Assembly: GCA_948467545.1 (NCBI GenBank)
Contig: CAOKER010000002.1
Coordinates: forward strand, 186,001-250,000
Direction of reading: 5' to 3'
DNA: 64,000 nucleotides
DNA from: an uncultured Eubacteriales bacterium
GTDB lineage: Bacteria; Bacillota; Clostridia; Oscillospirales; CAG-272
Numbering within the stretch: position 1 is the stretch's first letter; the number at the start of each line of letters is the position of its first letter. Position numbers and translations under genes: made by a program. Under the pieces are notes generated by a model. The model worked only from the letters and a program-made list of their open reading frames with translations, was not told the DNA's origin and searched no databases. Shown here in pieces: positions 1-64,000 of the stretch.

Positions 1-99
1 CCGCCGGCCTTGCTGAGGCATGCATATACAGCCGACAGGCTTAGAGGGGATGAGCTCGAAAATCGGCTGTCCGAGCTTGCCGACGAATTTAAAAATTAA
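1..99 (+). CDS. C-terminal end of an unidentified protein (partial)
   Basis: An open frame enters from the left edge and stops with TAA at 97-99. It encodes 32 charged, helical-looking residues rich in Asp, Glu, Arg and Leu. A rho-independent terminator follows 14 bp later, which supports a real gene end. Too little is present to name the family. Confidence 0.55.
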   Translation, partial: PPALLRHAYTADRLRGDELENRLSELADEFKN

Positions 100-113
100 T
101 TATGATATGATTG

Positions 114-144
114 AACCGGGAAATTTATTTTCCCGGTTTTTTTA
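114..144 (+). terminator. Rho-independent terminator
   Basis: The inverted repeat AACCGGGAAA / TTTCCCGGTT is followed directly by a run of T. It closes the partial gene to its left and isolates spoIIE. Confidence 0.85.
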
Positions 145-550
145 TGCTGAAAAATCGATCGGCAAAAAAATTCATTCTGCCGTAAAATAAATTGAACAAT
201 GGCAGAATATTTTTGGGAAATAGTCTAATAATCTAAGAAAGCATAATCAATCTCATAATAAACCATAAACCGCCGCGTGTCCTTCGACAGCTTTATTAAA
301 GGGAAGATGATATAATGAGGAACACAAAATTTAAATGGGATAACAGTCTGAAAATTACGGTCTGAACAAGGATGGGCGCGTTTTTGTTAAAATAATAGGT
401 CATTCCTGTCATGAGGCGTGGCGGGCGCGGCGTCAGCTGCGGAAGCAAATCGCGAAAACAGAGTCTGCCGACGGGGAGGAGGGTACAGCTTGCCCAGGTT
501 GTATACCGTGTCATCTGTGCTGTGATTCCGGAAAGGACGGTTAAATTTTT
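145..550 (+). other. Long spoIIE upstream region and leader
   Basis: The first 140 bp are AT-rich and hold the promoter at 284-316. About 230 bp separate the predicted start point from the spoIIE ATG. This leader contains a GC-rich block (about 408-490) unlike its surroundings. A 64-codon frame from 411 overlaps the spoIIE start and has no convincing ribosome binding site, so it is not called as a gene. Confidence 0.4.
284..316 (+). promoter_or_regulatory. Spo0A-type spoIIE promoter with 0A box and 21-bp spacer
   Basis: A -35-like TCGACA (284-289) lies 21 bp from a perfect TATAAT (311-316). The -35 element is part of TTCGACA (283-289), the exact reverse complement of the 0A-box core TGTCGAA. 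Known biology: Spo0A-activated spoIIE and spoIIG promoters of Bacillus use sigma-A hexamers spaced 21-22 bp apart, with 0A boxes near -35. The same geometry in front of spoIIE makes chance unlikely. Confidence 0.65.
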
Positions 551-3010
551 ATGGAAAGAAAAAATACTTTACATGACTTTTCCCTTCGGCTTAAAGGCAG
601 TATAAAGCAGTATTTGCCAAGTTATGCGGGGGATGCAGAAAGCAATAAACAATTTGACGGTGAGATGACTAAAAGGCTGATTAAGACGTTAACGCCTGTG
701 GGAAGATGCTTGTTTTTCGTTTTGACCGGAGCACTTTTCGGAAGTGCAAAGGGCTTTATGGGAAGCTATCCGTTTGGCATCGGACTTTTATGCGCGGCGC
801 AAAAGTATACGGTGTACGTTTATGCGGGACTGATAATAACTTCAATTTTTTCCGGAGCGGAAATTATACCTATGCTTGCCTCTTCGACGGTTGCTTTCGG
901 AATGAGAATCGTAATTGCAAAATTTCTTGACAGTCGCGGGGACAGCACAGATTCTGCCGAGAATACCGAAGCTTCCGGTATGCTGCCGTACAGAGTACCG
1001 CGTTATTTTACCGAGCCGTTGGGTTTCAGAACAGCGGCGGCGGTTATGGGCTCGTTTGCGGGCGGAATTATCAGAATTGTTTTCGGAGGTTTCTTATATT
1101 ATGATCTTTTCGGAACTGTTTTTCAGATGGTTGTCGCACCCGCGGTATGCTTTTTGCTGTCCGGAGTTATAGATAAGGAACGTCGGTATACTGTATTTTA
1201 TGAAACAGGCATTTGCACTGCTGTATTTATATTTCTTTGGTCAATTAAGGATTTAGTTGTATTCGGTTTTTCACTACCGTTGTTTTTCGGATTTTTCTTA
1301 ACCGTATACGCCGCAGAAATGGGCGGTATTCTGCACGGCGGAATGATTGGTTTTATATGCGGGCTGGCATGCGGTTTTACCGACTCTCCGGTTCTTGCCG
1401 CCGCAGGCTTAGCATACGGATTATTTTTAGGGATAGGAAAGCTGGCGGCTTTATCGGCCGCCGCCGTTATCGGCGTACTTATGGAAATTTGGATCGGAGG
1501 AGCGGGAATGTTAAGAACTGCCGCGCCCGATATTATTGCTTCCGCCGTACTTTTTGCTCCTTTTGTAAAGTTCGGGCTGCTTCCGAAAATCTCTTTTTGC
1601 AGTACGGTTTCGTCTGTACCGGAAAGCATAACGTGCAATGCTATAATTTCTGAGTGCAGGCAAAACGATACACGGGAGAGGGTAAAAGCAGCGTCTGATG
1701 CTTTTTCCGCATTGTCTCAGACATGCCGCACGCTGAGCGGACGCTCTAAAATTCCGGGTATTTATGAAACCAGAATGCTGTGCAGCGACGTATTTGATAT
1801 TAGTTGCCGGCACTGTGCCGGCAACTGCGTATGCTATGATAAAAACTTTGATTTGTTATCCGAATCAATAGATGTTATCGCAAGAAGACTGCGTAAAAAC
1901 GGCAGAATTGAGAGAGATGATCTGCCTCAAACAATGAAGAAAATGTGCAAAACCCCCGAAAATCTTATATCGGAAATAAATCTGAGATATGCAAGACTTG
2001 CAGACCGTACGGCAGAAAATGATAAAACAGAAGTATTTGCATACGATTATGAAGCTGTTTCGGAAATACTCGACGGTGCATCAAAGGATTGCGACGATGA
2101 ATATGAACTTAATGAAATTCTTTCAAAAAACGTGTCTTCAGCGGTTGGCTATCTTGATTTTTATGCAAACAATATTGCGGTGTTTGGGAAACGGAAGCTT
2201 CGTATTGTCGCAGGAGGAGTGGACCTCGGAAGAGTGCGTGTCAGCTCTGACGAACTTCATAAAGTATGTGAAAATGTATGTATGAGGCGTCTTGGCAAGC
2301 CTCAGTTTCGTGTAGAAAACGATTATGTGACAATGTGCCTTGAGGCCGTTTCAATGATTTCGGTTGAAGGAGTGTCGGCCTCGCTGGAAAAAAAGGATGA
2401 AACGGTTTGCGGAGATAATGTAGTGTCCTTCGACAGTAAAAACGGATTTTCATATATTCTGATAAGCGACGGAATGGGGAGCGGGCATGACGCGGCACTG
2501 ACATCGCGTGTGGCGGGTGTGTTTCTGAGACGTCTGCTTGAAGCCGGATGCGGAATCGGGGCCGCCCTTGAGCTTCTGAATAACTTTATACGCTCACGCG
2601 GAATAGAATGTTTTGCAACGATAGATTTGCTTGAGATTGATACATATACATCCGAGGCAAAGTTCGTTAAAAGCGGCGCGGCACCGTCATATGTAATACG
2701 TGACGGCAGCCTGTTTAAGGTGGCTTCAGGGACTATACCGGTTGGTATAACACGAGAAATCGGAGCGGAGCAGATAAAATTCAAGCTTGAGAAGGGCGAC
2801 GTAATAGTTATGGTAAGCGACGGAATCGCACAGACGCTTGAGGACAGCGCGTGGCTTGCCGATATTATTATTGGAGAGTGGGATGATAATCTGAAAAATT
2901 TAAGCGATAAAATACTTGACGCCGCAGGCGAACGAAACAGAAGGCGGGATGATATGACGGTAGGACTTATCAGAATCAGTGATTTTAATGAAGAAAGTAC
3001 TGATAACTAA
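551..3010 (+). CDS. spoIIE: Stage II sporulation protein E, serine phosphatase
   Basis: This 819-residue membrane phosphatase activates the forespore factor sigma-F by dephosphorylating SpoIIAA, and it associates with the polar division septum. Roughly residues 50-350 are a run of Gly/Ala/Phe-rich membrane segments. A central regulatory region follows, then a PP2C-type domain from about 600 to the end. Visible metal and catalytic motifs are DGMGSG near residue 640 and a VSDG-type motif near 755. The length matches the family (about 820). AAAGGA at 532-537 precedes the ATG by 13 bases. The gene is monocistronic, between the Spo0A-type promoter and a strong terminator. Confidence 0.96.
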   Translation: MERKNTLHDFSLRLKGSIKQYLPSYAGDAESNKQFDGEMTKRLIKTLTPVGRCLFFVLTGALFGSAKGFMGSYPFGIGLLCAAQKYTVYVYAGLIITSIFSGAEIIPMLASSTVAFGMRIVIAKFLDSRGDSTDSAENTEASGMLPYRVPRYFTEPLGFRTAAAVMGSFAGGIIRIVFGGFLYYDLFGTVFQMVVAPAVCFLLSGVIDKERRYTVFYETGICTAVFIFLWSIKDLVVFGFSLPLFFGFFLTVYAAEMGGILHGGMIGFICGLACGFTDSPVLAAAGLAYGLFLGIGKLAALSAAAVIGVLMEIWIGGAGMLRTAAPDIIASAVLFAPFVKFGLLPKISFCSTVSSVPESITCNAIISECRQNDTRERVKAASDAFSALSQTCRTLSGRSKIPGIYETRMLCSDVFDISCRHCAGNCVCYDKNFDLLSESIDVIARRLRKNGRIERDDLPQTMKKMCKTPENLISEINLRYARLADRTAENDKTEVFAYDYEAVSEILDGASKDCDDEYELNEILSKNVSSAVGYLDFYANNIAVFGKRKLRIVAGGVDLGRVRVSSDELHKVCENVCMRRLGKPQFRVENDYVTMCLEAVSMISVEGVSASLEKKDETVCGDNVVSFDSKNGFSYILISDGMGSGHDAALTSRVAGVFLRRLLEAGCGIGAALELLNNFIRSRGIECFATIDLLEIDTYTSEAKFVKSGAAPSYVIRDGSLFKVASGTIPVGITREIGAEQIKFKLEKGDVIVMVSDGIAQTLEDSAWLADIIIGEWDDNLKNLSDKILDAAGERNRRRDDMTVGLIRISDFNEESTDN

Positions 3011-3019
3011 ATTAATATA

Positions 3020-3054
3020 AAAAAACCGGAAATTGGGACAATTTCCGGTTTTTT
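3020..3054 (+). terminator. spoIIE terminator
   Basis: A long perfect stem (AAAACCGGAAATT pairing with AATTTCCGGTTTT around a 5-base loop) ends in a T tract, starting 10 bp after the spoIIE stop. Confidence 0.92.
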
Positions 3055-3510
3055 ATATCTTTTTAAGGCTTGAATCGTTTTTCTTTTTATGCTATAATAA
3101 TCTCAAAGCTTCGCTTTTCGATCAGCGAGTTTTGTTTCGTTGTCACAGACAGCGATTTTGCGAAGCAAAACCACAAAACATTGCGGTTTGTCTGTAAATA
3201 AAGTTATCATGTAGAACGTCTTGCGAGACAAGACGTTGCGGCAAACGCCCCGCGCAGGAGCGCCGGTGCGGCTGTGCAGTTGACGGTTTCGGACGGGCTC
3301 CTCAAGAATACCATTGAGGCAAAACAAAACTTTTGCTTCGGAATATAGTTGTAACGAGGCTTCGGGATATAATTGTAACGAGAGGTGAGAAGAGCTGAAA
3401 GATAAATTTTAACTCGATGTTCTCCGGATACAAACTAAGCTTCATGCTTTTTCGCTAATAGTTGCTGTCGGCTTTATCGTAGAGGAAAGCGGTTAAAGCT
3501 TTGAGTACAT
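3055..3510. repeat. Gene-free region with inverted and direct short repeats; possible dispersed element
   Basis: No supported gene. Composition changes abruptly. It contains a perfect 9-bp-stem hairpin at 3215-3237, the nested motif GCGAAGCAAAAC, and two direct copies of a roughly 24-bp unit (CTTCGGAATATAGTTGTAACG, then CTTCGGGATATAATTGTAACG) at 3337-3382. A 74-codon minus-strand frame crosses it but has no ribosome binding site. It may be a small dispersed repeat; only a genome-wide search could tell. Confidence 0.35.
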
Positions 3511-5244
3511 ATGAAAGGAATGAATATAACTATTATAAAAATGTTGAAAAAGATTACGGCTCTGCTGGTAACAGCAGCTTTTATTTTGCTTATGATTCCG
3601 TCTTTACAGGTTACGTCGTTTGCCGTGCCCGATACTACATATACCGGAACTGAAAATGAGAAAACAGTATATAATTTCTTGATGAATGTTTTAAAGGTTA
3701 ATGATGCGGCGGCTGCGGGAATACTTGCAAACTTATATTCTGAATCAGCCTATAATCCTAAAGCAGAGCATATAGAAGCGGACGGTTCGCTCAGTTATGG
3801 ACTTTGCCAGTGGAATAAAACCCGTCTTACTGCGCTGAAGGATTTTTGTTCTGCAAATGGTTATGATTATACAACGCTGAACGGGCAGCTTTATTTTCTT
3901 AAGTATGAGCTTGAAGGCAGTGAAGCAAAAGCTTATGAAAAGGTGAAAAACGTAAGTAACACTGCCGACGGAGCGTATCTTGCAGGGTATAACTGGGCGG
4001 CGTATTTTGAACGGTGTGCAAGTATATATTATGAAAGCCGAGCTTGCCTTTCAAGAGATTCGTATTGGCCTATTTACGGAATCGCGCCTAAGGTTATGAC
4101 TGCGCGCGGAATAAATTATCCGATAACCCTTTCAGGCGGTTCCCACTATTCTCTTTACGGTTCGGTTGAATCGCCGAATGTATTGACAAAAGCGGAAGTC
4201 AGTATAAAGGACGCCTCGGGAAACGTCATGTTTAGCTATACTGCCTCCGGCAAGAAATACATTGATATAAATCAGAACGCGGACAGCAAAATGCTTTTTA
4301 ATAAGCTGACTGACGGTACATATTATTATTGCGTATATGCTGAGGACAGCTGTGGTTTTGTATTGGATTTTAACAGAGAATTTACCGTCGGATCGACCGA
4401 AACTCAGACACAAACCTTGTCATCTCAGGAAGCGGAACATAATCATAACAATTTACTTGGATACTCGTGGGATAAGGGCACGGTAATTATCGAGCCGACT
4501 GTAGAAGAAGACGGTTTGATGCTTTATACCTGCTACTGCGGCGTCAGCAGAACAGAGGCAATTCCCAAGCTTATTTCTTCTTTTACAGTAACATATGATG
4601 CAAACGGAGGAGCCGAAGCACCCGAAACGCAGGGAAAAGCAATAGATACGGATATTTTTCTGAGCAGTACGATTCCTTTGAGAGAAGGCTATGTTTTTCT
4701 TGGCTGGTCGGAGAACAAATCGGCGGAGGAAGCCGAATATCTGGCTGGAGATATATATTCCAAAAATGCCGATGCGGTTCTTTACGCAGTTTGGCGCGAG
4801 GAGGTTATTTCCGTGAAGGAAATAACATTGTCTGCTGTTAATATATCTCTCTTTGAGGGGGAAGCTGTAAAGCTTGAGGCAGAAGTTTTCCCTGATAATG
4901 CCGCGAATAAAAACGTAGTGTGGACAAGCTCAGATCCTGATATAGCCGCTGTTGATACGGAAGGCAATGTTACAGGCGTCAAGGCCGGAACCGCAGTTGT
5001 AACGGCGTCTGCTGAAGACGGAAAAGGAAGCTATGCATCCTGCTATATAAATGTTGCTGGATCAGATTGGGTTATTGGTGATTTAAACGGTGACGGTGAT
5101 GTAAACAGTAAGGATATGGTAAGAATGATGAAGTACCTGGCCGGAATAGATGTCAATATCTTTTTCCCGGATGTGAACGGGGACGGAAATGAGAACGTAA
5201 TAGATCTTTCCCGTCTTATGAAAATTATTGCCGGTGTTATTTGA
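3511..5244 (+). CDS. Secreted phage-tail-lysozyme-like protein with InlB repeat, Ig-like domain and dockerin
   Basis: 577 residues. An N-terminal signal peptide has a hydrophobic core at about 15-33 and a likely cut after TSFA. Residues about 45-190 resemble phage tail-tip lysozyme domains, with a catalytic-type Glu in the NLYSESAYNP region and YGLCQWN. A beta-rich part follows, then one Listeria-Bacteroides (InlB-type) repeat near 350-428, a BIG2-type Ig domain near 430-515, and a C-terminal type I dockerin from about 520. The dockerin shows two calcium loops, DLNGDGDVNSKD and DVNGDGNENVID. Dockerins bind cohesins, so the protein probably joins a cell-surface assembly. The start is uncertain: the ATG at 3541 would also give a good signal peptide, and no ideal ribosome binding site is seen for either. 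Confidence 0.88.
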   Translation: MKGMNITIIKMLKKITALLVTAAFILLMIPSLQVTSFAVPDTTYTGTENEKTVYNFLMNVLKVNDAAAAGILANLYSESAYNPKAEHIEADGSLSYGLCQWNKTRLTALKDFCSANGYDYTTLNGQLYFLKYELEGSEAKAYEKVKNVSNTADGAYLAGYNWAAYFERCASIYYESRACLSRDSYWPIYGIAPKVMTARGINYPITLSGGSHYSLYGSVESPNVLTKAEVSIKDASGNVMFSYTASGKKYIDINQNADSKMLFNKLTDGTYYYCVYAEDSCGFVLDFNREFTVGSTETQTQTLSSQEAEHNHNNLLGYSWDKGTVIIEPTVEEDGLMLYTCYCGVSRTEAIPKLISSFTVTYDANGGAEAPETQGKAIDTDIFLSSTIPLREGYVFLGWSENKSAEEAEYLAGDIYSKNADAVLYAVWREEVISVKEITLSAVNISLFEGEAVKLEAEVFPDNAANKNVVWTSSDPDIAAVDTEGNVTGVKAGTAVVTASAEDGKGSYASCYINVAGSDWVIGDLNGDGDVNSKDMVRMMKYLAGIDVNIFFPDVNGDGNENVIDLSRLMKIIAGVI

Positions 5245-5347
5245 GGAGAGGTTGTCGGCCTTATATCGAGTTTTAACAGTAAAAGCAACGGCTTCCGTAT
5301 TAAATAAAGCCTGTTAATGACCGTTACGTAAAATTTGGTTGAGATTT

Positions 5348-5386
5348 AAAAGTCAGTCTCATATATTTGCATGAGACTGACTTTTT
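5348..5386. terminator. Bidirectional terminator
   Basis: A 15-bp perfect stem (AAAGTCAGTCTCAT and its complement) around an 8-base loop, flanked by A and T runs, lies between two convergent genes and can serve both. Confidence 0.9.
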
Positions 5387-5418
5387 AGTTTTGCATGACG
5401 ATTATATACGGCTTTGAA

Positions 5419-6099
5419 TTATATACGGCTTTGATTTTCTGTTTGAATATCCGTGTTTTTTTGCCGGGCTCGGATTTCGGCACTGTGAGATGTTATCATA
5501 ATAAACTCATTTTTATATTGCGAACGGCGGATTCTGTGCTCCGGAGGAGAAAATATATTGCGGAATGTATAAACTGTATTGTCTTGCAGATAAAAGCCGG
5601 ATATTTTATTTTTGTGTTTGATACTTGTTTTAAAATATAGTTCGGTTTCTTTTATTGACATCATTCTTTTTTGCTGCAAAAGCCACGTTTGTGCTTGTCT
5701 GTGATATGCAAGAGGCTTCTCGCCTGTCATAATAATATAATCTATATAGAGCGATAGGAATCGATCGTCGTTTTGTGTTATTTCCAATTCGGATAAGAGG
5801 CATATACCATTTGACTTATGGCGTGTGTTAATTCTTCGCTTGCTTGAAGGCTTATCATTTTCTATAGTATTATCTTCAAATGTTTCACGTGAAACATTTG
5901 ATTTCAAAGAGGTTATAAGACTCTTTATACAATTTTCCGTTACCTTCCTGTAGAAAGAATTTATAAAGTCCATTTCTTCAAAAACAGGGATGTACAAATG
6001 GATAGAGGAGAATATATTTTTGTCATCTTCGGAAAATTCTGTTGTATTTAAATACTCGGAATTTAAATTTGTGAGCAGATATGTATTATAATTCAGCAA
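5419..6099 (-). CDS. RsiV/DUF3298-like protein containing a parS site
   Basis: 226 residues with no signal peptide or membrane segment. The pattern resembles the DUF3298 domain of RsiV and PdaC: an early IPVF..-DFINSFY element, then NDDRFLSLYIDY-IIMTGEKP, then a GFYLQDNTVYTF strand near the end. The GG usually seen in the tGGah motif is replaced by GE. This assignment is tentative. The start is TTG, chosen because AAAGGAGC lies 6 bases upstream. The codons for NVSRETF contain a perfect parS palindrome, so part of this frame is constrained by chromosome segregation. Family members are usually extracytoplasmic, so the lack of an export signal is odd. Confidence 0.5.
   Translation of the reverse strand: MLNYNTYLLTNLNSEYLNTTEFSEDDKNIFSSIHLYIPVFEEMDFINSFYRKVTENCIKSLITSLKSNVSRETFEDNTIENDKPSSKRRINTRHKSNGICLLSELEITQNDDRFLSLYIDYIIMTGEKPLAYHRQAQTWLLQQKRMMSIKETELYFKTSIKHKNKISGFYLQDNTVYTFRNIFSPPEHRIRRSQYKNEFIMITSHSAEIRARQKNTDIQTENQSRI
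5881..5896. promoter_or_regulatory. parS centromere site (perfect)
   Basis: TGTTTCACGTGAAACA is the exact 16-bp ParB (Spo0J) binding palindrome of Firmicutes. It lies inside the DUF3298-like gene, as parS sites often lie inside genes. A second, near-perfect site is 1.57 kb away at 7447. Confidence 0.92.
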
Positions 6100-6531
6100 T
6101 TTTAAGCTCCTTTCTTTTTTAGCGTATGTAAGCCCTTTATAATAATTCGTGTTTTATTGTTTGAGGATTCAATAATTCGGATTGCTTTACCGCCTAACAA
6201 TGAAGAAACGAAACATAATGGAAAAACAGCGAATTAATTGCAGGCATGAGTTTAAAGTGACGGCTAAACGGCCTTGCTGCGCCTTTTTTATGGCAGAGTA
6301 TTGGTTAAGTGTATTTATGTGTATTTAAGTGTTTTTAAATGTATTTATTCATATGCCTGAGTGTTTATCATACTATCTAATGGTGCAAGTGCCTTTTCAA
6401 TGAAAGGTATAATTAAGCGATAACACGGAATATCTTATATTTTTATGTTAAGAATATAATGAATGGAATTTTCGGTTTTGCTGATTTTGATATATAGTTA
6501 TTATATGAAGATTAACTTTCAATAATGCAGC
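6100..6531. repeat. AT-rich gap with a 10-bp repeat
   Basis: No gene is seen. At 6307-6350 there are about four degenerate tandem copies of a 10-mer resembling GTGTATTTAA. The rest is AT-rich and presumably holds the promoter of the minus-strand DUF3298-like gene, but no clear hexamer pair was found. Confidence 0.45.
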
Positions 6532-6568
6532 AAAAATGCCCTGCAATTATTTTCACAGGGTATTTTTG
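6532..6568 (-). terminator. Second terminator downstream of hpf
   Basis: CCCTG / CAGGG with flanking A and T runs forms a hairpin that works in either direction. No plus-strand gene lies directly upstream, so it is most likely a backup terminator for hpf. Confidence 0.6.
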
Positions 6569-6612
6569 TTATATTTCATGGCTTCGGGCAGTTGAACAAT
6601 GTAAAACAAAAG

Positions 6613-6633
6613 CCCACCCGCATAGCGGGTGGG
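6613..6633 (-). terminator. hpf terminator
   Basis: A perfect CCCACCCGC / GCGGGTGGG stem with a 3-base loop is followed on the minus strand by CTTTTGTTTT. It lies about 90 bases past the hpf stop. Confidence 0.85.
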
Positions 6634-6721
6634 GTAACAAGTGATATACTGAAATTTTCTCTGAATAAAATATTCAAGCCTGTTATTCCGGTATTATAGA
6701 TTTTATTCTGTCATGATAGGA

Positions 6722-7252
6722 TTACATAGGCTCGATGATTCCGTAATCACCATCGTCGCGTTTATATGCCACGCTCATTTTGCCGTTTTCGGCGTTTGAA
6801 AACATATAAAAATGATGACCGAGCAAATTCATATGAAGTATAGCTTCAGACGGCGTCATAGGACGCATATCAAATGTTTTAACTATTTTTATGTTAAAAT
6901 CTGTTTCTTCCTCGTCGGCAGCGGAGCTGTCTGTCATTCCCTCGTCGGCAAATGCGCCGCTTCTCAGCTGTTTTTCAAGCTTCGTTTTGTTCTTACGGAT
7001 TTGACGAAGAATTTTTTCAATAGCTTCGTCGAGAGCATTGTTAAAGGTTTCGGCAGTTACTTCAGCGCGGAACATTGTCCCGTGATTTGAGATAGTAAGT
7101 TCAAGTCTTTCTGAATTTTTGATTTTTGAGAGAGTTACATAAGCCGTCGCCTCATCGTCAAAAAATTTATCAAATTTTTTGAGCTTTCGTTCAAATAACA
7201 GCTTAAGATCTTCCTGAACTTCCATTTGACGTCCGATTGTCGTAATTTTCAT
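6722..7252 (-). CDS. hpf: Ribosome hibernation promoting factor, long form
   Basis: 176 residues, the normal size of long HPF. The N-terminal half (1-100) has the RaiA/HPF fold signature: an MKITTIGRQMEV start, KLKKFDKFFDD, and a basic helix ILRQIRKNKTKLEKQL that sits in the 30S decoding region. After an acidic linker (about 102-118) comes the C-terminal dimerisation domain with IVKTFDMRPMTPSEAILHMNLLGHHFYMF. Long HPF dimerises 70S ribosomes into inactive 100S particles in stationary phase and sporulation. GAGG lies 9 bases before the ATG. It is monocistronic, with its own promoter and two terminators. Confidence 0.97.
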   Translation of the reverse strand: MKITTIGRQMEVQEDLKLLFERKLKKFDKFFDDEATAYVTLSKIKNSERLELTISNHGTMFRAEVTAETFNNALDEAIEKILRQIRKNKTKLEKQLRSGAFADEGMTDSSAADEEETDFNIKIVKTFDMRPMTPSEAILHMNLLGHHFYMFSNAENGKMSVAYKRDDGDYGIIEPM

Positions 7253-7359
7253 AGAAACAACCTCTTTTCCTTAGCCGTGTTAGAAATTAAAGGACTATAC
7301 AATATGCAGTAGAAGTATGTATTAAAATGACATATGATAATCTTTATTTCTACAATACA

Positions 7360-7387
7360 ATTATATCACAAATCCATAAAAAGTAAA
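7360..7387 (-). promoter_or_regulatory. hpf promoter (sigma-A)
   Basis: Read on the minus strand: TTTACT, a 16-bp spacer ending in TG plus one base (extended -10), then TATAAT. Confidence 0.65.
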
Positions 7388-7446
7388 TAGATTATTTATT
7401 AATTCTATGTTTATTTTTATCAGGCTAAAAAGCAAAGGATTCCAAA

Positions 7447-7462
7447 TGCTTCACGTGAAACA
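7447..7462. promoter_or_regulatory. parS-like site (one mismatch)
   Basis: TGCTTCACGTGAAACA differs from the ParB-binding parS consensus at one base of 16. It lies between hpf and pgeF, 14 bp past the pgeF stop and upstream of the hpf promoter. Confidence 0.8.
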
Positions 7463-7475
7463 TTTTATGGCGGAT

Positions 7476-8231
7476 TTAAATTTGAATCGCCGCAATCATT
7501 GTACCGTTCAGCACCTTTTCTTTTCTGAAAGAATAAAAGTTTTTAGTATCGCAGGAAGTGCAAAAGGGAGCAATATTTATATTATTAGGATTTATTCCTG
7601 CCTCGGTTAACAGCCATGCATTTAACGAAGGTAAGTCATAAAAGAATGAAGAGTCTGTACTTTGTGAAATTATAAAGTCATCCGTATGATTGCCAACGCT
7701 GGCTCTGACGGCAGTTAAAAAATCATCTTTAACCTCAAAGCAGCATGAATGTATTGCGGCGCCGATAGCGACTTGTATTTTGTCTTTGTCGGCTCCGTAA
7801 TTTGTCATTATTCGTACCGCATTTGCTGCAATTCCCGGTACGCTGTTTTTAGGAAAATTATTCTGTTTTGCAATTGTACCGCGCCATCCGGCATGTACGG
7901 CGGCCGCAATTTTGTTGTGAGAATCGCAGAGAATGATCGGAACGCAATCGGCTGTACGTATTGCAATGCCATATTTTATATCGGTCTTTAAAAAAGAATT
8001 TTCTGAAATTACAAAGCCGTCGCAATAGTGAGGTGTATTTATATTATTATCATTTATATATACAATGTCGGGTGAGTGAATTTGTTTTTCTGCCTGAATT
8101 ATTTGAAACGGGAGTGCGTCGGCGTCAGACTTTCTGGTTGTAAAAAAGTGGTTTGCTTTTATATTATCTGCCGTATATAAAGCATTTTGCGGCAGAAAGG
8201 TAAAATTACTGTTATACTCGTTTATTTTCAT
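7476..8231 (-). CDS. pgeF: Peptidoglycan editing factor / multicopper oxidase-like purine nucleoside phosphorylase (YfiH/YlmD)
   Basis: 251 residues. The family signature is clear: TADCVPIILCD, AAAVHAGWRGT, and GAAIHSCCFEV near the C-terminal third, with the His and Cys residues that bind metal in DUF152 (Cu-oxidase_4) proteins. Members act on adenosine and other purine nucleosides, and in E. coli the protein removes wrongly built muropeptides. GGAG precedes the ATG. The roughly 130-base leader contains four degenerate copies of CTTATGGA, the last being part of the ribosome binding site. Confidence 0.93.
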   Translation of the reverse strand: MKINEYNSNFTFLPQNALYTADNIKANHFFTTRKSDADALPFQIIQAEKQIHSPDIVYINDNNINTPHYCDGFVISENSFLKTDIKYGIAIRTADCVPIILCDSHNKIAAAVHAGWRGTIAKQNNFPKNSVPGIAANAVRIMTNYGADKDKIQVAIGAAIHSCCFEVKDDFLTAVRASVGNHTDDFIISQSTDSSFFYDLPSLNAWLLTEAGINPNNINIAPFCTSCDTKNFYSFRKEKVLNGTMIAAIQI

Positions 8232-8367
8232 ATTTAATCTCCATAAGTAATTATTATTCCGCGGTATGTTTTAATTGCTCATAAGGCGGTCCATAAGGAA
8301 CCCGTAAAGTTCCGAAAGTCGTCCATAAGCTGTCTATACGGAGCGTCTTGCTTTCGGCTATGATTGA

Positions 8368-8396
8368 ATTTTAACATAATTATGCATAGCTGTCAA
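8368..8396 (-). promoter_or_regulatory. pgeF promoter (sigma-A)
   Basis: On the minus strand TTGACA, exactly 17 bp, TAAAAT. It is divergent from the ABC transporter promoter 40 bp away. Confidence 0.8.
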
Positions 8397-8435
8397 TTAA
8401 AAGCAAATATTTTAGCTTTTTAACACGATAAAGCG

Positions 8436-8464
8436 TTGACAAACTGTTCCGAATGAGTTATAAT
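8436..8464 (+). promoter_or_regulatory. Amino-acid ABC transporter promoter (sigma-A)
   Basis: TTGACA, 17 bp, TATAAT: a full consensus match. It also shows that translation cannot start at the upstream in-frame codon at 8453, which lies inside the promoter. Confidence 0.93.
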
Positions 8465-8515
8465 ATATTTACTATTTTTATAATAAGTTTATACTATGCT
8501 AAAGGAGTATTTACA

Positions 8516-9367
8516 ATGAAGTTTACCTTCAAACGTGTATGTTCATTTATTATGGCGGCCGCACTTTTAATTTGCGGCATATCATTAATTTCATGCGGCA
8601 AAAAAGGAGCGGGTTACATAGTTCTTGATGAAAATTTCGGCGCGGAAAATTATGCGGTAGGGTTTCGCCGAGATGACAACGCTCTGACTCTTAAGATTCA
8701 GGAAATTCTTGACGCCATGATTTCGGACGGCGCAGCCGGCGAAATAGCGGTAAAATGGTTCGGTTCCGACGTAATGCTGCGCGATGTCGATTTTCCGCGC
8801 GAGATTAAAGAAACCGAAGGAGATACGTCACTTCAGTATGTTCTCGACAAGGGAGAGCTGATTCTCGGTCTTGACGAAACATTTCCGCCGATGGGCTTCC
8901 GTGATGAAAACGGGGAAATCGTAGGATTTGATATCGATCTTGCCAAAGAGGTATGCAAGCGTCTCGGTGTTGAGCTTAAGCTTCAGCCTATTTCGTGGAA
9001 AGCAAAAGAAATGGAGCTGTCAACAAAAAAGATAGATTGTATCTGGAACGGCATGTCGGTGGATGACGACAGAATCGAGGGCTTTAATCTTTCCAAGCCC
9101 TATATTGCAAATAAACAGATTATAATAACATCTGAAGGTTCGGGCATCAAAACCAAGGCAGACCTTGCGGGCAAAAATGTGGGCGCGCAGGAAGGTTCGT
9201 CTGCTCTCGGAGCAATTAAGGCAGATGCGGAAACATTTAATTCTTTTGAAAAGCTTTCAGAATATGAAAGCAACGACGAAGCTTATCTCGATTTAAAAGC
9301 AGGCAGAATAGACGCGCTTGTGGTTGATGAGGTATACGGCCGCTACATGCTTGAACAGGATAATTAA
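8516..9367 (+). CDS. Amino-acid ABC transporter substrate-binding lipoprotein, circularly permuted
   Basis: 283 residues from the ATG preceded by AAAGGAG. The lipoprotein signal peptide ends in LISC (Cys about residue 27). In the usual SBP_bac_3 order a protein runs from a LGLDETFPPMGF-like strand to VVDEV.GRYML, then VLDE.FG..YAVGFR, and ends in KWFGSD. Here the VLDENFG-to-KWFGSDVM segment stands first (about 35-85). The protein then starts again at LDKGELILGLDETFPPMGF and stops just after VVDEVYGRYMLEQDN. Every module is present once, so this looks like a true permutation, not a truncation. It sits in front of its permease and ATPase genes. The probable substrate is a polar amino acid; which one cannot be told. 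Confidence 0.88.
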   Translation: MKFTFKRVCSFIMAAALLICGISLISCGKKGAGYIVLDENFGAENYAVGFRRDDNALTLKIQEILDAMISDGAAGEIAVKWFGSDVMLRDVDFPREIKETEGDTSLQYVLDKGELILGLDETFPPMGFRDENGEIVGFDIDLAKEVCKRLGVELKLQPISWKAKEMELSTKKIDCIWNGMSVDDDRIEGFNLSKPYIANKQIIITSEGSGIKTKADLAGKNVGAQEGSSALGAIKADAETFNSFEKLSEYESNDEAYLDLKAGRIDALVVDEVYGRYMLEQDN

Positions 9368-9378
9368 TAAATATAAAA

Positions 9379-9410
9379 AACCGGCATTTGGATTTTTCAG
9401 ATGCCGGTTT
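9379..9410. terminator. Hairpin between binding-protein and permease genes
   Basis: The stem AACCGGCATTTG / AGATGCCGGTTT has only TTT on its plus-strand side, so it is probably a partial terminator or mRNA-stabilising hairpin that lowers permease expression. The better T run is on the minus-strand side. Confidence 0.55.
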
Positions 9411-9558
9411 AGTGGGCATTGAAAAGTGCGCATGGTAATATTGCGGAAGTATAATAGCATAAATTAATAAATTTTCACAAGCTGATTTTATTTTTGCTGT
9501 ATGTAATTGAACATGAAAATCAATTTGCTTTGAGCCGTGAACGGTATGGGGTATTTTT

Positions 9559-10209
9559 ATGGAGTTTGTTCTGTCTGTTACAAAGGTATTGTGCAAGGGA
9601 CTGGGGTGTACGGTATCTCTGTTTTTTATTACAATAATAGCGGCTGTACCGCTGGGGCTTATTATAAGTTTTATAATAACCGGAAAGAATCGCGTTATGC
9701 GCGCCGTTATGCGCGGATTTGTATTTGTTATGAGAGGTACTCCGCTGATGCTTCAGCTGTTCTTCTTTTATTACGGGCTTCCTTCAATCCCCGCAGTCGG
9801 TAAATATCTTGTTCTCGGAAGATTCAGCGCCGCGGTGCTGACCTTTATTCTCAATTATTCGGCATATCTTGCGGAAATATTCCGCGGCGGCTTGCTTTCA
9901 ATTGACGCGGGACAGTACGAGGCCGCGTCAGTTTTAGGCTTTTCAAAGCTTCAAACGCGTATTCACGTTGTGATGCCTCAAATGTTTAAGGTTGTGCTTC
10001 CGTCGGTCAGCAATGAGGCGATTACGCTTATAAAAGATACGGCGCTTGTCACATCAATCGGCATAGCGGATTTGCTTCACTATACTAAGTCTATGGTAAA
10101 TCATTACGTTGATGTAACTCCATACATAATTGCAGCGATTATATATCTTTTGATGACATACGGCCTTACTAAATTTTTTGCATATCTTGAACGGCGTTTT
10201 ATGTTTTAA
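9559..10209 (+). CDS. Amino-acid ABC transporter permease
   Basis: 216 residues with about five membrane segments, typical of the HisM/GlnP family (214-230). Family marks are TPLMLQLFFFYYGLP, the SAYLAEIFRGGLLSI element, and the EAA loop EAASVLGFSKLQTRIHVVMPQ that docks on the ATPase, followed by NEAITLIKDTALVTSIG. The ATG at 9559 has a weak GG-rich binding site upstream. It works with the flanking genes as one importer. Confidence 0.94.
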   Translation: MEFVLSVTKVLCKGLGCTVSLFFITIIAAVPLGLIISFIITGKNRVMRAVMRGFVFVMRGTPLMLQLFFFYYGLPSIPAVGKYLVLGRFSAAVLTFILNYSAYLAEIFRGGLLSIDAGQYEAASVLGFSKLQTRIHVVMPQMFKVVLPSVSNEAITLIKDTALVTSIGIADLLHYTKSMVNHYVDVTPYIIAAIIYLLMTYGLTKFFAYLERRFMF

Positions 10210-10327
10210 TTTTAAGCAATGATGCTGTTTTTTTGATAAATAAATATATCAATGAGTATTAAAATCAAACCTTTGGATTCGGACGTAGCTGAATGCGGCG
10301 GCGCGGGAGAGGACAGGCATTTATTTT

Positions 10328-11104
10328 ATGGGTGAAATAACGGAAAACATTTCTTCAGATAAAATTATGATTCATGCTGACGGAATTAAAAAAAGATTCG
10401 GCGACATTGAGGTATTGAAAGGGATTGACCTTGATGTTACTCCCGGAGAGGTTATCGCGGTTATAGGACCGTCGGGCTCCGGAAAAAGTACGATGCTGCG
10501 CTGTCTGATAGGTCTTGAAAAAATATCCGACGGCAGTATCTATATTGACGGCAGACCTTTTGTTAAAAACGGAATATATGTACGCGAAAAACAAGAAAAA
10601 GAAATATGCCGCAGGATGGGAATGGTTTTTCAGCAATTTAATCTTTTTTCGCATATGTCAGTTCGGAAAAATCTGATAATGCCTCCGGTTCTTGCAAAGC
10701 TGTGTACAAAAGATGAAGCGCTCGAAAAGGCAAAGCTCCTTCTTGACAGAGTGGGTTTATCAGATAAGCTTGACGCACTTCCGATGTCACTTTCGGGCGG
10801 ACAGAAACAAAGGGTTGCCATTGCAAGAGCTATGATGATGAATCCGGAAATAATTCTCTTTGACGAGCCGACGTCCGCTCTTGATCCTGAGCTTACAGGC
10901 GAGGTCCTGTCGGTCATGAGAGCGCTTGCGGAAGATAATATGACTATGATTATCGTGACGCATGAAATGGCTTTTGCGCGTGAAATCGCGAGCCGAGTTT
11001 TGTTTATGGATGGAGGGGTTATCTCTGAGTCGGGAACGCCTGAAGAAGTTTTTGGTAATTCGAGTGCCCGCTTGAAAACTTTTTTACGCGGATTTTCGGT
11101 TTGA
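10328..11104 (+). CDS. Amino-acid ABC transporter ATP-binding protein
   Basis: 258 residues with all nucleotide-binding motifs: Walker [10 protein letters not shown] (about 47-55), Q-loop in VFQQFNLF, signature LSGGQKQR (about 156), Walker [15 protein letters not shown], and the H-loop in IVTHEM. The order and the [11 protein letters not shown] motif are those of GlnQ/HisP-type importers. Last gene of the transporter unit, closed by a terminator. Confidence 0.95.
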
Positions 11105-11111
11105 TATTATT

Positions 11112-11158
11112 AAAAGCTGACGATGCATGAAGAAATTTATGCATCGCCGGCTTTTTTG
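11112..11158 (+). terminator. ABC transporter operon terminator
   Basis: AAAAGCTG.CGATGCAT pairs with ATGCATCG.CGGCTTTTTT around a 10-base loop, with a good T run. Confidence 0.88.
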
Positions 11159-11221
11159 ATTTAGTAATGTAAATTCACTTCTACAAAAAAATACTTATTT
11201 AGACTTTTTTATAAAAATATA

Positions 11222-11250
11222 TTGCAATTTATTAATGATTGTGATAAAAT
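11222..11250 (+). promoter_or_regulatory. Probable promoter of the first LRR-family gene
   Basis: TTGCAA, 17 bp, TAAAAT, ending 53 bp before the start codon. Confidence 0.45.
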
Positions 11251-11303
11251 AAATTTACCAATGGCGTTTTGCCAAATTATTTATACATGAAAGGAATAAT
11301 ATT

Positions 11304-12536
11304 ATGGATAACAACAGTGTTGAAAATCAGACGAATGAGAACAAATCTAAGAACAACCGCAGAATTGCTGTATGCTGCTGTATTGTCGCGGCAATATGTA
11401 TCGTAGCGGCGACAGTGTTGGTAATGCATTTTCGGAATTCCGACGAAACTGCTGTTGTAGACACCGGTGAAACAGAGGAGAAAAACGATTCTGGCCGGCA
11501 GGATAATGAGACGACCGCGGAAACCGAGATATCAAAACCGGAATTTGAAATATCAGATGACGGGGTTTTGACAGCGTACAACGGAGAAGCGGAGACGGTG
11601 GTAATTCCCGACAATGTAATTTCGATCGGAGCTGACGCATTCGGAACAAGTCCTTACGCGGAGGACATCAAAACTGTAAAGCTCGGTAAATCGGTCGAGG
11701 ATATTGATGTGCGGGCTTTTGTTAGTTTAAAATCGTTGGAGGATATAGAAGTAGTCGAAGATAATAATAATTATAATAAAATATCAGATGGTATTCTTTT
11801 AAGCAAGGATGGAACTATATTTTTAGGGGTAAAGAGCAGAAGTGAGAATGAAGCAATTACTGCTTTTATTGATAAAGTTTATAAGGGAGAAGTTAAGTCA
11901 GATAGTTTTAATCGGTTTATTATTGGACCTGCAGTTATCGAAATAGAATTTAAAGAGGCGAATTATAATATAAGTGAAGTATATCCTGAAAATGAGGAAA
12001 ATAAGATAATGTATTTTACCTCAGTAAGTGCTTATGGACAAAAAACAACTTTTGATGAATCACTAGCGTCTTACGGAAATGTATCATATCGTGCATTTGA
12101 TACGGATGAAGGATATGTTTTTTCAAAAACTTATTATGTTTTTGGAAGCACATGGATACTTACAAAAAATGGTGTTTTAGAATATAGTGTATTACCATCA
12201 TGGGAATATAACAGTTCAAATAATGATTCTGTTATATTTTTTAGTGAGGGAGAAAATGGTGAATTAATATATTCTCGTAGACCTCGTAAGTTTTGTTTTG
12301 TCGGAGGATGTTGGGATTATATTTATAGTTGTACTGGGTTAGATGAATTTGCTAGAGAAGAAGGTATTGCCAAAGTTGAAAATGGAGATATAGTGTATTA
12401 TCCTGAGAAAACGTATACGGCAAGGGAAATAGGTCTTAATGAAGACTTTTTTAAAAGAGAATTTAATTTGAATTCGGATGAGGAATTACAAAACTGGTTT
12501 GAACTCAACGAAAAAAATTTTGGTTCAGCAAAATAA
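11304..12536 (+). CDS. Membrane-anchored LRR_5 (BspA-like) protein, paralogue 1
   Basis: 410 residues. A short basic cytoplasmic tail leads to one membrane helix (about 22-42) and an acidic Thr/Glu-rich linker. Then comes a BspA-like leucine-rich-repeat module with VVIPDNVISIGADAFG and IKTVKLGKSVEDIDVRAF (about 85-145). The remaining 260 residues match no family I recognise. The DNA of the LRR module is moderately GC-rich and nearly identical to the next gene, while the C-terminal part turns sharply AT-rich after about 11760. This suggests a mosaic or differently evolving module. All three paralogues end in SAK. AAAGGA precedes the ATG. Role unknown; such proteins often mediate adhesion. Confidence 0.8.
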   Translation: MDNNSVENQTNENKSKNNRRIAVCCCIVAAICIVAATVLVMHFRNSDETAVVDTGETEEKNDSGRQDNETTAETEISKPEFEISDDGVLTAYNGEAETVVIPDNVISIGADAFGTSPYAEDIKTVKLGKSVEDIDVRAFVSLKSLEDIEVVEDNNNYNKISDGILLSKDGTIFLGVKSRSENEAITAFIDKVYKGEVKSDSFNRFIIGPAVIEIEFKEANYNISEVYPENEENKIMYFTSVSAYGQKTTFDESLASYGNVSYRAFDTDEGYVFSKTYYVFGSTWILTKNGVLEYSVLPSWEYNSSNNDSVIFFSEGENGELIYSRRPRKFCFVGGCWDYIYSCTGLDEFAREEGIAKVENGDIVYYPEKTYTAREIGLNEDFFKREFNLNSDEELQNWFELNEKNFGSAK

Positions 12537-12591
12537 ATTATAACATTAAGCGATATGAGTAAATAAAATGCAAATGAGAAAGGAAAAAATA

Positions 12592-13803
12592 ATGAAAAAT
12601 AAAAAAAGTGGTCAATCTAATAAAACACTTATAGTTATATTATCTATAGTAGTTGTATTATGTGTAGTGGGTGCTGCTTTACTTGTGTTACATATTCGTA
12701 ATACTGAAGAAAAGCCCATTGATGGAGTAGATACTACAGAAACTGATAATACAGACACAGAAACAGAAATCGAAAATTCAAAACCGGAATTTGAAATATC
12801 GGAAGACGGGGTTTTGACAGCGTACAACGGAGAAGCTGAGACAGTGGTAATTCCCGACAACATAATTTCGATCGAAGCCGACGCATTCGGAACAAGTTCG
12901 TACGCGGAAGAAATCAAAACTGTAAAGCTTGGTAAATCGGTCGAAGATATTGATGTTCGGGCGTTTGTTAGTCTGACAAAGCTCGAAAATGTGGAGGTAC
13001 CGGAAGAAAACAGCAATTTTATATCAGGTGACGGCGTACTGATTAAAACAGATAACTCAGTGTTTTTCTGCATGCCGAGTATCATTAAAGATAATTACGA
13101 CATGTTTGATGTCTTTTTTGATGTAATCTCGTATAAAATAGATGGAACTGGAGAATCAAAACTTGTGTCCGGAGGTATGGTAGCAGAAATAGAAAGAGAA
13201 TATGCTGAGCCGGATAATCCAGTAAACAGAAAATATTATATTTCTTGTAATTCTTTTTCTGCTAAGGGGCAGACTATGATAGTAGATAAATCAATAATTC
13301 GTGAATACAAAGGCCTTAATTATATCAAGCCCTTTTATGCTTATGTAACTAATGAATGTGTAGTTTATTCTAACATAAGTAATGATGGATTTGGGAATAC
13401 ATGGTTATTTACTGATAATGAAATTATAAGAGTAGAGGTAATAGATTCGGCGGAAACTAAAGAAAAAATTAATGGAGAAGAATGGTATAATAACTCTGTT
13501 ATAACTTTCATGAAAGGAGAAGATGGTTCTTTAAATTATATAAGGAGGCCTCGAAAATATGTTGGAGTAGGAGGAACATACGATTGTGCTGTTTTTTGGA
13601 CTGGGCTTGATGAGTTTGCATACGAGGAAGGTTATGTTAAAATAGAGAATGGGAAACTTATATATAAGCTTGAAAAGTCATTAACTGCGAAAGAATATGG
13701 ATTAGATGAAACTTATATTACTTCTTTATTTAATTTAAAATCTGAAGAAGAACTTAATGAATATTTTTCGGGGCAAGCTCAAAAATACGAATCCGCAAAA
13801 TAA
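12592..13803 (+). CDS. Membrane-anchored LRR_5 (BspA-like) protein, paralogue 2
   Basis: 403 residues from the ATG that follows GAGAAAGG; an ATG 24 bases further up has no binding site. The domain plan is as in paralogue 1: lysine-rich start, one membrane helix (about 12-34), Thr/Asp/Glu linker, then the LRR module (about 65-140), which is almost the same at DNA level. A diverged tail contains MPSIIKDNYDMFDVFFDVIS, shared closely with paralogue 3. No terminator separates it from paralogue 1 (55-bp gap), so both are probably on one transcript. Function not recognised beyond the LRR module. Confidence 0.8.
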   Translation: MKNKKSGQSNKTLIVILSIVVVLCVVGAALLVLHIRNTEEKPIDGVDTTETDNTDTETEIENSKPEFEISEDGVLTAYNGEAETVVIPDNIISIEADAFGTSSYAEEIKTVKLGKSVEDIDVRAFVSLTKLENVEVPEENSNFISGDGVLIKTDNSVFFCMPSIIKDNYDMFDVFFDVISYKIDGTGESKLVSGGMVAEIEREYAEPDNPVNRKYYISCNSFSAKGQTMIVDKSIIREYKGLNYIKPFYAYVTNECVVYSNISNDGFGNTWLFTDNEIIRVEVIDSAETKEKINGEEWYNNSVITFMKGEDGSLNYIRRPRKYVGVGGTYDCAVFWTGLDEFAYEEGYVKIENGKLIYKLEKSLTAKEYGLDETYITSLFNLKSEEELNEYFSGQAQKYESAK

Positions 13804-13917
13804 CGAAACAGTTTTTACGTTTAATGTACTTTTATAATAGTAATTTAGGCGAAAAAATTCTGAACGGGCTTTTAAATTTATCTCATACAATTAACATATA
13901 TTTATAAATTTGCATAT

Positions 13918-13958
13918 AATGTTGTTATCGTTAACATAAATAATGATAACAACATTTT
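13918..13958 (+). terminator. Terminator after paralogue 2
   Basis: AATGTTGTTATC pairs perfectly with GATAACAACATT around a 15-base loop, followed by TTTTATTTATTTT. The remaining gap (13804-14108) is very AT-rich with nothing else recognised. Confidence 0.8.
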
Positions 13959-14108
13959 TATTTATTTTCGATATTAGTTTAAAATAATTATGTTATATTA
14001 ATTGTAAATAATTAAGATATTATAAATATTTATTTAGTTAAATAGGATTTTTATATAATTTATTTTATTTTATTAGCATTCGATATTTTCGAATATTACT
14101 GGAAAGTA

Positions 14109-14137
14109 TTGACATATGTTGCCAAAAATGGTAATAT
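14109..14137 (+). promoter_or_regulatory. Promoter of paralogue 3 (sigma-A)
   Basis: TTGACA, 17 bp, TAATAT, 38 bp before the start codon. Confidence 0.8.
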
Positions 14138-14174
14138 ATAAAAAATTAAATACAAAGATAGGAGTATGAAGATT

Positions 14175-15422
14175 ATGTGCGACAATAATAATACTATACT
14201 ATACGGGCGTAAAATTATTCGTATTTGTTGTATCGCAACTATGTTATGCATGACTTTCGCGTCCTGCAATTCTGATGAAAAAACGGTGTTTAATGATGTT
14301 ACATCGGAGACTAAAGTAAATAATGTGCAAACTTCTGAAATTGAAAGCGAAACAAAAGAAATATTGCCTGAATTTTCTATATCTGATGAGGGCGTTTTAA
14401 CTGCATATAACGGAACAGAAAGTAATGTTTCAATTCCCGATAATGTTAATTCAATTTCAGCGGATGTATTTGGAGCGAGTCCGGTAGCCGGCGAAATAAA
14501 GACAATAAAACTTGGAAAGTCAGTTGAAAATATAGATACGCAGGCATTTGTAAGCTTGACTGCTCTTGAAAGTATTGAAGTTCCGGAAGAGAATACTTAT
14601 TATAGATTTATAGACGGTGTTCTTTTTAAGAATGATAATACTTTATTTTTTTGCATGCCAAACATTATCAAGGATGATTATGATATGTTTGACGTTTTTT
14701 TTGACATTATTTCCGATAATATTGACGGTGAAGGAGAGGCTTTAATTGTTTTAAAAGATATTGTAGCTCAAATAAATATGGAATATGTTACCTCAACGGA
14801 TATGGGAAGTGTAAACAGAAAGTATTACCTCAGTTGTAAGGCTATAAATACTAGAAATCAAACAATAGAATTTGACTCGCCTATTTATTATAAAAATAAT
14901 CCAAATGGGGAAAGATGTAATGAAATAAATGTTTTTGAAGTAGAAAGCGGAGTAGTTGTATCTAATGTTGCTTTAGATACAGGATATGGGAAAACATGGA
15001 TTTTATCTCAATCGGGCATAGGTGAAGTTGAAATTAAAGCACCATATTATACAGACAGAGAAATTGGTGTTGAAATTGAAGACGGTGTTTGGTATGACTA
15101 TAACTATTCAGTTATACTTTTTTACCGTGGAGATGATAATACAATTAAGTATACTCGTTTTCCGCATAAATATATGGTAATAAGTGATAGATATGGTAGT
15201 ATGTCTAAGTATTGTACTGGTATGGATGAATTTGCAAAAGAAGTTGGAACAGTAGAAATAGTAAACGGACAAATTGTTTATAATTGTGAAGAACGTTTGA
15301 CTGTTGAAGAGGATTTAGTTGGAAGTTATATTAAAGATAGTTTTGATCCTGATATATATGGTTATTCAACATTGGAACAGTATCTTTCTCACAATTCTGA
15401 AATATATGAATCCGCAAAATAA
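14175..15422 (+). CDS. LRR_5 (BspA-like) lipoprotein, paralogue 3
   Basis: 415 residues. The start at 14175 is preferred because GGAG lies 10 bases upstream; the ATG at 14166 is only one base from it. Unlike its two relatives this copy has a lipoprotein signal peptide, with a likely lipid-modified Cys in TFASC. Then come the linker, the LRR module (about 70-145, VSIPDNVNSISADVFG) and a tail related to paralogue 2 that ends in ESAK. The gene is AT-rich throughout, so it is the most diverged copy. It has its own promoter. Function unknown. Confidence 0.82.
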   Translation: MCDNNNTILYGRKIIRICCIATMLCMTFASCNSDEKTVFNDVTSETKVNNVQTSEIESETKEILPEFSISDEGVLTAYNGTESNVSIPDNVNSISADVFGASPVAGEIKTIKLGKSVENIDTQAFVSLTALESIEVPEENTYYRFIDGVLFKNDNTLFFCMPNIIKDDYDMFDVFFDIISDNIDGEGEALIVLKDIVAQINMEYVTSTDMGSVNRKYYLSCKAINTRNQTIEFDSPIYYKNNPNGERCNEINVFEVESGVVVSNVALDTGYGKTWILSQSGIGEVEIKAPYYTDREIGVEIEDGVWYDYNYSVILFYRGDDNTIKYTRFPHKYMVISDRYGSMSKYCTGMDEFAKEVGTVEIVNGQIVYNCEERLTVEEDLVGSYIKDSFDPDIYGYSTLEQYLSHNSEIYESAK

Positions 15423-15504
15423 TTTAATTAAAGGTTGACAACAGTTAATTGAATATCTTCTTTATATATTGAATGCATTCAAAAATATAAAGGAGATACA
15501 ACTT

Positions 15505-17931
15505 ATGACAAATACAGAAGCAAAACAAGCATTAGATGGATTACAGGTCGCATTTCCATCGGGGAAATATTGGCAACATGATCCATCCACTGCAAATGAT
15601 TGGAATTCGGTTCTTAATAGTCCATATTATCATAGTACTCATAGTTTTTATGGTACGTGTGCCTGCAATTCTTTTTATAATTCGATTCAATGTGCAGGTT
15701 TTGCGTTATATATGGCATATCGAGTTTTTGGTCATTACCCGCAAATACGGATGAGTCAGGGTGTTAGTAATGGCGCAATTGACAGTAATGGATGGAAGTA
15801 TTATACAAGCGGTAATTTTTCGAGTATCGATCTTTCTCCGGGCGATATTGTATATCGTCTAGAAAACAATAATGTAACTCATTATGCGATAATACACTAT
15901 ATTGATAGTGCCGGAAATGTTTATTTCGGAGAAGCATTAGGGTCAGATAATAGTAGAATTGCTTGGGGATTTATTAACGGTGGATCACAATATAGAACAG
16001 TTGGAGACATAAAAAATTATGCAACATGCATTATGAAAGCTCCTAAGGATTCATCATCAGGCGGCGGAGGTGGTTCGACTGAAGTAACTGTATATTTCAA
16101 ATGGAATTATACTGGAGCTCCCAGCGAAAATGCTTATGTGATTTCATATGAGCCCGGTTTGCCTTATTCGCAGAAAGGAATGCCGACTCCGACAAGAGAA
16201 GGGTATGAATTTGGCGGCTGGTGTTCAGATGTTGAGGGAACGGATATATTCCCTGAGAGCCATTTGGTTCCTTACTACTCTCATGATTTGTATGCAAAAT
16301 GGATAAGAAAAACTATAGTTCGTTTTATGCGGAATTATTCTAACAGCGATAACGAACGGTCTGACATAATGTATTTGGTTCCGGGCAAGAGATATAGCGA
16401 TCATCCAGGAGTTTCTTTTTATACTCCTACAAGAGAAGACTATCGCTTTGACGGCTGGTTTACTGATAGAGAAGGCGGTACACAGCATACATTAAATACT
16501 GTTGTAGCCGGATATGATTATGATTTATATGCTCATTGGACACGAGAATATATAAACATAAGTTATTACAGAAATCACTCCGACTCAGATACAACAGTAT
16601 ATGTTAAAAAACATAGTGCCGGTGCTGTGTATGGAGACAGTTTAATTAGTCCAGGCAGCATTGATGGTTGGGAAAAAGACGGTTATGGTTTTGTAGGCTG
16701 GTACACCGACCGAGAAGGCGGAACGGAGCATACCGAGGCGTCAATAATTAAGACGTATGATCATCCTCTGTTTGCTCGGTGGGCAAAGCAGGGATTAATT
16801 CATTATATGAGGAACTACACGTCAACCGATGATAGAGATACAATTCGACTCGGTTTAGTAGGGTATCCTCTCAACTATTATCCTATGACTAATTATGACG
16901 ATTATGAAACCAGCGATGCGTATTATAAGTTTGACGGTTGGTACACAAGCAGATCCGGCGGTATTAAATATACTGGAGATTCACTATTGCCAAATACAAC
17001 TGAACTATACTTGTATGCTCATTGGACCAGGTATGCAGTTGTAACCTTTATAGAAAACTCAGATGAGGATGATCCGTTGATATCAACAATGGAATATCCT
17101 GTAGGAGGAGAAGTGGCTTTGGTTCCTGCGGGCTGTGATGGATACAGATTTGACGGATGGTATGACGCATTAGTCGGAGGAACGAGATACTATAACGGTT
17201 CAATTGTTCCCGCTGTCAAAAATTTAACATTGTATGGTCATTGGACGCGTATTGTTAGTGTAAGTTTAAATCGCAATTATTCCGACTCAGATATAATTAC
17301 GTACAAGACATTTAACGCTTATGACGGAGAGGCATACGGAGAAAGCCTGCCCGCTTCAAAGGTTAGAAGCGGTTATCGATTCGACGGATGGTTTACCGCA
17401 CGGTCCGGAGGAAAACAGGTGACGGCGGAAACACTGTGTTCCGGTGCTGATCATACGCTTTATGCACATTGGACAAAGGTTACAGCCGTTGTATTTTCCG
17501 ATAATTACTCAGGAAATTCTGTAACTGTATATTGTCCCGCAAATGAAAAATACGGCTCCGTTCTTAATGAAAATATTCCTGTGCGCGAGGGCTGTACCTT
17601 TGACGGTTGGTATAAATTGCCTGATTCTGATTCGGGCCACGTTTACCACCACACAATTGTTCCTGATGAGGGTACTGTAGTATTGTATGCTCATTGGACG
17701 GTAAAGGTAACGTTCAATCCTTGCGGAGGCTGCATGATAGGAAACCCTGTACGATATTATAACGTCGACCGTGTTTTTGGAAGTTTTCCTGAGGTATGCT
17801 GCTGCGAGGAAGAGAAATATTTTGACGGATGGTATACAGGTCGGAACGGAAATGGAGAAAAGGTTCATTCATTAACCGTTGTACCCGATTATGATATGAC
17901 TTTGTATGCAAATTGGCGTCCTGAACTCTAA
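15505..17931 (+). CDS. Papain-like (CHAP/NlpC-type) peptidase with eight InlB-type repeats
   Basis: 808 residues from the ATG with AAAGGAGA 8 bases upstream; the in-frame TTG at 15469 has no such site. Residues 1-190 look like a CHAP/NlpC-P60 cysteine peptidase or amidase: nucleophile in IQCAGFALYM, His in NVTHYAIIHY, acidic GEALGSDN. After a Ser/Gly linker (SSSGGGGGS) come eight Listeria-Bacteroides repeats of 70-80 residues. Each carries an FDGWY-type core and ends in LYAHW. Such repeats are normally on cell-surface proteins, yet no signal peptide or membrane segment is seen. Export must be non-classical, or the start is misread, or the protein is released by lysis. A TTGACA at 15435 has no well-placed -10. 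Confidence 0.85.
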   Translation: MTNTEAKQALDGLQVAFPSGKYWQHDPSTANDWNSVLNSPYYHSTHSFYGTCACNSFYNSIQCAGFALYMAYRVFGHYPQIRMSQGVSNGAIDSNGWKYYTSGNFSSIDLSPGDIVYRLENNNVTHYAIIHYIDSAGNVYFGEALGSDNSRIAWGFINGGSQYRTVGDIKNYATCIMKAPKDSSSGGGGGSTEVTVYFKWNYTGAPSENAYVISYEPGLPYSQKGMPTPTREGYEFGGWCSDVEGTDIFPESHLVPYYSHDLYAKWIRKTIVRFMRNYSNSDNERSDIMYLVPGKRYSDHPGVSFYTPTREDYRFDGWFTDREGGTQHTLNTVVAGYDYDLYAHWTREYINISYYRNHSDSDTTVYVKKHSAGAVYGDSLISPGSIDGWEKDGYGFVGWYTDREGGTEHTEASIIKTYDHPLFARWAKQGLIHYMRNYTSTDDRDTIRLGLVGYPLNYYPMTNYDDYETSDAYYKFDGWYTSRSGGIKYTGDSLLPNTTELYLYAHWTRYAVVTFIENSDEDDPLISTMEYPVGGEVALVPAGCDGYRFDGWYDALVGGTRYYNGSIVPAVKNLTLYGHWTRIVSVSLNRNYSDSDIITYKTFNAYDGEAYGESLPASKVRSGYRFDGWFTARSGGKQVTAETLCSGADHTLYAHWTKVTAVVFSDNYSGNSVTVYCPANEKYGSVLNENIPVREGCTFDGWYKLPDSDSGHVYHHTIVPDEGTVVLYAHWTVKVTFNPCGGCMIGNPVRYYNVDRVFGSFPEVCCCEEEKYFDGWYTGRNGNGEKVHSLTVVPDYDMTLYANWRPEL

Positions 17932-17945
17932 ATAATTGATTATTA

Positions 17946-17975
17946 AAGAGCTGTGCGGCTATACGCATAGCTCTT
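17946..17975 (+). terminator. Intergenic hairpin
   Basis: AAGAGCT.TGCG pairs with CGCA.AGCTCTT around a 6-base loop, 14 bp past the stop. There is no T run, so it may be an mRNA-end stabiliser or a weak terminator before the next gene. Confidence 0.45.
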
Positions 17976-18011
17976 AATATTAATTCGGTATAAATAACAG
18001 GAGGTTACAAA

Positions 18012-19142
18012 ATGGACTCGCCGATTAATGAAATAAAGCGAATACGAAATGACCTGGAAAGTGTTTTATGTCCAAGTAAATTTTTAAACCGCTATATGCT
18101 TGAAATAGATAATAAAGATTTAACTACAACTTGCTATGTTTTCAGTGTGCCGATATTCAATGTGTCCGACGGGAAACTTGTAAATTTGAATTTCAGTCAG
18201 GAAAACGGATGTCTGCATCATACCGGAAGCAACGCCGAGATTACGGTACGGAACAACGTTGTCTGTTTAAAAAACAACTGCGGTATTGTGCATGTTGAAA
18301 TTTCAAAAAACGAGGATGAAACTGCACTTATCGGCGGTACCATGGTGAGTATGGCGCCAACTCTTAACGGAGTTAAAATTAAAAAAAATTTGCAGAGAGA
18401 AAAATATATTAAATTAAATGTTGATATAAACGAGACGCCGTATGGTGTTAAATACAATGAAAAGTATTTTTCTTTTATGTCCGGTGATATAACGCCGATT
18501 TTTACAGTTTCGGTTATTGGGGATCGACATATCGAGGACTTTACTCCCGGTGCTGCGGTGCTTAATACAAAGGCTGTTGACGAGCGGCATTATGAAATAT
18601 ATATAGCATGTTCGGATAAGTTAGAAACGGTGGAAGTTGAATGCAATATGTACGAACAGAAGCTTATGCTCGATACAACGGTTGAGAACAGAAGACCGGA
18701 TGAAAATAATCTTTACGGCGCGTCGGCTCTTATAGGCAGCGGAGAGGAATACGGAGAGCAATGGCTGTTTTCAAAAATAGATTACGGTATCATAAGAGAC
18801 ATATTGCTGAAGAGAATAAAATCTGTTCGTTTACTGATTCCGAGGCTTAATAAAAAGGTCACTACGGTTACTGCCTATAACTTGATGAGAAGATTTTGCA
18901 GCGTGGGAACTACATGGAATAATAATGACAGCAGATCGACCGGCGCGTCAAAGGTTATATTTACCGACGATTATTATATTGCAGACATAACCGGATTTGC
19001 TGTTGACAGTGAAACACAGAATTTTGTAGAATTATTAGGCTTTGTTTTAAAGCCGAAATCCGGTGAAAACAGCTACTCCCTGATTTCAACGGGAGATTGC
19101 TATGATCAGCCTCAGATTCTTGAAATTACCTATTTTAACTGA
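18012..19142 (+). CDS. Uncharacterised protein with DNRLRE-like domain
   Basis: 376 residues with a very strong AGGAGG before the ATG. No signal peptide or membrane segment. From about residue 250 the pattern QWLFSKID followed by a strand, AYNLMRRF and TTWNNND resembles the DNRLRE domain, found in secreted wall-associated, Rhs-like and phage-like proteins, whose late motif is W.E..VTWNN. The N-terminal 230 residues are beta-rich and unrecognised. It follows the InlB-repeat peptidase by 80 bp in the same direction, so both may act together at the surface or in a released particle. The domain call is tentative. Confidence 0.6.
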   Translation: MDSPINEIKRIRNDLESVLCPSKFLNRYMLEIDNKDLTTTCYVFSVPIFNVSDGKLVNLNFSQENGCLHHTGSNAEITVRNNVVCLKNNCGIVHVEISKNEDETALIGGTMVSMAPTLNGVKIKKNLQREKYIKLNVDINETPYGVKYNEKYFSFMSGDITPIFTVSVIGDRHIEDFTPGAAVLNTKAVDERHYEIYIACSDKLETVEVECNMYEQKLMLDTTVENRRPDENNLYGASALIGSGEEYGEQWLFSKIDYGIIRDILLKRIKSVRLLIPRLNKKVTTVTAYNLMRRFCSVGTTWNNNDSRSTGASKVIFTDDYYIADITGFAVDSETQNFVELLGFVLKPKSGENSYSLISTGDCYDQPQILEITYFN

Positions 19143-19203
19143 GTATTATATAACCAATGCAGATGTCCCTCGTCTCTTATAGGATGCGGGGAATATTTCA
19201 GAT

Positions 19204-19238
19204 TAAAAAAGCCGCGCGTTAAGCGCGGCTGAATTTTT
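19204..19238. terminator. Bidirectional terminator
   Basis: The perfect stem AGCCGCGC / GCGCGGCT with a 5-base loop has A6 on one side and GAATTTTT on the other. It can end the DNRLRE-like gene and typA. Confidence 0.85.
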
Positions 19239-19264
19239 GAAGTGAGAAGCGGTATGCCGTCAGG

Positions 19265-19490
19265 CGGCGATTCGATAACGGATCAGCGGGTAAGCAGATG
19301 AGCATAGAGCATATGAGTGGTTGAGCAAGTGAACAGATGAACATAGAACCAAATGAGCAGATTAGCGGATGGGCAAGTGAATCGATGAGCATAAAGCCAA
19401 ATGAGCAGATTAGCGGATGGGCAAATGAACCGATGAGCAGATTAACAAGTGAGCAGATTGACCGGTAAGCAGATTGGCATGTGAGTGGGT
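19265..19490. repeat. Degenerate tandem repeat downstream of typA
   Basis: This gap is built of variants of GAGCAGAT and GCGGATGG words of 8-12 bp. Inside it, a 48-bp unit occurs twice almost unchanged (around 19338-19433, period 48). Nothing codes here. It lies between typA and its terminator. Confidence 0.8.
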
Positions 19491-19557
19491 GCGCGGAGCG
19501 CGGAATTGCAACGCTGCTGAAAAAGCCGGTTATATAATATTATACAATATTTGTTAT

Positions 19558-21396
19558 TTACTTTTGCTGCTTGTTCTTCTTGCTTTGAGCTTTAAGACGA
19601 AGCTCGGTGTTTAGAATTCTCTTGCGGAGGCGTATGCTTTTCGGTGTTACCTCGATAAGCTCATCATCCGAGATAAATTCAATTGCCTCTTCAAGGCTGA
19701 ATACAACCGGTGTAACAAGCGTGAGAGCTTCATCTGCGCCCGACGAACGTACGGCCGTAAGATGTTTCTTTTTGCACGGGTTTACGGCGATGTCTCCGGT
19801 TTTAGGACTTTCACCTACAATCATTCCTTCGTAAACAGGAGTTGCGGGACCGATGAACATATTTCCACGCTCCTGAGTGTTATACAGACCGTAAGAGGTT
19901 GTTTCACCGTCCTCGGAAGCAACAAGAGATCCGGTCCAGCGAAGCGTGATGTCGCCTTTATACGGCTGATAACCGTCAAACACAGAGTTAATTATACCTT
20001 CACCGCGCGTCGCGGTCATAAACATACTTCTGTAGCCGAACAGGCAGCGTGCCGGAATGGAGTATTCAATTGACATTCTTGTTCCCGTCAAATTCGGCTC
20101 CATTTTGATAAGCTCGCCTTTGCGCCTGCCGAGCTCTTCAACAACACTGCCTACATAATCTGACGGAACATCAATAAAGACAAGCTCCATCGGTTCGTTT
20201 TTTATGCCGTCTATTTCTTTGTACAGAACGCGCGGGGTTGAACAGCAAAGCTCATAGCCCTCCCGGCGCATTGTTTCTATGAGAATTGATAAATGCATTT
20301 CACCGCGTCCGGAAACATTGAACGAATCGGTTGTCTCGCCGTCCTTAACGCGCAGGGAAACATCTTTGAGGAGTTCTTTATACAGCCTCTCTCGAAGCTG
20401 TCTGGAGGTGACATACTTTCCTTCACGGCCCGCAAACGGACTGTCATTGACGGAGAATGTCATCTCCATTGTGGGTTCGCTGACTTTTACGAATTCAAGA
20501 GGTTCCGGATTATCTGCAGAGGTTACGGTATCTCCTATTGTGATATTCTCGGCTCCGGAAAAGCATACGATATCTCCGATTTTTGCTTCCGTTACAGGAA
20601 TTCTCTGCAGTCCGTCTATTTGGTAAATTGAGACTATTTTTATTCGCTTGGGTGCGTCGGTTGAATGATAATTGCAGATCATAGCGTCCTGATTTTGCTT
20701 TATCTGACCGCGTTCTATACGCCCGATTCCGATTCTGCCTACATATTCGTTATAATCAATTGACGAAACAAGCAGCTGCAGAGCTCCGTTTTCGTCGCCC
20801 TCCGGAGCCGGAATATAATCGAGAATAGTATCGAAAAGCGGTTTGAGGTCGGTTCCCTTTTCAAGCGGCGAAAGCGACGCCGTTCCGTCACGCCCGGAGC
20901 AAAACAGCATCGGGGAGTCAAGCTGCTCGTCTGTCGCGTTGAGATCCATAAGGAGCTCAAGCACTTCGTCGACAACCTCGTCAAGCCTTGCGTCCGGTTT
21001 ATCTATTTTATTTATTACTACAATTACGCGGTGATTGAGTTCAAGTGCTTTTTGAAGCACAAATCGCGTCTGCGGCATCGGCCCTTCCGCGGCGTCGACA
21101 AGCAGAAGAACACCGTTCACCATTTTGAGAATACGTTCAACCTCGCCGCCGAAATCTGCGTGGCCGGGAGTATCAACTATGTTTATTTTTACATCGTTAT
21201 AGTGTACGGCGGTGTTTTTGGCAAGGATCGTAATTCCGCGTTCACGTTCCAAATCGTTTGAATCCATTACCCGCTCTGCGGTGGCCTGATTTTCACGGTA
21301 GATTCCGCCCTGTTTGAGCATTTCATCCACAAGCGTTGTTTTGCCGTGGTCAACGTGTGCTATTATTGCGATATTCCTTAAATCATCTCTGCGCAA
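19558..21396 (-). CDS. typA: Translational GTPase TypA/BipA
   Basis: 612 residues, the usual length. The EF-G-like GTPase domain (1-200) has G1 [10 protein letters not shown]2 in the RGITI loop, G3 DTPGHADF and G4 NKIDKPDAR. Domains II and III and the TypA-specific C-terminal domain with the [12 protein letters not shown] and [16 protein letters not shown] regions follow. It binds ribosomes, helps 50S assembly, and matters under cold and other stress. The start codon is TTG, with AGAGGG 9 bases upstream. Confidence 0.97.
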
Positions 21397-21463
21397 TTTA
21401 AATCCCTCTTTTTACGTCTGTTATTAATATTTTTCCGATGCTTAATCTAAAAACATACAGATT

Positions 21464-21492
21464 AGTATACCATATTTTTGTTTTTTAGTCAA
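21464..21492 (-). promoter_or_regulatory. typA promoter (sigma-A)
   Basis: On the minus strand TTGACT, 17 bp ending in TGG, TATACT. Confidence 0.85.
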
Positions 21493-21548
21493 GATTATTT
21501 ATATAATCAATCATAATATATGCGTCATGTTTTCATATCCTTTTATCA

Positions 21549-21577
21549 TTGACAGAACGGTAAAATTTGAATATAAT
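21549..21577 (+). promoter_or_regulatory. Aspartate kinase promoter (sigma-A)
   Basis: TTGACA, 17 bp, TATAAT: full consensus, 62 bp before the start codon. It is divergent from the typA promoter. Confidence 0.93.
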
Positions 21578-21638
21578 ATTATGGAAGGTCAAAATTTGAC
21601 AAGATATGTATTATACTGAAAAGAGGAGATTTTTCCTA

Positions 21639-22964
21639 ATGCACAAGAATATTAAAACGGCAAAGTTCGGGGGAAGCTCACTTGCAAGCGCCGAACAGTT
21701 TGAAAAAGTAACAGAGATAATCAAAGCAGATTCGGACAGAAGATATGTTGTTGCTTCCGCGCCGGGAAAACGTAATTCGGACGATTTTAAAATAACCGAT
21801 AAATTATATGAATGTTACGAACTTGCGGCAAAGGGAGATAATATAGATAAAATATTTGCTCAGCTTGAGGAGAGATACCGCGCTATTGTGTCCGGTCTCG
21901 GTGTAAACTTCGCTCTTGATGACGAATTCAAAAAAATCAAGATGTCGGTAATCCACAATGCGGGACGTGATTATACGGCAAGCCGCGGAGAATACCTCAA
22001 TGCAAAAATCCTTGCTAAATATCTTGATTTTGAATTCATCGACGCAAAAGAAATCATTTTCTTCAACGAAAACGGTCAGCTCGACTGTGATAAAACCTAT
22101 TCGGTGATGGGCGAAAGACTCAAGCATGTGTCGCACGCGGTAATTCCGGGTTTTTACGGATCTATGCCCAATGATACTATCCGTACATTTTCACGCGGCG
22201 GTTCTGATATAACCGGTGCTATAGTCGCGCGCTCAACAAATTCTGTAATATATGAAAACTGGACGGATGTTTCGGGTGTTTTGATGGCGGACCCGCGTAT
22301 CGTTGACAATCCGGATGTAATTGATGTAATCACATATAATGAATTGCGTGAGCTTTCATATATGGGTGCTACCGTGCTTCACGAGGACGCGGTTTTCCCG
22401 GTGAGACTGATGGGAATTCCGATTAATATAAGGAATACAAACAGTCCTCAGGACAACGGAACGATGATTGTCGCTTCGTGTCATGATTCGGAGCGCGATA
22501 ATATTATAACAGGTATAGCAGGTAAAAAAGGATTTTGTTCGATTACGATAGAAAAGGATATGATGAATTCCGAGGTTGGCTTTGCCCGCAAGGTACTTGC
22601 AGCGCTTGAACATGAAAATATTTCATTTGAGCATCTTCCGTCCGGAATAGATACTCTCAGTATCATCTTGTCTGAAAAGGCGATCGAAGGAAAGCACGAC
22701 AGCATTCTTCGCAGCCTCTGCGACGCCGTTAATCCGGACAGCGTTTTTATAGAGGATGAAATAGCGCTTATTGCCGTTGTGGGACGCGGAATGAGAAGTG
22801 CGAAGGGTACCGCGGCCCGTACAATCGGCGCAATTGCAAAAGCTGATATAAATATTGTCATGATTGATCAGGGCTCCAGTGAGCTTAATATTATTCTTGG
22901 AGTTAAAGAGAATGACCTTGAGGCGGCAATAGAAGCGATATATAACGAATTCAGACATAAATAA
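21639..22964 (+). CDS. Aspartate kinase
   Basis: 441 residues from the ATG preceded by GAGGAG; an upstream in-frame ATG at 21606 lacks a binding site. It phosphorylates aspartate, the first step towards lysine, threonine, methionine and diaminopimelate. The kinase domain begins with KFGGSSLASAEQF and carries RGGSDITGA and the ENWTDVSGVLMADPRIV substrate region. Two ACT domains (about 300-441, KGFCSITIEKDMMNSEVGF and IALIAVVGRGMRSAKGTAAR) form the allosteric part. Monofunctional, with its own consensus promoter. The feedback amino acid cannot be read from the sequence. Confidence 0.95.
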   Translation: MHKNIKTAKFGGSSLASAEQFEKVTEIIKADSDRRYVVASAPGKRNSDDFKITDKLYECYELAAKGDNIDKIFAQLEERYRAIVSGLGVNFALDDEFKKIKMSVIHNAGRDYTASRGEYLNAKILAKYLDFEFIDAKEIIFFNENGQLDCDKTYSVMGERLKHVSHAVIPGFYGSMPNDTIRTFSRGGSDITGAIVARSTNSVIYENWTDVSGVLMADPRIVDNPDVIDVITYNELRELSYMGATVLHEDAVFPVRLMGIPINIRNTNSPQDNGTMIVASCHDSERDNIITGIAGKKGFCSITIEKDMMNSEVGFARKVLAALEHENISFEHLPSGIDTLSIILSEKAIEGKHDSILRSLCDAVNPDSVFIEDEIALIAVVGRGMRSAKGTAARTIGAIAKADINIVMIDQGSSELNIILGVKENDLEAAIEAIYNEFRHK

Positions 22965-22982
22965 TTCAGATAGATTTAAAAT

Positions 22983-23160
22983 AGCACCTGAAAGCAGGAT
23001 GACGCTTGTCTCCCCGTCATTTCCGTCGCCTAATGCGGTGCTTTGCACATTAATGAAAAACACATCGGACAAAAGCCTTTTGTTCTTTAGCTGTCAGACA
23101 ACGCACTGTCATGGCTGACCGTATAAGGAACATATTGCTTTAGCCGATGTGTTTTATTCT
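22983..23160. other. Structured intergenic region, possible RNA or shared terminator
   Basis: Two structured blocks lie between convergent genes. Block one (about 22986-23046) is closed by AGCACC/GGTGCT and encloses a CCTG-AAAG-CAGG hairpin and an ATGACG/CGTCAT hairpin. Block two (about 23053-23155) is closed by the perfect 12-bp pair AAAACACATCGG / CCGATGTGTTTT around some 75 bases. T runs follow on both strands, so at least the outer stem could end both flanking transcripts. No known RNA family was recognised. Confidence 0.35.
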
Positions 23161-23214
23161 ATTGCAGCGAATTAAAATCACAAAAATCAGAGGGGGATAG
23201 AGGGAGATAAGGGG

Positions 23215-23375
23215 AGACAGCGGGTGACAGGAGTGATAAGAGGGGCAGAAGGTGACGAGGAGTGATAAGGGAGACAGAAGGTGACGAGGAGTGATAAGGG
23301 GGCAGAAGGTGACGAGGAGTGATAAGGGGGACAGAAGGTGACAAGGAGTGACAAGAGTTAACAAGAGATAACAAG
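23215..23375. repeat. 29-bp tandem repeat downstream of fhs
   Basis: Five copies, period 28-29 bp, of a purine-rich unit containing GGTGACGAGGAGTGATAAGG. Marker GTGATAAG occurs at 23233, 23262, 23291 and 23319, with GTGACAAG at 23348. The edges decay into shorter related words. Long frames through it on the minus strand are repeat artefacts. Confidence 0.9.
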
Positions 23376-23455
23376 GGTGACAGGGGAAACAGGTAGAGAC
23401 AGCGGGTGACGGCGGGGATTTATACTATAAGTATTATTTATTGGTTTTCGGTCAT

Positions 23456-25132
23456 TTAAAAAAGACCGGTAATTCTGCCGTTGTCGTCAACATCGATTCG
23501 TTCCGCCGCGGGAGATTTAGGAAGTCCCGGCATAGTGAGAATATCTCCTGTAAGAACCACGATAAAACCTGCACCGGCAGATACCTTAACGGCTTTTACG
23601 GATATTTTAAAACCATTCGGTGCTCCGAGCTTTGCAGGATCATCGGAAAAGCTGTACTGTGTTTTCGCGATACAAACCGGAAGCTTGTCAAATCCGAGCG
23701 CGGATAGCTGCTCTATTTGTTTTTTTGCCGCGGGAGTGACAATAATACCGTCTCCGCCGTAAATCTTTTTTACAACAGCTTCGATTTTTTCTTCAATAGA
23801 ACTGTCAAGATCATATGCAAATGAAAAATCCGAGTTATCATTATCACATAGGCTTACGACTTCACGCGCAAGCTGCTCTCCTCCTTTTCCTCCCTCCGCC
23901 CAGACGGTTGAAAGCACCGCGTTGACGCCGAGCTTGCGGCATTTTTCAATAATAAAGTCAATTTCCCTGTCGGTATCCGTCGGATGACGGTTGACTGCCA
24001 CAACACATGGAAGCTTATATACATTCTTGATATTGGATACATGCCGCAGGAGATTCGGAATTCCTTTTTCAAGGGAGGTTATGTCTTCGGAGGAAAGCTC
24101 GCTCTTTGCAAGTCCGCCGTGCATTTTCAGCGCCCTTACGGTGGCCACGATAACGGCGGCGTCGGGCTTAAGACCTGCAAGGCGGCATTTTATATCGAGA
24201 AATTTTTCCGCTCCGAGATCGGCTCCGAAACCGGCTTCTGTTACCGTATAATCGCCTAATTTGAGAGCAAGCTTTGTAGCCATGACGGAATTACAGCCGT
24301 GAGCAATGTTTGCAAAAGGCCCTCCGTGCACAAAAGCCGGCGTTCCTTCAAGGGTTTGAACGAGATTTGGCTTGAGCGCGTCCTTAAGCAGCGCGGTCAT
24401 AGCGCCCACCGCTTTAAGATCTCCGGCGGTTACCGGCCGGTCGTCATAGGTATAGCCTACAACAATTTTTGAAAGTCTGTCTTTTAAATCTCTGATTGAA
24501 TCCGAGAGACAAAATACCGCCATAATTTCGCTTGCAACCGTAATGTCAAAACCGTCTTCTCTCGGTACTCCGTTAAATTTGCCGCCCAAACCGTCAACAA
24601 TGAATCGAAGCTGTCTGTCGTTCATATCCACACAGCGTCTCCAGGTTACCTTTCGTATGTCGATGTTTAGCTCATTTCCCTGCTGAATGTGATTATCAAT
24701 CATAGCGGCAAGTAAATTATTCGCGGCGCCGATTGCGTGAAAATCGCCCGTAAAGTGAAGATTGATGTCCTCCATCGGTACGACCTGCGCATATCCTCCG
24801 CCTGCCGCTCCTCCCTTAACGCCGAAAACGGGGCCGAGCGACGGCTCTCGCAGCGCAACGGTGACGTTTTTTCCGATTCGGGAGAGGCCGTCGGCCAGTC
24901 CGATTGTCGTGGTGGTTTTTCCCTCTCCCGCAGGAGTGGGAGTAATTGCGGTTACAAGGATCAATTTACCGTTTTTTCGGTCGGTTTTATTTATAAGCGA
25001 CGGATCAATTTTTGCCTTGTATCTCCCATACTGTTCAATATATTCTTTCGGAATATTTGCCTTCCCGGCAATTTCATCTATGGGCTTTAACTTGCATTCC
25101 TGAGCAATTTCTATATCGGTTTTATATGACAT
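23456..25132 (-). CDS. fhs: Formate--tetrahydrofolate ligase
   Basis: 558 residues, family size. It makes 10-formyl-THF from formate, THF and ATP. The P-loop [16 protein letters not shown] is near 63-78, followed by [24 protein letters not shown] and the [16 protein letters not shown] region. It is the last gene of the purine unit and supplies the formyl donor for PurN and AICAR formyltransferase, or the acetogenic branch. GAGG lies before the ATG. Confidence 0.98.
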
Positions 25133-25260
25133 TATAACACCTCACGCCGTATAACGGCTTGTACAGATTATGAAAGCTTTCCGCCGCGGAGGGCGGTTTA
25201 TTGTTTTATAGCAGCGGCTGATTGCTTACAGTATATGTATAAACAAATAAATTAAATGAT

Positions 25261-28200
25261 TTATCTGAAATAACGTACCGCTGCTTCAAACATTCGGATA
25301 TTGTAATTTCCCGGTACGTTTTTATATAAACCGTCGCCGATTCTTTCGCTGTGTCCCATCTTTCCGAAAACTCTTCCGTCAGGAGATGTAATTCCTTCAA
25401 TCGCGTACATCGAACCGTTGGGATTAAAGTGAATATCAGATGTAGCATTATTGTCAAAATCCACATACTGCGTTGCTATCTGACCGTTTTCCGCGAGCTT
25501 TGCAATCAGTTCCTCGCTTGCGATAAAGCGTCCTTCGCCGTGTGAAATCGGAACGCTGTATACCTCTCCCACTTCCGTCATTGACAGCCACGGAGATTTA
25601 TTGGACGCAATTCTTGTGCGGACAATCCGAGACTGATGTCTTGCAATAGTATTGTACGTGAGCGTCGGGCAATTCTCGTCTGTGTCAATAATTTTGCCGT
25701 AAGGAACAAGGCCCAGCTTAATAAGCGCCTGAAAGCCGTTGCAGATACCGCAGATCAAACCGTCGCGGTTTTCCAGCAGGTCGGTAACGCCTTCCTTTAT
25801 TTCGGCATTACGGAAGAAAGCGGTAATAAATTTCCCGCTGCCGTCGGGTTCGTCTCCTCCGGAAAATCCGCCCGGAATAAAAATCATCTGTGCTGTTTTA
25901 ATTTTATCGGCAAATTTTTCGACGCTTGCGGAGATTCCGTCCGCACTGAGGTTATTAATTACTGCAATTTCCGGATCTGCTCCGGCGTCCGAGACTGCTT
26001 TTGCACTGTCATATTCACAGTTTGTTCCCGGAAACGCGGGAATCAAGATTTTCGGTTTTACCGATTTAACCGCGGGAGCGTATCTTTTTTCGGCCTTGTA
26101 GGAGAAGTTTTTCATTTCTTCTTTTTTATTTTCTATATTGCAGCTGAATACTTCCTCAAGCTTATTTTCATAATCCGAAAGGAGCTCGGAAAGCGGTATT
26201 GTTTCGGTGCCTAAGCCGATTTGACCGTCGTCCGTAATAAAGCCGAGAGTTTTTTCTTCACAGCCGTCTTTTAGCTCAAGGATGAACGAAGCATATCTGT
26301 ACCCGAAGATGTCCCGAACCGAAATGCCGTCCGAAAAATGAAATCCCAATCCGTTTCCGAACGCCATTTTCATTACCGCTTCTCCTATTCCTCCCATTCC
26401 GGGCGTATAGCATGAGACAGCCTTGCCTGAGCGGATAAGGGCGGTTACCTTTTCAAAAACGCCGAGAAGCGATTCGGTTTTCGGAAGATTGTTTTCATCA
26501 AATTCGGGTTCTATAATGACGACGCGGTTTCCTGCTTTTTTAAACTCAGGCGAAATAATATTATGTACTTTTTCTGTCGTCACCGCAAATGATACAAGAG
26601 TGGGAGGCACGTCAAGCGATTCAAAGGAACCGCTCATTGAATCCTTTCCTCCTACAGAGCCTATTCCAAGCTCCATTTGCGCCCGAAAAGCGCCGAGAAG
26701 AGCCGAAAACGGTTTTCCCCATCTTGTGCGGTCTCTTCCGGGGCGTTCGAAATACTCCTGAAAAGTAAGATATACATCTTTGAATGACGCTCCTGAGGCG
26801 ATCAGCTTGCACACAGACTCTACAACCGCAAGATATGCGCCGTGATACGGACTTTGTTCTGTTATAAAGGGATTATATCCGAATGACATTAACGAACAGT
26901 CGTCGGTGTGTTTCTTTTCGGAGGAGATTTTCTGAACCATTGCCTGTATCGGAGTAAGCTGATTTTTTCCTCCGAAAGGCATCAGAACCGTCCCTGCCCC
27001 GATTGTGGAATCAAATCGTTCGGAAAGGCCTCTCTTGGAGCAGATGTTAAGATCTGCCGCAAGCTTTTTATAATTATCATAAAATCCGCCGCAGATTTTC
27101 TTTTCTGTAAGCGCAGGCGCGGCTGCGGTGATGTCGATATGTTTTTCCGCACCGTTTGAATTTAGAAATTCGCGGCTTACATCGACGATTTTTCTGCCGT
27201 TCCAAGTCATGATGAGCCGCGCTTCGGCTTTAACCCTTGCTACCGGACAAGCCTGCAGATTTTCGGTTTCCGCCAGCTTCAGAAAAGCGTTTACATTATG
27301 AGGCTCTATAACTACGGCCATCCGTTCCTGAGATTCGCTGATTGCAAGCTCGGTGCCGTCGAGACCGTCGTATTTCCTGGGTACGGCGTTAAGATCGATT
27401 TCAAGGCCGTCCGCAAGCTCTCCTATAGCGACCGACACTCCGCCCGCACCGAAGTCATTGCAGCGTTTTATCATTCTGCAGACATCGCGGTTTCTGAAAA
27501 ATCTTTGAAGCTTTCTCTCTTCCGGTGCGTTGCCCTTCTGCACCTCCGCGCCGCAGGTTTCAAGCGACTGAACATTGTGCGATTTTGATGAGCCTGTCGC
27601 TCCGCCGCACCCGTCGCGGCCGGTACTTCCGCCGAGAAGAATTACAACATCTCCGGGAACCGGGCGTTCGCGGCGTACGTTTTCAGCCGGAGCCGCGGCG
27701 ATAACGGCACCGATCTCCATTCTTTTCGCCGCGTATCCTGGATGATAAATCTCGTCTACAATGCCTGTGGCGAGGCCGATCTGATTTCCGTATGACGAAT
27801 ATCCCGCCGCGGCGGTAGTTACGATTTTACGCTGCGGAAGTTTTCCCTTCATAGTTTCAGAGACGGGCTTTAAGGGATCTGCCGCGCCGGTTACGCGCAT
27901 CGCTCCGTAAACATATGCTCTGCCGGAGAGGGGATCGCGGATCGCGCCCCCGATACATGTCGCCGCGCCTCCGAAGGGTTCGATTTCTGTCGGGTGATTA
28001 TGCGTTTCGTTTTTAAAGAGAAGCAGCCACGGCTCTGTCTTTCCGTCCAGCTGAATATCAACCTTAACGGTGCACGCGTTAATTTCTTCCGATTCATCCA
28101 ATTTGTCGAGCCTGCCGTGAGCCTTAAGGTATTTGACTGCTATAGTAGCTATATCCATAAGGCAGATCGGTTTTGTTCTTCCGAGCTTCCGACGGACGGA

Positions 28201-28947
28201 TAAATATTCATCGTATGCGCTTTGAAGCAGCTCGTCCTCAAATTTAACGCTGTCTATTATCGTTAAAAATGTGGTATGACGGCAATGATCCGACCAGTAT
28301 GTGTCTATCATTCTGATTTCTGTTACGGTAGGATCGCGGCGTTCGGATTTAAAATAATCCTGACAAAAGGCGATGTCGTCGGTATCCATTGCAAGACCGT
28401 ATTCGCTGACGAACGATTCGAGCCCGCTTCTGTCAAGCGAAATAAAACCGTCGAGTGTTTTAACTTCCGTGGGAATATCGTATTTTACGTGAAGCGTCTC
28501 CGGCTTCTCGAAGGCGGCTTCTCTCGACTCAACCGGGTTGATTACATATTTTTTTATATCAGAAAGCTGTTTTTTCGATATATTTCCGTAAAGAACGTAA
28601 ACCTTAGCGGTACGTATAAGCGGCCGGTCTCCCTTGGAAATAATTTGAATACACTGCGCCGCCGAATCAGCTCGCTGATCGAATTGTCCCGGCAGATATT
28701 CCACCGCAAACGAAGCGGCGCCGTCCGTATCAAGTTTCTCGGATACTATGTCAAGCTGCGGCTCTGAAAAAACCGTCTTTTTTGCATAATTAAAGAGTTC
28801 CTCTGAGATATTTTCGGCGTCATAGCGGTTGATAACCCGGACATCGGTTAAGGCTTCTATACCGAGTAAATTGCGAATATCTGAGCATAGAGCCGACGCT
28901 TCATATGCAAGTTCTTTTTTCTTTTCTACAAATACTCTGTAAACCAT
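25261..28947 (-). CDS. purL: Phosphoribosylformylglycinamidine synthase, single-chain (PurL with glutaminase domain)
   Basis: 1228 residues. It converts FGAR, glutamine and ATP to FGAM. The synthase part runs to about 950, with STGRDGCGGATGSS, the NDFGAGGVSVAIGELADG motif and GGKDSMSGSF. From about 980 a class I glutamine amidotransferase domain follows: PAFPGTNCEYD, FIPGGFSGGDEP and the nucleophile elbow GICNGFQ with Cys present. Fusing the synthase and PurQ domains in one chain is a known variant in Clostridia. The stop-start junction with purD overlaps by one base. Confidence 0.97.
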   Translation of the reverse strand: MVYRVFVEKKKELAYEASALCSDIRNLLGIEALTDVRVINRYDAENISEELFNYAKKTVFSEPQLDIVSEKLDTDGAASFAVEYLPGQFDQRADSAAQCIQIISKGDRPLIRTAKVYVLYGNISKKQLSDIKKYVINPVESREAAFEKPETLHVKYDIPTEVKTLDGFISLDRSGLESFVSEYGLAMDTDDIAFCQDYFKSERRDPTVTEIRMIDTYWSDHCRHTTFLTIIDSVKFEDELLQSAYDEYLSVRRKLGRTKPICLMDIATIAVKYLKAHGRLDKLDESEEINACTVKVDIQLDGKTEPWLLLFKNETHNHPTEIEPFGGAATCIGGAIRDPLSGRAYVYGAMRVTGAADPLKPVSETMKGKLPQRKIVTTAAAGYSSYGNQIGLATGIVDEIYHPGYAAKRMEIGAVIAAAPAENVRRERPVPGDVVILLGGSTGRDGCGGATGSSKSHNVQSLETCGAEVQKGNAPEERKLQRFFRNRDVCRMIKRCNDFGAGGVSVAIGELADGLEIDLNAVPRKYDGLDGTELAISESQERMAVVIEPHNVNAFLKLAETENLQACPVARVKAEARLIMTWNGRKIVDVSREFLNSNGAEKHIDITAAAPALTEKKICGGFYDNYKKLAADLNICSKRGLSERFDSTIGAGTVLMPFGGKNQLTPIQAMVQKISSEKKHTDDCSLMSFGYNPFITEQSPYHGAYLAVVESVCKLIASGASFKDVYLTFQEYFERPGRDRTRWGKPFSALLGAFRAQMELGIGSVGGKDSMSGSFESLDVPPTLVSFAVTTEKVHNIISPEFKKAGNRVVIIEPEFDENNLPKTESLLGVFEKVTALIRSGKAVSCYTPGMGGIGEAVMKMAFGNGLGFHFSDGISVRDIFGYRYASFILELKDGCEEKTLGFITDDGQIGLGTETIPLSELLSDYENKLEEVFSCNIENKKEEMKNFSYKAEKRYAPAVKSVKPKILIPAFPGTNCEYDSAKAVSDAGADPEIAVINNLSADGISASVEKFADKIKTAQMIFIPGGFSGGDEPDGSGKFITAFFRNAEIKEGVTDLLENRDGLICGICNGFQALIKLGLVPYGKIIDTDENCPTLTYNTIARHQSRIVRTRIASNKSPWLSMTEVGEVYSVPISHGEGRFIASEELIAKLAENGQIATQYVDFDNNATSDIHFNPNGSMYAIEGITSPDGRVFGKMGHSERIGDGLYKNVPGNYNIRMFEAAVRYFR

Positions 28948-30221
28948 CAGTGTGTTTCCTCCGCAGCCTTTAAAGCTTTTTTACCGATATCTCTGCGGAA
29001 GTACGCGCCCTCGAAGCTGATTCTGTCCGCCATATTATAAGCTGCCTCAACTGCGCCCGAAAGAGTCGGCATGACAGCGGTAGCTCCGAGTACGCGTCCT
29101 CCGCTTGTTAAAAGCTTTTCATCCTTTTTCACCGCGCCCGCGACATAAACCATGTCGGATATATCTTCCGGAATGAAGATTTCAAATCCTTTTTTATAGT
29201 TTTGCGGATATCCGTCGGACGCCATTATGACGCAGCATGCATTTTTATCACTGAATTTAACTTCGGTGTTCTCAAGCCTTTCTTCCGTAACCGCCTGCAT
29301 GACGGTCAGAAGATCGCTTTCAAGGAGAGGAAGAACAACCTGAGCCTCCGGATCTCCGAAACGACAGTTGTACTCAATGACCATCGGCCCTTTTTTCGTA
29401 AGCATTAAACCGAAATAAAGACAGCCTTTAAAAGGTCTTCCTTCAGCGTTCATAGCCGCAACGGTCGGAAGAAATATTTTTTCCATGCATTCCGCCGCGA
29501 CCTCTTCGGTGTAATACGGGTTTGGAGCAACGGTTCCCATGCCCCCTGTATTGAGGCCCGCGTCATTTTCGCCGATACGTTTATGGTCCATTGACGAAAT
29601 CATCGGCTTTACGGTTTTGCCGTCTGTGAAAGATAATACCGAAACTTCGGGGCCGGTAAGATATTCTTCAATGACGATGCGGCTGCCGCTGCTGCCGAAC
29701 TTTTTAGCCTGCATAATATCCGTGACCGCCGTTTTTGCGGCGTCTCTTGTTTCCGCAATTATGACGCCCTTTCCGAGCGCAAGGCCGTCAGCCTTAATGA
29801 CGACCGGAACAGAAGCGGTTTCGAGATATTCGATTGCTTTTCCGCAGTCATCAAACACTTCGTATTCGGCGGTCGGAATACCGTACTTTTTCATAAGATT
29901 TTTGGAAAAAACCTTGCTGCCTTCGATTACGGCGGCCTTCGAGTTCGGACCGAAGCATGGAATTCCTTTGGCTTCAAGAGCGTCTACGCATCCCATTACA
30001 AGGGGATCGTCCGGCGCCACTACCGCGTAATCTATTTTTTCTTTCACTGCAAAATCGACAATTTTGTCGATTTCCTTTGCACCGATATTGATACAAACCG
30101 CGTCATTTGCTATTCCCCCATTTCCCGGAAGGGCGAAAATTTGGGAGACTTTTTTGTTTTCCTTTATTTTTTTAATAATGGCGTGTTCTCTTCCGCCGCT
30201 TCCGACAACAAGAACTTTCAT
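28947..30221 (-). CDS. purD: Phosphoribosylamine--glycine ligase
   Basis: 424 residues, normal length. An ATP-grasp enzyme forming GAR from phosphoribosylamine and glycine. It starts VLVVGSGGREHAI, then AVVAPDDPLVMG, the ATP-grasp core KADGLALGKGV, EEYLTGPEVSVLSFTDG, and the metal-binding EYNCRFGDPEAQVVLP. AGAGG lies before the ATG. Translation is probably coupled to purL, which overlaps its stop. Confidence 0.98.
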   Translation of the reverse strand: MKVLVVGSGGREHAIIKKIKENKKVSQIFALPGNGGIANDAVCINIGAKEIDKIVDFAVKEKIDYAVVAPDDPLVMGCVDALEAKGIPCFGPNSKAAVIEGSKVFSKNLMKKYGIPTAEYEVFDDCGKAIEYLETASVPVVIKADGLALGKGVIIAETRDAAKTAVTDIMQAKKFGSSGSRIVIEEYLTGPEVSVLSFTDGKTVKPMISSMDHKRIGENDAGLNTGGMGTVAPNPYYTEEVAAECMEKIFLPTVAAMNAEGRPFKGCLYFGLMLTKKGPMVIEYNCRFGDPEAQVVLPLLESDLLTVMQAVTEERLENTEVKFSDKNACCVIMASDGYPQNYKKGFEIFIPEDISDMVYVAGAVKKDEKLLTSGGRVLGATAVMPTLSGAVEAAYNMADRISFEGAYFRRDIGKKALKAAEETH

Positions 30222-30275
30222 GGAATACCTCTTTCAGTTGAGTAGTTAGAATAAGTTTGTAACAGCTTGGCAAGT

Positions 30276-30297
30276 GCTGCCCGCCGCGGCGGGCAGC
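30276..30297. promoter_or_regulatory. Perfect 22-bp GC palindrome upstream of purD
   Basis: GCTGCCCGCCG is followed at once by its complement, with no mismatch. In RNA it would make a stable hairpin (tip unpaired) between glyA and purD, without a T run. It may act as a processing or stability element. Confidence 0.55.
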
Positions 30298-30302
30298 ATC
30301 TG

Positions 30303-30420
30303 CTTTTATATACTTTCTTTTATATACCTTTATATAATAGTTTTATATAATAGTTTTATATAATAGTTTTGTAAAAAAGTTATGTATAAAAGTATATATA
30401 AAAGTTTTTATAAAAATCCG
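30303..30420. repeat. 13-bp AT-rich tandem repeat between glyA and purD
   Basis: Three exact copies of TATAATAGTTTTA (30335-30372) are flanked on both sides by decayed versions reaching almost to the glyA stop. Confidence 0.8.
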
Positions 30421-30423
30421 TTT

Positions 30424-31662
30424 TCAGCTGTAGATTGGAAATCCCGCGCAGAGCTGCTGTACCTCGTCGGATACACGTGCTTTATTTCCTTCAAAATCGG
30501 AAATTATATCGCTGATCCACTTTGCGATTTTAAGCATTTCGGCTTCCTTGAAACCGCGTGTGGTGACCGCCGGAGTTCCGATTCTCAGGCCGCTTGTAAC
30601 AAACGGGCTCTGAGGATCATTGGGAATAGTGTTTTTATTCGCGGTGATATGAACCTCGTCAAGGTAATGTTCAAGATCCTTTCCGGTGAGATTTTTTCCC
30701 GTAAGCTTGAGAAGCATTAAATGATTGTCGGTGCCTCCGGAAACGATTTCAATACCTTCATCCATCAGGGCATTGCACAGAACGGCCGCGTTTTTAACAA
30801 TCTGCCGCTGATATTCCTTAAATTCATCGGTCATGGCTTCGCCGAGAGCGACTGCCTTTGCCGCGATTATATGCATAAGCGGTCCGCCCTGCGTTCCCGG
30901 AAATACGGCTTTGTCAATCTGCTTGGCGAGTTCCTCCCTGCAGAGAATCATTCCGCCTCTGGGACCGCGGAGCGTCTTGTGCGTCGTAGTTGTAACCACG
31001 TCGGCATACGGCACCGGCGACGGATGTACGCCTGCCGCGATGAGCCCGGCTATATGCGCCATATCTACCATCAGATAGGCTCCGGCTTCGTCGGCAATCT
31101 CGCGGCATTTCTTGAAATCTATGACGCGTGAATACGCGCTTGCTCCGACAACAATCATTTTCGGCCTGCACTCAAGAGCAATTTTCCGCATCTCGTCATA
31201 GTCGATCATTTCTGTCTCGTCATTTACTCCGTAGGGGACAACGTGAAAATACTTTCCGGAGATATTAACCGGAGATCCGTGTGATAGATGGCCTCCCTGC
31301 TGGAGATTCATTCCCATAATTGTATCTCCGGGGTTCAAAAGTGCAAAGAAAACCGCAAGATTTGCATTAGCTCCGCTGTGGGGCTGAACATTGGCGTGCT
31401 CGGCGCCGAAAAGCTTCTTGGCGCGGTCTCTCGCTATTTCTTCAACGATGTCGACGCACTGACAGCCGCCGTAATAACGTTTGGACGGATACCCCTCCGC
31501 GTACTTATTTGTGAGAACGCCTCCGGCTGCAAGTAAAACTGCCTTTGACACGATGTTTTCGGAAGCTATAAGCTCTATGTTGTGCTGCTGTCTTTCAAGC
31601 TCAAGTCTGCAGGCGTCTGCTACGGCTGCGTCGTAATTTTGAAGGTCGTCAAAAAAGTTCAT
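30424..31662 (-). CDS. glyA: Serine hydroxymethyltransferase
   Basis: 412 residues. A PLP enzyme giving glycine and methylene-THF from serine. Motifs: [15 protein letters not shown] at the start, [15 protein letters not shown], and the PLP-lysine context [16 protein letters not shown]. Its products, glycine and a one-carbon unit, feed the PurD and PurN steps of the same unit. A strong AGGAGG-like site precedes the ATG, within the last unit of the 26-bp repeat array. Confidence 0.98.
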
Positions 31663-31675
31663 TGGAAATCCTCCT

Positions 31676-31878
31676 GATTTTTGTGTTTAAAATCCGTGTA
31701 ACAATTATGTGTTTGCAGTCAGTGTGACAATGCTGTATTTACAGTTAGTCTGACAATTATGTATTTATAATTATTATTACAATGTTGTATTTTAAATCGG
31801 TGTTCTGATTTTGTGTTTACAATCAGTATGACAATGTTGTATTTACAATCAGTGTGATAATTTTTGTGTCTGCGGTCA
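31676..31878. repeat. 26-bp tandem repeat filling the AICARFT-glyA gap
   Basis: About seven to eight copies of a 26-bp unit, on the minus strand similar to TGATTGTAAATACAACATTG plus 6 bases. The first unit begins at the TGA stop of the AICARFT gene, and the last runs into the glyA ribosome binding site, so the whole gap is repeat. The period is not a multiple of three. Confidence 0.9.
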
Positions 31879-33060
31879 ATGGTGGAAAAGCCGCATTCCG
31901 GTAAATGCCATAGCTATTCCGTATTTATTACAGCATTCGATTACAAGGTCGTCGCGAATCGAGCCGCCCGGTTCGGCTATATATTTTACGCCGCTGCGCT
32001 TTGCCCTTTCGATGTTGTCGCCGAATGGGAAGAATGCGTCGGAACCAAGTGCCACGCCGTCCACGCCTGACAAATATTCGCTGATTTCCGTATCCGTAAG
32101 AGGTTCAGGCTGTCTTGTAAAATATTTCTGCCAGTTTCCGTCGGCGCAGACATCCTCTTCGTTTTTGTTTATATATCCGTCTATAACATTGTCGCGGTCC
32201 GGTCTTCCGAGAGTATCCTTAAACGGAAGAGAAAGAACCTTGTCATGCTGACGCAAAAACCAGGTGTCCGCCTTTGAGCCTGCAAGACGCGTACAGTGGA
32301 TTCTCGACTGCTGCCCGGCTCCTACGCCGATTGCCTGTCCGTCAACTGCGTAGCATACCGAGTTTGACTGAGTATATTTCAATGTGATAAGCGATACGAT
32401 GAGATCGCGTACTGCACTCTCCGGAATTTCCCTGTTTTTCGTAACCACGTTTGAAAGCAGCTCTTTGCCGATTTTGAAATTGTTGCGCCCCTGCTCGAAT
32501 GTGATTCCGAAAACCTGCTTGCGCTCGGTTTCCTCGGGAATATAATTCGGATCTATTTTTACAATATTGTAATTCCCTTTTCTCTTGGTTTTTAAGATTT
32601 CCAGAGCCTCCGGCTCATATCCGGGAGCAATTACGCCGTCCGAAACCTCACGTTTTATCATTTTTGCTGTCGCAGCGTCGCATACATCCGAAAGCGCCGC
32701 CCAGTCTCCGAAAGAGCACATACGGTCGGTGCCTCTCGCTCTTGCATAAGCGCAGGCTAAAGGAGATTTGTCAAGATCCTCTATGTCGTCCGCAAAGCAA
32801 GCTCTTTTCAGCTTGTCGGAAAGCGGAATTCCTACGGCGGCGGAAGTCGGGCTGACATGTTTAAATGATGTTGCGGCGGGAAGACCGAGAGCCTCTTTCA
32901 GCTCTTTAACAAGCTGCCAGCTGTTGAAAGCATCAAGAAAATTGATATATCCGGGCTTGCCGCAGAGAATTTCAATCGGCAATTCCTTATTGCCGTTCAT
33001 AAAAATTCTGGCGGGCTTTTGATTCGGATTACATCCGTATTTAAGTTCAAACTCTTTCAT
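31876..33060 (-). CDS. AICAR formyltransferase (stand-alone, PurH C-terminal function)
   Basis: 394 residues. It corresponds to the transformylase half of PurH with no IMP cyclohydrolase half: the start is ELKYGCNPNQKPARI, followed by FLDAFNSWQLVKEL, SFKHVSPTSAAVG and the C-terminal GGSIRDDLVIE...IAMAFTGMRLFHH. It converts AICAR to FAICAR with 10-formyl-THF. The missing cyclohydrolase is supplied by the next gene upstream. Stand-alone forms are known in Clostridia and archaea. GAAAGGA precedes the ATG, inside a two-copy 25-bp repeat. Confidence 0.95.
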   Translation of the reverse strand: MKEFELKYGCNPNQKPARIFMNGNKELPIEILCGKPGYINFLDAFNSWQLVKELKEALGLPAATSFKHVSPTSAAVGIPLSDKLKRACFADDIEDLDKSPLACAYARARGTDRMCSFGDWAALSDVCDAATAKMIKREVSDGVIAPGYEPEALEILKTKRKGNYNIVKIDPNYIPEETERKQVFGITFEQGRNNFKIGKELLSNVVTKNREIPESAVRDLIVSLITLKYTQSNSVCYAVDGQAIGVGAGQQSRIHCTRLAGSKADTWFLRQHDKVLSLPFKDTLGRPDRDNVIDGYINKNEEDVCADGNWQKYFTRQPEPLTDTEISEYLSGVDGVALGSDAFFPFGDNIERAKRSGVKYIAEPGGSIRDDLVIECCNKYGIAMAFTGMRLFHH

Positions 33061-33062
33061 TT

Positions 33063-33112
33063 ACGTTTGACCGTTCCTTTCAATATTACGTTTGACCGTT
33101 CTTTTCAATATT
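33063..33112. repeat. 25-bp repeat (two copies) containing the AICARFT ribosome binding site
   Basis: Two copies, period 25, of a unit with ACGTTTGACCGTTC.TTTCAA. On the minus strand the copy next to the gene holds the GAAAGGA used for translation, and the other copy has GAAAAGA. Confidence 0.85.
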
Positions 33113-33146
33113 CGGTAATTCGTCGGAACAGACGGAGCATTTATGC

Positions 33147-33240
33147 GCGTCTGCTGTCCTGTCACTTTTGCTGTCCTGTTGTCACTTCTGCTGTCCTGTC
33201 ACTTCTGCTGTCCTTGTCACTTTTGCTGTCATGTCACTGA
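33147..33240. repeat. 17-bp tandem repeat between purO and AICARFT
   Basis: About five copies, 16-20 bp each, of CTGCTGTCCTGTCACTT with small length changes. Non-coding. Confidence 0.85.
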
Positions 33241-33279
33241 GAGCCGCTGCGGAGGGCGTTCGGTCCCTGACGCGGGGGA

Positions 33280-33999
33280 TTATTTATTTTTATTTATCAA
33301 ACGGTTTTCTTCCGCACCTGTTTTTAAATCGGTATATCTTACATACAGAGAAATTTTGTTGTCATCGTCGAGAGAATTCCAAAGAGACTTTGTAAACTTA
33401 TCAATATCGTTCGGAATCATTACACGTTCCGGCTCTCCCTGAAAAGTTGGAATAGGGTTTCCGTCACAGACATATGTATGAATAAAATGACCGAGACCGG
33501 GATATGCGGGATAAGCAAAGGTATATCTGCAGCATGCCGTTCCGTCGCCGTCAAGACTTTTTAATATGCTCATATCATATTTAAAGTCTCCTTCCGCAAA
33601 GGTAAGCATTCCGCTGATTCTCGGCGTAAAATTCGGCTTGTCCGGCTCAAATTCCCTTGTCGTCAGAGCTTCGGCAAAGCTGCTTCCGTTTTTTAAGGCA
33701 TTGTATATCGTGTCTGTCTGGTCGCCGTTTGTTACAATCAGTTTATTGTCGAGCTTACGGATTGCGGCATAAATAATCAGGCTGGGATCTTCTACCTTTG
33801 ACGAATCGAACGGCTCGGTATAAACGTCTCCGCCGCGTTCCGAAAAAACGCGGTTTCTGCTGTTGGCGCTTCTTCCCATAATAAAATATGCGCTGCAGGC
33901 GTTTTTTCCGTCTTCCGTTTTTCCGATTATAATACCGCGTCCCACGTATGAGTTATCCTTAATAAGCTCAGCGGCGTCGTTGATTTTATAGATATTCAT
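33280..33999 (-). CDS. purO: IMP cyclohydrolase, PurO type
   Basis: 239 residues. It closes FAICAR to IMP. The start region has NSYVGRGIIIGKTEDGKNACSAYFIMGRSANSRNRVF, followed by SLIIYAAIR, VTNGDQTDTIY and PNFTPRISGM, the pattern of archaeal PurO and its clostridial relatives, unrelated to the PurH N-terminal domain. It precedes the AICARFT gene, and together the two replace PurH. Confidence 0.92.
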   Translation of the reverse strand: MNIYKINDAAELIKDNSYVGRGIIIGKTEDGKNACSAYFIMGRSANSRNRVFSERGGDVYTEPFDSSKVEDPSLIIYAAIRKLDNKLIVTNGDQTDTIYNALKNGSSFAEALTTREFEPDKPNFTPRISGMLTFAEGDFKYDMSILKSLDGDGTACCRYTFAYPAYPGLGHFIHTYVCDGNPIPTFQGEPERVMIPNDIDKFTKSLWNSLDDDNKISLYVRYTDLKTGAEENRLINKNK

Positions 34000-34063
34000 A
34001 CAAAATATCCCTTTCTTGGTCAGATAATAAAATATTATATGTTTTTCCGAAAAAGCCGTTTTT

Positions 34064-34216
34064 ACCGTTGCTTTTCCGCGATTTCCGCGCAGACCTTTTC
34101 TACCGTTGCTTTTCCGCGATTTCCGCGCAGACCTTTTTTATCGTTGCTTTTCCGCAATTTCCGCGCAGACCTTTTCTACCGTTGCTTTTCCGCGATTTCT
34201 GCACAGACCTTTTCTA
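34064..34216. repeat. 38-bp tandem repeat formed from the 3' end of purN
   Basis: Four copies, exact period 38. GTTGCTTTT recurs at 34067, 34105, 34143 and 34181. The right-most copy is the last codons of purN, and its TAG stop lies within the repeat unit. The other three copies lie downstream of the gene. Confidence 0.93.
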
Positions 34217-34790
34217 CCGCTGCGGGAAGGATTTTCCACTCCGCAAGTCTCATAACTCTTTTTTGTAAAAGCTCCGGCGTATCTCCGTCGCGGACCGAAA
34301 CCGCTTTCTGCATTATTATTTCTCCGCCGTCGGGAATTTCATTTACAAAATGTACCGTGGCTCCCGTTACCTTTACTCCCTTTTGCAGAGCGGCTTCATG
34401 AACGCGAATTCCGTAAAAGCCTTTGCCGCAGAAGGAGGGTATGAGAGAAGGGTGAACGTTGATAATACGGCGGTCATAAAGCCGCGTAAACCGCTCGCTT
34501 AAAATACACATGAACCCGGCCAGAACTATAAGCTCTATACCGTGCTTTTCAAGCTCTTCCGACAATTTGTTTTCAAACTCGGTCTGTGATTTGCATAGCT
34601 TTTTGTCGACAACAGACGCGGGGATTCCCGCTTTCTCGGCGCGGACAAGAGCATATGCACCGGGATTGCTTGATATGACAAGCTTTATTTCTCCGTTTGA
34701 GATGATTCCGCTTGCCTGAGCGTCAATCAAAGCCTGAAGATTTGTTCCTCCTCCGGAAACAAAAACGGCGAGTTTTACTTTTTTCTTCAC
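34176..34790 (-). CDS. purN: Phosphoribosylglycinamide formyltransferase
   Basis: 204 residues, family size. It transfers formyl from 10-formyl-THF to GAR. Motifs: LAVFVSGGGTNLQALIDA, the catalytic region VLAGFMCILS with RIINVHPSLIPSF, and GATVHFVNEIPDGGEII. The start is GTG with AAAGGA 11 bases upstream. Its last 13 codons belong to a 38-bp unit repeated three more times after the stop. Confidence 0.97.
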   Translation of the reverse strand: MKKKVKLAVFVSGGGTNLQALIDAQASGIISNGEIKLVISSNPGAYALVRAEKAGIPASVVDKKLCKSQTEFENKLSEELEKHGIELIVLAGFMCILSERFTRLYDRRIINVHPSLIPSFCGKGFYGIRVHEAALQKGVKVTGATVHFVNEIPDGGEIIMQKAVSVRDGDTPELLQKRVMRLAEWKILPAAVEKVCAEIAEKQR

Positions 34791-34948
34791 TTATGTAATC
34801 ATTCCTTTCCGTCTCTGATGGGAATATACCCCGCCGCCTTTGGATGAAGCGTGGTCTTTGGAGGGTGCGGGTTCTCTTACGTATTTTCGGAAGCTGTAAA
34901 CTGCGGTATGTCAAAATTCTGTTTTTATGTCGATTTTATGTCAAAAGT

Positions 34949-35992
34949 CTATTTTATTGATATTTTATCGGAGGATGTGCCGATTTCTCCGATAATATAA
35001 GCCTCTTCTCCGTATGATTCGAGCAGTGACAAAGCTTTATCGGCATCCTCGGCGGATGTGGTAATGCTCATTCCTACGCCCATATTAAAGGTATTAAACA
35101 TATCCCGTTCGCTTATTTTTCCCTCTGCTGCGATCAGGTCGAAAATCGGAAGAACACGGACCGCTTTTTTTTCAATTTCGGCGCTCAGACCGTCCGGAAT
35201 ACTTCGCGGTATATTCTCATAAAAACCGCCTCCCGTGATATGTGAAATGCCTTTGACTTTTATTTTTTCAAGCAATCCGAGCACGGCTTTTACATAGATT
35301 TTTGTCGGTGTAAGAAGCGTTTCTCCGACCGATTTGCCGCATAGAGCGTCAATCGGTTTTTTTATATCGCTGTTTTCAACGTCAAAAACCTTTCTCACAA
35401 GAGAAAAACCGTTTGAATGAACTCCGCTTGAAGGAAGCGCGATTATAACATCTCCTTTTTTCATTGTACGGTTATCGATTATCTTATCCTTATCTACAAC
35501 CCCCGTACAATATCCGGCAAGATCGTATTCGTCGGCAGGATAAAAGCCGGGCATTTCGGCGGTTTCTCCGCCTATGAGTGCCGCTCCGGACTGTACGCAG
35601 CCTTCGCAGACGCCCCCGACAATGTCGGCGATTTTCTCCGGAATATTCTTTCCGCAGGCTATGTAATCAAGGAAAAACAGCGGCTTTGCTCCGCAGCAGA
35701 TAATGTCGTTCACACACATTGCAACACAGTCGATTCCGACAGAATCATGCCTGTCCATCAGAAACGCGATTTTTAGCTTTGTTCCCACTCCGTCCGTCCC
35801 GCTTACGAGGACCGGTTTTGCGATTCCTGTCAGATCAAGCTCGAACAGTCCTCCGAAGCCGCCCACATCCGAACAGACTCCGGACGTCATTGTCCGCGCG
35901 ATGTGTTTTTTCATAAGCTCGACAGCTCTATATCCTGCGGTAATATCCACTCCCGCAGCGGCGTAGCTGTCCGATTTTGAAATTTCATTCAT
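34949..35992 (-). CDS. purM: Phosphoribosylformylglycinamidine cyclo-ligase (AIR synthetase)
   Basis: 347 residues. Typical start [20 protein letters not shown], then [14 protein letters not shown], the [19 protein letters not shown] region, [26 protein letters not shown] and [13 protein letters not shown]. It converts FGAM to AIR. GAAAGGA lies in front of the ATG. A 51-bp gap to purF. Confidence 0.98.
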
Positions 35993-36043
35993 ATGTCTTT
36001 TGTTCCTTTCAGTATTACCGCAGACTTATTTATCGAGTCGGAT

Positions 36044-37468
36044 TTATTCCTTTCCGGTCCAGCAATAGGTACAAAGCTTGCATGGTTCTATGCCGATTGC
36101 CTGACAAAGACCTTCAATTGTCTGAAATTCAAGCGAAGCAAAATGCAGCTTTTCACAGATAGCCTTTCTCATCGCTTTTCCGCGTTCCGACTGCGGATCA
36201 CTGTATTCATCAAGGTGTTTCAGTCCTTCTTCACCTTCAAGCTCTGCGATTGTAGACCGTGTAATAAGTTCCATGTCGCTCGTAGACCGTGAAAAATTCA
36301 AGTATTTACAGCCGTACATAATAGGGGGGCAGGCCGATCTCATATGCACCGAGCTTGCTCCGTTTTCATACAGAAATTCTACCGTTTCACGAAGCTGAGT
36401 TCCTCGGACAATCGAGTCGTCTACGAACAGCAGATTCTTACCCTTTATCAGCTCGCAAACCGGAATCTGTTTCATTTTTGCCACGCGGTTGCGCTCCGTC
36501 TGATTTATCGGCATAAAGCTGCGCGGCCATGTCGGAGTATATTTAATAAAAGGCCGTGCAAACGGTACGTGACTGTAATTTGCGTATCCTATAGCGTGCG
36601 GTGTTCCGGAATCCGGTACTCCGCCCACATAGTCAAGCTGAGGCAGTGTTCCGCTCTCCTCGTCGTTCTTTGCCATTTCCGCTCCGTTGCGGTACCGCAT
36701 TGTTTCGACATTGACTCCCTCATAGCTCGATGTCGGATAGCCGTAATATGTCCAAAGAAAGGAGCAGACTCTCATTTCTTTGTGAGGAGCTTCAAGCACC
36801 TCGATCTTTTCTCCGTCCATTTCTATTATTTCGCCCGGACCGAGTTCCCTGATAGGATAATATCCGAGTTTTTCATACGCGAAAGTCTCAAATGAAACGC
36901 AGTAGCCTTCGTCGTTTCCGGCAAGCGCTACGGGAAGTCTTCCGAGTCTGTCGCGCGCCGCGATGATTTTGCCGTCATCCTTGAGAATCAGAATCGACGC
37001 GGTGCCGTCGATTTCATCCTGTGCGAAGCGGATTCCGTCCGCAAAATTTGTTTTTTGGTTAATCAGTGCCGCGACGAGCTCTGTCGAATTTACCTTTCCG
37101 CCTGTCATGGCGCCGAAATGTCCGCCGCTGAATGACAGATATTGCTTTAAAAGCTGTTCTGAGTTATTGATGATTCCTATAATACATATGGCGTATGTTC
37201 CGAGATTTGAACGAATCAAAAGAGGCTGCGGATCGGTATCGTTTATGCAGCCGATAGCCGAAGTTCCGTGCATCTGTTCAAATATATGCTCAAATTTTGT
37301 TCGGAACGGAGAGTTTTCTATATTGTGAATTACACGCTGCAGTCCGACGTCCGCAGCATATGCCGCAAGACCGCCGCTGCGCGTGCCCAAATGCGAATGG
37401 TAGTCTGTTCCGAAAAAAACATCCGAAATAATATCATGCTTTGCGGCTGCGCCGAAAAATCCACCCAT
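36044..37468 (-). CDS. purF: Amidophosphoribosyltransferase homologue lacking the N-terminal catalytic cysteine
   Basis: 474 residues. PurF forms phosphoribosylamine from PRPP and glutamine. The phosphoribosyltransferase domain is intact, with the PRPP loop NLLFVDDSIVRGTQLRE. The C-terminus CKLCTYCWTGKE matches the Fe-S ligand region of Bacillus-type PurF. The N-terminal glutaminase domain, however, starts MGGFFGAAAKHD, where active enzymes have CG.FG after start or propeptide removal. No Cys is present in the first 100 residues. A glycine therefore sits at the nucleophile position, and the protein may use ammonia or another partner. It is the only purF in the window and sits in the right operon place. 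Confidence 0.85.
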   Translation of the reverse strand: MGGFFGAAAKHDIISDVFFGTDYHSHLGTRSGGLAAYAADVGLQRVIHNIENSPFRTKFEHIFEQMHGTSAIGCINDTDPQPLLIRSNLGTYAICIIGIINNSEQLLKQYLSFSGGHFGAMTGGKVNSTELVAALINQKTNFADGIRFAQDEIDGTASILILKDDGKIIAARDRLGRLPVALAGNDEGYCVSFETFAYEKLGYYPIRELGPGEIIEMDGEKIEVLEAPHKEMRVCSFLWTYYGYPTSSYEGVNVETMRYRNGAEMAKNDEESGTLPQLDYVGGVPDSGTPHAIGYANYSHVPFARPFIKYTPTWPRSFMPINQTERNRVAKMKQIPVCELIKGKNLLFVDDSIVRGTQLRETVEFLYENGASSVHMRSACPPIMYGCKYLNFSRSTSDMELITRSTIAELEGEEGLKHLDEYSDPQSERGKAMRKAICEKLHFASLEFQTIEGLCQAIGIEPCKLCTYCWTGKE

Positions 37469-37484
37469 TATCCGAATCCTCCGA

Positions 37485-38195
37485 TTATTCGCCGAGAATG
37501 CGTTTCATCATTTCTTTGTACGCATCCTCAACATTTCCGAGATCTCTGCGGAAACGGTCTTTGTCCAGCTTTTCGTGGGTTTCGCTGTCCCAAAAGCGGC
37601 AGGTGTCCGGTGAAATTTCATCGGCAAGAACAATTGTACCGCTGCTGAGTTTTCCGAACTCAAGCTTAAAGTCAACAAGGTCGACCTTGATTTCCTTAAA
37701 AAACTTTTTCATTATGTCGTTGACCTTGAAAGCGACGCTTTTAATTGTTTCTATTTCCTCTTTTGATGCAAGTCCGAGTGCGATTGCATGACAGTCGTTT
37801 ATAAGGGGATCTCCGAGCTCGTCATTCTTGTATGAAAACTCAATGGTCGGCTCCGCGAAAACAATTCCCTCTTCTACTCCGTACCGTTTTGCAAACGAAC
37901 CGGCGGAAATGTTTCGGATAATTACTTCAAGCGGGACTATCGTAACCCTCTTGACGAGCGTCTCGCGGGGCGAAAGCTCTTTTACAAAATGCGTGGGAAC
38001 GCCTTCCTTTTCAAGCAGCTGCATCATGTAATTTGTTACGCGGTTGTTTATCGCTCCCTTGCCTCCGATGGTACCCTTTTTCAGACCGTTGAACGCGGTG
38101 GCGTCATCCTTGTATGATACAAGCAGTATCTCGCTGTCGTCGGTGGCATAAACTTTTTTGGCCTTTCCTTCGTAAAGAAGTTCTTTCTTTTCCAT
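37485..38195 (-). CDS. purC: SAICAR synthase
   Basis: 236 residues, normal length. Starts KKELLYEGKAKKVYATDD, followed by FNGLKKGTIGGKGAINN, VPTHFVKELSPRETLVK, VEVIIRNI-type strand and LVDFKLEFG, SGTIVLADEISPDTCRFWD. It couples CAIR with aspartate. Its ribosome binding site (AGGAAAGG) lies in the last unit of the 23-bp array upstream. Confidence 0.98.
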   Translation of the reverse strand: MEKKELLYEGKAKKVYATDDSEILLVSYKDDATAFNGLKKGTIGGKGAINNRVTNYMMQLLEKEGVPTHFVKELSPRETLVKRVTIVPLEVIIRNISAGSFAKRYGVEEGIVFAEPTIEFSYKNDELGDPLINDCHAIALGLASKEEIETIKSVAFKVNDIMKKFFKEIKVDLVDFKLEFGKLSSGTIVLADEISPDTCRFWDSETHEKLDKDRFRRDLGNVEDAYKEMMKRILGE

Positions 38196-38197
38196 TT

Positions 38198-38335
38198 TAT
38201 ATTTCCATACCTTTCCTGATTATATTTCTGTATCATTTTTGATTATACTTTTATATCTTTCGTGCTTAAATTTCTATATCATCGCTGCTTATATTTCTAT
38301 ATCATTCCTGATTATGTTTCTATATCTTTCATGTA
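38198..38335. repeat. 23-bp tandem repeat between purE and purC
   Basis: About six copies, 22-24 bp, on the minus strand resembling ATGATATAGAAATATAAGCA plus 3 bases. The copy nearest purC carries the AGGAAAGG used as its ribosome binding site, and AGGA also occurs in a more distant unit. Confidence 0.88.
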
Positions 38336-38353
38336 TTTTTCTTTATTGCAATA

Positions 38354-38848
38354 TCATCCGTTAAACCGAACGGAAATTTCGGCGTCGTTTTGGAGGACGT
38401 TTTCAGCGTCCGACATTCTTTTTTCTTCTAATTTTTTGGCAAGTCCGCTGTCTTCGAGCGCAAGAATCTGGGCGGAAAGCAGAGCTGCGTTTGCGCCTCC
38501 GTTTACAGCGACCGCCGCAACGGGAATTCCCGTCGGCATTTGGACGGTTGAAAGGAGAGCGTCTATGCCCCCGAGGTTTTGCGCTCCGCAGGGAATGCCG
38601 ATGACCGGCAGCGTGGTGTTCGCGGCTATGGCGCCCGCAAGGTGCGCCGCCATGCCCGCTGCCGCGATAATAACGCCGAAGCCGTTTTCTCTCGCTCCGC
38701 GGGCAAAATCTTTTGCCTGTTCGGGGGTTCTGTGGGCGGAGTATACATGTACTTCGTAAGGTATTTCAAAGGCTTTCAGCACATTGACCGCCTTTTCGAT
38801 TACAGGCAGATCGCTCTTGCTGCCCATTATAATTCCTACCTTTTTCAT
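38354..38848 (-). CDS. purE: N5-carboxyaminoimidazole ribonucleotide mutase / AIR carboxylase
   Basis: 164 residues from the ATG followed by KKVGIIMGSKSDLPV; an upstream in-frame ATG at 38887 has no binding site. The motifs GSKSD, VYSAHRTPEQ and AAAGMAAHLAGAIA with GIPCGA are typical. First gene of the purine unit, just downstream of the ZTP riboswitch. No purK partner is nearby, so direct carboxylation of AIR at high CO2, or a distant purK, is possible. Confidence 0.97.
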   Translation of the reverse strand: MKKVGIIMGSKSDLPVIEKAVNVLKAFEIPYEVHVYSAHRTPEQAKDFARGARENGFGVIIAAAGMAAHLAGAIAANTTLPVIGIPCGAQNLGGIDALLSTVQMPTGIPVAAVAVNGGANAALLSAQILALEDSGLAKKLEEKRMSDAENVLQNDAEISVRFNG

Positions 38849-38934
38849 TTCTATATAAATTTCCTTTCGTAAAATGCTTGGATGCAAAATAAAAACCGCA
38901 TAAAAACCGCTGAAATGTCTGTAAAAACAGAAAA

Positions 38935-38968
38935 GGGCACACCTAACCTCAAAGAGTTAAGTGTGCCC
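38935..38968 (-). terminator. Terminator of the ZTP riboswitch
   Basis: GGGCACAC / GTGTGCCC with an extended inner stem, then TTTTCTGTTTTT on the minus strand. Its 5' strand includes the GGGC of the aptamer, so aptamer and terminator exclude each other. Confidence 0.9.
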
Positions 38969-39052
38969 AGACGGTCGGCTTAATACAGAAAAATTCTGCA
39001 GTATTCTCTGCTCCCCTGCGGTTTTCCGCATTATCCGTCAGTTGCAGAGAAC
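38960..39052 (-). ncRNA. ZTP riboswitch (pfl RNA) controlling purE operon
   Basis: Read on the minus strand. A P1 stem (TCTGC / GCAGA) encloses CTGACGGATAA, a TGCGG-AAAA-CCGCA hairpin and the conserved GGGGAGC. After a variable linker comes AAGCCGACCGTCTGGGCA, matching the CCGCCTGGGC signature of ZTP riboswitches. The GGGC is also the 5' strand of a terminator. Known biology: ZTP and AICAR ribotide (ZMP) accumulate when 10-formyl-THF is short, bind this RNA, and switch on folate and purine genes. Ligand binding should prevent termination here. It fits the operon, which contains glyA, fhs and both formyltransferases. Confidence 0.9.
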
Positions 39053-39068
39053 AAAATATTACAAAATC

Positions 39069-39097
39069 ATTATATCAGATTTTTTACCGTAAGTCAA
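39069..39097 (-). promoter_or_regulatory. purE operon promoter (sigma-A)
   Basis: On the minus strand TTGACT, 17 bp, TATAAT, placed immediately before the ZTP aptamer and after the pyrI stop. Confidence 0.92.
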
Positions 39098-39115
39098 GAC
39101 ACACAGCTCAGATTT

Positions 39116-39532
39116 TCAGTTTATTTTTGTCTCGCAATAAGCGCAGCGATATATTTTTTCCTGCCGGTCGGTCAGCTTAAAGATGTGGGGGAGCTCCTGT
39201 TCGACGGAGGTGATACATCTCGGATTTTTGCATTTTATTACATTGGTAAGCGTTTCGGGCATTGCAATTGTTTTTTTCTCCGCAAGCTTGCTGTCTTTTA
39301 TTATATTGACCGTAGCATGGGGATCGACATATCCTATTACATCAAAGTTTACGGATGTGCATGAGTCGATTTTTATTATATCTTTCTTTCCCATTTTGCT
39401 GCTCGGTGCGTTTTTTATAATTGCGACGGAACAGTCGAGCGAATCAAGGCCGAGAAGAAAATACAGCTTCATTCCCAAACCGGCCGCGATATGGTCAATT
39501 ACGATTCCGTTTTTTATACTGTCTATATTCAT
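39116..39532 (-). CDS. pyrI: Aspartate carbamoyltransferase regulatory subunit
   Basis: 138 residues from the second ATG, which has AGAAGGG 12 bases upstream; the ATG at 39544 directly abuts that site. The N-terminal nucleotide-binding domain starts IDSIKNGIVIDHI and holds GLGMKLYFLLGL. The C-terminal zinc domain has C-X4-C and C-X2-C (CKNPRC ... CAYC). It gives ATCase its allosteric control by nucleotides. Last gene of the pyr unit, followed by the pur promoter. Confidence 0.96.
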   Translation of the reverse strand: MNIDSIKNGIVIDHIAAGLGMKLYFLLGLDSLDCSVAIIKNAPSSKMGKKDIIKIDSCTSVNFDVIGYVDPHATVNIIKDSKLAEKKTIAMPETLTNVIKCKNPRCITSVEQELPHIFKLTDRQEKIYRCAYCETKIN

Positions 39533-39651
39533 ACTTGATTTCATCCCTTCTTTTACTGTACGAGTCTTTTGCCGTAAAGTTCTGCATTGACTTGTATTTT
39601 CAGCGGCAGTGCGCGGTATGATTGTTTGCTCAGCAGATCATTCTCCGCAGA

Positions 39652-40569
39652 TCAGACCTTGACGCCTAAAAGCTTCATAATCAGCGCCATTCTGACATAT
39701 CTGCCGTAATGTGCCTGTCTGAAATAACATGCTCTCGGATCGCTGTCAATCGCGACCGAGATTTCATTTACGCGCGGAAGAGGGTGCAGTATGCACATGT
39801 CGTTTCTTGCCAGCTTCATTTTGTCTTCGGTAAGGATATAACTGTCCTTAAGCCGCAGATAATCCTCTTCGTTGAAAAACCGTTCCTTTTGAACTCTTGT
39901 CATATAAAGTATATCGAGATCTCCGATGACGTCTTCAAGCGATGTGCTCTGACGGTATTCGATTCCCCGCGGTTTTATGTATTCCTGCTTTACAAAGCTC
40001 GGCAGCTTGAGCTCCTCCGGAGAAATCAAAACAAATTTTACGCCGGGATAACGGGACATCGCGCCGATGAGCGAGTGCACGGTACGTCCGAATTTAAGGT
40101 CGCCGCATAAACCGATTGTAAGATTATCGAAATGACCTTTCTCATGATGAATAGTCAAAAGGTCGGTAAGCGTTTGGGTAGGATGATAATGTCCGCCGTC
40201 TCCGGCGTTTATAATCGGAACTGCGGAATGCATGGACGCCACAAGCGGAGCGCCCTCTTTAGGATGGCGCATGGCGATTATATCCGCGTAGCCGCTCACT
40301 ACCGAAATTGTATCGGCAACGCTTTCACCTTTTGAAGCCGAGCTTGAAGACGCTTCCGAAAAGCCGAGTACATTGCCTCCGAGAGAAAGCATGGCCGATT
40401 CAAAGCTTAGCCGTGTTCTTGTGGAAGGTTCAAAGAATAGGGTTGCAAGAATTTTGTGCCTGCATGCGTCCTGATATTTAACGGGATTGTCTATAATATC
40501 GTCGGCGCAGTGTATAAGCTGCTCGATTTCATCGACAGATAAATCCATTATATTAATTACATTTTTCAT
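39652..40569 (-). CDS. pyrB: Aspartate carbamoyltransferase catalytic subunit
   Basis: 305 residues. It joins carbamoyl phosphate and aspartate. The carbamoyl-phosphate motif [13 protein letters not shown], the [10 protein letters not shown] loop with the 80s-loop Ser and Lys, MRHPKEGAP, and the C-terminal [10 protein letters not shown] are all present. It is followed by pyrI, giving a class B-like enzyme. RBS about 8 bases before the ATG. Confidence 0.98.
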
Positions 40570-40618
40570 GAAAACATTTGCCTCCGTTTGTGTATCGAAT
40601 CCGTACAGCCGTTCCGAC

Positions 40619-41266
40619 TTATTTGCTTTTTACAATCCATGATTCGTCCGACGGATTGTCTCGGAACGCGATAAGGCGTTTTATATCGTCCGAATTTATA
40701 TAGCCGTCGTTTGCCGCGACCTCGGCGATAACGTCAAAATTGGTAAGGCTGTAATTTTTCACGCCTGCCTCTGCCAAGCGTTCAAGTCCTTTCTTCATTC
40801 CGTAGGTAAATATACTTACGATTCCGAGCACCTCCGCTCCGGCGCCGCGCAGTACGTTTACAACTTCGATTACACTGCCGCCCGTTGAGATGAGGTCTTC
40901 CACAACAACGACCTTGCTGCCTGCCTCAAGCTTTCCTTCGATTTGATTCTGTCTGCCGTGATCCTTTGCGCCGGAGCGCACATATCCCATCGGCAGCCCC
41001 ATAAGATGACCTGTAATCGCCGCATGAGCGATTCCCGCCGTCGATGTTCCCATCAGAAGCTCCGCCTCCGGGTAGTTTTTGCGAATCGCGGCCGCAAGCG
41101 CGTTTTCAACGTCGCATCTGACGCTCGGAGCGGTAAGTATCAGTCTGTTGTCGCAATACACCGGGCTTTTAATGCCGCTTGCCCAGGTAAACGGATCATC
41201 CGGTCTGAAAAAAACCGCTTTTATGCTGAGCAGACCTCTTGCTATTTTCTTTTCTGTATCTGTCAT
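40619..41266 (-). CDS. pyrE: Orotate phosphoribosyltransferase
   Basis: 215 residues. It makes OMP from orotate and PRPP. Starts with [25 protein letters not shown], then [25 protein letters not shown] and the PRPP loop [24 protein letters not shown] site precedes the ATG in a two-copy repeat of about 22 bp (41285-41330). Confidence 0.98.
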
Positions 41267-41334
41267 AATTTTTGCTTCCTTTCATGAGATAATATAGACG
41301 TTTCATGGAGATAATATAAATGTTGTTTTAACTC

Positions 41335-42033
41335 TTATCCGCAAAATTCTTCAACGCAGCGCCTGTATGCGGAAACCGGATCTGCCGCCGCCGTTATCGG
41401 TCTGCCGACTACTATATAATCGGAGCCGATTTTTTTCGCTTCGGACGGTGTCATAACTCTGCGCTGGTCTCCGTTGTCGTCCTCCGCAAACCGTACTCCG
41501 GGAGTAACCGTAAGAAAATCCGCCCCGCAGACGGAGTGAACCTTACGCGCCTCCATCGGAGAGCAAACAACTCCGTCAAGCCCCGATTTTTTTGCGTTTT
41601 CCGCATAGTGCATAACAACCTTGTCAATAGGCTCTTTAATGAGCAAATCCGTTTCCATACCGGCCTGATCCGTAGAGGTGAGCTGAGTGACTGCAATCAG
41701 AAGCGGTCTTGTCCCGTCATCTCGTGTGAGCCCTTCGACAGCCGCTTCCATCATACGGCGGGTACCGCCGGCGTGAAGGTTGCACATATCGACGTCAAGT
41801 GCGGAAAGAACATGCATTGCTTTTTTTACCGTATTGGGAATATCGTGGAGTTTGAGGTCCAAAAAGATTTTATGCCCTCTTTCCTTTATTTCCTTTACAA
41901 TCTGCGGACCTTCCGCGTAGAAAAGCTCCATGCCGATTTTTACATACGGTTTTCTTTCCTTAAATTTGTTCAGAAACTCCGCTGTCGAATGCTTATCCGA
42001 AAAATCGCAGGCTATTATAACATCTTTTCCCAT
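41335..42033 (-). CDS. pyrF: Orotidine 5'-phosphate decarboxylase
   Basis: 232 residues from the ATG beginning MGKDVIIACDFSDK, with GAGAGGA upstream; the longer frame to 42087 overlaps the pyrD end and lacks a site. Catalytic KIGMELFY, FLDLKLHDIPNTV (the D-x-K-x-x-D signature) and the phosphate loop near SDYIVVGRPIT are present. Makes UMP. Confidence 0.97.
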   Translation of the reverse strand: MGKDVIIACDFSDKHSTAEFLNKFKERKPYVKIGMELFYAEGPQIVKEIKERGHKIFLDLKLHDIPNTVKKAMHVLSALDVDMCNLHAGGTRRMMEAAVEGLTRDDGTRPLLIAVTQLTSTDQAGMETDLLIKEPIDKVVMHYAENAKKSGLDGVVCSPMEARKVHSVCGADFLTVTPGVRFAEDDNGDQRRVMTPSEAKKIGSDYIVVGRPITAAADPVSAYRRCVEEFCG

Positions 42034-42100
42034 TATGGTTATGTCCTCTCTTTCCTGTTTTTTGACTGTATTTTCAATAAGGGACAAAGTACTGCCGTTT

Positions 42101-43015
42101 TTACCTGTTTGCGGTCCCTATTATATCCGTAAGCTTGCTTATCCCGTATTTTTTCATTGCTTTCGGCAGAGCTTGAATAATGTCTCTGCAGGCAAAGGGA
42201 TTTACAAGATTTGCGGCTCCCACCTCGACCGCGGTAGCTCCGGCATACATCATTTCCAAAACGTCCTCGGCCGAGGAGACGCCGCCTATGCCCACGACCG
42301 GGATTTTGACGGCGGACGCGGCCTGCCATACCATGCGCACCGCAACCGGAAAAAGGGCGCTTCCCGAAAAGCCTCCGGTTTTGTTCGCAAGCAGAGGCTT
42401 TCCCGTTTTGAGGTTTATTCTCATTCCGAGCAGGGTATTTATAAGGCTTATGCCGTCGGCGCCCGCGGTTTCGCAGGCTCTCGCAAGCTCTGTAATGTCG
42501 GTTACGTTCGGAGACAGTTTGATAATAACCGGTTTCTTGACGGCGCGCTTAACCGCGGCGGTGATTTTGGCGGCCGCTTCCGCATTTGTTCCGAAGCTCA
42601 TTCCTCCTCCGTGAACATTAGGACAGCTTATATTTACTTCAAACCATCCGATTTGCTCGCAGTCGTCAAGCATTTCGCAGACATATACATATTCGCTTTC
42701 CGAAAAACCGCCGATGTTTGCCATAACTTTTTTTCGGAAAATTTTCGCAAGTCTCGGAAGAATATCTTTTTTTACAGCGCAGACGCCGGGATTTTGAAGT
42801 CCGACGGCGTTGAGCATTCCGGCGGGACATTCGGCGATACGCGGCGTGGGATTTCCGAAGCGGGGTTCCTTAGTCGTTCCCTTAAAGGAGAAGGTGCCGA
42901 GCATATTTATATCGTAAAGCTCGGAAAATTCCAAACCGTAGCCGAACGTGCCGCTGGCGGGAATGACGGGATTATCAAGCTCGATGCCGCACAGATTCAC
43001 ACTTAATGCTCCCAT
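42101..43015 (-). CDS. pyrD: Dihydroorotate dehydrogenase B, catalytic subunit
   Basis: 304 residues, a class 1B enzyme: FMN barrel with NPVIPASGTFGYG, GTFSFKGTTKEPRFGNP, a catalytic Cys in EVNISCPNVHGGGMSFG, and GIGGVSSAEDVLEMMYAGATAVEVG. It works with PyrK, whose gene overlaps its start by 13 bases. Confidence 0.97.
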   Translation of the reverse strand: MGALSVNLCGIELDNPVIPASGTFGYGLEFSELYDINMLGTFSFKGTTKEPRFGNPTPRIAECPAGMLNAVGLQNPGVCAVKKDILPRLAKIFRKKVMANIGGFSESEYVYVCEMLDDCEQIGWFEVNISCPNVHGGGMSFGTNAEAAAKITAAVKRAVKKPVIIKLSPNVTDITELARACETAGADGISLINTLLGMRINLKTGKPLLANKTGGFSGSALFPVAVRMVWQAASAVKIPVVGIGGVSSAEDVLEMMYAGATAVEVGAANLVNPFACRDIIQALPKAMKKYGISKLTDIIGTANR

Positions 43016-43740
43016 ATTATTTCCTCCCTTTTCATAACCGGACCTTCTCTGCAGATTCGTTTATTTCCTGTAAGCGTTTTGCATGAGCAGCCCATACATG
43101 CGCCGAAGCCGCAGCCCATTCGTTCTTCAAAGCTGTACTGTCCTTCGGTTACCGCAATTTTGTCGATTGCGCGAAACATTGCCTCAGGTCCGCACGCATA
43201 AAAATAGGTATACTGCAGATTCTTCATAACATCTGTGACAAAGCCCTTTTGTCCGCGGCTTCCGTCTGCCGTTGTCACATAGACCGACGCCCCGAGTTTC
43301 TTAAATTCATTTTCGCCGAATACTTCTTCTGCGCTGCCGAATCCCAGAATTACGGACGGCTTTGCCCTTTTTTCAATGAGTTTTTTACAAAGCATATAAA
43401 GCGGAGGCGTTCCGACTCCTCCCCCGATGAGGAGAGGACTGTTTCCGGAAGGCCCGATATCGTAGCCGTTTCCGAGCCCTGTAAGCACGTCAAGCCTTTT
43501 TCCCGCATGCAGTCTGCTCATCTGTTCGGTGCCCCCTCCGACGGTTTTGTAAATCAGAGTGAGCTTATCGTTTTCCGCGTCGCATACCGAGATCGGGCGC
43601 CGGAGGTAGAAACCGTCAAGCTTTATGTTTACGAATTGACCGGGCGTTTTAATTTCCGATGTGTCTCCCTCCAGCGTCATTCTGTATATATTTTGAGCAA
43701 TACGCGAATTTTCCGTGACCGTATAAATAACCTGATTCAA
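43003..43740 (-). CDS. pyrK: Dihydroorotate dehydrogenase B, electron transfer subunit
   Basis: 245 residues. An FAD/NAD-binding reductase with GQFVNIKLDGFYLRRPISV (FAD), LLIGGGVGTPPLYML (NAD) and a C-terminal [2Fe-2S] cluster, C-X4-C-X2-C...C in GCGFGACMGCSCKT...RICREGPV. It passes electrons from dihydroorotate to NAD. Overlaps pyrD. Confidence 0.97.
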   Translation of the reverse strand: MNQVIYTVTENSRIAQNIYRMTLEGDTSEIKTPGQFVNIKLDGFYLRRPISVCDAENDKLTLIYKTVGGGTEQMSRLHAGKRLDVLTGLGNGYDIGPSGNSPLLIGGGVGTPPLYMLCKKLIEKRAKPSVILGFGSAEEVFGENEFKKLGASVYVTTADGSRGQKGFVTDVMKNLQYTYFYACGPEAMFRAIDKIAVTEGQYSFEERMGCGFGACMGCSCKTLTGNKRICREGPVMKREEIIWEH

Positions 43741-43784
43741 ATTCAGAGCTCCTTTCCGATATCTGTGCCGATTCCCGGTATTCC

Positions 43785-46700
43785 TTAAGAGTCTATCGTA
43801 GATACGCAGAGAGTTGTCTCTTCAAGCACATCCAAAAGCACTCTGACCGTATCGAGCGCGGTAAACATGGTTATATTGTTTTCTGTTGCAAGAGTACGGA
43901 TTTTGTAGCCGTCGGTCAGCTGTCCGAGCGACGCCACATCGCTTGTATTAATCACGTAAGCTATATGTCCCTGTCTGATAGCGGTCGGAATATCGTCGCT
44001 TCCTTCTCCGATTTTATGCAGGATTCTTGTGCGTATACCGTTCTTTTTCAGATATTCGGCAGTCCCGTTTGTGGCTTCGATATTAAAACCGAGATTGTAA
44101 AACCGTCTTATAAGCGGCAGGGCCTCTTCCTTGTCCCTGTCGGAAATGGTGGCAAAAACCGTCCCGTAATTCTGCAGACGCATTCCGGACGCCTGCAGAG
44201 CTTTATATAGAGCGCGGTTCAGCTTATTGTCGTATCCGATTGCCTCTCCCGTGGATTTCATTTCGGGAGAAAGATACGCGTCCAGACCGCGTATTTTGCT
44301 GAAGGAGAATACCGGGACCTTAACATACCATCTTTTCTTTTCTTCGGGATAAATATCAAAGATTCCCTGCTCCTTAAGGCTTTTTCCGAGAATAACCTCG
44401 GTTGCGATATCCGCGAGGCTGAAGCCGGTCGCCTTTGAAAGAAACGGCACGGTTCGCGATGAGCGCGGATTTACTTCTATAATGAAGACATTTTCATCTT
44501 TGTCAACAATAAACTGCACGTTGAAAAGACCTTGTATTCCTATACCGAGACCGAGCCTTTTTGCGTACTGCAGAATAATACCTTTAACTTTCGGCGAAAT
44601 GCTGAACGGAGGATACACGCTGATGGAATCTCCGCTGTGAACTCCGGTCCGCTCGACAAGCTCCATAATTCCCGGTACAAAGACGTCTCTGCCGTCGCAT
44701 ATGGCGTCGACCTCAACCTCTTTGCCGGCAATATATTTGTCGACAAGAACAGGCTTATCCACGTCAATTTCAACTGCCGTTTTCAGATAATGACGCAGCT
44801 GTTCTTCGTTGGAGACAATCTGCATTGCCCGTCCGCCGAGAACAAACGAAGGTCTGACGAGAACCGGGTATCCGATTTCGTCCGCGGCGCTGACTCCGTC
44901 TTCAATATTTGTGACCGCTTTGCCCTGAGGCTGAGGAATACCGAGAGAAAGCAGAAGCTTTTCAAACATGTCACGGTCTTCCGCCCTGTCAATCGCGTCA
45001 CAGTCGGTGCCTATAATTTTTACTCCCCGCTGACGAAGCGGCCGCGCGAGATTTATCGCCGTCTGACCTCCGAGAGAAGCGATTACTCCCTCCGGCTTTT
45101 CAAATTCGACGATATTCATTACATCTTCGGGTGTAAGAGGCTCAAAGTACAGCTTATCGGCCGTAGTGTAATCGGTTGATACGGTTTCGGGATTGTTGTT
45201 GATAATTATCGCTTCATATCCGCATTTCTTTATGGTCTTAACGGCGTGCACGGTGGAGTAGTCGAATTCAACTCCCTGTCCGATTCGTATCGGACCTGCT
45301 CCGAGTACAATAATTTTCTTTTTATCGGTTACAACAGATTTGTTCTGTTCGGAGTAGGATGAGTAGAAATAAGGGATATACGCTCCGGTATGAAGCGTAT
45401 CTGCCATTCGGAATATCGGTCTGATTTCTTCTCTGTGACGCATATTATAAACTTGGATTTCGTCGGTCTCCCAAAGTCCTGCGACGGTTTTATCCGAAAA
45501 GCCCATCTTCTTCGCGCTCTTAAGCGCCGCGGCGTCGTTTTTATGGAGAGAAATATACTGTTCCATATCAATGATTTTTTTCAGGGAATCGAGGAAAAAG
45601 GAGGTGATTTTTGTTATTTCATGAAGCTTTGAAACCGATGTTCCGAGGCGAAGCAGCTGAGCAACGGCGAAAATGCTGTCATCTTTATAATCACGGAGAT
45701 AATCGATAAGCTCCCGCTCGCTTTTATCCGCAAACTTTGAAAGCCAGAAATGAGACGCTCCCGTTTCAAGACATCTTACGGATTTGAGCAGACACTCTTC
45801 GAGCGACGAACCGATTCCCATAACTTCGCCGGTGGCTTTCATCTGTGTTCCGAGAACGTTTGAAGCGGAGGCAAATTTGTCGAACGGAAAACGGGGAAGC
45901 TTTGCGACAACATAATCGAGGACGGGAGCGGTCGCGGCTGTTGTATTTGCAATGACTATTTCATCAAGGGACATACCGACGGCAACCTTGGCGGTAACCT
46001 TGGCAATCGGGTATCCGCTTGCCTTTGACGCGAGTGCGGATGAGCGGGAAACTCTTGGGTTTACTTCTATAAGGTAGTATTCGCTTGAATTCGGATTCAG
46101 TGCGAACTGTATATTGCATCCGCCTTCAATTTTCAGCGCCTTGATAAGCTTTACCGCGCTGTCGCCGAGCATTTTCAGATCGTGCTCGCTCAAAGTCATA
46201 ATCGGGGCGACGACTATAGAATCTCCTGTGTGAACTCCGACAGGATCTATATTTTCCATTCCGCAGACTGTGATTACATTGTCGTCTTTGTCCCGCATCA
46301 TTTCAAATTCGATTTCTTTAAAGCCTTTTACGCTTTTTTCTATAAGCACCTGATGTACGGGCGACAGCTTAAAAGCGTTTGTTCCGATTTCGGCAAGCTC
46401 CTCCTCGTTATTCGCGAAGCCGCCTCCCGTTCCTCCCAGGGTAAAGGCCGGACGCAGTACAACCGGGTATCCGATGTTTGCCGCGGCTTTTTTTGCTTCT
46501 TCGAGAGAATAGGTAATTTCAGACGGAATTGTGGGCTCTCCGATTGACTGACAAAGCTCTTTGAAGAGCTCGCGGTCCTCGGCCTGTTCGATACTCCTGC
46601 TGCTTGTGCCGAGAAGCTCTACGGAGCATTCCTTAAGCACTCCTTTTTTTTCAAGCTGCATGGCTAAATTGAGCCCGGTCTGACCTCCTATTCCGGGAAT

Positions 46701-46958
46701 TATGGCGTTGGGACGTTCGTATCTTAATATCCGCGCGATATATTCGAGCGTCAGCGGCTCCATATATACTTTGTCGGCAATTGATGTGTCCGTCATTATT
46801 GTCGCGGGATTTGAATTGCAGAGGACAACCTCGTATCCTTCCTCTTTAAGGGCGAGACATGCCTGTGTTCCCGCATAGTCAAACTCTGCGGCCTGTCCGA
46901 TAACGATAGGTCCCGAGCCGATTATCATGATTTTTTTGATATCCGTACGTTTTGACAT
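43785..46958 (-). CDS. carB: Carbamoyl-phosphate synthase large subunit
   Basis: 1057 residues, full length, with two homologous ATP-grasp halves. Half one has MIIGSGPIVIGQAAEFDYAG, LRPAFTLGGTGGGF and VNPRVSRSSALASKA. Half two begins IVLGAGPIRIGQGVEFDYS and has VRPSFVLGGRAM and VNPRSSRTVPFLSKA. The C-terminal allosteric domain is from about 930. It needs ammonia from a glutaminase partner (CarA), but no carA lies in the window. Confidence 0.98.
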   Translation of the reverse strand: MSKRTDIKKIMIIGSGPIVIGQAAEFDYAGTQACLALKEEGYEVVLCNSNPATIMTDTSIADKVYMEPLTLEYIARILRYERPNAIIPGIGGQTGLNLAMQLEKKGVLKECSVELLGTSSRSIEQAEDRELFKELCQSIGEPTIPSEITYSLEEAKKAAANIGYPVVLRPAFTLGGTGGGFANNEEELAEIGTNAFKLSPVHQVLIEKSVKGFKEIEFEMMRDKDDNVITVCGMENIDPVGVHTGDSIVVAPIMTLSEHDLKMLGDSAVKLIKALKIEGGCNIQFALNPNSSEYYLIEVNPRVSRSSALASKASGYPIAKVTAKVAVGMSLDEIVIANTTAATAPVLDYVVAKLPRFPFDKFASASNVLGTQMKATGEVMGIGSSLEECLLKSVRCLETGASHFWLSKFADKSERELIDYLRDYKDDSIFAVAQLLRLGTSVSKLHEITKITSFFLDSLKKIIDMEQYISLHKNDAAALKSAKKMGFSDKTVAGLWETDEIQVYNMRHREEIRPIFRMADTLHTGAYIPYFYSSYSEQNKSVVTDKKKIIVLGAGPIRIGQGVEFDYSTVHAVKTIKKCGYEAIIINNNPETVSTDYTTADKLYFEPLTPEDVMNIVEFEKPEGVIASLGGQTAINLARPLRQRGVKIIGTDCDAIDRAEDRDMFEKLLLSLGIPQPQGKAVTNIEDGVSAADEIGYPVLVRPSFVLGGRAMQIVSNEEQLRHYLKTAVEIDVDKPVLVDKYIAGKEVEVDAICDGRDVFVPGIMELVERTGVHSGDSISVYPPFSISPKVKGIILQYAKRLGLGIGIQGLFNVQFIVDKDENVFIIEVNPRSSRTVPFLSKATGFSLADIATEVILGKSLKEQGIFDIYPEEKKRWYVKVPVFSFSKIRGLDAYLSPEMKSTGEAIGYDNKLNRALYKALQASGMRLQNYGTVFATISDRDKEEALPLIRRFYNLGFNIEATNGTAEYLKKNGIRTRILHKIGEGSDDIPTAIRQGHIAYVINTSDVASLGQLTDGYKIRTLATENNITMFTALDTVRVLLDVLEETTLCVSTIDS

Positions 46959-47024
46959 TATTGTTTCCTCCGGTATTTGATTCTGTTCAGCGGTTTTCTG
47001 TATGATTATTCTTTCGATAAGGCG

Positions 47025-47137
47025 GCGATATCTTTAGCTGCGATGTCGTCTTTAGCCGCGATGTCGTCTTTAGCTGCGATATTGTCTTTAGTCGCGATGT
47101 CGTCTATAGTCGCGATGTTATCTTTAGCTGTGCGGGC
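47025..47137. repeat. 18-bp tandem repeat between pyrC and carB
   Basis: About seven copies, exact period 18, of GCGATGTCGTCTTTAGCC. GCGAT recurs at 47040, 47058, 47076, 47094 and 47112. The array is approached from the pyrC stop by decayed units. Confidence 0.92.
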
Positions 47138-47159
47138 ATATTTAATTGCGATTACCTCT

Positions 47160-48371
47160 TTATTTATCGCTGTATACTGCTTTTTCGTTTGCGACGGTTA
47201 GGACGCACCTCCCCAAAACTTCCCTGCCGGAAAACGGAGTTGCTCTCCCTTCGGAGTAAAATTTATTCGGATCTATGCGATACGGCTCGGAGATTTCAAA
47301 GACCGCAAAATCGTGACCGCCGTCTATTCCGAAGCGTCTCCGCGGCGCCGTGCACATCAGCCCGATAAGCTTGTCAAGGCTGCAGAAGCCTTTCATTACA
47401 AGCTCCGTATAAAGAATCGGAAAAGCCGTTTCAAGTCCGACGACTCCCATTAAGCTGCCCTCAAGTCCGCGTGATTTTTCCGAGACGCTGTGCGGCGCGT
47501 GGTCGGTTGCAATCATGTCGATTGTGCCGTCCGCGATTCCGCGGAGCAGAGCTTCTCTGTCCGCTTTTCCCCGAAGAGGCGGGTTCATCTTAAATCGTCC
47601 GTCCTCCTCAAGGCTGTCATCGCAAAGAACGAGATAGTGCGGCGCGGTTTCGCAGGTAATATCGACTCCTTCGGCCTTTGCGCGTCTTATAAGCTCTACG
47701 CTTTCCTTTGCCGAAATGTGGCACACATGGTACGCGCAGCCCGTCTCCTTTGCCAGTCCGATGTCTCTTTCAATCTGTCTGAACTCGCTCTCGCTGCAGA
47801 TTCCGCGGTGTCCGTGACACCTTGCGTATTCGCCGTCGTGGATATATCCGCCGCGGAGAAGCGTATTATCCTCACAGTGAGCCGCTATAATTTTTCCGAG
47901 AGATCGGGCTTTGATCATAGCCTGTCTCATTATATCTTCACTCTGAACTCCCCTGCCGTCGTCCGAAAAAGCACAGACGTATTCGGCCATACCGTTCATG
48001 TCTGAGAGCTCGGAGCCGCTTTCGCCGACCGTAATCGCACCGTAGGGAATTACTTTGATTTCGGCCGATTTTTCTATTGCGTCAAGCTGAGGCTTCAAGG
48101 TTTCGGGCGAATCCGGAACGGGATTCAGATTCGGCATTGTACACACAGCCGTGTATCCTCCGTGCGCAGCTGCGGCGCAGCCGCTTTTTATCGTTTCTTT
48201 ATATAAAAAACCCGGCTCTCTGAAATGTACATGTACATCGCAGAGACCGGGAACTATAATGTAATTTTCCGAGAAATAGGAAGTAAGACCGGCATCGGTC
48301 AGAAAGTCAAAAGCAAAAGACTGAACTTCATTTTTGTATGCCCTTTTGTATGCCATGTCTGTTGTTTTCAT
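47160..48371 (-). CDS. pyrC: Dihydroorotase
   Basis: 403 residues from the ATG with AGGAGGAG upstream; the longer frame to 48452 runs into the leader terminator. An amidohydrolase of class I: metal-binding VHFREPG, AHCEDN, HVCHISAKES and the late ATDHAPHS. It cyclises carbamoylaspartate. First structural gene of the pyr unit, after the attenuator. Confidence 0.97.
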   Translation of the reverse strand: MKTTDMAYKRAYKNEVQSFAFDFLTDAGLTSYFSENYIIVPGLCDVHVHFREPGFLYKETIKSGCAAAAHGGYTAVCTMPNLNPVPDSPETLKPQLDAIEKSAEIKVIPYGAITVGESGSELSDMNGMAEYVCAFSDDGRGVQSEDIMRQAMIKARSLGKIIAAHCEDNTLLRGGYIHDGEYARCHGHRGICSESEFRQIERDIGLAKETGCAYHVCHISAKESVELIRRAKAEGVDITCETAPHYLVLCDDSLEEDGRFKMNPPLRGKADREALLRGIADGTIDMIATDHAPHSVSEKSRGLEGSLMGVVGLETAFPILYTELVMKGFCSLDKLIGLMCTAPRRRFGIDGGHDFAVFEISEPYRIDPNKFYSEGRATPFSGREVLGRCVLTVANEKAVYSDK

Positions 48372-48421
48372 GTGACTCCTCCTGCTCTGAGAATATATCC
48401 GGCGTTCCGTCTGAATTAACC

Positions 48422-48457
48422 GTAATAAATAAAAAATCTTGCTTTTCAGCAAGATTT
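48422..48457 (-). terminator. pyr leader attenuator terminator
   Basis: AAATCTTGCT / AGCAAGATTT with a 4-base loop is followed on the minus strand by TTTATTTATT. It lies 50 bases before pyrC, inside the transcript, so it acts as an attenuator. Confidence 0.88.
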
Positions 48458-48580
48458 GATAAACAGGCTATAAATAGATAAGGATAAAGCTGCGTCTGAG
48501 AGAAAATTTTAAAACGCTTATACTCTATCACATGTTACCAATCTTGCCGGCATCTCTGTACCAACTTAAAAATTGTCATC
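48458..48580 (-). promoter_or_regulatory. pyr operon leader with candidate antiterminator
   Basis: About 120 bases of leader upstream of the terminator. GCAAGATT at 48540-48547 (minus strand) equals the 3' arm of the terminator and can pair with its 5' arm AATCTTGC, a classic antiterminator. TGTTAC and GTAACA near the ends of the first 45 bases can also pair. A 14-codon frame ATG-ACA-ATT (48579 to 48535) starts at the predicted first transcribed base and runs across the antiterminator segment. No PyrR-binding consensus or T-box was recognised. Confidence 0.55.
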
Positions 48581-48586
48581 TGTAAC

Positions 48587-48615
48587 AGTATATCACAAAG
48601 ATAATTTTATGTCAA
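48587..48615 (-). promoter_or_regulatory. pyr operon promoter (sigma-A)
   Basis: On the minus strand TTGACA, 17 bp, TATACT. A second TTGACA exists 22 bp upstream because a 22-bp stretch (48607-48650) is duplicated. Confidence 0.9.
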
Positions 48616-48652
48616 GTAAAAATTTGCGTTATGTCAAGTAAAAATTTGCGGT

Positions 48653-49936
48653 TTATCCGGCCTTTTTGCTTCTTACCATGAAAGCGTTCGGGAGAATTCG
48701 CCCGATAGACGGATTCCATGAACAGTTTTTTGTGGTGATTTCACCGTTATAGGCAAGGCATGAGCTTGCGCCTCCGTCACAGCAGGACGCGTTTACAATG
48801 TTATAATCCATCAGTATTTCGGCCAGATCTCCTACCGTGCATCCGACAGACCAGGTTACATCGCGCCCGTCTATAATGAGAAAGGCAATTACACCGTCTT
48901 CTCTCTGACCGACCGCGGTTCTCGGCTGAAGACCGTACCCCGCCGATCCTGTTACCTGCTGTACGCCGTCCGCGATTAAGACAGGATAAAATTGAATTCC
49001 GTCGCGTATATTGTACTGATCCCAGCTTCCGATGTCACCCACAACAAGCTTATCGTCGGTTGTCAGAACAATGCTGCTGTAGCCGGACAGATAATTCCCC
49101 CAGTAGTTTCCCTCCGAGCATGAGAGGCCGACGATTGTTCCTCCGTTTCCGTTTCCCGCCGGATCGTTAAACCCGCTTGCGTTTATTCCGGCGACCGCTC
49201 CGTAAACCTCCATCATGTCGAGAATTCTCATTCCGGTATTGTTTTGATACTGTGTTTGTCCGACAAACACTCTTGACGGATCATCGATAAGCATGATCTG
49301 ACCTCTGAAGCTGCCTCGGACAATTTCAGATATTATCAGTCCTTCTTCTATGTCGTTTACAAGAACGGTGTTGCCCGCGTAGTCCTTGTCTCCGACGCTG
49401 AGTTCTTTTTGACCGAGAATGTCCTCCGGACGTTTTTCCTTTGCCGGCACATCCTTTTCATCGCTCGTATCCTTTGTTTCATCGGTCATCACCAACAAAT
49501 CGTTTCCGCCGACTATTCCTGAGTTTGTGGTGTAATTCTTCATTACCTCGTCAATTGTATTTTTCGGGAAAAACGCGGTTGCAAGCCAATGATGCTTTCC
49601 TGTTGTCATGGCGGTTTCTATCCATATGCCGCGCCAATACGCGATAAACGGAATGTTTGAAAACACCACGATAAGATACATGCATACAATTGCTCCGATA
49701 ACCGATGAGAGGGTTATAAGTATTTTGCGTCTGCGCCTTTTCGGATTGGTTTTCGCGGAGAGCTTTTTAGCCGTCTTTTTACTCTCCTGTTTTTTATTTT
49801 TGCCCGAAGCGCCTTTTCCGCGCATGTTGCCACGCATATTTCCGCGCATGTTTTCACGCATGATAGAAGCTTTTTCAAGAGATAAAATATCCTGAGCCTT
49901 GTCTTCCGCAGATATAACGGAATTTTGTTCTGCCAT
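48653..49936 (-). CDS. Membrane-anchored phosphodiester glycosidase (NAGPA) domain protein
   Basis: 427 residues from the ATG after AAAGGACAAAGG; a further ATG at 49954 has no site. A basic cytoplasmic N-terminus contains the in-frame repeat MRGN-MRGN-MRGK, then Lys/Arg-rich sequence and one membrane helix (about 80-100). The extracellular part from about 185 is the NAGPA/DUF2233 fold: VAGINASGFNDPAGNGNGG, LQPRTAVGQREDGVIAFLIIDGRD and the late ASCCDGGASSCLAYNGEI. Members remove GlcNAc from phosphodiesters or act on wall polymers. Substrate here unknown. Confidence 0.9.
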   Translation of the reverse strand: MAEQNSVISAEDKAQDILSLEKASIMRENMRGNMRGNMRGKGASGKNKKQESKKTAKKLSAKTNPKRRRRKILITLSSVIGAIVCMYLIVVFSNIPFIAYWRGIWIETAMTTGKHHWLATAFFPKNTIDEVMKNYTTNSGIVGGNDLLVMTDETKDTSDEKDVPAKEKRPEDILGQKELSVGDKDYAGNTVLVNDIEEGLIISEIVRGSFRGQIMLIDDPSRVFVGQTQYQNNTGMRILDMMEVYGAVAGINASGFNDPAGNGNGGTIVGLSCSEGNYWGNYLSGYSSIVLTTDDKLVVGDIGSWDQYNIRDGIQFYPVLIADGVQQVTGSAGYGLQPRTAVGQREDGVIAFLIIDGRDVTWSVGCTVGDLAEILMDYNIVNASCCDGGASSCLAYNGEITTKNCSWNPSIGRILPNAFMVRSKKAG

Positions 49937-50289
49937 AGACCTTTGTCCTTTCATAAGATAGGTAGGGTGTGAAACATCGAAGTGTGAAAAATGAATTCCT
50001 GTTTATATATATGTATAGATATGTATAAATAATCGAATTACCGCAATTATATATATTTCGCAGGTAATTATATCACAACTTAGAATAAAATGTGTATTCA
50101 TTTTGTTAATTCTCTGTATATGCTATACGAAAATAAATAATATAACTTAAGCGGAATGTCTCATTTATAGGAGGCGGCGGATACCGCCGTGTTTTTTAGC
50201 GGCGGTGTAATTACGGAACGCCTATGCACGGAGCTCTTTGCGTTACTGCATTACTGAAAAAATTTTTCTAAAAAATTATCAGATTGCTA
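49937..50289. other. Gap between divergent genes, with two exclusive hairpins
   Basis: No gene. An extended -10 (TGATATAAT on the minus strand, 50067-50072) may serve the NAGPA gene, but no -35 fits. At 50175-50206 two overlapping hairpins compete: CGGCGG-ATA-CCGCCG followed by TGTTTTTT, and ACCGCCG with the later CGGCGGT. The first looks like a plus-strand terminator although no plus-strand gene precedes it. Confidence 0.4.
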
Positions 50290-50318
50290 TTGACAATCAT
50301 ATGACTATATGATATAAT
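50290..50318 (+). promoter_or_regulatory. SPFH gene promoter (sigma-A)
   Basis: TTGACA, 17 bp, TATAAT: full consensus. Confidence 0.94.
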
Positions 50319-50383
50319 CATATCAATGGAAAATAACAGTGCTGAAATTACCAAAATACATATTTACAAAGGAGTAAAATTAA

Positions 50384-51280
50384 ATGACCAAATTTAAAGC
50401 TAACGGAAAAAAGATCAGCGTGAAGCTGATTCTTGTGATTGCGGCAGCGGCAGTATTGATTATATTGGGTGCGATGTGTACCGTTCAGGTACCGACCGGA
50501 CATACCGGCGTTGTTGTTACTTTCGGACGTACCGAAAGCTATGTACTGTCAGAAGGACTTCATTTTGTGCTTCCGTGGCAGAATGTAATTAAAATGGATA
50601 ACCGCGCGCAAAAGGAGTCGGTAACGCTCAGCGCGTTTTCAAGCGATATCCAGCAGGTAGAGGTAAATGTTTCCGTAAATTACAGCGTTGACAGAGAGAC
50701 CTCTCAGGAGCTTTACAGAAATGTAGGACAGTATTACTATGACACGGTGATGAATCCGAGAATTATGGAGGACGTTAAGGCCGTGTTCTCAAAATGTACC
50801 GCGGAAAATCTTGTCGCGAGCCGAGAGGACCTTTCGGTCGAGGTGGAATCTATTCTTTCGCCCGAAATGAAAGAATACGGTATCGAAATAATTTCCGTAT
50901 CAATTGAAGATATTGATTTTACGGACGTCTTTACAGACGCTGTAGAAGCAAAGCAGGTTGCGGAGCAGTCGAAGCTTCAGGCGGAAATTGAGGAAGCGCA
51001 AAAAACAATGATTGCACAGCAGGAAGCGGAGCGCGCACAGATTCAGGCTAACGCCAACGCGGAAGTGGCAAAGATAAACGCGGACGCGGAGGCGTACGCC
51101 GTTAAGGTTGCGGCAGACGCCGAAGCGGAAGCAAACCAGAAAATAGCAAATTCTCTTACAAACGAACTTATTCAGTACAATGAAGTTTCCAGATGGAACG
51201 GCGAGCTTCCGCAGGTTTATGCGTCGGACGGAACGGTTCCGATTCTGAACATGCAGGGAGACGGCAATACGCAGGGTTGA
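50384..51280 (+). CDS. SPFH/prohibitin family membrane protein
   Basis: 298 residues. One N-terminal membrane helix (about 14-34) with a short basic tail, then the SPFH domain from VQVPTGHTGVVVTFGRTE to about 200. It has the YGIEIISVSIEDIDF strand typical of HflC/prohibitin, and a long Ala/Glu coiled coil (about 205-265). Such proteins form large oligomeric cages in the membrane that organise proteases or lipids. Single gene with consensus promoter and strong terminator; no ftsH or nfeD partner adjoins. Confidence 0.93.
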   Translation: MTKFKANGKKISVKLILVIAAAAVLIILGAMCTVQVPTGHTGVVVTFGRTESYVLSEGLHFVLPWQNVIKMDNRAQKESVTLSAFSSDIQQVEVNVSVNYSVDRETSQELYRNVGQYYYDTVMNPRIMEDVKAVFSKCTAENLVASREDLSVEVESILSPEMKEYGIEIISVSIEDIDFTDVFTDAVEAKQVAEQSKLQAEIEEAQKTMIAQQEAERAQIQANANAEVAKINADAEAYAVKVAADAEAEANQKIANSLTNELIQYNEVSRWNGELPQVYASDGTVPILNMQGDGNTQG

Positions 51281-51287
51281 TTAATTA

Positions 51288-51328
51288 AAAAAACGGACCT
51301 GAGGTTATTTACCTCAGGTCCGTTTTTG
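51288..51328. terminator. Bidirectional terminator
   Basis: A perfect ACGGACCTGAGGT stem with a 5-base loop, flanked by A7 and T5, serves the SPFH gene and the converging gpmI. Confidence 0.95.
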
Positions 51329-51367
51329 TCAGTCTGCAAAAGAGGCGGAGAACAGGGAGGCGCTCCC

Positions 51368-51455
51368 GCATAGCGCACATAGCGCACATACCGTGCATAC
51401 CGTACATACCGCAGAAGCGCCGCCGTCTATGAATAATCCTATGAATATATGAATA
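51368..51455. repeat. Short tandem words downstream of gpmI
   Basis: Runs of a 9-10 bp unit (ATAGCGCAC and ATACCGTGC variants, 51368-51414), then CTATGAATA variants up to the gpmI stop. Non-coding. Confidence 0.75.
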
Positions 51456-51461
51456 GATTAT

Positions 51462-53108
51462 TTAACTCTCAATAATAGATTTGTCCCACATGTCGGGCGC
51501 CTCATAGCCGAGAAGGTTTACCGTTGTCGCCGCAATGTTTGAAAGTCCGTAGGATTCATTTGTTTTTACGGTGTATTTATCCGAGGTGAAATTATCGTAA
51601 AATATGCATGGAACAGGGTTCAGCGTGTGACTTGTCTTTGCTTTCGGATTTCCCTCGGCGCCTATCTTGGGCGCTTTTGTCTTTTTGTCGATTTCGTACA
51701 TCTCGTCGGCGTTGCCGTGGTCTGCCGTTATGATAACCGCGCCCTGAAGCTTATCAATTACCGGAAGAATACGCGCGAGCTGAAGGTCAAGCGCTTCAAC
51801 GCTGATAACCGTCGCCTGATAATTTCCGGTATGTCCCACCATGTCGCCGTTAGGATAATTGCATCTCAGATATTTATATTTTCCGGAGAGAAGCATTTCG
51901 ATGAGCTTATCTGTGATTTCCGCGCATTTCATCCACGGGCGCTGTTCAAACGGAATTATATCGCTTGGAATTTCGATGTATGTTTCAAGCTCCTCGGAAA
52001 ACTTTCCGGATTTGTTTCCGTTCCAAAAATATGTGACATGACCGTATTTTTGCGTTTCCGAAATGGCGAGCTGGCTGATTCCGGTGTCGGCAAGATATTC
52101 GCCGAGCGTATTTGTAATTTCCGGAGGATTTACAAGATAGTGCGCGGGAATATGCAGATCGCCGTCATATTCAAGCATTCCGGCATAATAGACTTTCGGC
52201 GCGCGTATTCTGTCAAATTTGTCAAAATCCGCTCCGCCTTCAAAGGCTCTTGAGATTTCAAGAGAACGGTCGCCGCGGAAATTATAGAAGATAACCGTGT
52301 CACCGTCTTCAATTGTACCGACGGGACTGCCGTCTTTTTCAATGACAAAGGGATCGATGTCCTGATCTATGGCATGAGTTTCCCCGCGCAGGGTTTTCAC
52401 AGCTTCGGACGCGGATGCAAATCTTCGCGCGTCGCCGAGTACGTGGGTATGCCAGCCGCGTTCTACCATGGACCAGTCGGCTTCATAGCGGTCCATTGTT
52501 ATTTTCATTCTTCCTCCGCCGGACGCGATACAGATATCAAAGCTATCGCTTCTGAGCCCTTTCAGGAAATCCTCAAACGGTTCGATATATTCAAGAGCCG
52601 TTGTCTCTCCGACATCGCGGCCGTCCAGCAGAATGTGAATTCTCACGCGTCCTACGCCGTCTTTTTTTGCGTGCTCGATCATACTCCGCAGATGCTCGAT
52701 GTTAGAGTGAACATTGCCGTCGGAAAAAAGACCGAGGAAGTGCATTGTGCCGTTACTTTCAAGCACATTTTTAACAGCGGCTTTCCATGTTTCCGATTCA
52801 AACATTTTACCGGAAGAAATTGAGTTTGAAACAAGCAGCGCTCCTTGAGCAAAAACCTGTCCCGAGCCGAGCGCATTGTGACCTACTTCCGAATTTCCCA
52901 TGTCGTCGTCCGACGGGAGGCCGACCGCCGTTCCGTGAGCCTTAAGAGTTACCGTCGGGTATTTTTTCATAAGCATATCGAGAGTCGGTGTATACGCGGC
53001 TTCGACCGCGTTTCCGTTTCCGGGGGCGTTCAGTCCTACGCCGTCCATGACAATTGTAAGAAGAGGTCCCTTTATACCTGCGAATTTATCTGATTTATTT
53101 AGTTTCAT
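51462..53108 (-). CDS. gpmI: 2,3-bisphosphoglycerate-independent phosphoglycerate mutase
   Basis: 548 residues, slightly longer than the usual 510. Alkaline-phosphatase-like core: LLTIVMDGVGL near the start, nucleophile Ser in DDDMGNSEVGHNALG (about 73), HILLDGRDVGE, FYNFRGDRSLEISRAF and the metal-binding VIITADHGNADEM with HTLNPVPCIFYD. Converts 3- and 2-phosphoglycerate and is Mn-dependent, as in spore formers. Its ribosome binding site ends a 13-bp repeat array. Confidence 0.97.
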   Translation of the reverse strand: MKLNKSDKFAGIKGPLLTIVMDGVGLNAPGNGNAVEAAYTPTLDMLMKKYPTVTLKAHGTAVGLPSDDDMGNSEVGHNALGSGQVFAQGALLVSNSISSGKMFESETWKAAVKNVLESNGTMHFLGLFSDGNVHSNIEHLRSMIEHAKKDGVGRVRIHILLDGRDVGETTALEYIEPFEDFLKGLRSDSFDICIASGGGRMKITMDRYEADWSMVERGWHTHVLGDARRFASASEAVKTLRGETHAIDQDIDPFVIEKDGSPVGTIEDGDTVIFYNFRGDRSLEISRAFEGGADFDKFDRIRAPKVYYAGMLEYDGDLHIPAHYLVNPPEITNTLGEYLADTGISQLAISETQKYGHVTYFWNGNKSGKFSEELETYIEIPSDIIPFEQRPWMKCAEITDKLIEMLLSGKYKYLRCNYPNGDMVGHTGNYQATVISVEALDLQLARILPVIDKLQGAVIITADHGNADEMYEIDKKTKAPKIGAEGNPKAKTSHTLNPVPCIFYDNFTSDKYTVKTNESYGLSNIAATTVNLLGYEAPDMWDKSIIES

Positions 53109-53124
53109 TGGATAACCAAGCCTT

Positions 53125-53180
53125 TCTTTTTTATATTACTTTTTATTATTACTTTTTGATCTTACTTTTTAATATTACTG
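53125..53180. repeat. 13-bp tandem repeat upstream of gpmI
   Basis: Four copies, exact period 13, of ATTACTTTTTATT (53135, 53148, 53161, 53174). On the minus strand the unit is TAATATAAAAAAG, and the last merges into AAAGAAAGG, the gpmI ribosome binding site. Confidence 0.9.
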
Positions 53181-53255
53181 TGCTTTGCACTTATACGCGC
53201 TTTGTTCGGAGGTGCAGAATAAGCTGTTTCACTGCGTACGGAAGTATTTTCCGAT

Positions 53256-53283
53256 ATATTATTATATTCTTTAATTATGTCAA
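53256..53283 (-). promoter_or_regulatory. gpmI promoter (sigma-A)
   Basis: On the minus strand TTGACA, 16 bp, TAATAT. Confidence 0.75.
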
Positions 53284-53455
53284 AACCTTTACTAAAAGAA
53301 AAAAACTGTAATATATACCTTGAACGGGAATCCTCTGCCTGAGCAGCGGCGAGCGCAGCTTTGCGCCTATTGAAAGAAACCGACAGGCTTTTTATATTTT
53401 AAACACCTTGGTATAAATATGAATTATAAAATTTCAGATGCCGAAAATACAGAAA

Positions 53456-53485
53456 GCGGAAAAGCCGTTTGCAGACTTTTCCGCG
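53456..53485 (-). terminator. Rubredoxin gene terminator
   Basis: GCGGAAAAG / CTTTTCCGC with an 11-base loop, then TTTCTGTATTTT on the minus strand, just past the rubredoxin stop. The rest of the gap to gpmI (53284-53455) shows nothing recognisable. Confidence 0.8.
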
Positions 53486-53490
53486 TATTA

Positions 53491-53646
53491 TTATTCCTCT
53501 GAAAAATTGTCTTTCCCCACACCGCAGAGAGGGCAAACCCAATCTTCGGGAATATCTTCCCATTTTGTGCCGGGGGCAATGCCGTTATCGGGATCTCCTG
53601 CTTCTTCGTCGTATACATATCCGCATACATCACATACATATTTCAT
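53491..53646 (-). CDS. Rubredoxin
   Basis: 51 residues, too short for many gene finders. It starts [20 protein letters not shown] and ends with [16 protein letters not shown], giving the two C-X2-C knuckles that hold one iron. It is preceded by AAAGGAAAAAGC. Rubredoxin passes electrons to superoxide reductase and related oxygen-detoxifying enzymes; the desulfoferrodoxin gene lies two genes upstream. The C-terminal overlapping frame starting at 53639 is a shadow. Confidence 0.95.
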
Positions 53647-53764
53647 TTTCAGCTTTTTCCTTTCACGTTATTTTGTGTTGTTTTCAGCCCGATTAATTTC
53701 GGTACTCATACCGAATGCACCGAATTCGCTGCGGCTGAAAGCCGTATCTTTATATCCGGCCGAT

Positions 53765-53840
53765 CCGATCGTTGAATCCAATTGTTGAATCCAAGTGTTG
53801 AATCCGATTGTTGAATCCGATCGTTGAATCCGACCGTTAA
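53765..53840. repeat. 13-bp tandem repeat starting at the ferritin stop codon
   Basis: Six copies, exact period 13, of CCGATCGTTGAAT. GTTGAAT recurs at 53771, 53784, 53797, 53810 and 53823, then GTTAAAG at 53836. The last contains the ferritin stop (TAA on the minus strand). Confidence 0.93.
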
Positions 53841-54346
53841 AGCACTAAAGACGGAGCTGCGTATACGCGCGCCTTTAATTCATTGTTGAGCATGTACAGA
53901 CTTTTCATGTCGCCTCCGAAAAGCTCCATCTTTGTAACCATATCGGCAGCATTTTTTTCTTCTTCTCCCTGTTCTTTGACAAACCAGTCGAGAAGCTGCA
54001 TTGTACGGTAATCATGGTCCTCGAGAGCGGCGGCGTAGATAGTGTTAATCAGTTCTGTGACATATTTTTCGTGTGCAAGAGCGGCTCTCAGCGGATCTAT
54101 ATGTTCTTTAAGAGTACATTCCGGTTTGTCAATAGCTTCAAACTCAGCTTTGATACCGTTGTTTTGAAGATACTGATAAAACAGCAGTGCATGGTCGCGC
54201 TCTTCCTGTGCCTGAACCTTGTACCAATTTTCAAATCCGTCAAGTCCCTCTGCCGCATAGTAATTTGAAAACTCAAGATAAAGATACGCGGAATAGAACT
54301 CTTTGTTTATCTGAGTATTAATAAGTTTAGCTACTTTTTCGGTCAT
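53837..54346 (-). CDS. Ferritin
   Basis: 169 residues of the bacterial ferritin (FtnA) type: NKEFYSAYLYLEFSNYYA, the ferroxidase Glu/His pair in QAQEERDHALLFYQYL, and a second-site EKNAADMVTKMELFGGD helix. It stores iron and limits Fenton chemistry. GGAAAGGA precedes the ATG. It sits between superoxide reductase and rubredoxin, forming an oxygen-defence set. Confidence 0.96.
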   Translation of the reverse strand: MTEKVAKLINTQINKEFYSAYLYLEFSNYYAAEGLDGFENWYKVQAQEERDHALLFYQYLQNNGIKAEFEAIDKPECTLKEHIDPLRAALAHEKYVTELINTIYAAALEDHDYRTMQLLDWFVKEQGEEEKNAADMVTKMELFGGDMKSLYMLNNELKARVYAAPSLVL

Positions 54347-54425
54347 TTATACTATCCTTTCCTTTTCGATTTACTGTAATTTTCGATTATGACATTACTT
54401 TGGCGTCATACGGAACAAAAATTTG

Positions 54426-54800
54426 TTATGCTTTCCAAAGACTGTGTGTGCTGCAGTATGCGTAAACGGCTTCAACTTCATCGCCGTCACAGATTGCAAA
54501 GCAGACTTCCGGTTTGCCGCCCGGCTTCAGAACTTTTCTTTGGTTGCCGCATTTTGTCTGCAGAGATACCCATTCGATATAGTGTTCGGGAAGCATGGGA
54601 TGCTCGGCAGCCCCTACTTTAACCTTGACTGTATTTCCGTCAACCGTATAGACCGGAACGTGTTTTTCCTGCGAAGCGTCGGATGTGCCCGGAATGATTT
54701 CGGTCATTTTTTGTCCGCAGCACATTACCGGAACTCCCTTGTCTTTTACCATCGCTATTATGTTTCCGCAATGCTCGCAGATATAAAATTTCTGTTCCAT
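54426..54800 (-). CDS. dfx: Desulfoferrodoxin (superoxide reductase)
   Basis: 124 residues from the ATG with GAAGGA 8 bases upstream; the longer frame to 54866 reads through the repeat. The N-terminal desulforedoxin domain has CEHCGN and MCCGQKM, the four Cys for the first iron. The C-terminal neelaredoxin domain has KHVPVYTVDGNTVKVKVG, EHPMLPEHYIEW and a late CFAICDGDEVEAVYAYCSTHSLW with the Cys-His ligands of the active iron. It reduces superoxide to peroxide without making oxygen. Confidence 0.96.
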   Translation of the reverse strand: MEQKFYICEHCGNIIAMVKDKGVPVMCCGQKMTEIIPGTSDASQEKHVPVYTVDGNTVKVKVGAAEHPMLPEHYIEWVSLQTKCGNQRKVLKPGGKPEVCFAICDGDEVEAVYAYCSTHSLWKA

Positions 54801-54857
54801 TTCAAAATTCCTTCTTTCCTTGATAACCTTGATAAAAAATATGCTTTTGATATTGAA

Positions 54858-54945
54858 CAGCTCCAAAAGGATTGAGTATTCTTCTTAAGCGTAATGGATT
54901 GACTGTCCTTTTTGATTATAAAGGATTGACTGTCCTTCTTAACTA
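54858..54945. repeat. 27-bp tandem repeat in the dfx leader
   Basis: About three copies of a 27-bp unit containing, on the minus strand, AAGGACAGTCAATCC, between the promoter and the dfx ribosome binding site. Confidence 0.8.
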
Positions 54946-54946
54946 T

Positions 54947-54974
54947 ATTATATTTGATTTTTTTCTTATGTCAA
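54947..54974 (-). promoter_or_regulatory. dfx operon promoter (sigma-A)
   Basis: On the minus strand TTGACA, 16 bp, TATAAT. Confidence 0.85.
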
Positions 54975-55087
54975 TACAAAAAAGAATTATTTGGTAATTT
55001 TTTCTTAGTGTAGTTCGTATGCAGTTCGTCTGTCTTTTTTCAAAAGAAAGCTCTGCGCATAAAATTTGTTAAAGCTTTTTGATTAAT

Positions 55088-55120
55088 AAAGGCACAGCCG
55101 CTGCCCTCGGCCGTGCCTTT
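55088..55120 (-). terminator. nrdD terminator
   Basis: AAAGGCAC.GCCG / CGGC.GTGCCTTT, 18 bp past the nrdD stop. On the minus strand the T run is short. Confidence 0.8.
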
Positions 55121-55137
55121 AAATATCTTTAAATATT

Positions 55138-57552
55138 TTATGCTTTGACCGTGGCTTCCTCAATATATTTTATTATATTGGAAGCATTTGCATATTTTTC
55201 AACCGTATCTCCGCGGACGACGATCAGCGTCGGCGCAAGACGAATTCCGTATTTTACAGCCTCTTCTTCATTTTCTTCACAGATTATTTTTTTGTATGTG
55301 ATGCCGGCTCTGTCGAGATGTTCGGCCGCTCTTTTGCAGTTCGGACAGGTTTTTGAGGCGAAAAGAAGAATTTCCGTTTCTCCTCCGCATTCTCCTCCGC
55401 ATTCTCCGCCGTGTTCGCCGCAGCCGCATTCGCCTGCGCTCTTTTCATCGGAGACTCCCGCATGCTTTAGATGAGAATTATTTATATCATAAGTCTTTCT
55501 CTCTTTAAATTCCTGAAGCTTGCCGTCATTCCAGTTTTGTACGGGACGGTAATAGCCGGTAATCCTGCTGTATACCTCTGTTTTTTCTCCGCAGCAGCCG
55601 CATGTATAATGTTCTCCCGTCATGTATCCGTGGTTTTTGCAGATGGAATATGTCGGACTGAGAGTGTAATACGGCAGTTTGTAATTTTCCGCAATCTTTC
55701 GTACAAGATTTGCCGCGGACTTCCATGACGGAAGCTTTTCGCCGAGAAATGCGTGGAATACTGTTCCGGAGGTATATAAGGTCTGAAGCTCATCCTGAAT
55801 ATCCAGCGCGTCAAAAATATCCTCGGTGTATCCTACGGGAAGATGAGAGCTGTTTGTATAATAAGGGGTATTTCCTTTTTGATTGTCGGTTGCCGTTATA
55901 ATGTCGGGGTATCTTTCAACGTCGTGTTTTGCAAGCCGGTATGATGTGGATTCGGCCGGGGTTGCTTCGAGGTTATAAAGATCGCCGTACTCCTCCTGAT
56001 AGTCGGACAGACGTGTGCGCATATGTATAAGGACATCCTTTGTAAACTGCTGCGCGGCGCTGTCGGTCAAGTCCCTGCGAATCCATTTTGCGTTCAGGCA
56101 GGCTTCGTTCATGCCGACCAGTCCGATTGTGGAGAAGTGATTGTCAAGATTGCCGAGATAATGCTTTGTGTAAGGATAAAGTCCCTGTTCCAGCAGCATT
56201 GAGATAACTGTACGCTTTGTTTTCAGTGAGCGCGCGGAAATATCCATCATATGGTCGAGCCGTTTGTAGAAATCCGCTTCATCCGATGAAAGATACGCGA
56301 TTCTCGGCATGTTTATGGTTACAACTCCGATTGAACCGGTGGATTCTCCGCTTCCGAAGAAACCGCCCGATTTTTTGCGAAGCTCGCGCAGGTCCAGACG
56401 CAGACGACAGCACATGCTTCTTATGTCGCTCGGCTCCATGTCGCTGTTGACATAGTTTGAGAAATACGGTGTGCCGTACTTCGACGTCATTTCAAAGAGA
56501 AGACGGTTGTTCTCTGTTTCCGACCAGTCAAAATCACGCGTTATTGAATATGTGGGGATAGGGTACTGAAAGCCGCGGCCGTTAGCGTCGCCGTCTATCA
56601 TAACCTCGATAAACGCTTTGTTTATCATATCCATTTCGCGCTTGCAGTCCTTATATTTAAAGGGCATTTCCCGGCCTCCGACAATGGCCGGCAGCTCCGC
56701 GAGATCGTTCGGTACCGTCCAGTCAAGAGTTATGTTTGAAAACGGGGCCTGAGTTCCCCAGCGGCTCGGAGTATTGACGCCGTAAATAAAGGATTCCACG
56801 CATTTCTTTACCGTATCATAGTCGAGATTATCAGCCTTTACAAACGGAGCCAGATATGTGTCGAACGACGAAAACGCCTGCGCGCCCGCCCATTCATTCT
56901 GCATGATGCCGAGAAAGTTTACCATTTGATTGCAGAGCGTCGCAAGATGCTTGGCGGGTGATGATGTTATTTTCCCGGGAATTCCGCCGAGACCTTCCTT
57001 GATAAGCTGACGCAGCGACCATCCCGCGCAGTATCCGGTCAGCATGGAAAGATCGTGAAGGTGAATGTCGGAGTTTCTGTGTGCGTCCGCGATTTCCTGG
57101 TCATATATTTCGCTGAGCCAGTAGTTTGCCGTAATAGCGCCTGAGTTGGAAAGAATAAGCCCCCCGACAGAATATGTAACCGTAGAGTTTTCCTTTACTC
57201 TCCAGTCGTTTGCATGCATGTATTTATCCACAGTTTCTTTATAATCTATTATAGTGTTTTTCATGTTGCGGATTTTTTCACGCTGCTTACGATAAAGAAT
57301 GTAGCATTTTGCGACGTCGGCATAGCCCGCCTGAACAAGGACGTCCTCAACGCTGTCCTGAATACTTTCAACGGTTATTTTTTCGTCTTTGATTTTAGGC
57401 TCATAATCGGCTGTGACTTTCAGTGCAAGCATATCAATGATATTTTGATTGTACTGCTTTTGAAGGGCGTCAAATGCTTTTTGAATCGCGGCGCTGATTT
57501 TGCTCAAATCAAAGTCAACCGTTTTTCCGTCTCTTTTAATGACTTGATACAT
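55138..57552 (-). CDS. nrdD: Anaerobic (class III) ribonucleoside-triphosphate reductase fused to a glutaredoxin-like domain
   Basis: 804 residues. An ATP-cone (1-90) leads to the glycyl-radical barrel with DIHLHDLSMLTGYCAGWSL and VGMNEAC. The zinc site has C..H and C-G-C-C (CKNHG, YTCGCCGE), and the radical glycine is in SRITGYYRPVQNWN (about 666). Unusually the chain goes on through a Cys/Gly-rich linker (about 705-722, several ECGG/GECG units) into a thioredoxin-fold domain with CPNC and an APTLIVVRGDTV strand (725-804). This domain may recycle the reductase disulfide or resemble NrdH. No nrdG activase gene adjoins. AGGAAAGGA lies before the ATG. Two NrdR boxes control the promoter. Confidence 0.95.
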   Translation of the reverse strand: MYQVIKRDGKTVDFDLSKISAAIQKAFDALQKQYNQNIIDMLALKVTADYEPKIKDEKITVESIQDSVEDVLVQAGYADVAKCYILYRKQREKIRNMKNTIIDYKETVDKYMHANDWRVKENSTVTYSVGGLILSNSGAITANYWLSEIYDQEIADAHRNSDIHLHDLSMLTGYCAGWSLRQLIKEGLGGIPGKITSSPAKHLATLCNQMVNFLGIMQNEWAGAQAFSSFDTYLAPFVKADNLDYDTVKKCVESFIYGVNTPSRWGTQAPFSNITLDWTVPNDLAELPAIVGGREMPFKYKDCKREMDMINKAFIEVMIDGDANGRGFQYPIPTYSITRDFDWSETENNRLLFEMTSKYGTPYFSNYVNSDMEPSDIRSMCCRLRLDLRELRKKSGGFFGSGESTGSIGVVTINMPRIAYLSSDEADFYKRLDHMMDISARSLKTKRTVISMLLEQGLYPYTKHYLGNLDNHFSTIGLVGMNEACLNAKWIRRDLTDSAAQQFTKDVLIHMRTRLSDYQEEYGDLYNLEATPAESTSYRLAKHDVERYPDIITATDNQKGNTPYYTNSSHLPVGYTEDIFDALDIQDELQTLYTSGTVFHAFLGEKLPSWKSAANLVRKIAENYKLPYYTLSPTYSICKNHGYMTGEHYTCGCCGEKTEVYSRITGYYRPVQNWNDGKLQEFKERKTYDINNSHLKHAGVSDEKSAGECGCGEHGGECGGECGGETEILLFASKTCPNCKRAAEHLDRAGITYKKIICEENEEEAVKYGIRLAPTLIVVRGDTVEKYANASNIIKYIEEATVKA

Positions 57553-57772
57553 TTCCGTAGGGTTCCTTTCCTGTTATATATAATTAATACTTTTATAATG
57601 ATAAATATAGCCGAGAGCGGCATATCCGCGGTTCTGCATAAATTTATCGGCCTGCCGCAGCGCCGTTTTGGCGCCGCCGCGGACCGCTTCCGCAGAACGG
57701 GCGGCACTCTTATAAAACTGTAATCTTGCGTAACTGCAAACTGCAGGTTCTTTGTTCCTAAACGGCAAATGT
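57553..57772 (-). promoter_or_regulatory. Structured nrdD leader
   Basis: The nrdD transcript has about 215 untranslated bases. It contains competing GC hairpins: GCCGCC/GGCGGC (57673-57705), GCGCC-loop-GGCGC (57660-57674, overlapping the former) and GCGGCA/TGCCGC further on. No known riboswitch was recognised. Confidence 0.4.
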
Positions 57773-57801
57773 ATTATAACACAATATATTGTGGTTGTCA
57801 A
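57773..57801 (-). promoter_or_regulatory. nrdD promoter (sigma-A)
   Basis: On the minus strand TTGACA, 17 bp, TATAAT. The spacer is itself an NrdR box. Confidence 0.93.
57779..57794. promoter_or_regulatory. NrdR box 1, between -35 and -10
   Basis: ACACAATATATTGTGG matches the NrdR consensus acaCwAtATaTwGtgt with one edge mismatch. Binding here must block RNA polymerase. Confidence 0.92.
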
Positions 57802-57810
57802 TAGATAAAA

Positions 57811-57826
57811 ACACAATATATTGTGT
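57811..57826. promoter_or_regulatory. NrdR box 2, upstream of -35
   Basis: ACACAATATATTGTGT is a perfect palindrome and consensus match, centred 32 bp (three helical turns) from box 1, the spacing needed for cooperative NrdR binding. Confidence 0.94.
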
Positions 57827-57952
57827 TTCAAAAAGTTTTTTCTTTTCTGCGTTATATAATTTCCTTTTTCAGACAGAAAGGTTTTTCAAGCAATTAAATA
57901 TTACAAACTTTATTTGCGAATCTATTAAATAAATTAATAAAAATGATAAGGG

Positions 57953-57981
57953 TAATATCGGGACATGCCGTTACATAAAAT
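57953..57981 (+). promoter_or_regulatory. spoIIIA operon promoter (sigma-E type)
   Basis: TAATATC (57953-57959), 14 bp, CATAAAAT (57974-57981), close to the Bacillus sigma-E consensus kmATATT-N14-CATACAnT. It lies 31 bp before the spoIIIAA start, as expected for a mother-cell operon. Confidence 0.7.
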
Positions 57982-58012
57982 TGAAGTAAATACGAAAGGC
58001 ATGGTCATAAGA

Positions 58013-58981
58013 ATGATTTCCTCTTTTAATGATATATTGAAATATCTGCCGCCGAGACTTGCTGAAAAAATCAAGCTTGCGATGTCGGATACCGGCCAAA
58101 AATTTTCCGATTATCACGACGGAGGCGACTTTATTACAGAGCTTCGTCTGAGGCGCGGAAGAAAAGCTTCGCTTACTCTCAGCAGCGGGAGAAATATTCC
58201 TCTCGACGTTTATTGTCAGGCCGGGGAAATTTCCTGCGTTGTAACAAGGATGACGGAAAATTCAATGCACACGCATGCGCCTACGGTCCGTCACGGATAT
58301 ATACGCCTGCCCGACGGGTGCAGAGTCGGATTATGCGGCAGAGCCGTATCGGAGACCAAAGCTTTCAGCGGCGGGAGAAGCGTATCTGACGGAATATCAA
58401 ATCTAAGTGAGATTACGTCCGTATGTATACGTCTTGAACACCGAGGTACGGGAGCTTCCGACGGAATATTCGATATTTTGAACGCGGACCGTTTTCGCGG
58501 AGGCGTCTTATTTTACGGACCTCCGTGCTCCGGAAAAACGACTCTGCTCAGAGATATCGCGGTGCGTGCCGCGTCCGGAGAGAATCCTCTCCGTGTTGCC
58601 GTTGTGGACGAGCGCGGAGAATTTCGGGATGAAGCCGAGATGCAAAAAGCTTTGATCGATATGCTCGACGGATACCCCAAAGGCGAGGGAATCGAGCAGG
58701 CGACAAGAACGCTTTCGCCCGAACTTATAATATGTGATGAAATCGGGGGTATGAGGGACGCTCAGGCTATCCTTGAGGCTATGAACAGCGGCGTTCCGCT
58801 TGCCGCGTCGGCTCATGCAGGCTCATTTGACGAGCTTATGAGACGGCCGCCGATTAAGCTTCTGTACGACAATTCCGTTTTTTCAAGATATATCGGCATT
58901 TCAAGAGATTCCTCCCTGCGCGGAGGCCTGCGTTTTTTTATACATAATGCAAGCGGTGAAAACCAAAACAATTCGGAATGA
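58013..58981 (+). CDS. spoIIIAA: Stage III sporulation protein AA, ATPase
   Basis: 322 residues from the ATG at 58013; an upstream in-frame ATG at 57965 lies in the promoter, and that at 58001 is too close to AAAGG. A secretion-type AAA ATPase: ELRLRRGRKASLTLSSGRN, HGYIRLPDGCRVGLCGRAV, Walker A GPPCSGKTTLL (about 170) and ELIICDEIGGMRDAQAILEA. It powers the mother-cell to forespore feeding channel. First gene of the operon. Confidence 0.96.
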   Translation: MISSFNDILKYLPPRLAEKIKLAMSDTGQKFSDYHDGGDFITELRLRRGRKASLTLSSGRNIPLDVYCQAGEISCVVTRMTENSMHTHAPTVRHGYIRLPDGCRVGLCGRAVSETKAFSGGRSVSDGISNLSEITSVCIRLEHRGTGASDGIFDILNADRFRGGVLFYGPPCSGKTTLLRDIAVRAASGENPLRVAVVDERGEFRDEAEMQKALIDMLDGYPKGEGIEQATRTLSPELIICDEIGGMRDAQAILEAMNSGVPLAASAHAGSFDELMRRPPIKLLYDNSVFSRYIGISRDSSLRGGLRFFIHNASGENQNNSE

Positions 58982-58990
58982 GAGCTTGAA

Positions 58991-59512
58991 GTGTATTATT
59001 TGATTAAATTTTTATTGTTGATTACAATATTTTTTTGTACCGCACAGTTTGGGGTACGGCTTGCGGCGAACGAGCGGGAAGGTCTGCGGCGGCTTGAAGG
59101 CATTTTGGATCTTGTCTGTCATATCAAAAGAGAAATTGAGTATTATTCGGTGCCGCTGTCGGAGATTTACAAAAGCTTCAGCTGCAGAGAGCTTGAAGAG
59201 TGCGGATTTCTCCCTCTTTTGAAAAAGACTTCGGATGACGGAGAAAGCGATGATAAAACGGCTTTTTGTCTGGCGCTTGAGCTTATGGGAAAACAAATTC
59301 CGATGAGCGAATCTTTGTATTCCGCGGTTTATGAATTCGGCGCTTCGCTGGGGCGCTGTGTGGCGGAGGACCAAATAAGACGCTGTGATGCTGTCATCGA
59401 GTGTATTGAAGCGGAATGCGGAAAAGTGCGGGAAGAACTTCCGCGGCGCGCGAAGCTGCAGACTGCTCTCAGCTTAAGCACGGGTATGATGCTGGTTATT
59501 TTATTATTATAG
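58991..59512 (+). CDS. spoIIIAB: Stage III sporulation protein AB
   Basis: 173 residues, family size, 9 bp after spoIIIAA, GTG start. Membrane helices lie at each end (LIKFLLLITIFFCTAQFGV and SLSTGMMLVILLL) with a charged helical middle containing LEGILDLVCHIKREIEYYSVPLSEI. Resembles the GspF-type component of the channel. Confidence 0.94.
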   Translation: MYYLIKFLLLITIFFCTAQFGVRLAANEREGLRRLEGILDLVCHIKREIEYYSVPLSEIYKSFSCRELEECGFLPLLKKTSDDGESDDKTAFCLALELMGKQIPMSESLYSAVYEFGASLGRCVAEDQIRRCDAVIECIEAECGKVREELPRRAKLQTALSLSTGMMLVILLL

Positions 59513-59574
59513 TGTTATAGCCGAACGAAAGCTGTCTCTTGTCTTTACAGACTTATAGGCGGCGCTGTGCGCTT

Positions 59575-59645
59575 TATTCAATACTTATTGTACGTTATTA
59601 TACGCCATTATACGCCATTTATTATACGCTTATTATACGCCGAAC
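59575..59645. repeat. Tandem repeat between spoIIIAB and spoIIIAC
   Basis: About five copies of TTATTATACGCC-like 11-14 bp words in the 182-bp gap. Confidence 0.8.
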
Positions 59646-59694
59646 GTATTTTGCGGCTTCGGCGGACAGGATGCAGATGAAAGAGGAGTTATAT

Positions 59695-59889
59695 ATGGAT
59701 ACGGGATTGATTTTGAAGGTTGCCGGTGTGGGACTTATTGTCAGTGTTCTTTATCAGGTGCTGAGCAAAACGGGAAGAGATGAGATGGCAATGCTTGTTT
59801 CCGTGACGGGAATAGTAATCGTGCTTTTGATGCTTGTCGGAGAAATTGCCGCGCTGCTGAATACTATAAAGGCTTTGTTTGGTCTTTAA
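59695..59889 (+). CDS. spoIIIAC: Stage III sporulation protein AC
   Basis: 64 residues, exactly family size, from the ATG with AGAGGAG 6 bases upstream. Two membrane helices (GLILKVAGVGLIVSVLYQVL and VSVTGIVIVLLMLVGEIAAL). The longer frame from 59539 runs through repeat DNA and is rejected. Component of the mother-cell channel ring. Confidence 0.95.
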   Translation: MDTGLILKVAGVGLIVSVLYQVLSKTGRDEMAMLVSVTGIVIVLLMLVGEIAALLNTIKALFGL

Positions 59890-59930
59890 GTACGAATAGT
59901 TTACGGATAGTTAAGTACGAATAGGTTCGC
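59886..59930. repeat. Short tandem repeat at the spoIIIAC stop
   Basis: TTAAGTACGAATAG, TTTACGGATAG and TTAAGTACGAATAG follow each other, the first copy containing the spoIIIAC TAA stop. Confidence 0.8.
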
Positions 59931-59974
59931 TCCGACTTCTCAAGTATGTACGAAAGGCATGGTCGCAGAATAGA

Positions 59975-60376
59975 ATGACTACTGTAAAATTGTGCGGAAT
60001 TGCAATAGTGGCGGTTGTTTTTATAATGACTATAAAGCAATTTCGTCCGGAATACGCGACTGTATTGACTGCGGTTACCTGCGTTGTTTTGTTTACCTGC
60101 GTTATAGCGTGTCTTTCGCCGGTGACCGATATGCTTAACTTTATTTCGGATGAGGCCGCCTCAGGCAAGTTTTCGGATTTTATGCCCTACATACAGATAG
60201 TGATGAAATCTCTCGGAATTGCTTTGATTACTCAAAGCACGGCCGATATTTGCCGTGATTCGGGCGAGGGCTCAATAGCCGAGAAAATCGAGCTTGCCGG
60301 TAAGGCGGAAATATTTGTTTTGAGTCTTCCGCTGCTTACCGAGCTTATTGAAATTACAGGAAGCTTGCTTACATAA
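59975..60376 (+). CDS. spoIIIAD: Stage III sporulation protein AD
   Basis: 133 residues with four membrane segments (IAIVAVVFIMTI, VLTAVTCVVLFTCVIACL, SLGIALITQSTADICRDSG, IFVLSLPLLTELIEI). The STADICRDSGE motif is typical. A 16-bp sequence before it (TACGAAAGGCATGGTC, 59949) also occurs before spoIIIAA. Confidence 0.95.
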   Translation: MTTVKLCGIAIVAVVFIMTIKQFRPEYATVLTAVTCVVLFTCVIACLSPVTDMLNFISDEAASGKFSDFMPYIQIVMKSLGIALITQSTADICRDSGEGSIAEKIELAGKAEIFVLSLPLLTELIEITGSLLT

Positions 60377-60392
60377 TTCAAAAGGACGCCTG

Positions 60393-61538
60393 GTGAAAAT
60401 GAAAGAAAAGAAAAGACGGAAAAAAATTCCTGCTTATATTGCTTTTTTGCTTACCGCTCCGTTGATTGCCGCCGTATTGGGTATAAATATTTTTGCCCTT
60501 GACAGCGGCAGTGAGATAGACGATATACGTGACGCCATTCCGGAGGAGGTAAGGGAATATATTCCGGATATGACGTCGGAGGAGCCTGAAAATGCGCTTT
60601 CATACGATACGGGACTTCTTGTGCGCGCCGCGGCCAAAATAACGCTTAAAGCCATAGGACCTGTTTTTTCGGATTTTGCTCTGATCTGCGGGACGGTTCT
60701 TCTTGCGTCTGTTGTCAGAAAAATCTCCGAAGGTATCACAAACAGCTCTCTTTCGTCCGCCTGCGGCTATGCTTCAACGCTTTGCATAGCGCTTCCGCTG
60801 ATAAATGTTGTGACAAGGCTTTGGGATTCGGTATCCGCGTCTCTTGAACAGCTTACGTTATTTATGACGGCGATTCTTCCGGTTATGAGCTCGCTTTATG
60901 CCGTCGGCGGTAATTTTACCGTGTCCGTCGCGAATAACGCCTCAATGGTGGTTATATTTACCGCGATTGAAAATATATGCGCGTATTGTCTGTACCCGGT
61001 TTTGCGTATATGCTTTGGAATTTCCCTGCTTACATGTGTCGGCGGAGGAATTAATCTTCGCGGCGTCAGTTCGTTTATTCGGGGAGTTTTTACTACGGGA
61101 CTGAGCTTCTTAATGGTATTGTTTTCGCTGATCATGGGCTATCAAAATAAGCTGGCGGTCGCCGCGGATAATGCTGCGGCAAGGACCATTAAGTTTGCCG
61201 TTTCCAACATGATACCGGTTGTCGGAAGCGCCGCGGGAGAGGCTATGAGAGCGGTTGTCGGAGGAATAGGAACGATCAGAAGCGCGGCGGGGCTTTTGAC
61301 TGTTATAGCGATTATTTTGATTGTTCTTCCGATCATAATCTCCCTTTTGCTTCACAGGCTTACTCTCAGGGCGGCTTCAATTACGGCGCAGATACTCGGA
61401 TGTGAAAAAGAGCAGTCGTTTATAGATGAAATGCACGGCATAATGGGCTTTGCGCTTGCAATTGTGGCGGCATGTTCCATTTTGTTTATTTTTTGCGTTA
61501 CATTGCTTGTCAAATGTTCAACCGCGGTTTCGGCATAA
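60393..61538 (+). CDS. spoIIIAE: Stage III sporulation protein AE
   Basis: 381 residues from GTG at 60393, which has AAAGGA 6 bases upstream; ATG at 60399 is also possible. Signal-like N-terminal helix, then a long multi-helix membrane protein with the family region SVSASLEQLTLFMTAILPVMSSLYAVGG, RGVSSFIRGVFTTGLSF, and AVSNMIPVVGSAAGEAMRAVVGGIGTI. Forms part of the channel. Its stop lies in the first unit of an 11-bp repeat array. Confidence 0.95.
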   Translation: MKMKEKKRRKKIPAYIAFLLTAPLIAAVLGINIFALDSGSEIDDIRDAIPEEVREYIPDMTSEEPENALSYDTGLLVRAAAKITLKAIGPVFSDFALICGTVLLASVVRKISEGITNSSLSSACGYASTLCIALPLINVVTRLWDSVSASLEQLTLFMTAILPVMSSLYAVGGNFTVSVANNASMVVIFTAIENICAYCLYPVLRICFGISLLTCVGGGINLRGVSSFIRGVFTTGLSFLMVLFSLIMGYQNKLAVAADNAAARTIKFAVSNMIPVVGSAAGEAMRAVVGGIGTIRSAAGLLTVIAIILIVLPIIISLLLHRLTLRAASITAQILGCEKEQSFIDEMHGIMGFALAIVAACSILFIFCVTLLVKCSTAVSA

Positions 61539-61700
61539 CAAAGGAGCAACAAGAGAGCAACAAGAGAGCGGCAAAAGAGCAGCAAAGAAGCAGCAAGAGA
61601 GCAGCAAAAGAGCGGCAAAAGGGCAGCAAAGAAGCAGCAAGAGAGCAGCAAAGAGGCAACAAAAAAACAGCAAGGAAGCAGCAAAGGCGTAATAAAACGT
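61533..61700 (+). repeat. 11-bp tandem repeat starting at the spoIIIAE stop codon
   Basis: About fourteen degenerate copies of GCAGCAAAAGA or GCAACAAGAGA, beginning with GCATAACAAAGGA, which holds the TAA stop. The array covers most of the gap to spoIIIAF and reads as Gln/Arg/Lys-rich in every frame. Confidence 0.93.
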
Positions 61701-61779
61701 AATAAAAGTATAACAAAAATGAGGAAAACAGCGTGAAAACGCGCACCTTTTTTCACGCCGGAAAGGGATGCTGATTAAA

Positions 61780-62316
61780 ATGGCTTCGATAGGAAATTTT
61801 CTTTATACCGTGTTTCTTATATCACTGGCGGCGGGAGCAGCCGAAATTTTTGCACCGAAAGGTGAAACTAAAAAATATGTAGGGTATATAGTTTCCCTTG
61901 CTGTTCTCATTGCTCTGGCTGTTCCGGCTGTCAGGATTTTCGGGGCTGTTCCCGATTTGCTTAGAGGCTTGTCGGCGATTGCGGACGACGGAAAATATCA
62001 GGGCATATCGGACGTCGGCGCCGTACCTGAGGATTCGGCATATGCGGGTATGATTGCGGCGGGGCAAGGTGAAATTGAAAGGTATATCTCGTCACAGATA
62101 TGTCTTGCCTTCGGTTTTTCGGAGGACGCTGTGTCGGCTGCCGTATTGATAGATGATTCGGACGTTGAAAACATAACTGTTACGGGAGCCGTTATAAATG
62201 TAAATACGGACGGTCTTTCGGATATTATGATTAATCCCGAAGATGTATCGGAATATGTGGTCAAGATGATAGGCTGTGAGAGGGTAGAGACGGTATTTGA
62301 AAATGAAGCTGAATGA
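61780..62316 (+). CDS. spoIIIAF: Stage III sporulation protein AF
   Basis: 178 residues from the ATG 12 bases after GGAAAGGG; an ATG at 61768 abuts that site. Two N-terminal membrane helices (FLYTVFLISLAAGAAEIF, YVGYIVSLAVLIALAVPAV) with KGETKKYV between them, then a soluble domain ending in VKMIGCERVETVFENEAE. Typical of the family. Overlaps the next gene. Confidence 0.93.
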   Translation: MASIGNFLYTVFLISLAAGAAEIFAPKGETKKYVGYIVSLAVLIALAVPAVRIFGAVPDLLRGLSAIADDGKYQGISDVGAVPEDSAYAGMIAAGQGEIERYISSQICLAFGFSEDAVSAAVLIDDSDVENITVTGAVINVNTDGLSDIMINPEDVSEYVVKMIGCERVETVFENEAE

Positions 62317-62761
62317 AATATTCGGAAAGCTTAAGGAAACCAAAGGCGTGACATTTATTATTGTGGGCTTGATTGCGGGGATTCTTTGTATCGCGGTATC
62401 CGTCTTTGACGGTGAAAACGAAAAACAGGAACAGACTGCGGAGGAGACCGAAGCTTCTTCGCTTGCAAGCTATTCCGCCGAGGAGGAACAGAGGGTGACG
62501 GCTCTGCTTAACGCGATAGACGGGGTAAAGAGCGCAAGAGTTATGATTAATTTTGAATCCGGAAGCGAATATGTTTATGACTCCGGAAACTACTCGCGAA
62601 GTACGCCGCTTCTGCTTGAGGAATATCCGCCGAAAATCAGCGGTGTGGCGGTTGTCTGCGCAGGCGGAGACAATCCGGGAATTCAAAAAAAGATTATAGA
62701 TCTCATATGTTCGCTGTACGGTATTTCGTCCTCAAGAGTCAGCGTTACGGGAGCGTCGTAG
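62297..62761 (+). CDS. spoIIIAG: Stage III sporulation protein AG
   Basis: 154 residues, or 152 from the ATG at 62303. One membrane helix (about 18-37) and a small ring-building domain with EEEQRVTALLNAIDGVKSARVMINFESGSEYVYD and PPKISGVAVVCAGGDNPGIQKKIIDLICSLYGIS. It forms a large ring around the channel. Last gene of the operon: no spoIIIAH follows. Confidence 0.95.
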   Translation: MKMKLNEIFGKLKETKGVTFIIVGLIAGILCIAVSVFDGENEKQEQTAEETEASSLASYSAEEEQRVTALLNAIDGVKSARVMINFESGSEYVYDSGNYSRSTPLLLEEYPPKISGVAVVCAGGDNPGIQKKIIDLICSLYGISSSRVSVTGAS

Positions 62762-62782
62762 AGACCTGCGTTTTCGGAAATA

Positions 62783-62850
62783 TCGGTATTGAATACCGTT
62801 TTAAAATCAAATGCGTTGTCTTCACAATATGAGAAGACAACGCACTGTTT
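62783..62850 (+). terminator. spoIIIA operon terminators
   Basis: A small hairpin CGGTATTGAATACCG with TTTT comes first. Then comes a strong one, TGCGTTGTCTTC / GAAGACAACGCA, followed by TGTTTTT (62812-62850). Confidence 0.9.
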
Positions 62851-62919
62851 TTATATTATACTTAAATTGATTATTCGGCGGCGTTCGGTGTGTCCGCGCC
62901 GCCCGATTCATCATTCGCG

Positions 62920-63075
62920 CCTGTTTAATCCGAACCCGTTTAATCCGAACCCGTTTAATCTGTACCCGTTTAATTCGTGCCCGTTTAATTCACGCCTGTT
63001 TAATCCGCAGCTGTTTCAGCTGATGTTCCGGCATTTTCGCTTTCCGTGCCTGTTTAATCCGATGTTTCGGTGTTC
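62920..63075. repeat. 15-bp tandem repeat and duplicated gene end downstream of secG
   Basis: Six copies, exact period 15, of GTTTAATCCGAACCC (62923, 62938, 62953, 62968, 62983, 62998). Each carries TTA, a TAA stop on the minus strand, in the same frame. A seventh copy at 63050 holds the real secG stop. Between them, minus-strand bases decode to ESENAGTSAETAAD-stop, a second version of the SecG tail. Confidence 0.92.
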
Positions 63076-63410
63076 TCGCTTTCCGCTGCCGTTTCACCCG
63101 CGGTCTCGCTTTCGTCTCCGAGACCTGAAATATAATCGTCGATATAACTGTCTTTTGTAACAAAAGTATCATCCTGAATTACATATACGGTAATGACAAG
63201 CAAAGCAAAAATTACAGCGACAACAGCCGTGATTTTTGACAGCATTCTGTCAATGGTTTTTCCCTTTGTCTTTCCGAAAAAAGTATCCGCTCCGCCGGCA
63301 ATTGTACCTGAAAGATGGTGAGATTTGCCCGATTGCATAAGAACCGCTATGATAAGAAATACGGCGGCGACCAAAAGTAAAATGCCGAGAACAACGTCAA
63401 CTGTATCCAT
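63054..63410 (-). CDS. secG: Preprotein translocase subunit SecG
   Basis: 118 residues. Two membrane helices (VVLGILLLVAAVFLIIAVLM and ITAVVAVIFALLVITVYVI) around the conserved QSGKSHHLSGTIAGGADTFFGKTKGKTID loop. The tail beyond about 95 is an acidic Glu/Thr/Ser extension (GDESETAGETAAESENTETSD) longer than usual and apparently growing by repeats. Assists SecYE. GGGGGGA precedes the ATG. Confidence 0.96.
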   Translation of the reverse strand: MDTVDVVLGILLLVAAVFLIIAVLMQSGKSHHLSGTIAGGADTFFGKTKGKTIDRMLSKITAVVAVIFALLVITVYVIQDDTFVTKDSYIDDYISGLGDESETAGETAAESENTETSD

Positions 63411-63504
63411 TTAAATATCCCCCCGAAAAACGATATATGTTGTATAGATTACCTTAATAATATAAGCATATATAAAATATAAAAAATGTCCCGTTTTATT
63501 TCAT

Positions 63505-63522
63505 GTTTGTCCGCGGACAAAC
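63505..63522. promoter_or_regulatory. Perfect 18-bp palindrome upstream of secG
   Basis: GTTTGTCCGCGGACAAAC reads the same on both strands. It lies about 95 bp before the secG ATG and about 310 bp before the tRNA gene; a possible repressor operator. Nothing else is recognised between 63411 and 63636. Confidence 0.5.
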
Positions 63523-63636
63523 GGCAGTTATCGGTTTTGCCGCGGAACAAAGGACGCGCAGTATTACTATAATACCATAAAATTTCGATGATTGCAATAG
63601 CTAATTAAAAAAAATCAAGTTTTTTTGTATTCGTAC

Positions 63637-63668
63637 TTGACATTTATAATCGGATATGTTATTATAAT
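63637..63668 (+). promoter_or_regulatory. Possible tRNA-Ser promoter
   Basis: TTGACA and TATAAT are both perfect but 20 bp apart, too far for a standard promoter. Kept as a weak candidate. Confidence 0.35.
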
Positions 63669-63813
63669 TAGCGGAATTTTAATAATGATGAGTATCACTG
63701 GATGAGTATCACCGGATGTATATCCGAAGCGAGGTAATCTCGTCCGCGCAGAGATTTTGCTTAATGCGGCGGGTATATTCGGAATGTGTAAGTTATCATT
63801 TGTATTTATATTC

Positions 63814-63902
63814 GGAGGGGTATCGAAGTGGTCATAACGAGGCGGTCTTGAAAACCGTTTGGGGGAAACCCCACATGGGTTCGAATCCCATCCCCTCCGC
63901 CA
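63814..63902 (+). tRNA. tRNA-Ser (anticodon UGA)
   Basis: The acceptor stem GGAGGGG pairs with CCCCTCC. The anticodon loop CTTGAAA gives TGA (63849-63851), and there is a long variable arm (GGGGGAAACCCC region) as in serine tRNAs. The T arm is GGGTTCGAATCCC, and CCA is encoded at 63900-63902. Confidence 0.97.
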
Positions 63903-63904
63903 CG

Positions 63905-63937
63905 AAAAAAGCACTTGCGATAGCAGGTGTTTTTTCT
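63905..63937 (+). terminator. tRNA-Ser terminator
   Basis: AAAAAGCAC.TGC-GATA-GCA.GTGTTTTTT follows the CCA end by two bases. Confidence 0.92.
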
Positions 63938-64000
63938 TTACATACAACACATAACATACAACGCATACACCCGATTATTAAAAATCTGTAATTACTGCAA

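Follow-up and report, generated by a model that had tools for sequence, protein, structure and literature searches.

Gene organization at the permuted locus

The DNA analysed is a 64-kb stretch of a gut-type Clostridia genome, denominated here the window. An ORF on its plus strand (8516-9367) encodes a protein of 283 aa, which profile and phmmer matches and an AlphaFold model mark as a circularly permuted SBP_bac_3 lipoprotein. The longest mechanical ORF begins at 8453; ATG 8516 is favoured as start because a ribosome-binding site (AAAGGAG, 8501-8507) is located 8 bases upstream. A sigma-A-like promoter (TTGACA-17-TATAAT, 8436-8464, plus strand) matches the consensus at 12/12 positions. The segment 8516-8596 encodes a lipoprotein signal peptide with the lipobox ISC, and the protein is presumably lipidated at Cys27, the predicted residue 1.

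The gene heads an intact operon, in which binding protein, permease and ATPase follow each other on the same strand. The permease (BPD_transp_1, 9559-10209) was identified by domain match, and its nearest relatives adjoin other permuted substrate-binding proteins (SBPs) of the same clade. The ATPase (ABC_tran, 10328-11104) was identified by domain match and by comparison of permuted loci. A previous sequence-only reading had described promoter, ribosome-binding site, permease and ATPase as intact, and both transport genes are indeed complete. Homologues of the permease and/or the ATPase are present in 79/87 permuted loci, and a recognisable lipobox in 83/87. Family match, pocket residues (see below) and operon organization make it most likely that the protein serves as the binding protein of a polar amino-acid ABC importer, amino acids being the putative ligand class.

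Other elements were observed elsewhere in the window. The ORF at 3511-5244 encodes a 577-aa protein with phage-tail-lysozyme-like, Listeria-Bacteroides repeat, Big_2 and type I dockerin domains. Two adjacent paralogues of 410 and 411 aa (11304-12536 and 12568-13803) are hydrophobic over an N-terminal stretch and contain a short region resembling BspA-type LRR_5, which scores just under the Pfam cutoff; the pair looks like a tandem duplication. A ZMP/ZTP riboswitch (38958-39055, minus strand) is located upstream of minus-strand genes, including one for a 1228-aa FGAR amidotransferase (25261-28947).

Order of the sequence blocks

In the permuted protein the lipobox cysteine is directly followed by the ~55 residues that normally form the C-terminus, and these precede the ~185 of the normal N-terminal part. 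The translation reads M1-C27, YIVLDENFGAENYAVGFRR...KWFGSDVM (residues 34-88), a short linker, and TEGDTSLQYVLDKGELILGLDETFPPMGF... to GRYMLEQDN-stop (residues 100-283). The moved block (8615-8776), defined by phmmer, profile and model, corresponds to the canonical C-terminal part (profile h213-268), and in the model comprises the lobe-2 edge strand, the second hinge crossing and the terminal helices of lobe 1. The gap separating the two profile matches corresponds to a new linker of about 12 residues (8777-8812), which bridges the former C- and N-termini. The canonical N-terminal part follows (8813-9364; h32-211 by phmmer and profile), and ends after the last lobe-2 helix. All these segments are on the plus strand.

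When PDB sequences were searched with phmmer, residues 98-282 matched 4ohn 4-190 (i-E 5e-42) and residues 38-91 matched 4ohn 200-253 (i-E 6e-6). Two significant stretches in swapped order were similarly obtained with 3hv1. A profile built from 44 canonical relatives places h208-268 before h32-211 in a single frame. Both types of search confirm what had been read from the sequence, namely that the C-terminal block stands immediately after the lipoprotein cysteine and is followed by the N-terminal start, and that each module is present once. The SBP_bac_3 model PF00497 matches residues 115-217 with 117 bits (cutoff 26.4), and no NCBIfam model reaches its cutoff for the protein; curated models match permuted proteins only partly because of their block order. 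The canonical N-to-C order of the SBP_bac_3 family is not respected, the blocks being swapped, and by sequence comparison the protein is a permuted variant, homologous to the family and a non-standard member of it.

Predicted structure and binding site

A model obtained from the single sequence (pLDDT 33) was useless, and was replaced by one based on a 66-row alignment, made up of six permuted relatives together with canonical N-blocks and C-blocks. AlphaFold then returned one closed, confident structure (pLDDT 95, pTM 0.89). Structure prediction had been suggested as a check of the permutation, and the two-lobe fold closes with high confidence. The moved block (mature residues 8-56) is modelled as a strand (8-24) and two helices (29-45 and 47-56), with block-mean pLDDT of 95-98. 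Structural aligners that depend on chain order superpose only residues 75-257 of the model on 4ohn (Z 17.9, 183 aligned residues, rmsd 2.2), which is what would be seen if the remaining block had its place at the opposite canonical chain end. On the basis of the model and of this match, the predicted structure is a two-lobe type II fold. The last lobe-2 helix (246-256) and the edge strand running out of lobe 2 across the hinge flank the new chain ends, both of which are on lobe 2, where the sequence-only reading had put them.

As modelled, the chain would begin in lobe 2 and cross the hinge into lobe 1; the new linker joining the old ends would complete lobe 1, and the chain would then recross the hinge to end in lobe 2. 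Fold and pocket would be those of an ordinary protein, with the anchored N-terminus ~8 residues away from the lobe-2 edge strand, where the canonical counterpart would have a longer tether departing from lobe 1. The first block of one chain might instead complete the lobe of a neighbour, in a segment-swapped dimer or oligomer. Swapped elements have been stated for circularly permuted ribose-binding protein constructs (PMC10601554), but the prediction, which concerns a monomer model only, is confident throughout and the linker counts ~12 residues, and swapping is regarded as quite improbable.

Two pocket residues are conserved in canonical and permuted proteins. Arg186 (mature R160, 9071-9073, plus strand; column h117), the arginine that binds the ligand carboxylate in family 3, is R in 83/86 permuted and 74/91 canonical proteins. 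Asp271 (mature D245, 9326-9328, plus strand; column h200), the aspartate that binds the ligand amino group in family 3, is D in 84/86 and 90/91, respectively. The PDB was searched both by sequence profile and by fold, and among the matches listed no chain matched the permuted protein full length; the sole spanning sequence match among those listed was the tandem protein 6h30. Sequence and model together indicate that the gene product is very probably functional, a circularly permuted family-3 lipoprotein that binds substrate for a polar amino-acid ABC importer.

Conservation of the permuted order

A search of the family yielded matches in 15 other genomes at E up to 1e-70, 14 of which extend over the whole permuted profile; G1039 (197-aa frame) matches over the N-block only. 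Same-order orthologues occur in some 15 other genomes of the family, which cover at least 7 more genera, the nearest orthologues being 60-64% identical to the window protein. The named assemblies from which L033, L034 and L035 come also carry this order. L033 and G1126 of the family search have identical comparison values, and are one genome. In other families of the class, the single-contig genomes G393, G419 and G524 carry the same order. Values of dN/dS between genomes of genus g17 range from 0.035 to 0.12. Orthologues and dN/dS values rule out that the gene is a pseudogene or a one-off oddity.

The window derives from a 30-contig assembly, and it could be argued that a tandem pair of ordinary SBP genes had collapsed during assembly or sequencing. 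The genome has only one copy of the permuted gene, purifying selection is evident from the dN/dS values, and a search of other Clostridia, as had been recommended, found the same order in many independent assemblies, single-contig ones included, so that there is no misassembled tandem pair at this site. The chances of an artefact are practically nil.

Frequency and alternative cut points

A profile called A1 was built from 20 permuted proteins, and its match range separates the topologies. Single matches over the whole A1 profile were found in at least ~25/197 genomes of the order and at least ~46/392 genomes of the class, that is, in at least ~12% of the sampled Clostridia, closed genomes included. 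Among 398 genomes drawn from the phylum, those of other classes gave no permuted match with E up to 1e-66. An apparent permuted form outside the class, G930, proved to be a canonical tandem (L175). No clear permuted match was found in the rows examined from a plasmid collection, widest-coverage rows excepted.

Four cut points have been identified in total among related bacteria, that of the window (type 1) and three others. The type 1 cut (h206-213) is found in 76 of the 86 permuted proteins, in a sampling biased towards this type. Type 2 proteins (L049, L106, L180-L184) are cut where lobe 2 starts, near h136-151. The cut is near h170, inside lobe 2, in type 3 (L012, L017), and near h61, after the first strand, in type 4 (L030). 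Some of the proteins of types 2 to 4 have close canonical relatives.

Permuted domains may also be fused to a permease domain. Single ones are found in L184 and L101. L107 (617-4288, 1224 aa) and L108 (2058-4301) are SBP arrays that begin and stop mid-domain, at about h138 and h136, respectively. The L107 array is made up of h138-264, three h41-266 units and h42-136; that of L108 is a shorter version. The two may be read as four and two type 2 permuted domains in succession; alternatively, the two end halves would close the array into a ring.

Repeated origin of the permutation

For tree building, each protein was first rotated to canonical order by profile columns. Parsimony counts, in which gain and reversal are indistinguishable, gave 14 switches between canonical and permuted order on a 177-row tree. 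A careful 78-row tree gave 12 order changes, or 16 with all topologies kept apart. About 7 of the at least 12 changes are well supported. L005 pairs with the canonical L138 (support 100/99), L049 with the canonical L041 (100/97), and L141 and L193 with canonical rows (100/97); L071, L073 and L195 group together at 99/86, L181 and L182 at 99/93. Constraining all type 1 rows into one clade was rejected (p-AU 2.9e-38). A clade of L005 and the window group was also rejected (p 0.008), but the group was named after seeing the tree, and this p value flatters the conclusion. On these sequence trees the hypothesis that the window's cut arose only once is strongly rejected. The canonical L085 (5602-6513) and L091 (5585-6493) are nested among permuted proteins (96/82 with L187/L191), and possibly reverted to canonical order.

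Route to the permuted gene

Permutation by duplication is a described route (PMC3320104), fitted by L175 and by the permuted arrays. L175 (1318-2901, minus strand) is an in-frame tandem duplicate adjoining a permease, in which two canonical domains, 80% identical, make up 528 aa with one lipoprotein signal. The window protein gives one end-to-end match (48%) across the domain junction of L175, and the domain pair joins the window's clade with moderate support (87/84). Trimmed at both ends, L175 would give the permuted form, which suggests permutation by duplication. Since its domains are recent paralogues, L175 shows what the intermediate may have looked like and is not itself ancestral. In-frame tandem duplicates among the relatives also include L140, besides the permuted arrays of L107 and L108. 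Nothing beyond the gene's own start was found when remnants of a lost duplicate were searched for at 8000-8520 and 9365-9560.

The two blocks might alternatively derive from different binding-protein genes, joined in reverse order by fission and fusion. This may apply to the window protein because its blocks have different nearest canonical relatives, L036-L038 for the N-block and L176-L179 for the C-block. The C-block is only ~55 residues long, however, and its nearest neighbour is weakly determined. In the clear recent cases both blocks are closest to one canonical relative, L138 for L005 (63% and 64%) and L085/L091 for L190 and L191, and tandem and permuted-array forms occur among the relatives. 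Fusion is considered unlikely, and the window gene probably arose via duplication. After an in-frame tandem duplication of an SBP gene, copy 1 would have lost its beginning and copy 2 its end; the same process would have recurred on many occasions in Clostridia, at different cut points.

Anchoring of the permuted proteins

The tether from the cysteine to the first strand has a median length of 8 residues (interquartile 8-9) in type 1 proteins and 17 (13-28) in canonical ones, positions being approximate and kinship being ignored. Types 1 to 3 all have the anchor on lobe 2. The sequence-only reading had suggested possible effects of the permutation on docking or hinge closure. Anchoring on lobe 2 might confer an advantage, though this is somewhat doubtful. 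It is proposed only tentatively, and may well be wrong, that permutation in clostridial family-3 lipoproteins is recurrent and convergent, with a preferred cut by which a short tether anchors lobe 2, and adaptive, either because the trap is reoriented to the permease or because opening and closing of the tethered protein are altered.

There is about an even chance that permutation is selectively neutral, its recurrence reflecting only that SBP genes are often duplicated in tandem and that the fold is tolerant. Neutrality contests the anchoring idea only. It agrees with the tolerance of four different cut points and with the presence of tandem SBP fusions in the same lineages. It fits less well with the dominance of the h206-213 cut, seen in a sampling biased towards it, and with the uniformly short tether, which hints at a preferred geometry.

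Relation to known systems

Circular permutations that arise in nature are usually regarded as rare. Engineered circular permutants and biosensors based on periplasmic binding proteins show that the fold tolerates new chain ends; these are man-made, whereas the window protein is natural, conserved and part of an operon. The PF00497 proteins 4ohn, 3hv1, LAO and GlnBP share with it fold, Arg and Asp residues, and a permease/ATPase operon, but differ in block order and have the lipid anchor on lobe 1 instead of lobe 2. In GlnPQ-type tandem domains (6h30) and fused SBP-SBP proteins, the C-block of the first domain is connected to the N-block of the second as in the permuted protein; unlike the latter, these proteins have two complete, unpermuted domains. 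One very well studied fold is found in canonical and permuted forms among close relatives, with four cut points, tandem duplicates and intact operons, which makes route and consequences of permutation directly testable. A concrete question is also raised, namely which of the two lobes is turned towards the membrane when a binding protein is lipid-tethered.

TpMglB-2 (Tp0684) of Treponema pallidum is a natural circular permutation for which the denomination 'Type Ic / Cluster Bc' ligand-binding proteins has been proposed (PMC4990184, PDB 5JX2). It still binds ligand and changes conformation, has relatives in treponemes and Gram-positive bacteria, and its authors suggested that permutation might serve tethering to the membrane (PMC4990184). 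The tether and lobe-2 anchor pattern described here fits this suggestion, without proving it. TpMglB-2 and the window protein are both naturally permuted, lipid-tethered binding proteins of ABC importers. The fold of TpMglB-2, however, is that of type I sugar-binding proteins; its permutation lies in the N lobe, the hinge is crossed a fourth time, and a single topology has been described. The window protein belongs by sequence and fold to the type II amino-acid family 3, and falls outside Type Ic, which is defined by a type I sugar-binding fold with a permuted N lobe; it is cut in lobe 2, and its relatives feature several cut points and repeated origins. A literature search of incomplete coverage, which retrieved TpMglB-2, found no report of natural permutation in family 3. 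Permuted binding lipoproteins are known from TpMglB-2; permutation in family 3 is apparently new, and its recurrence is the surprising part.
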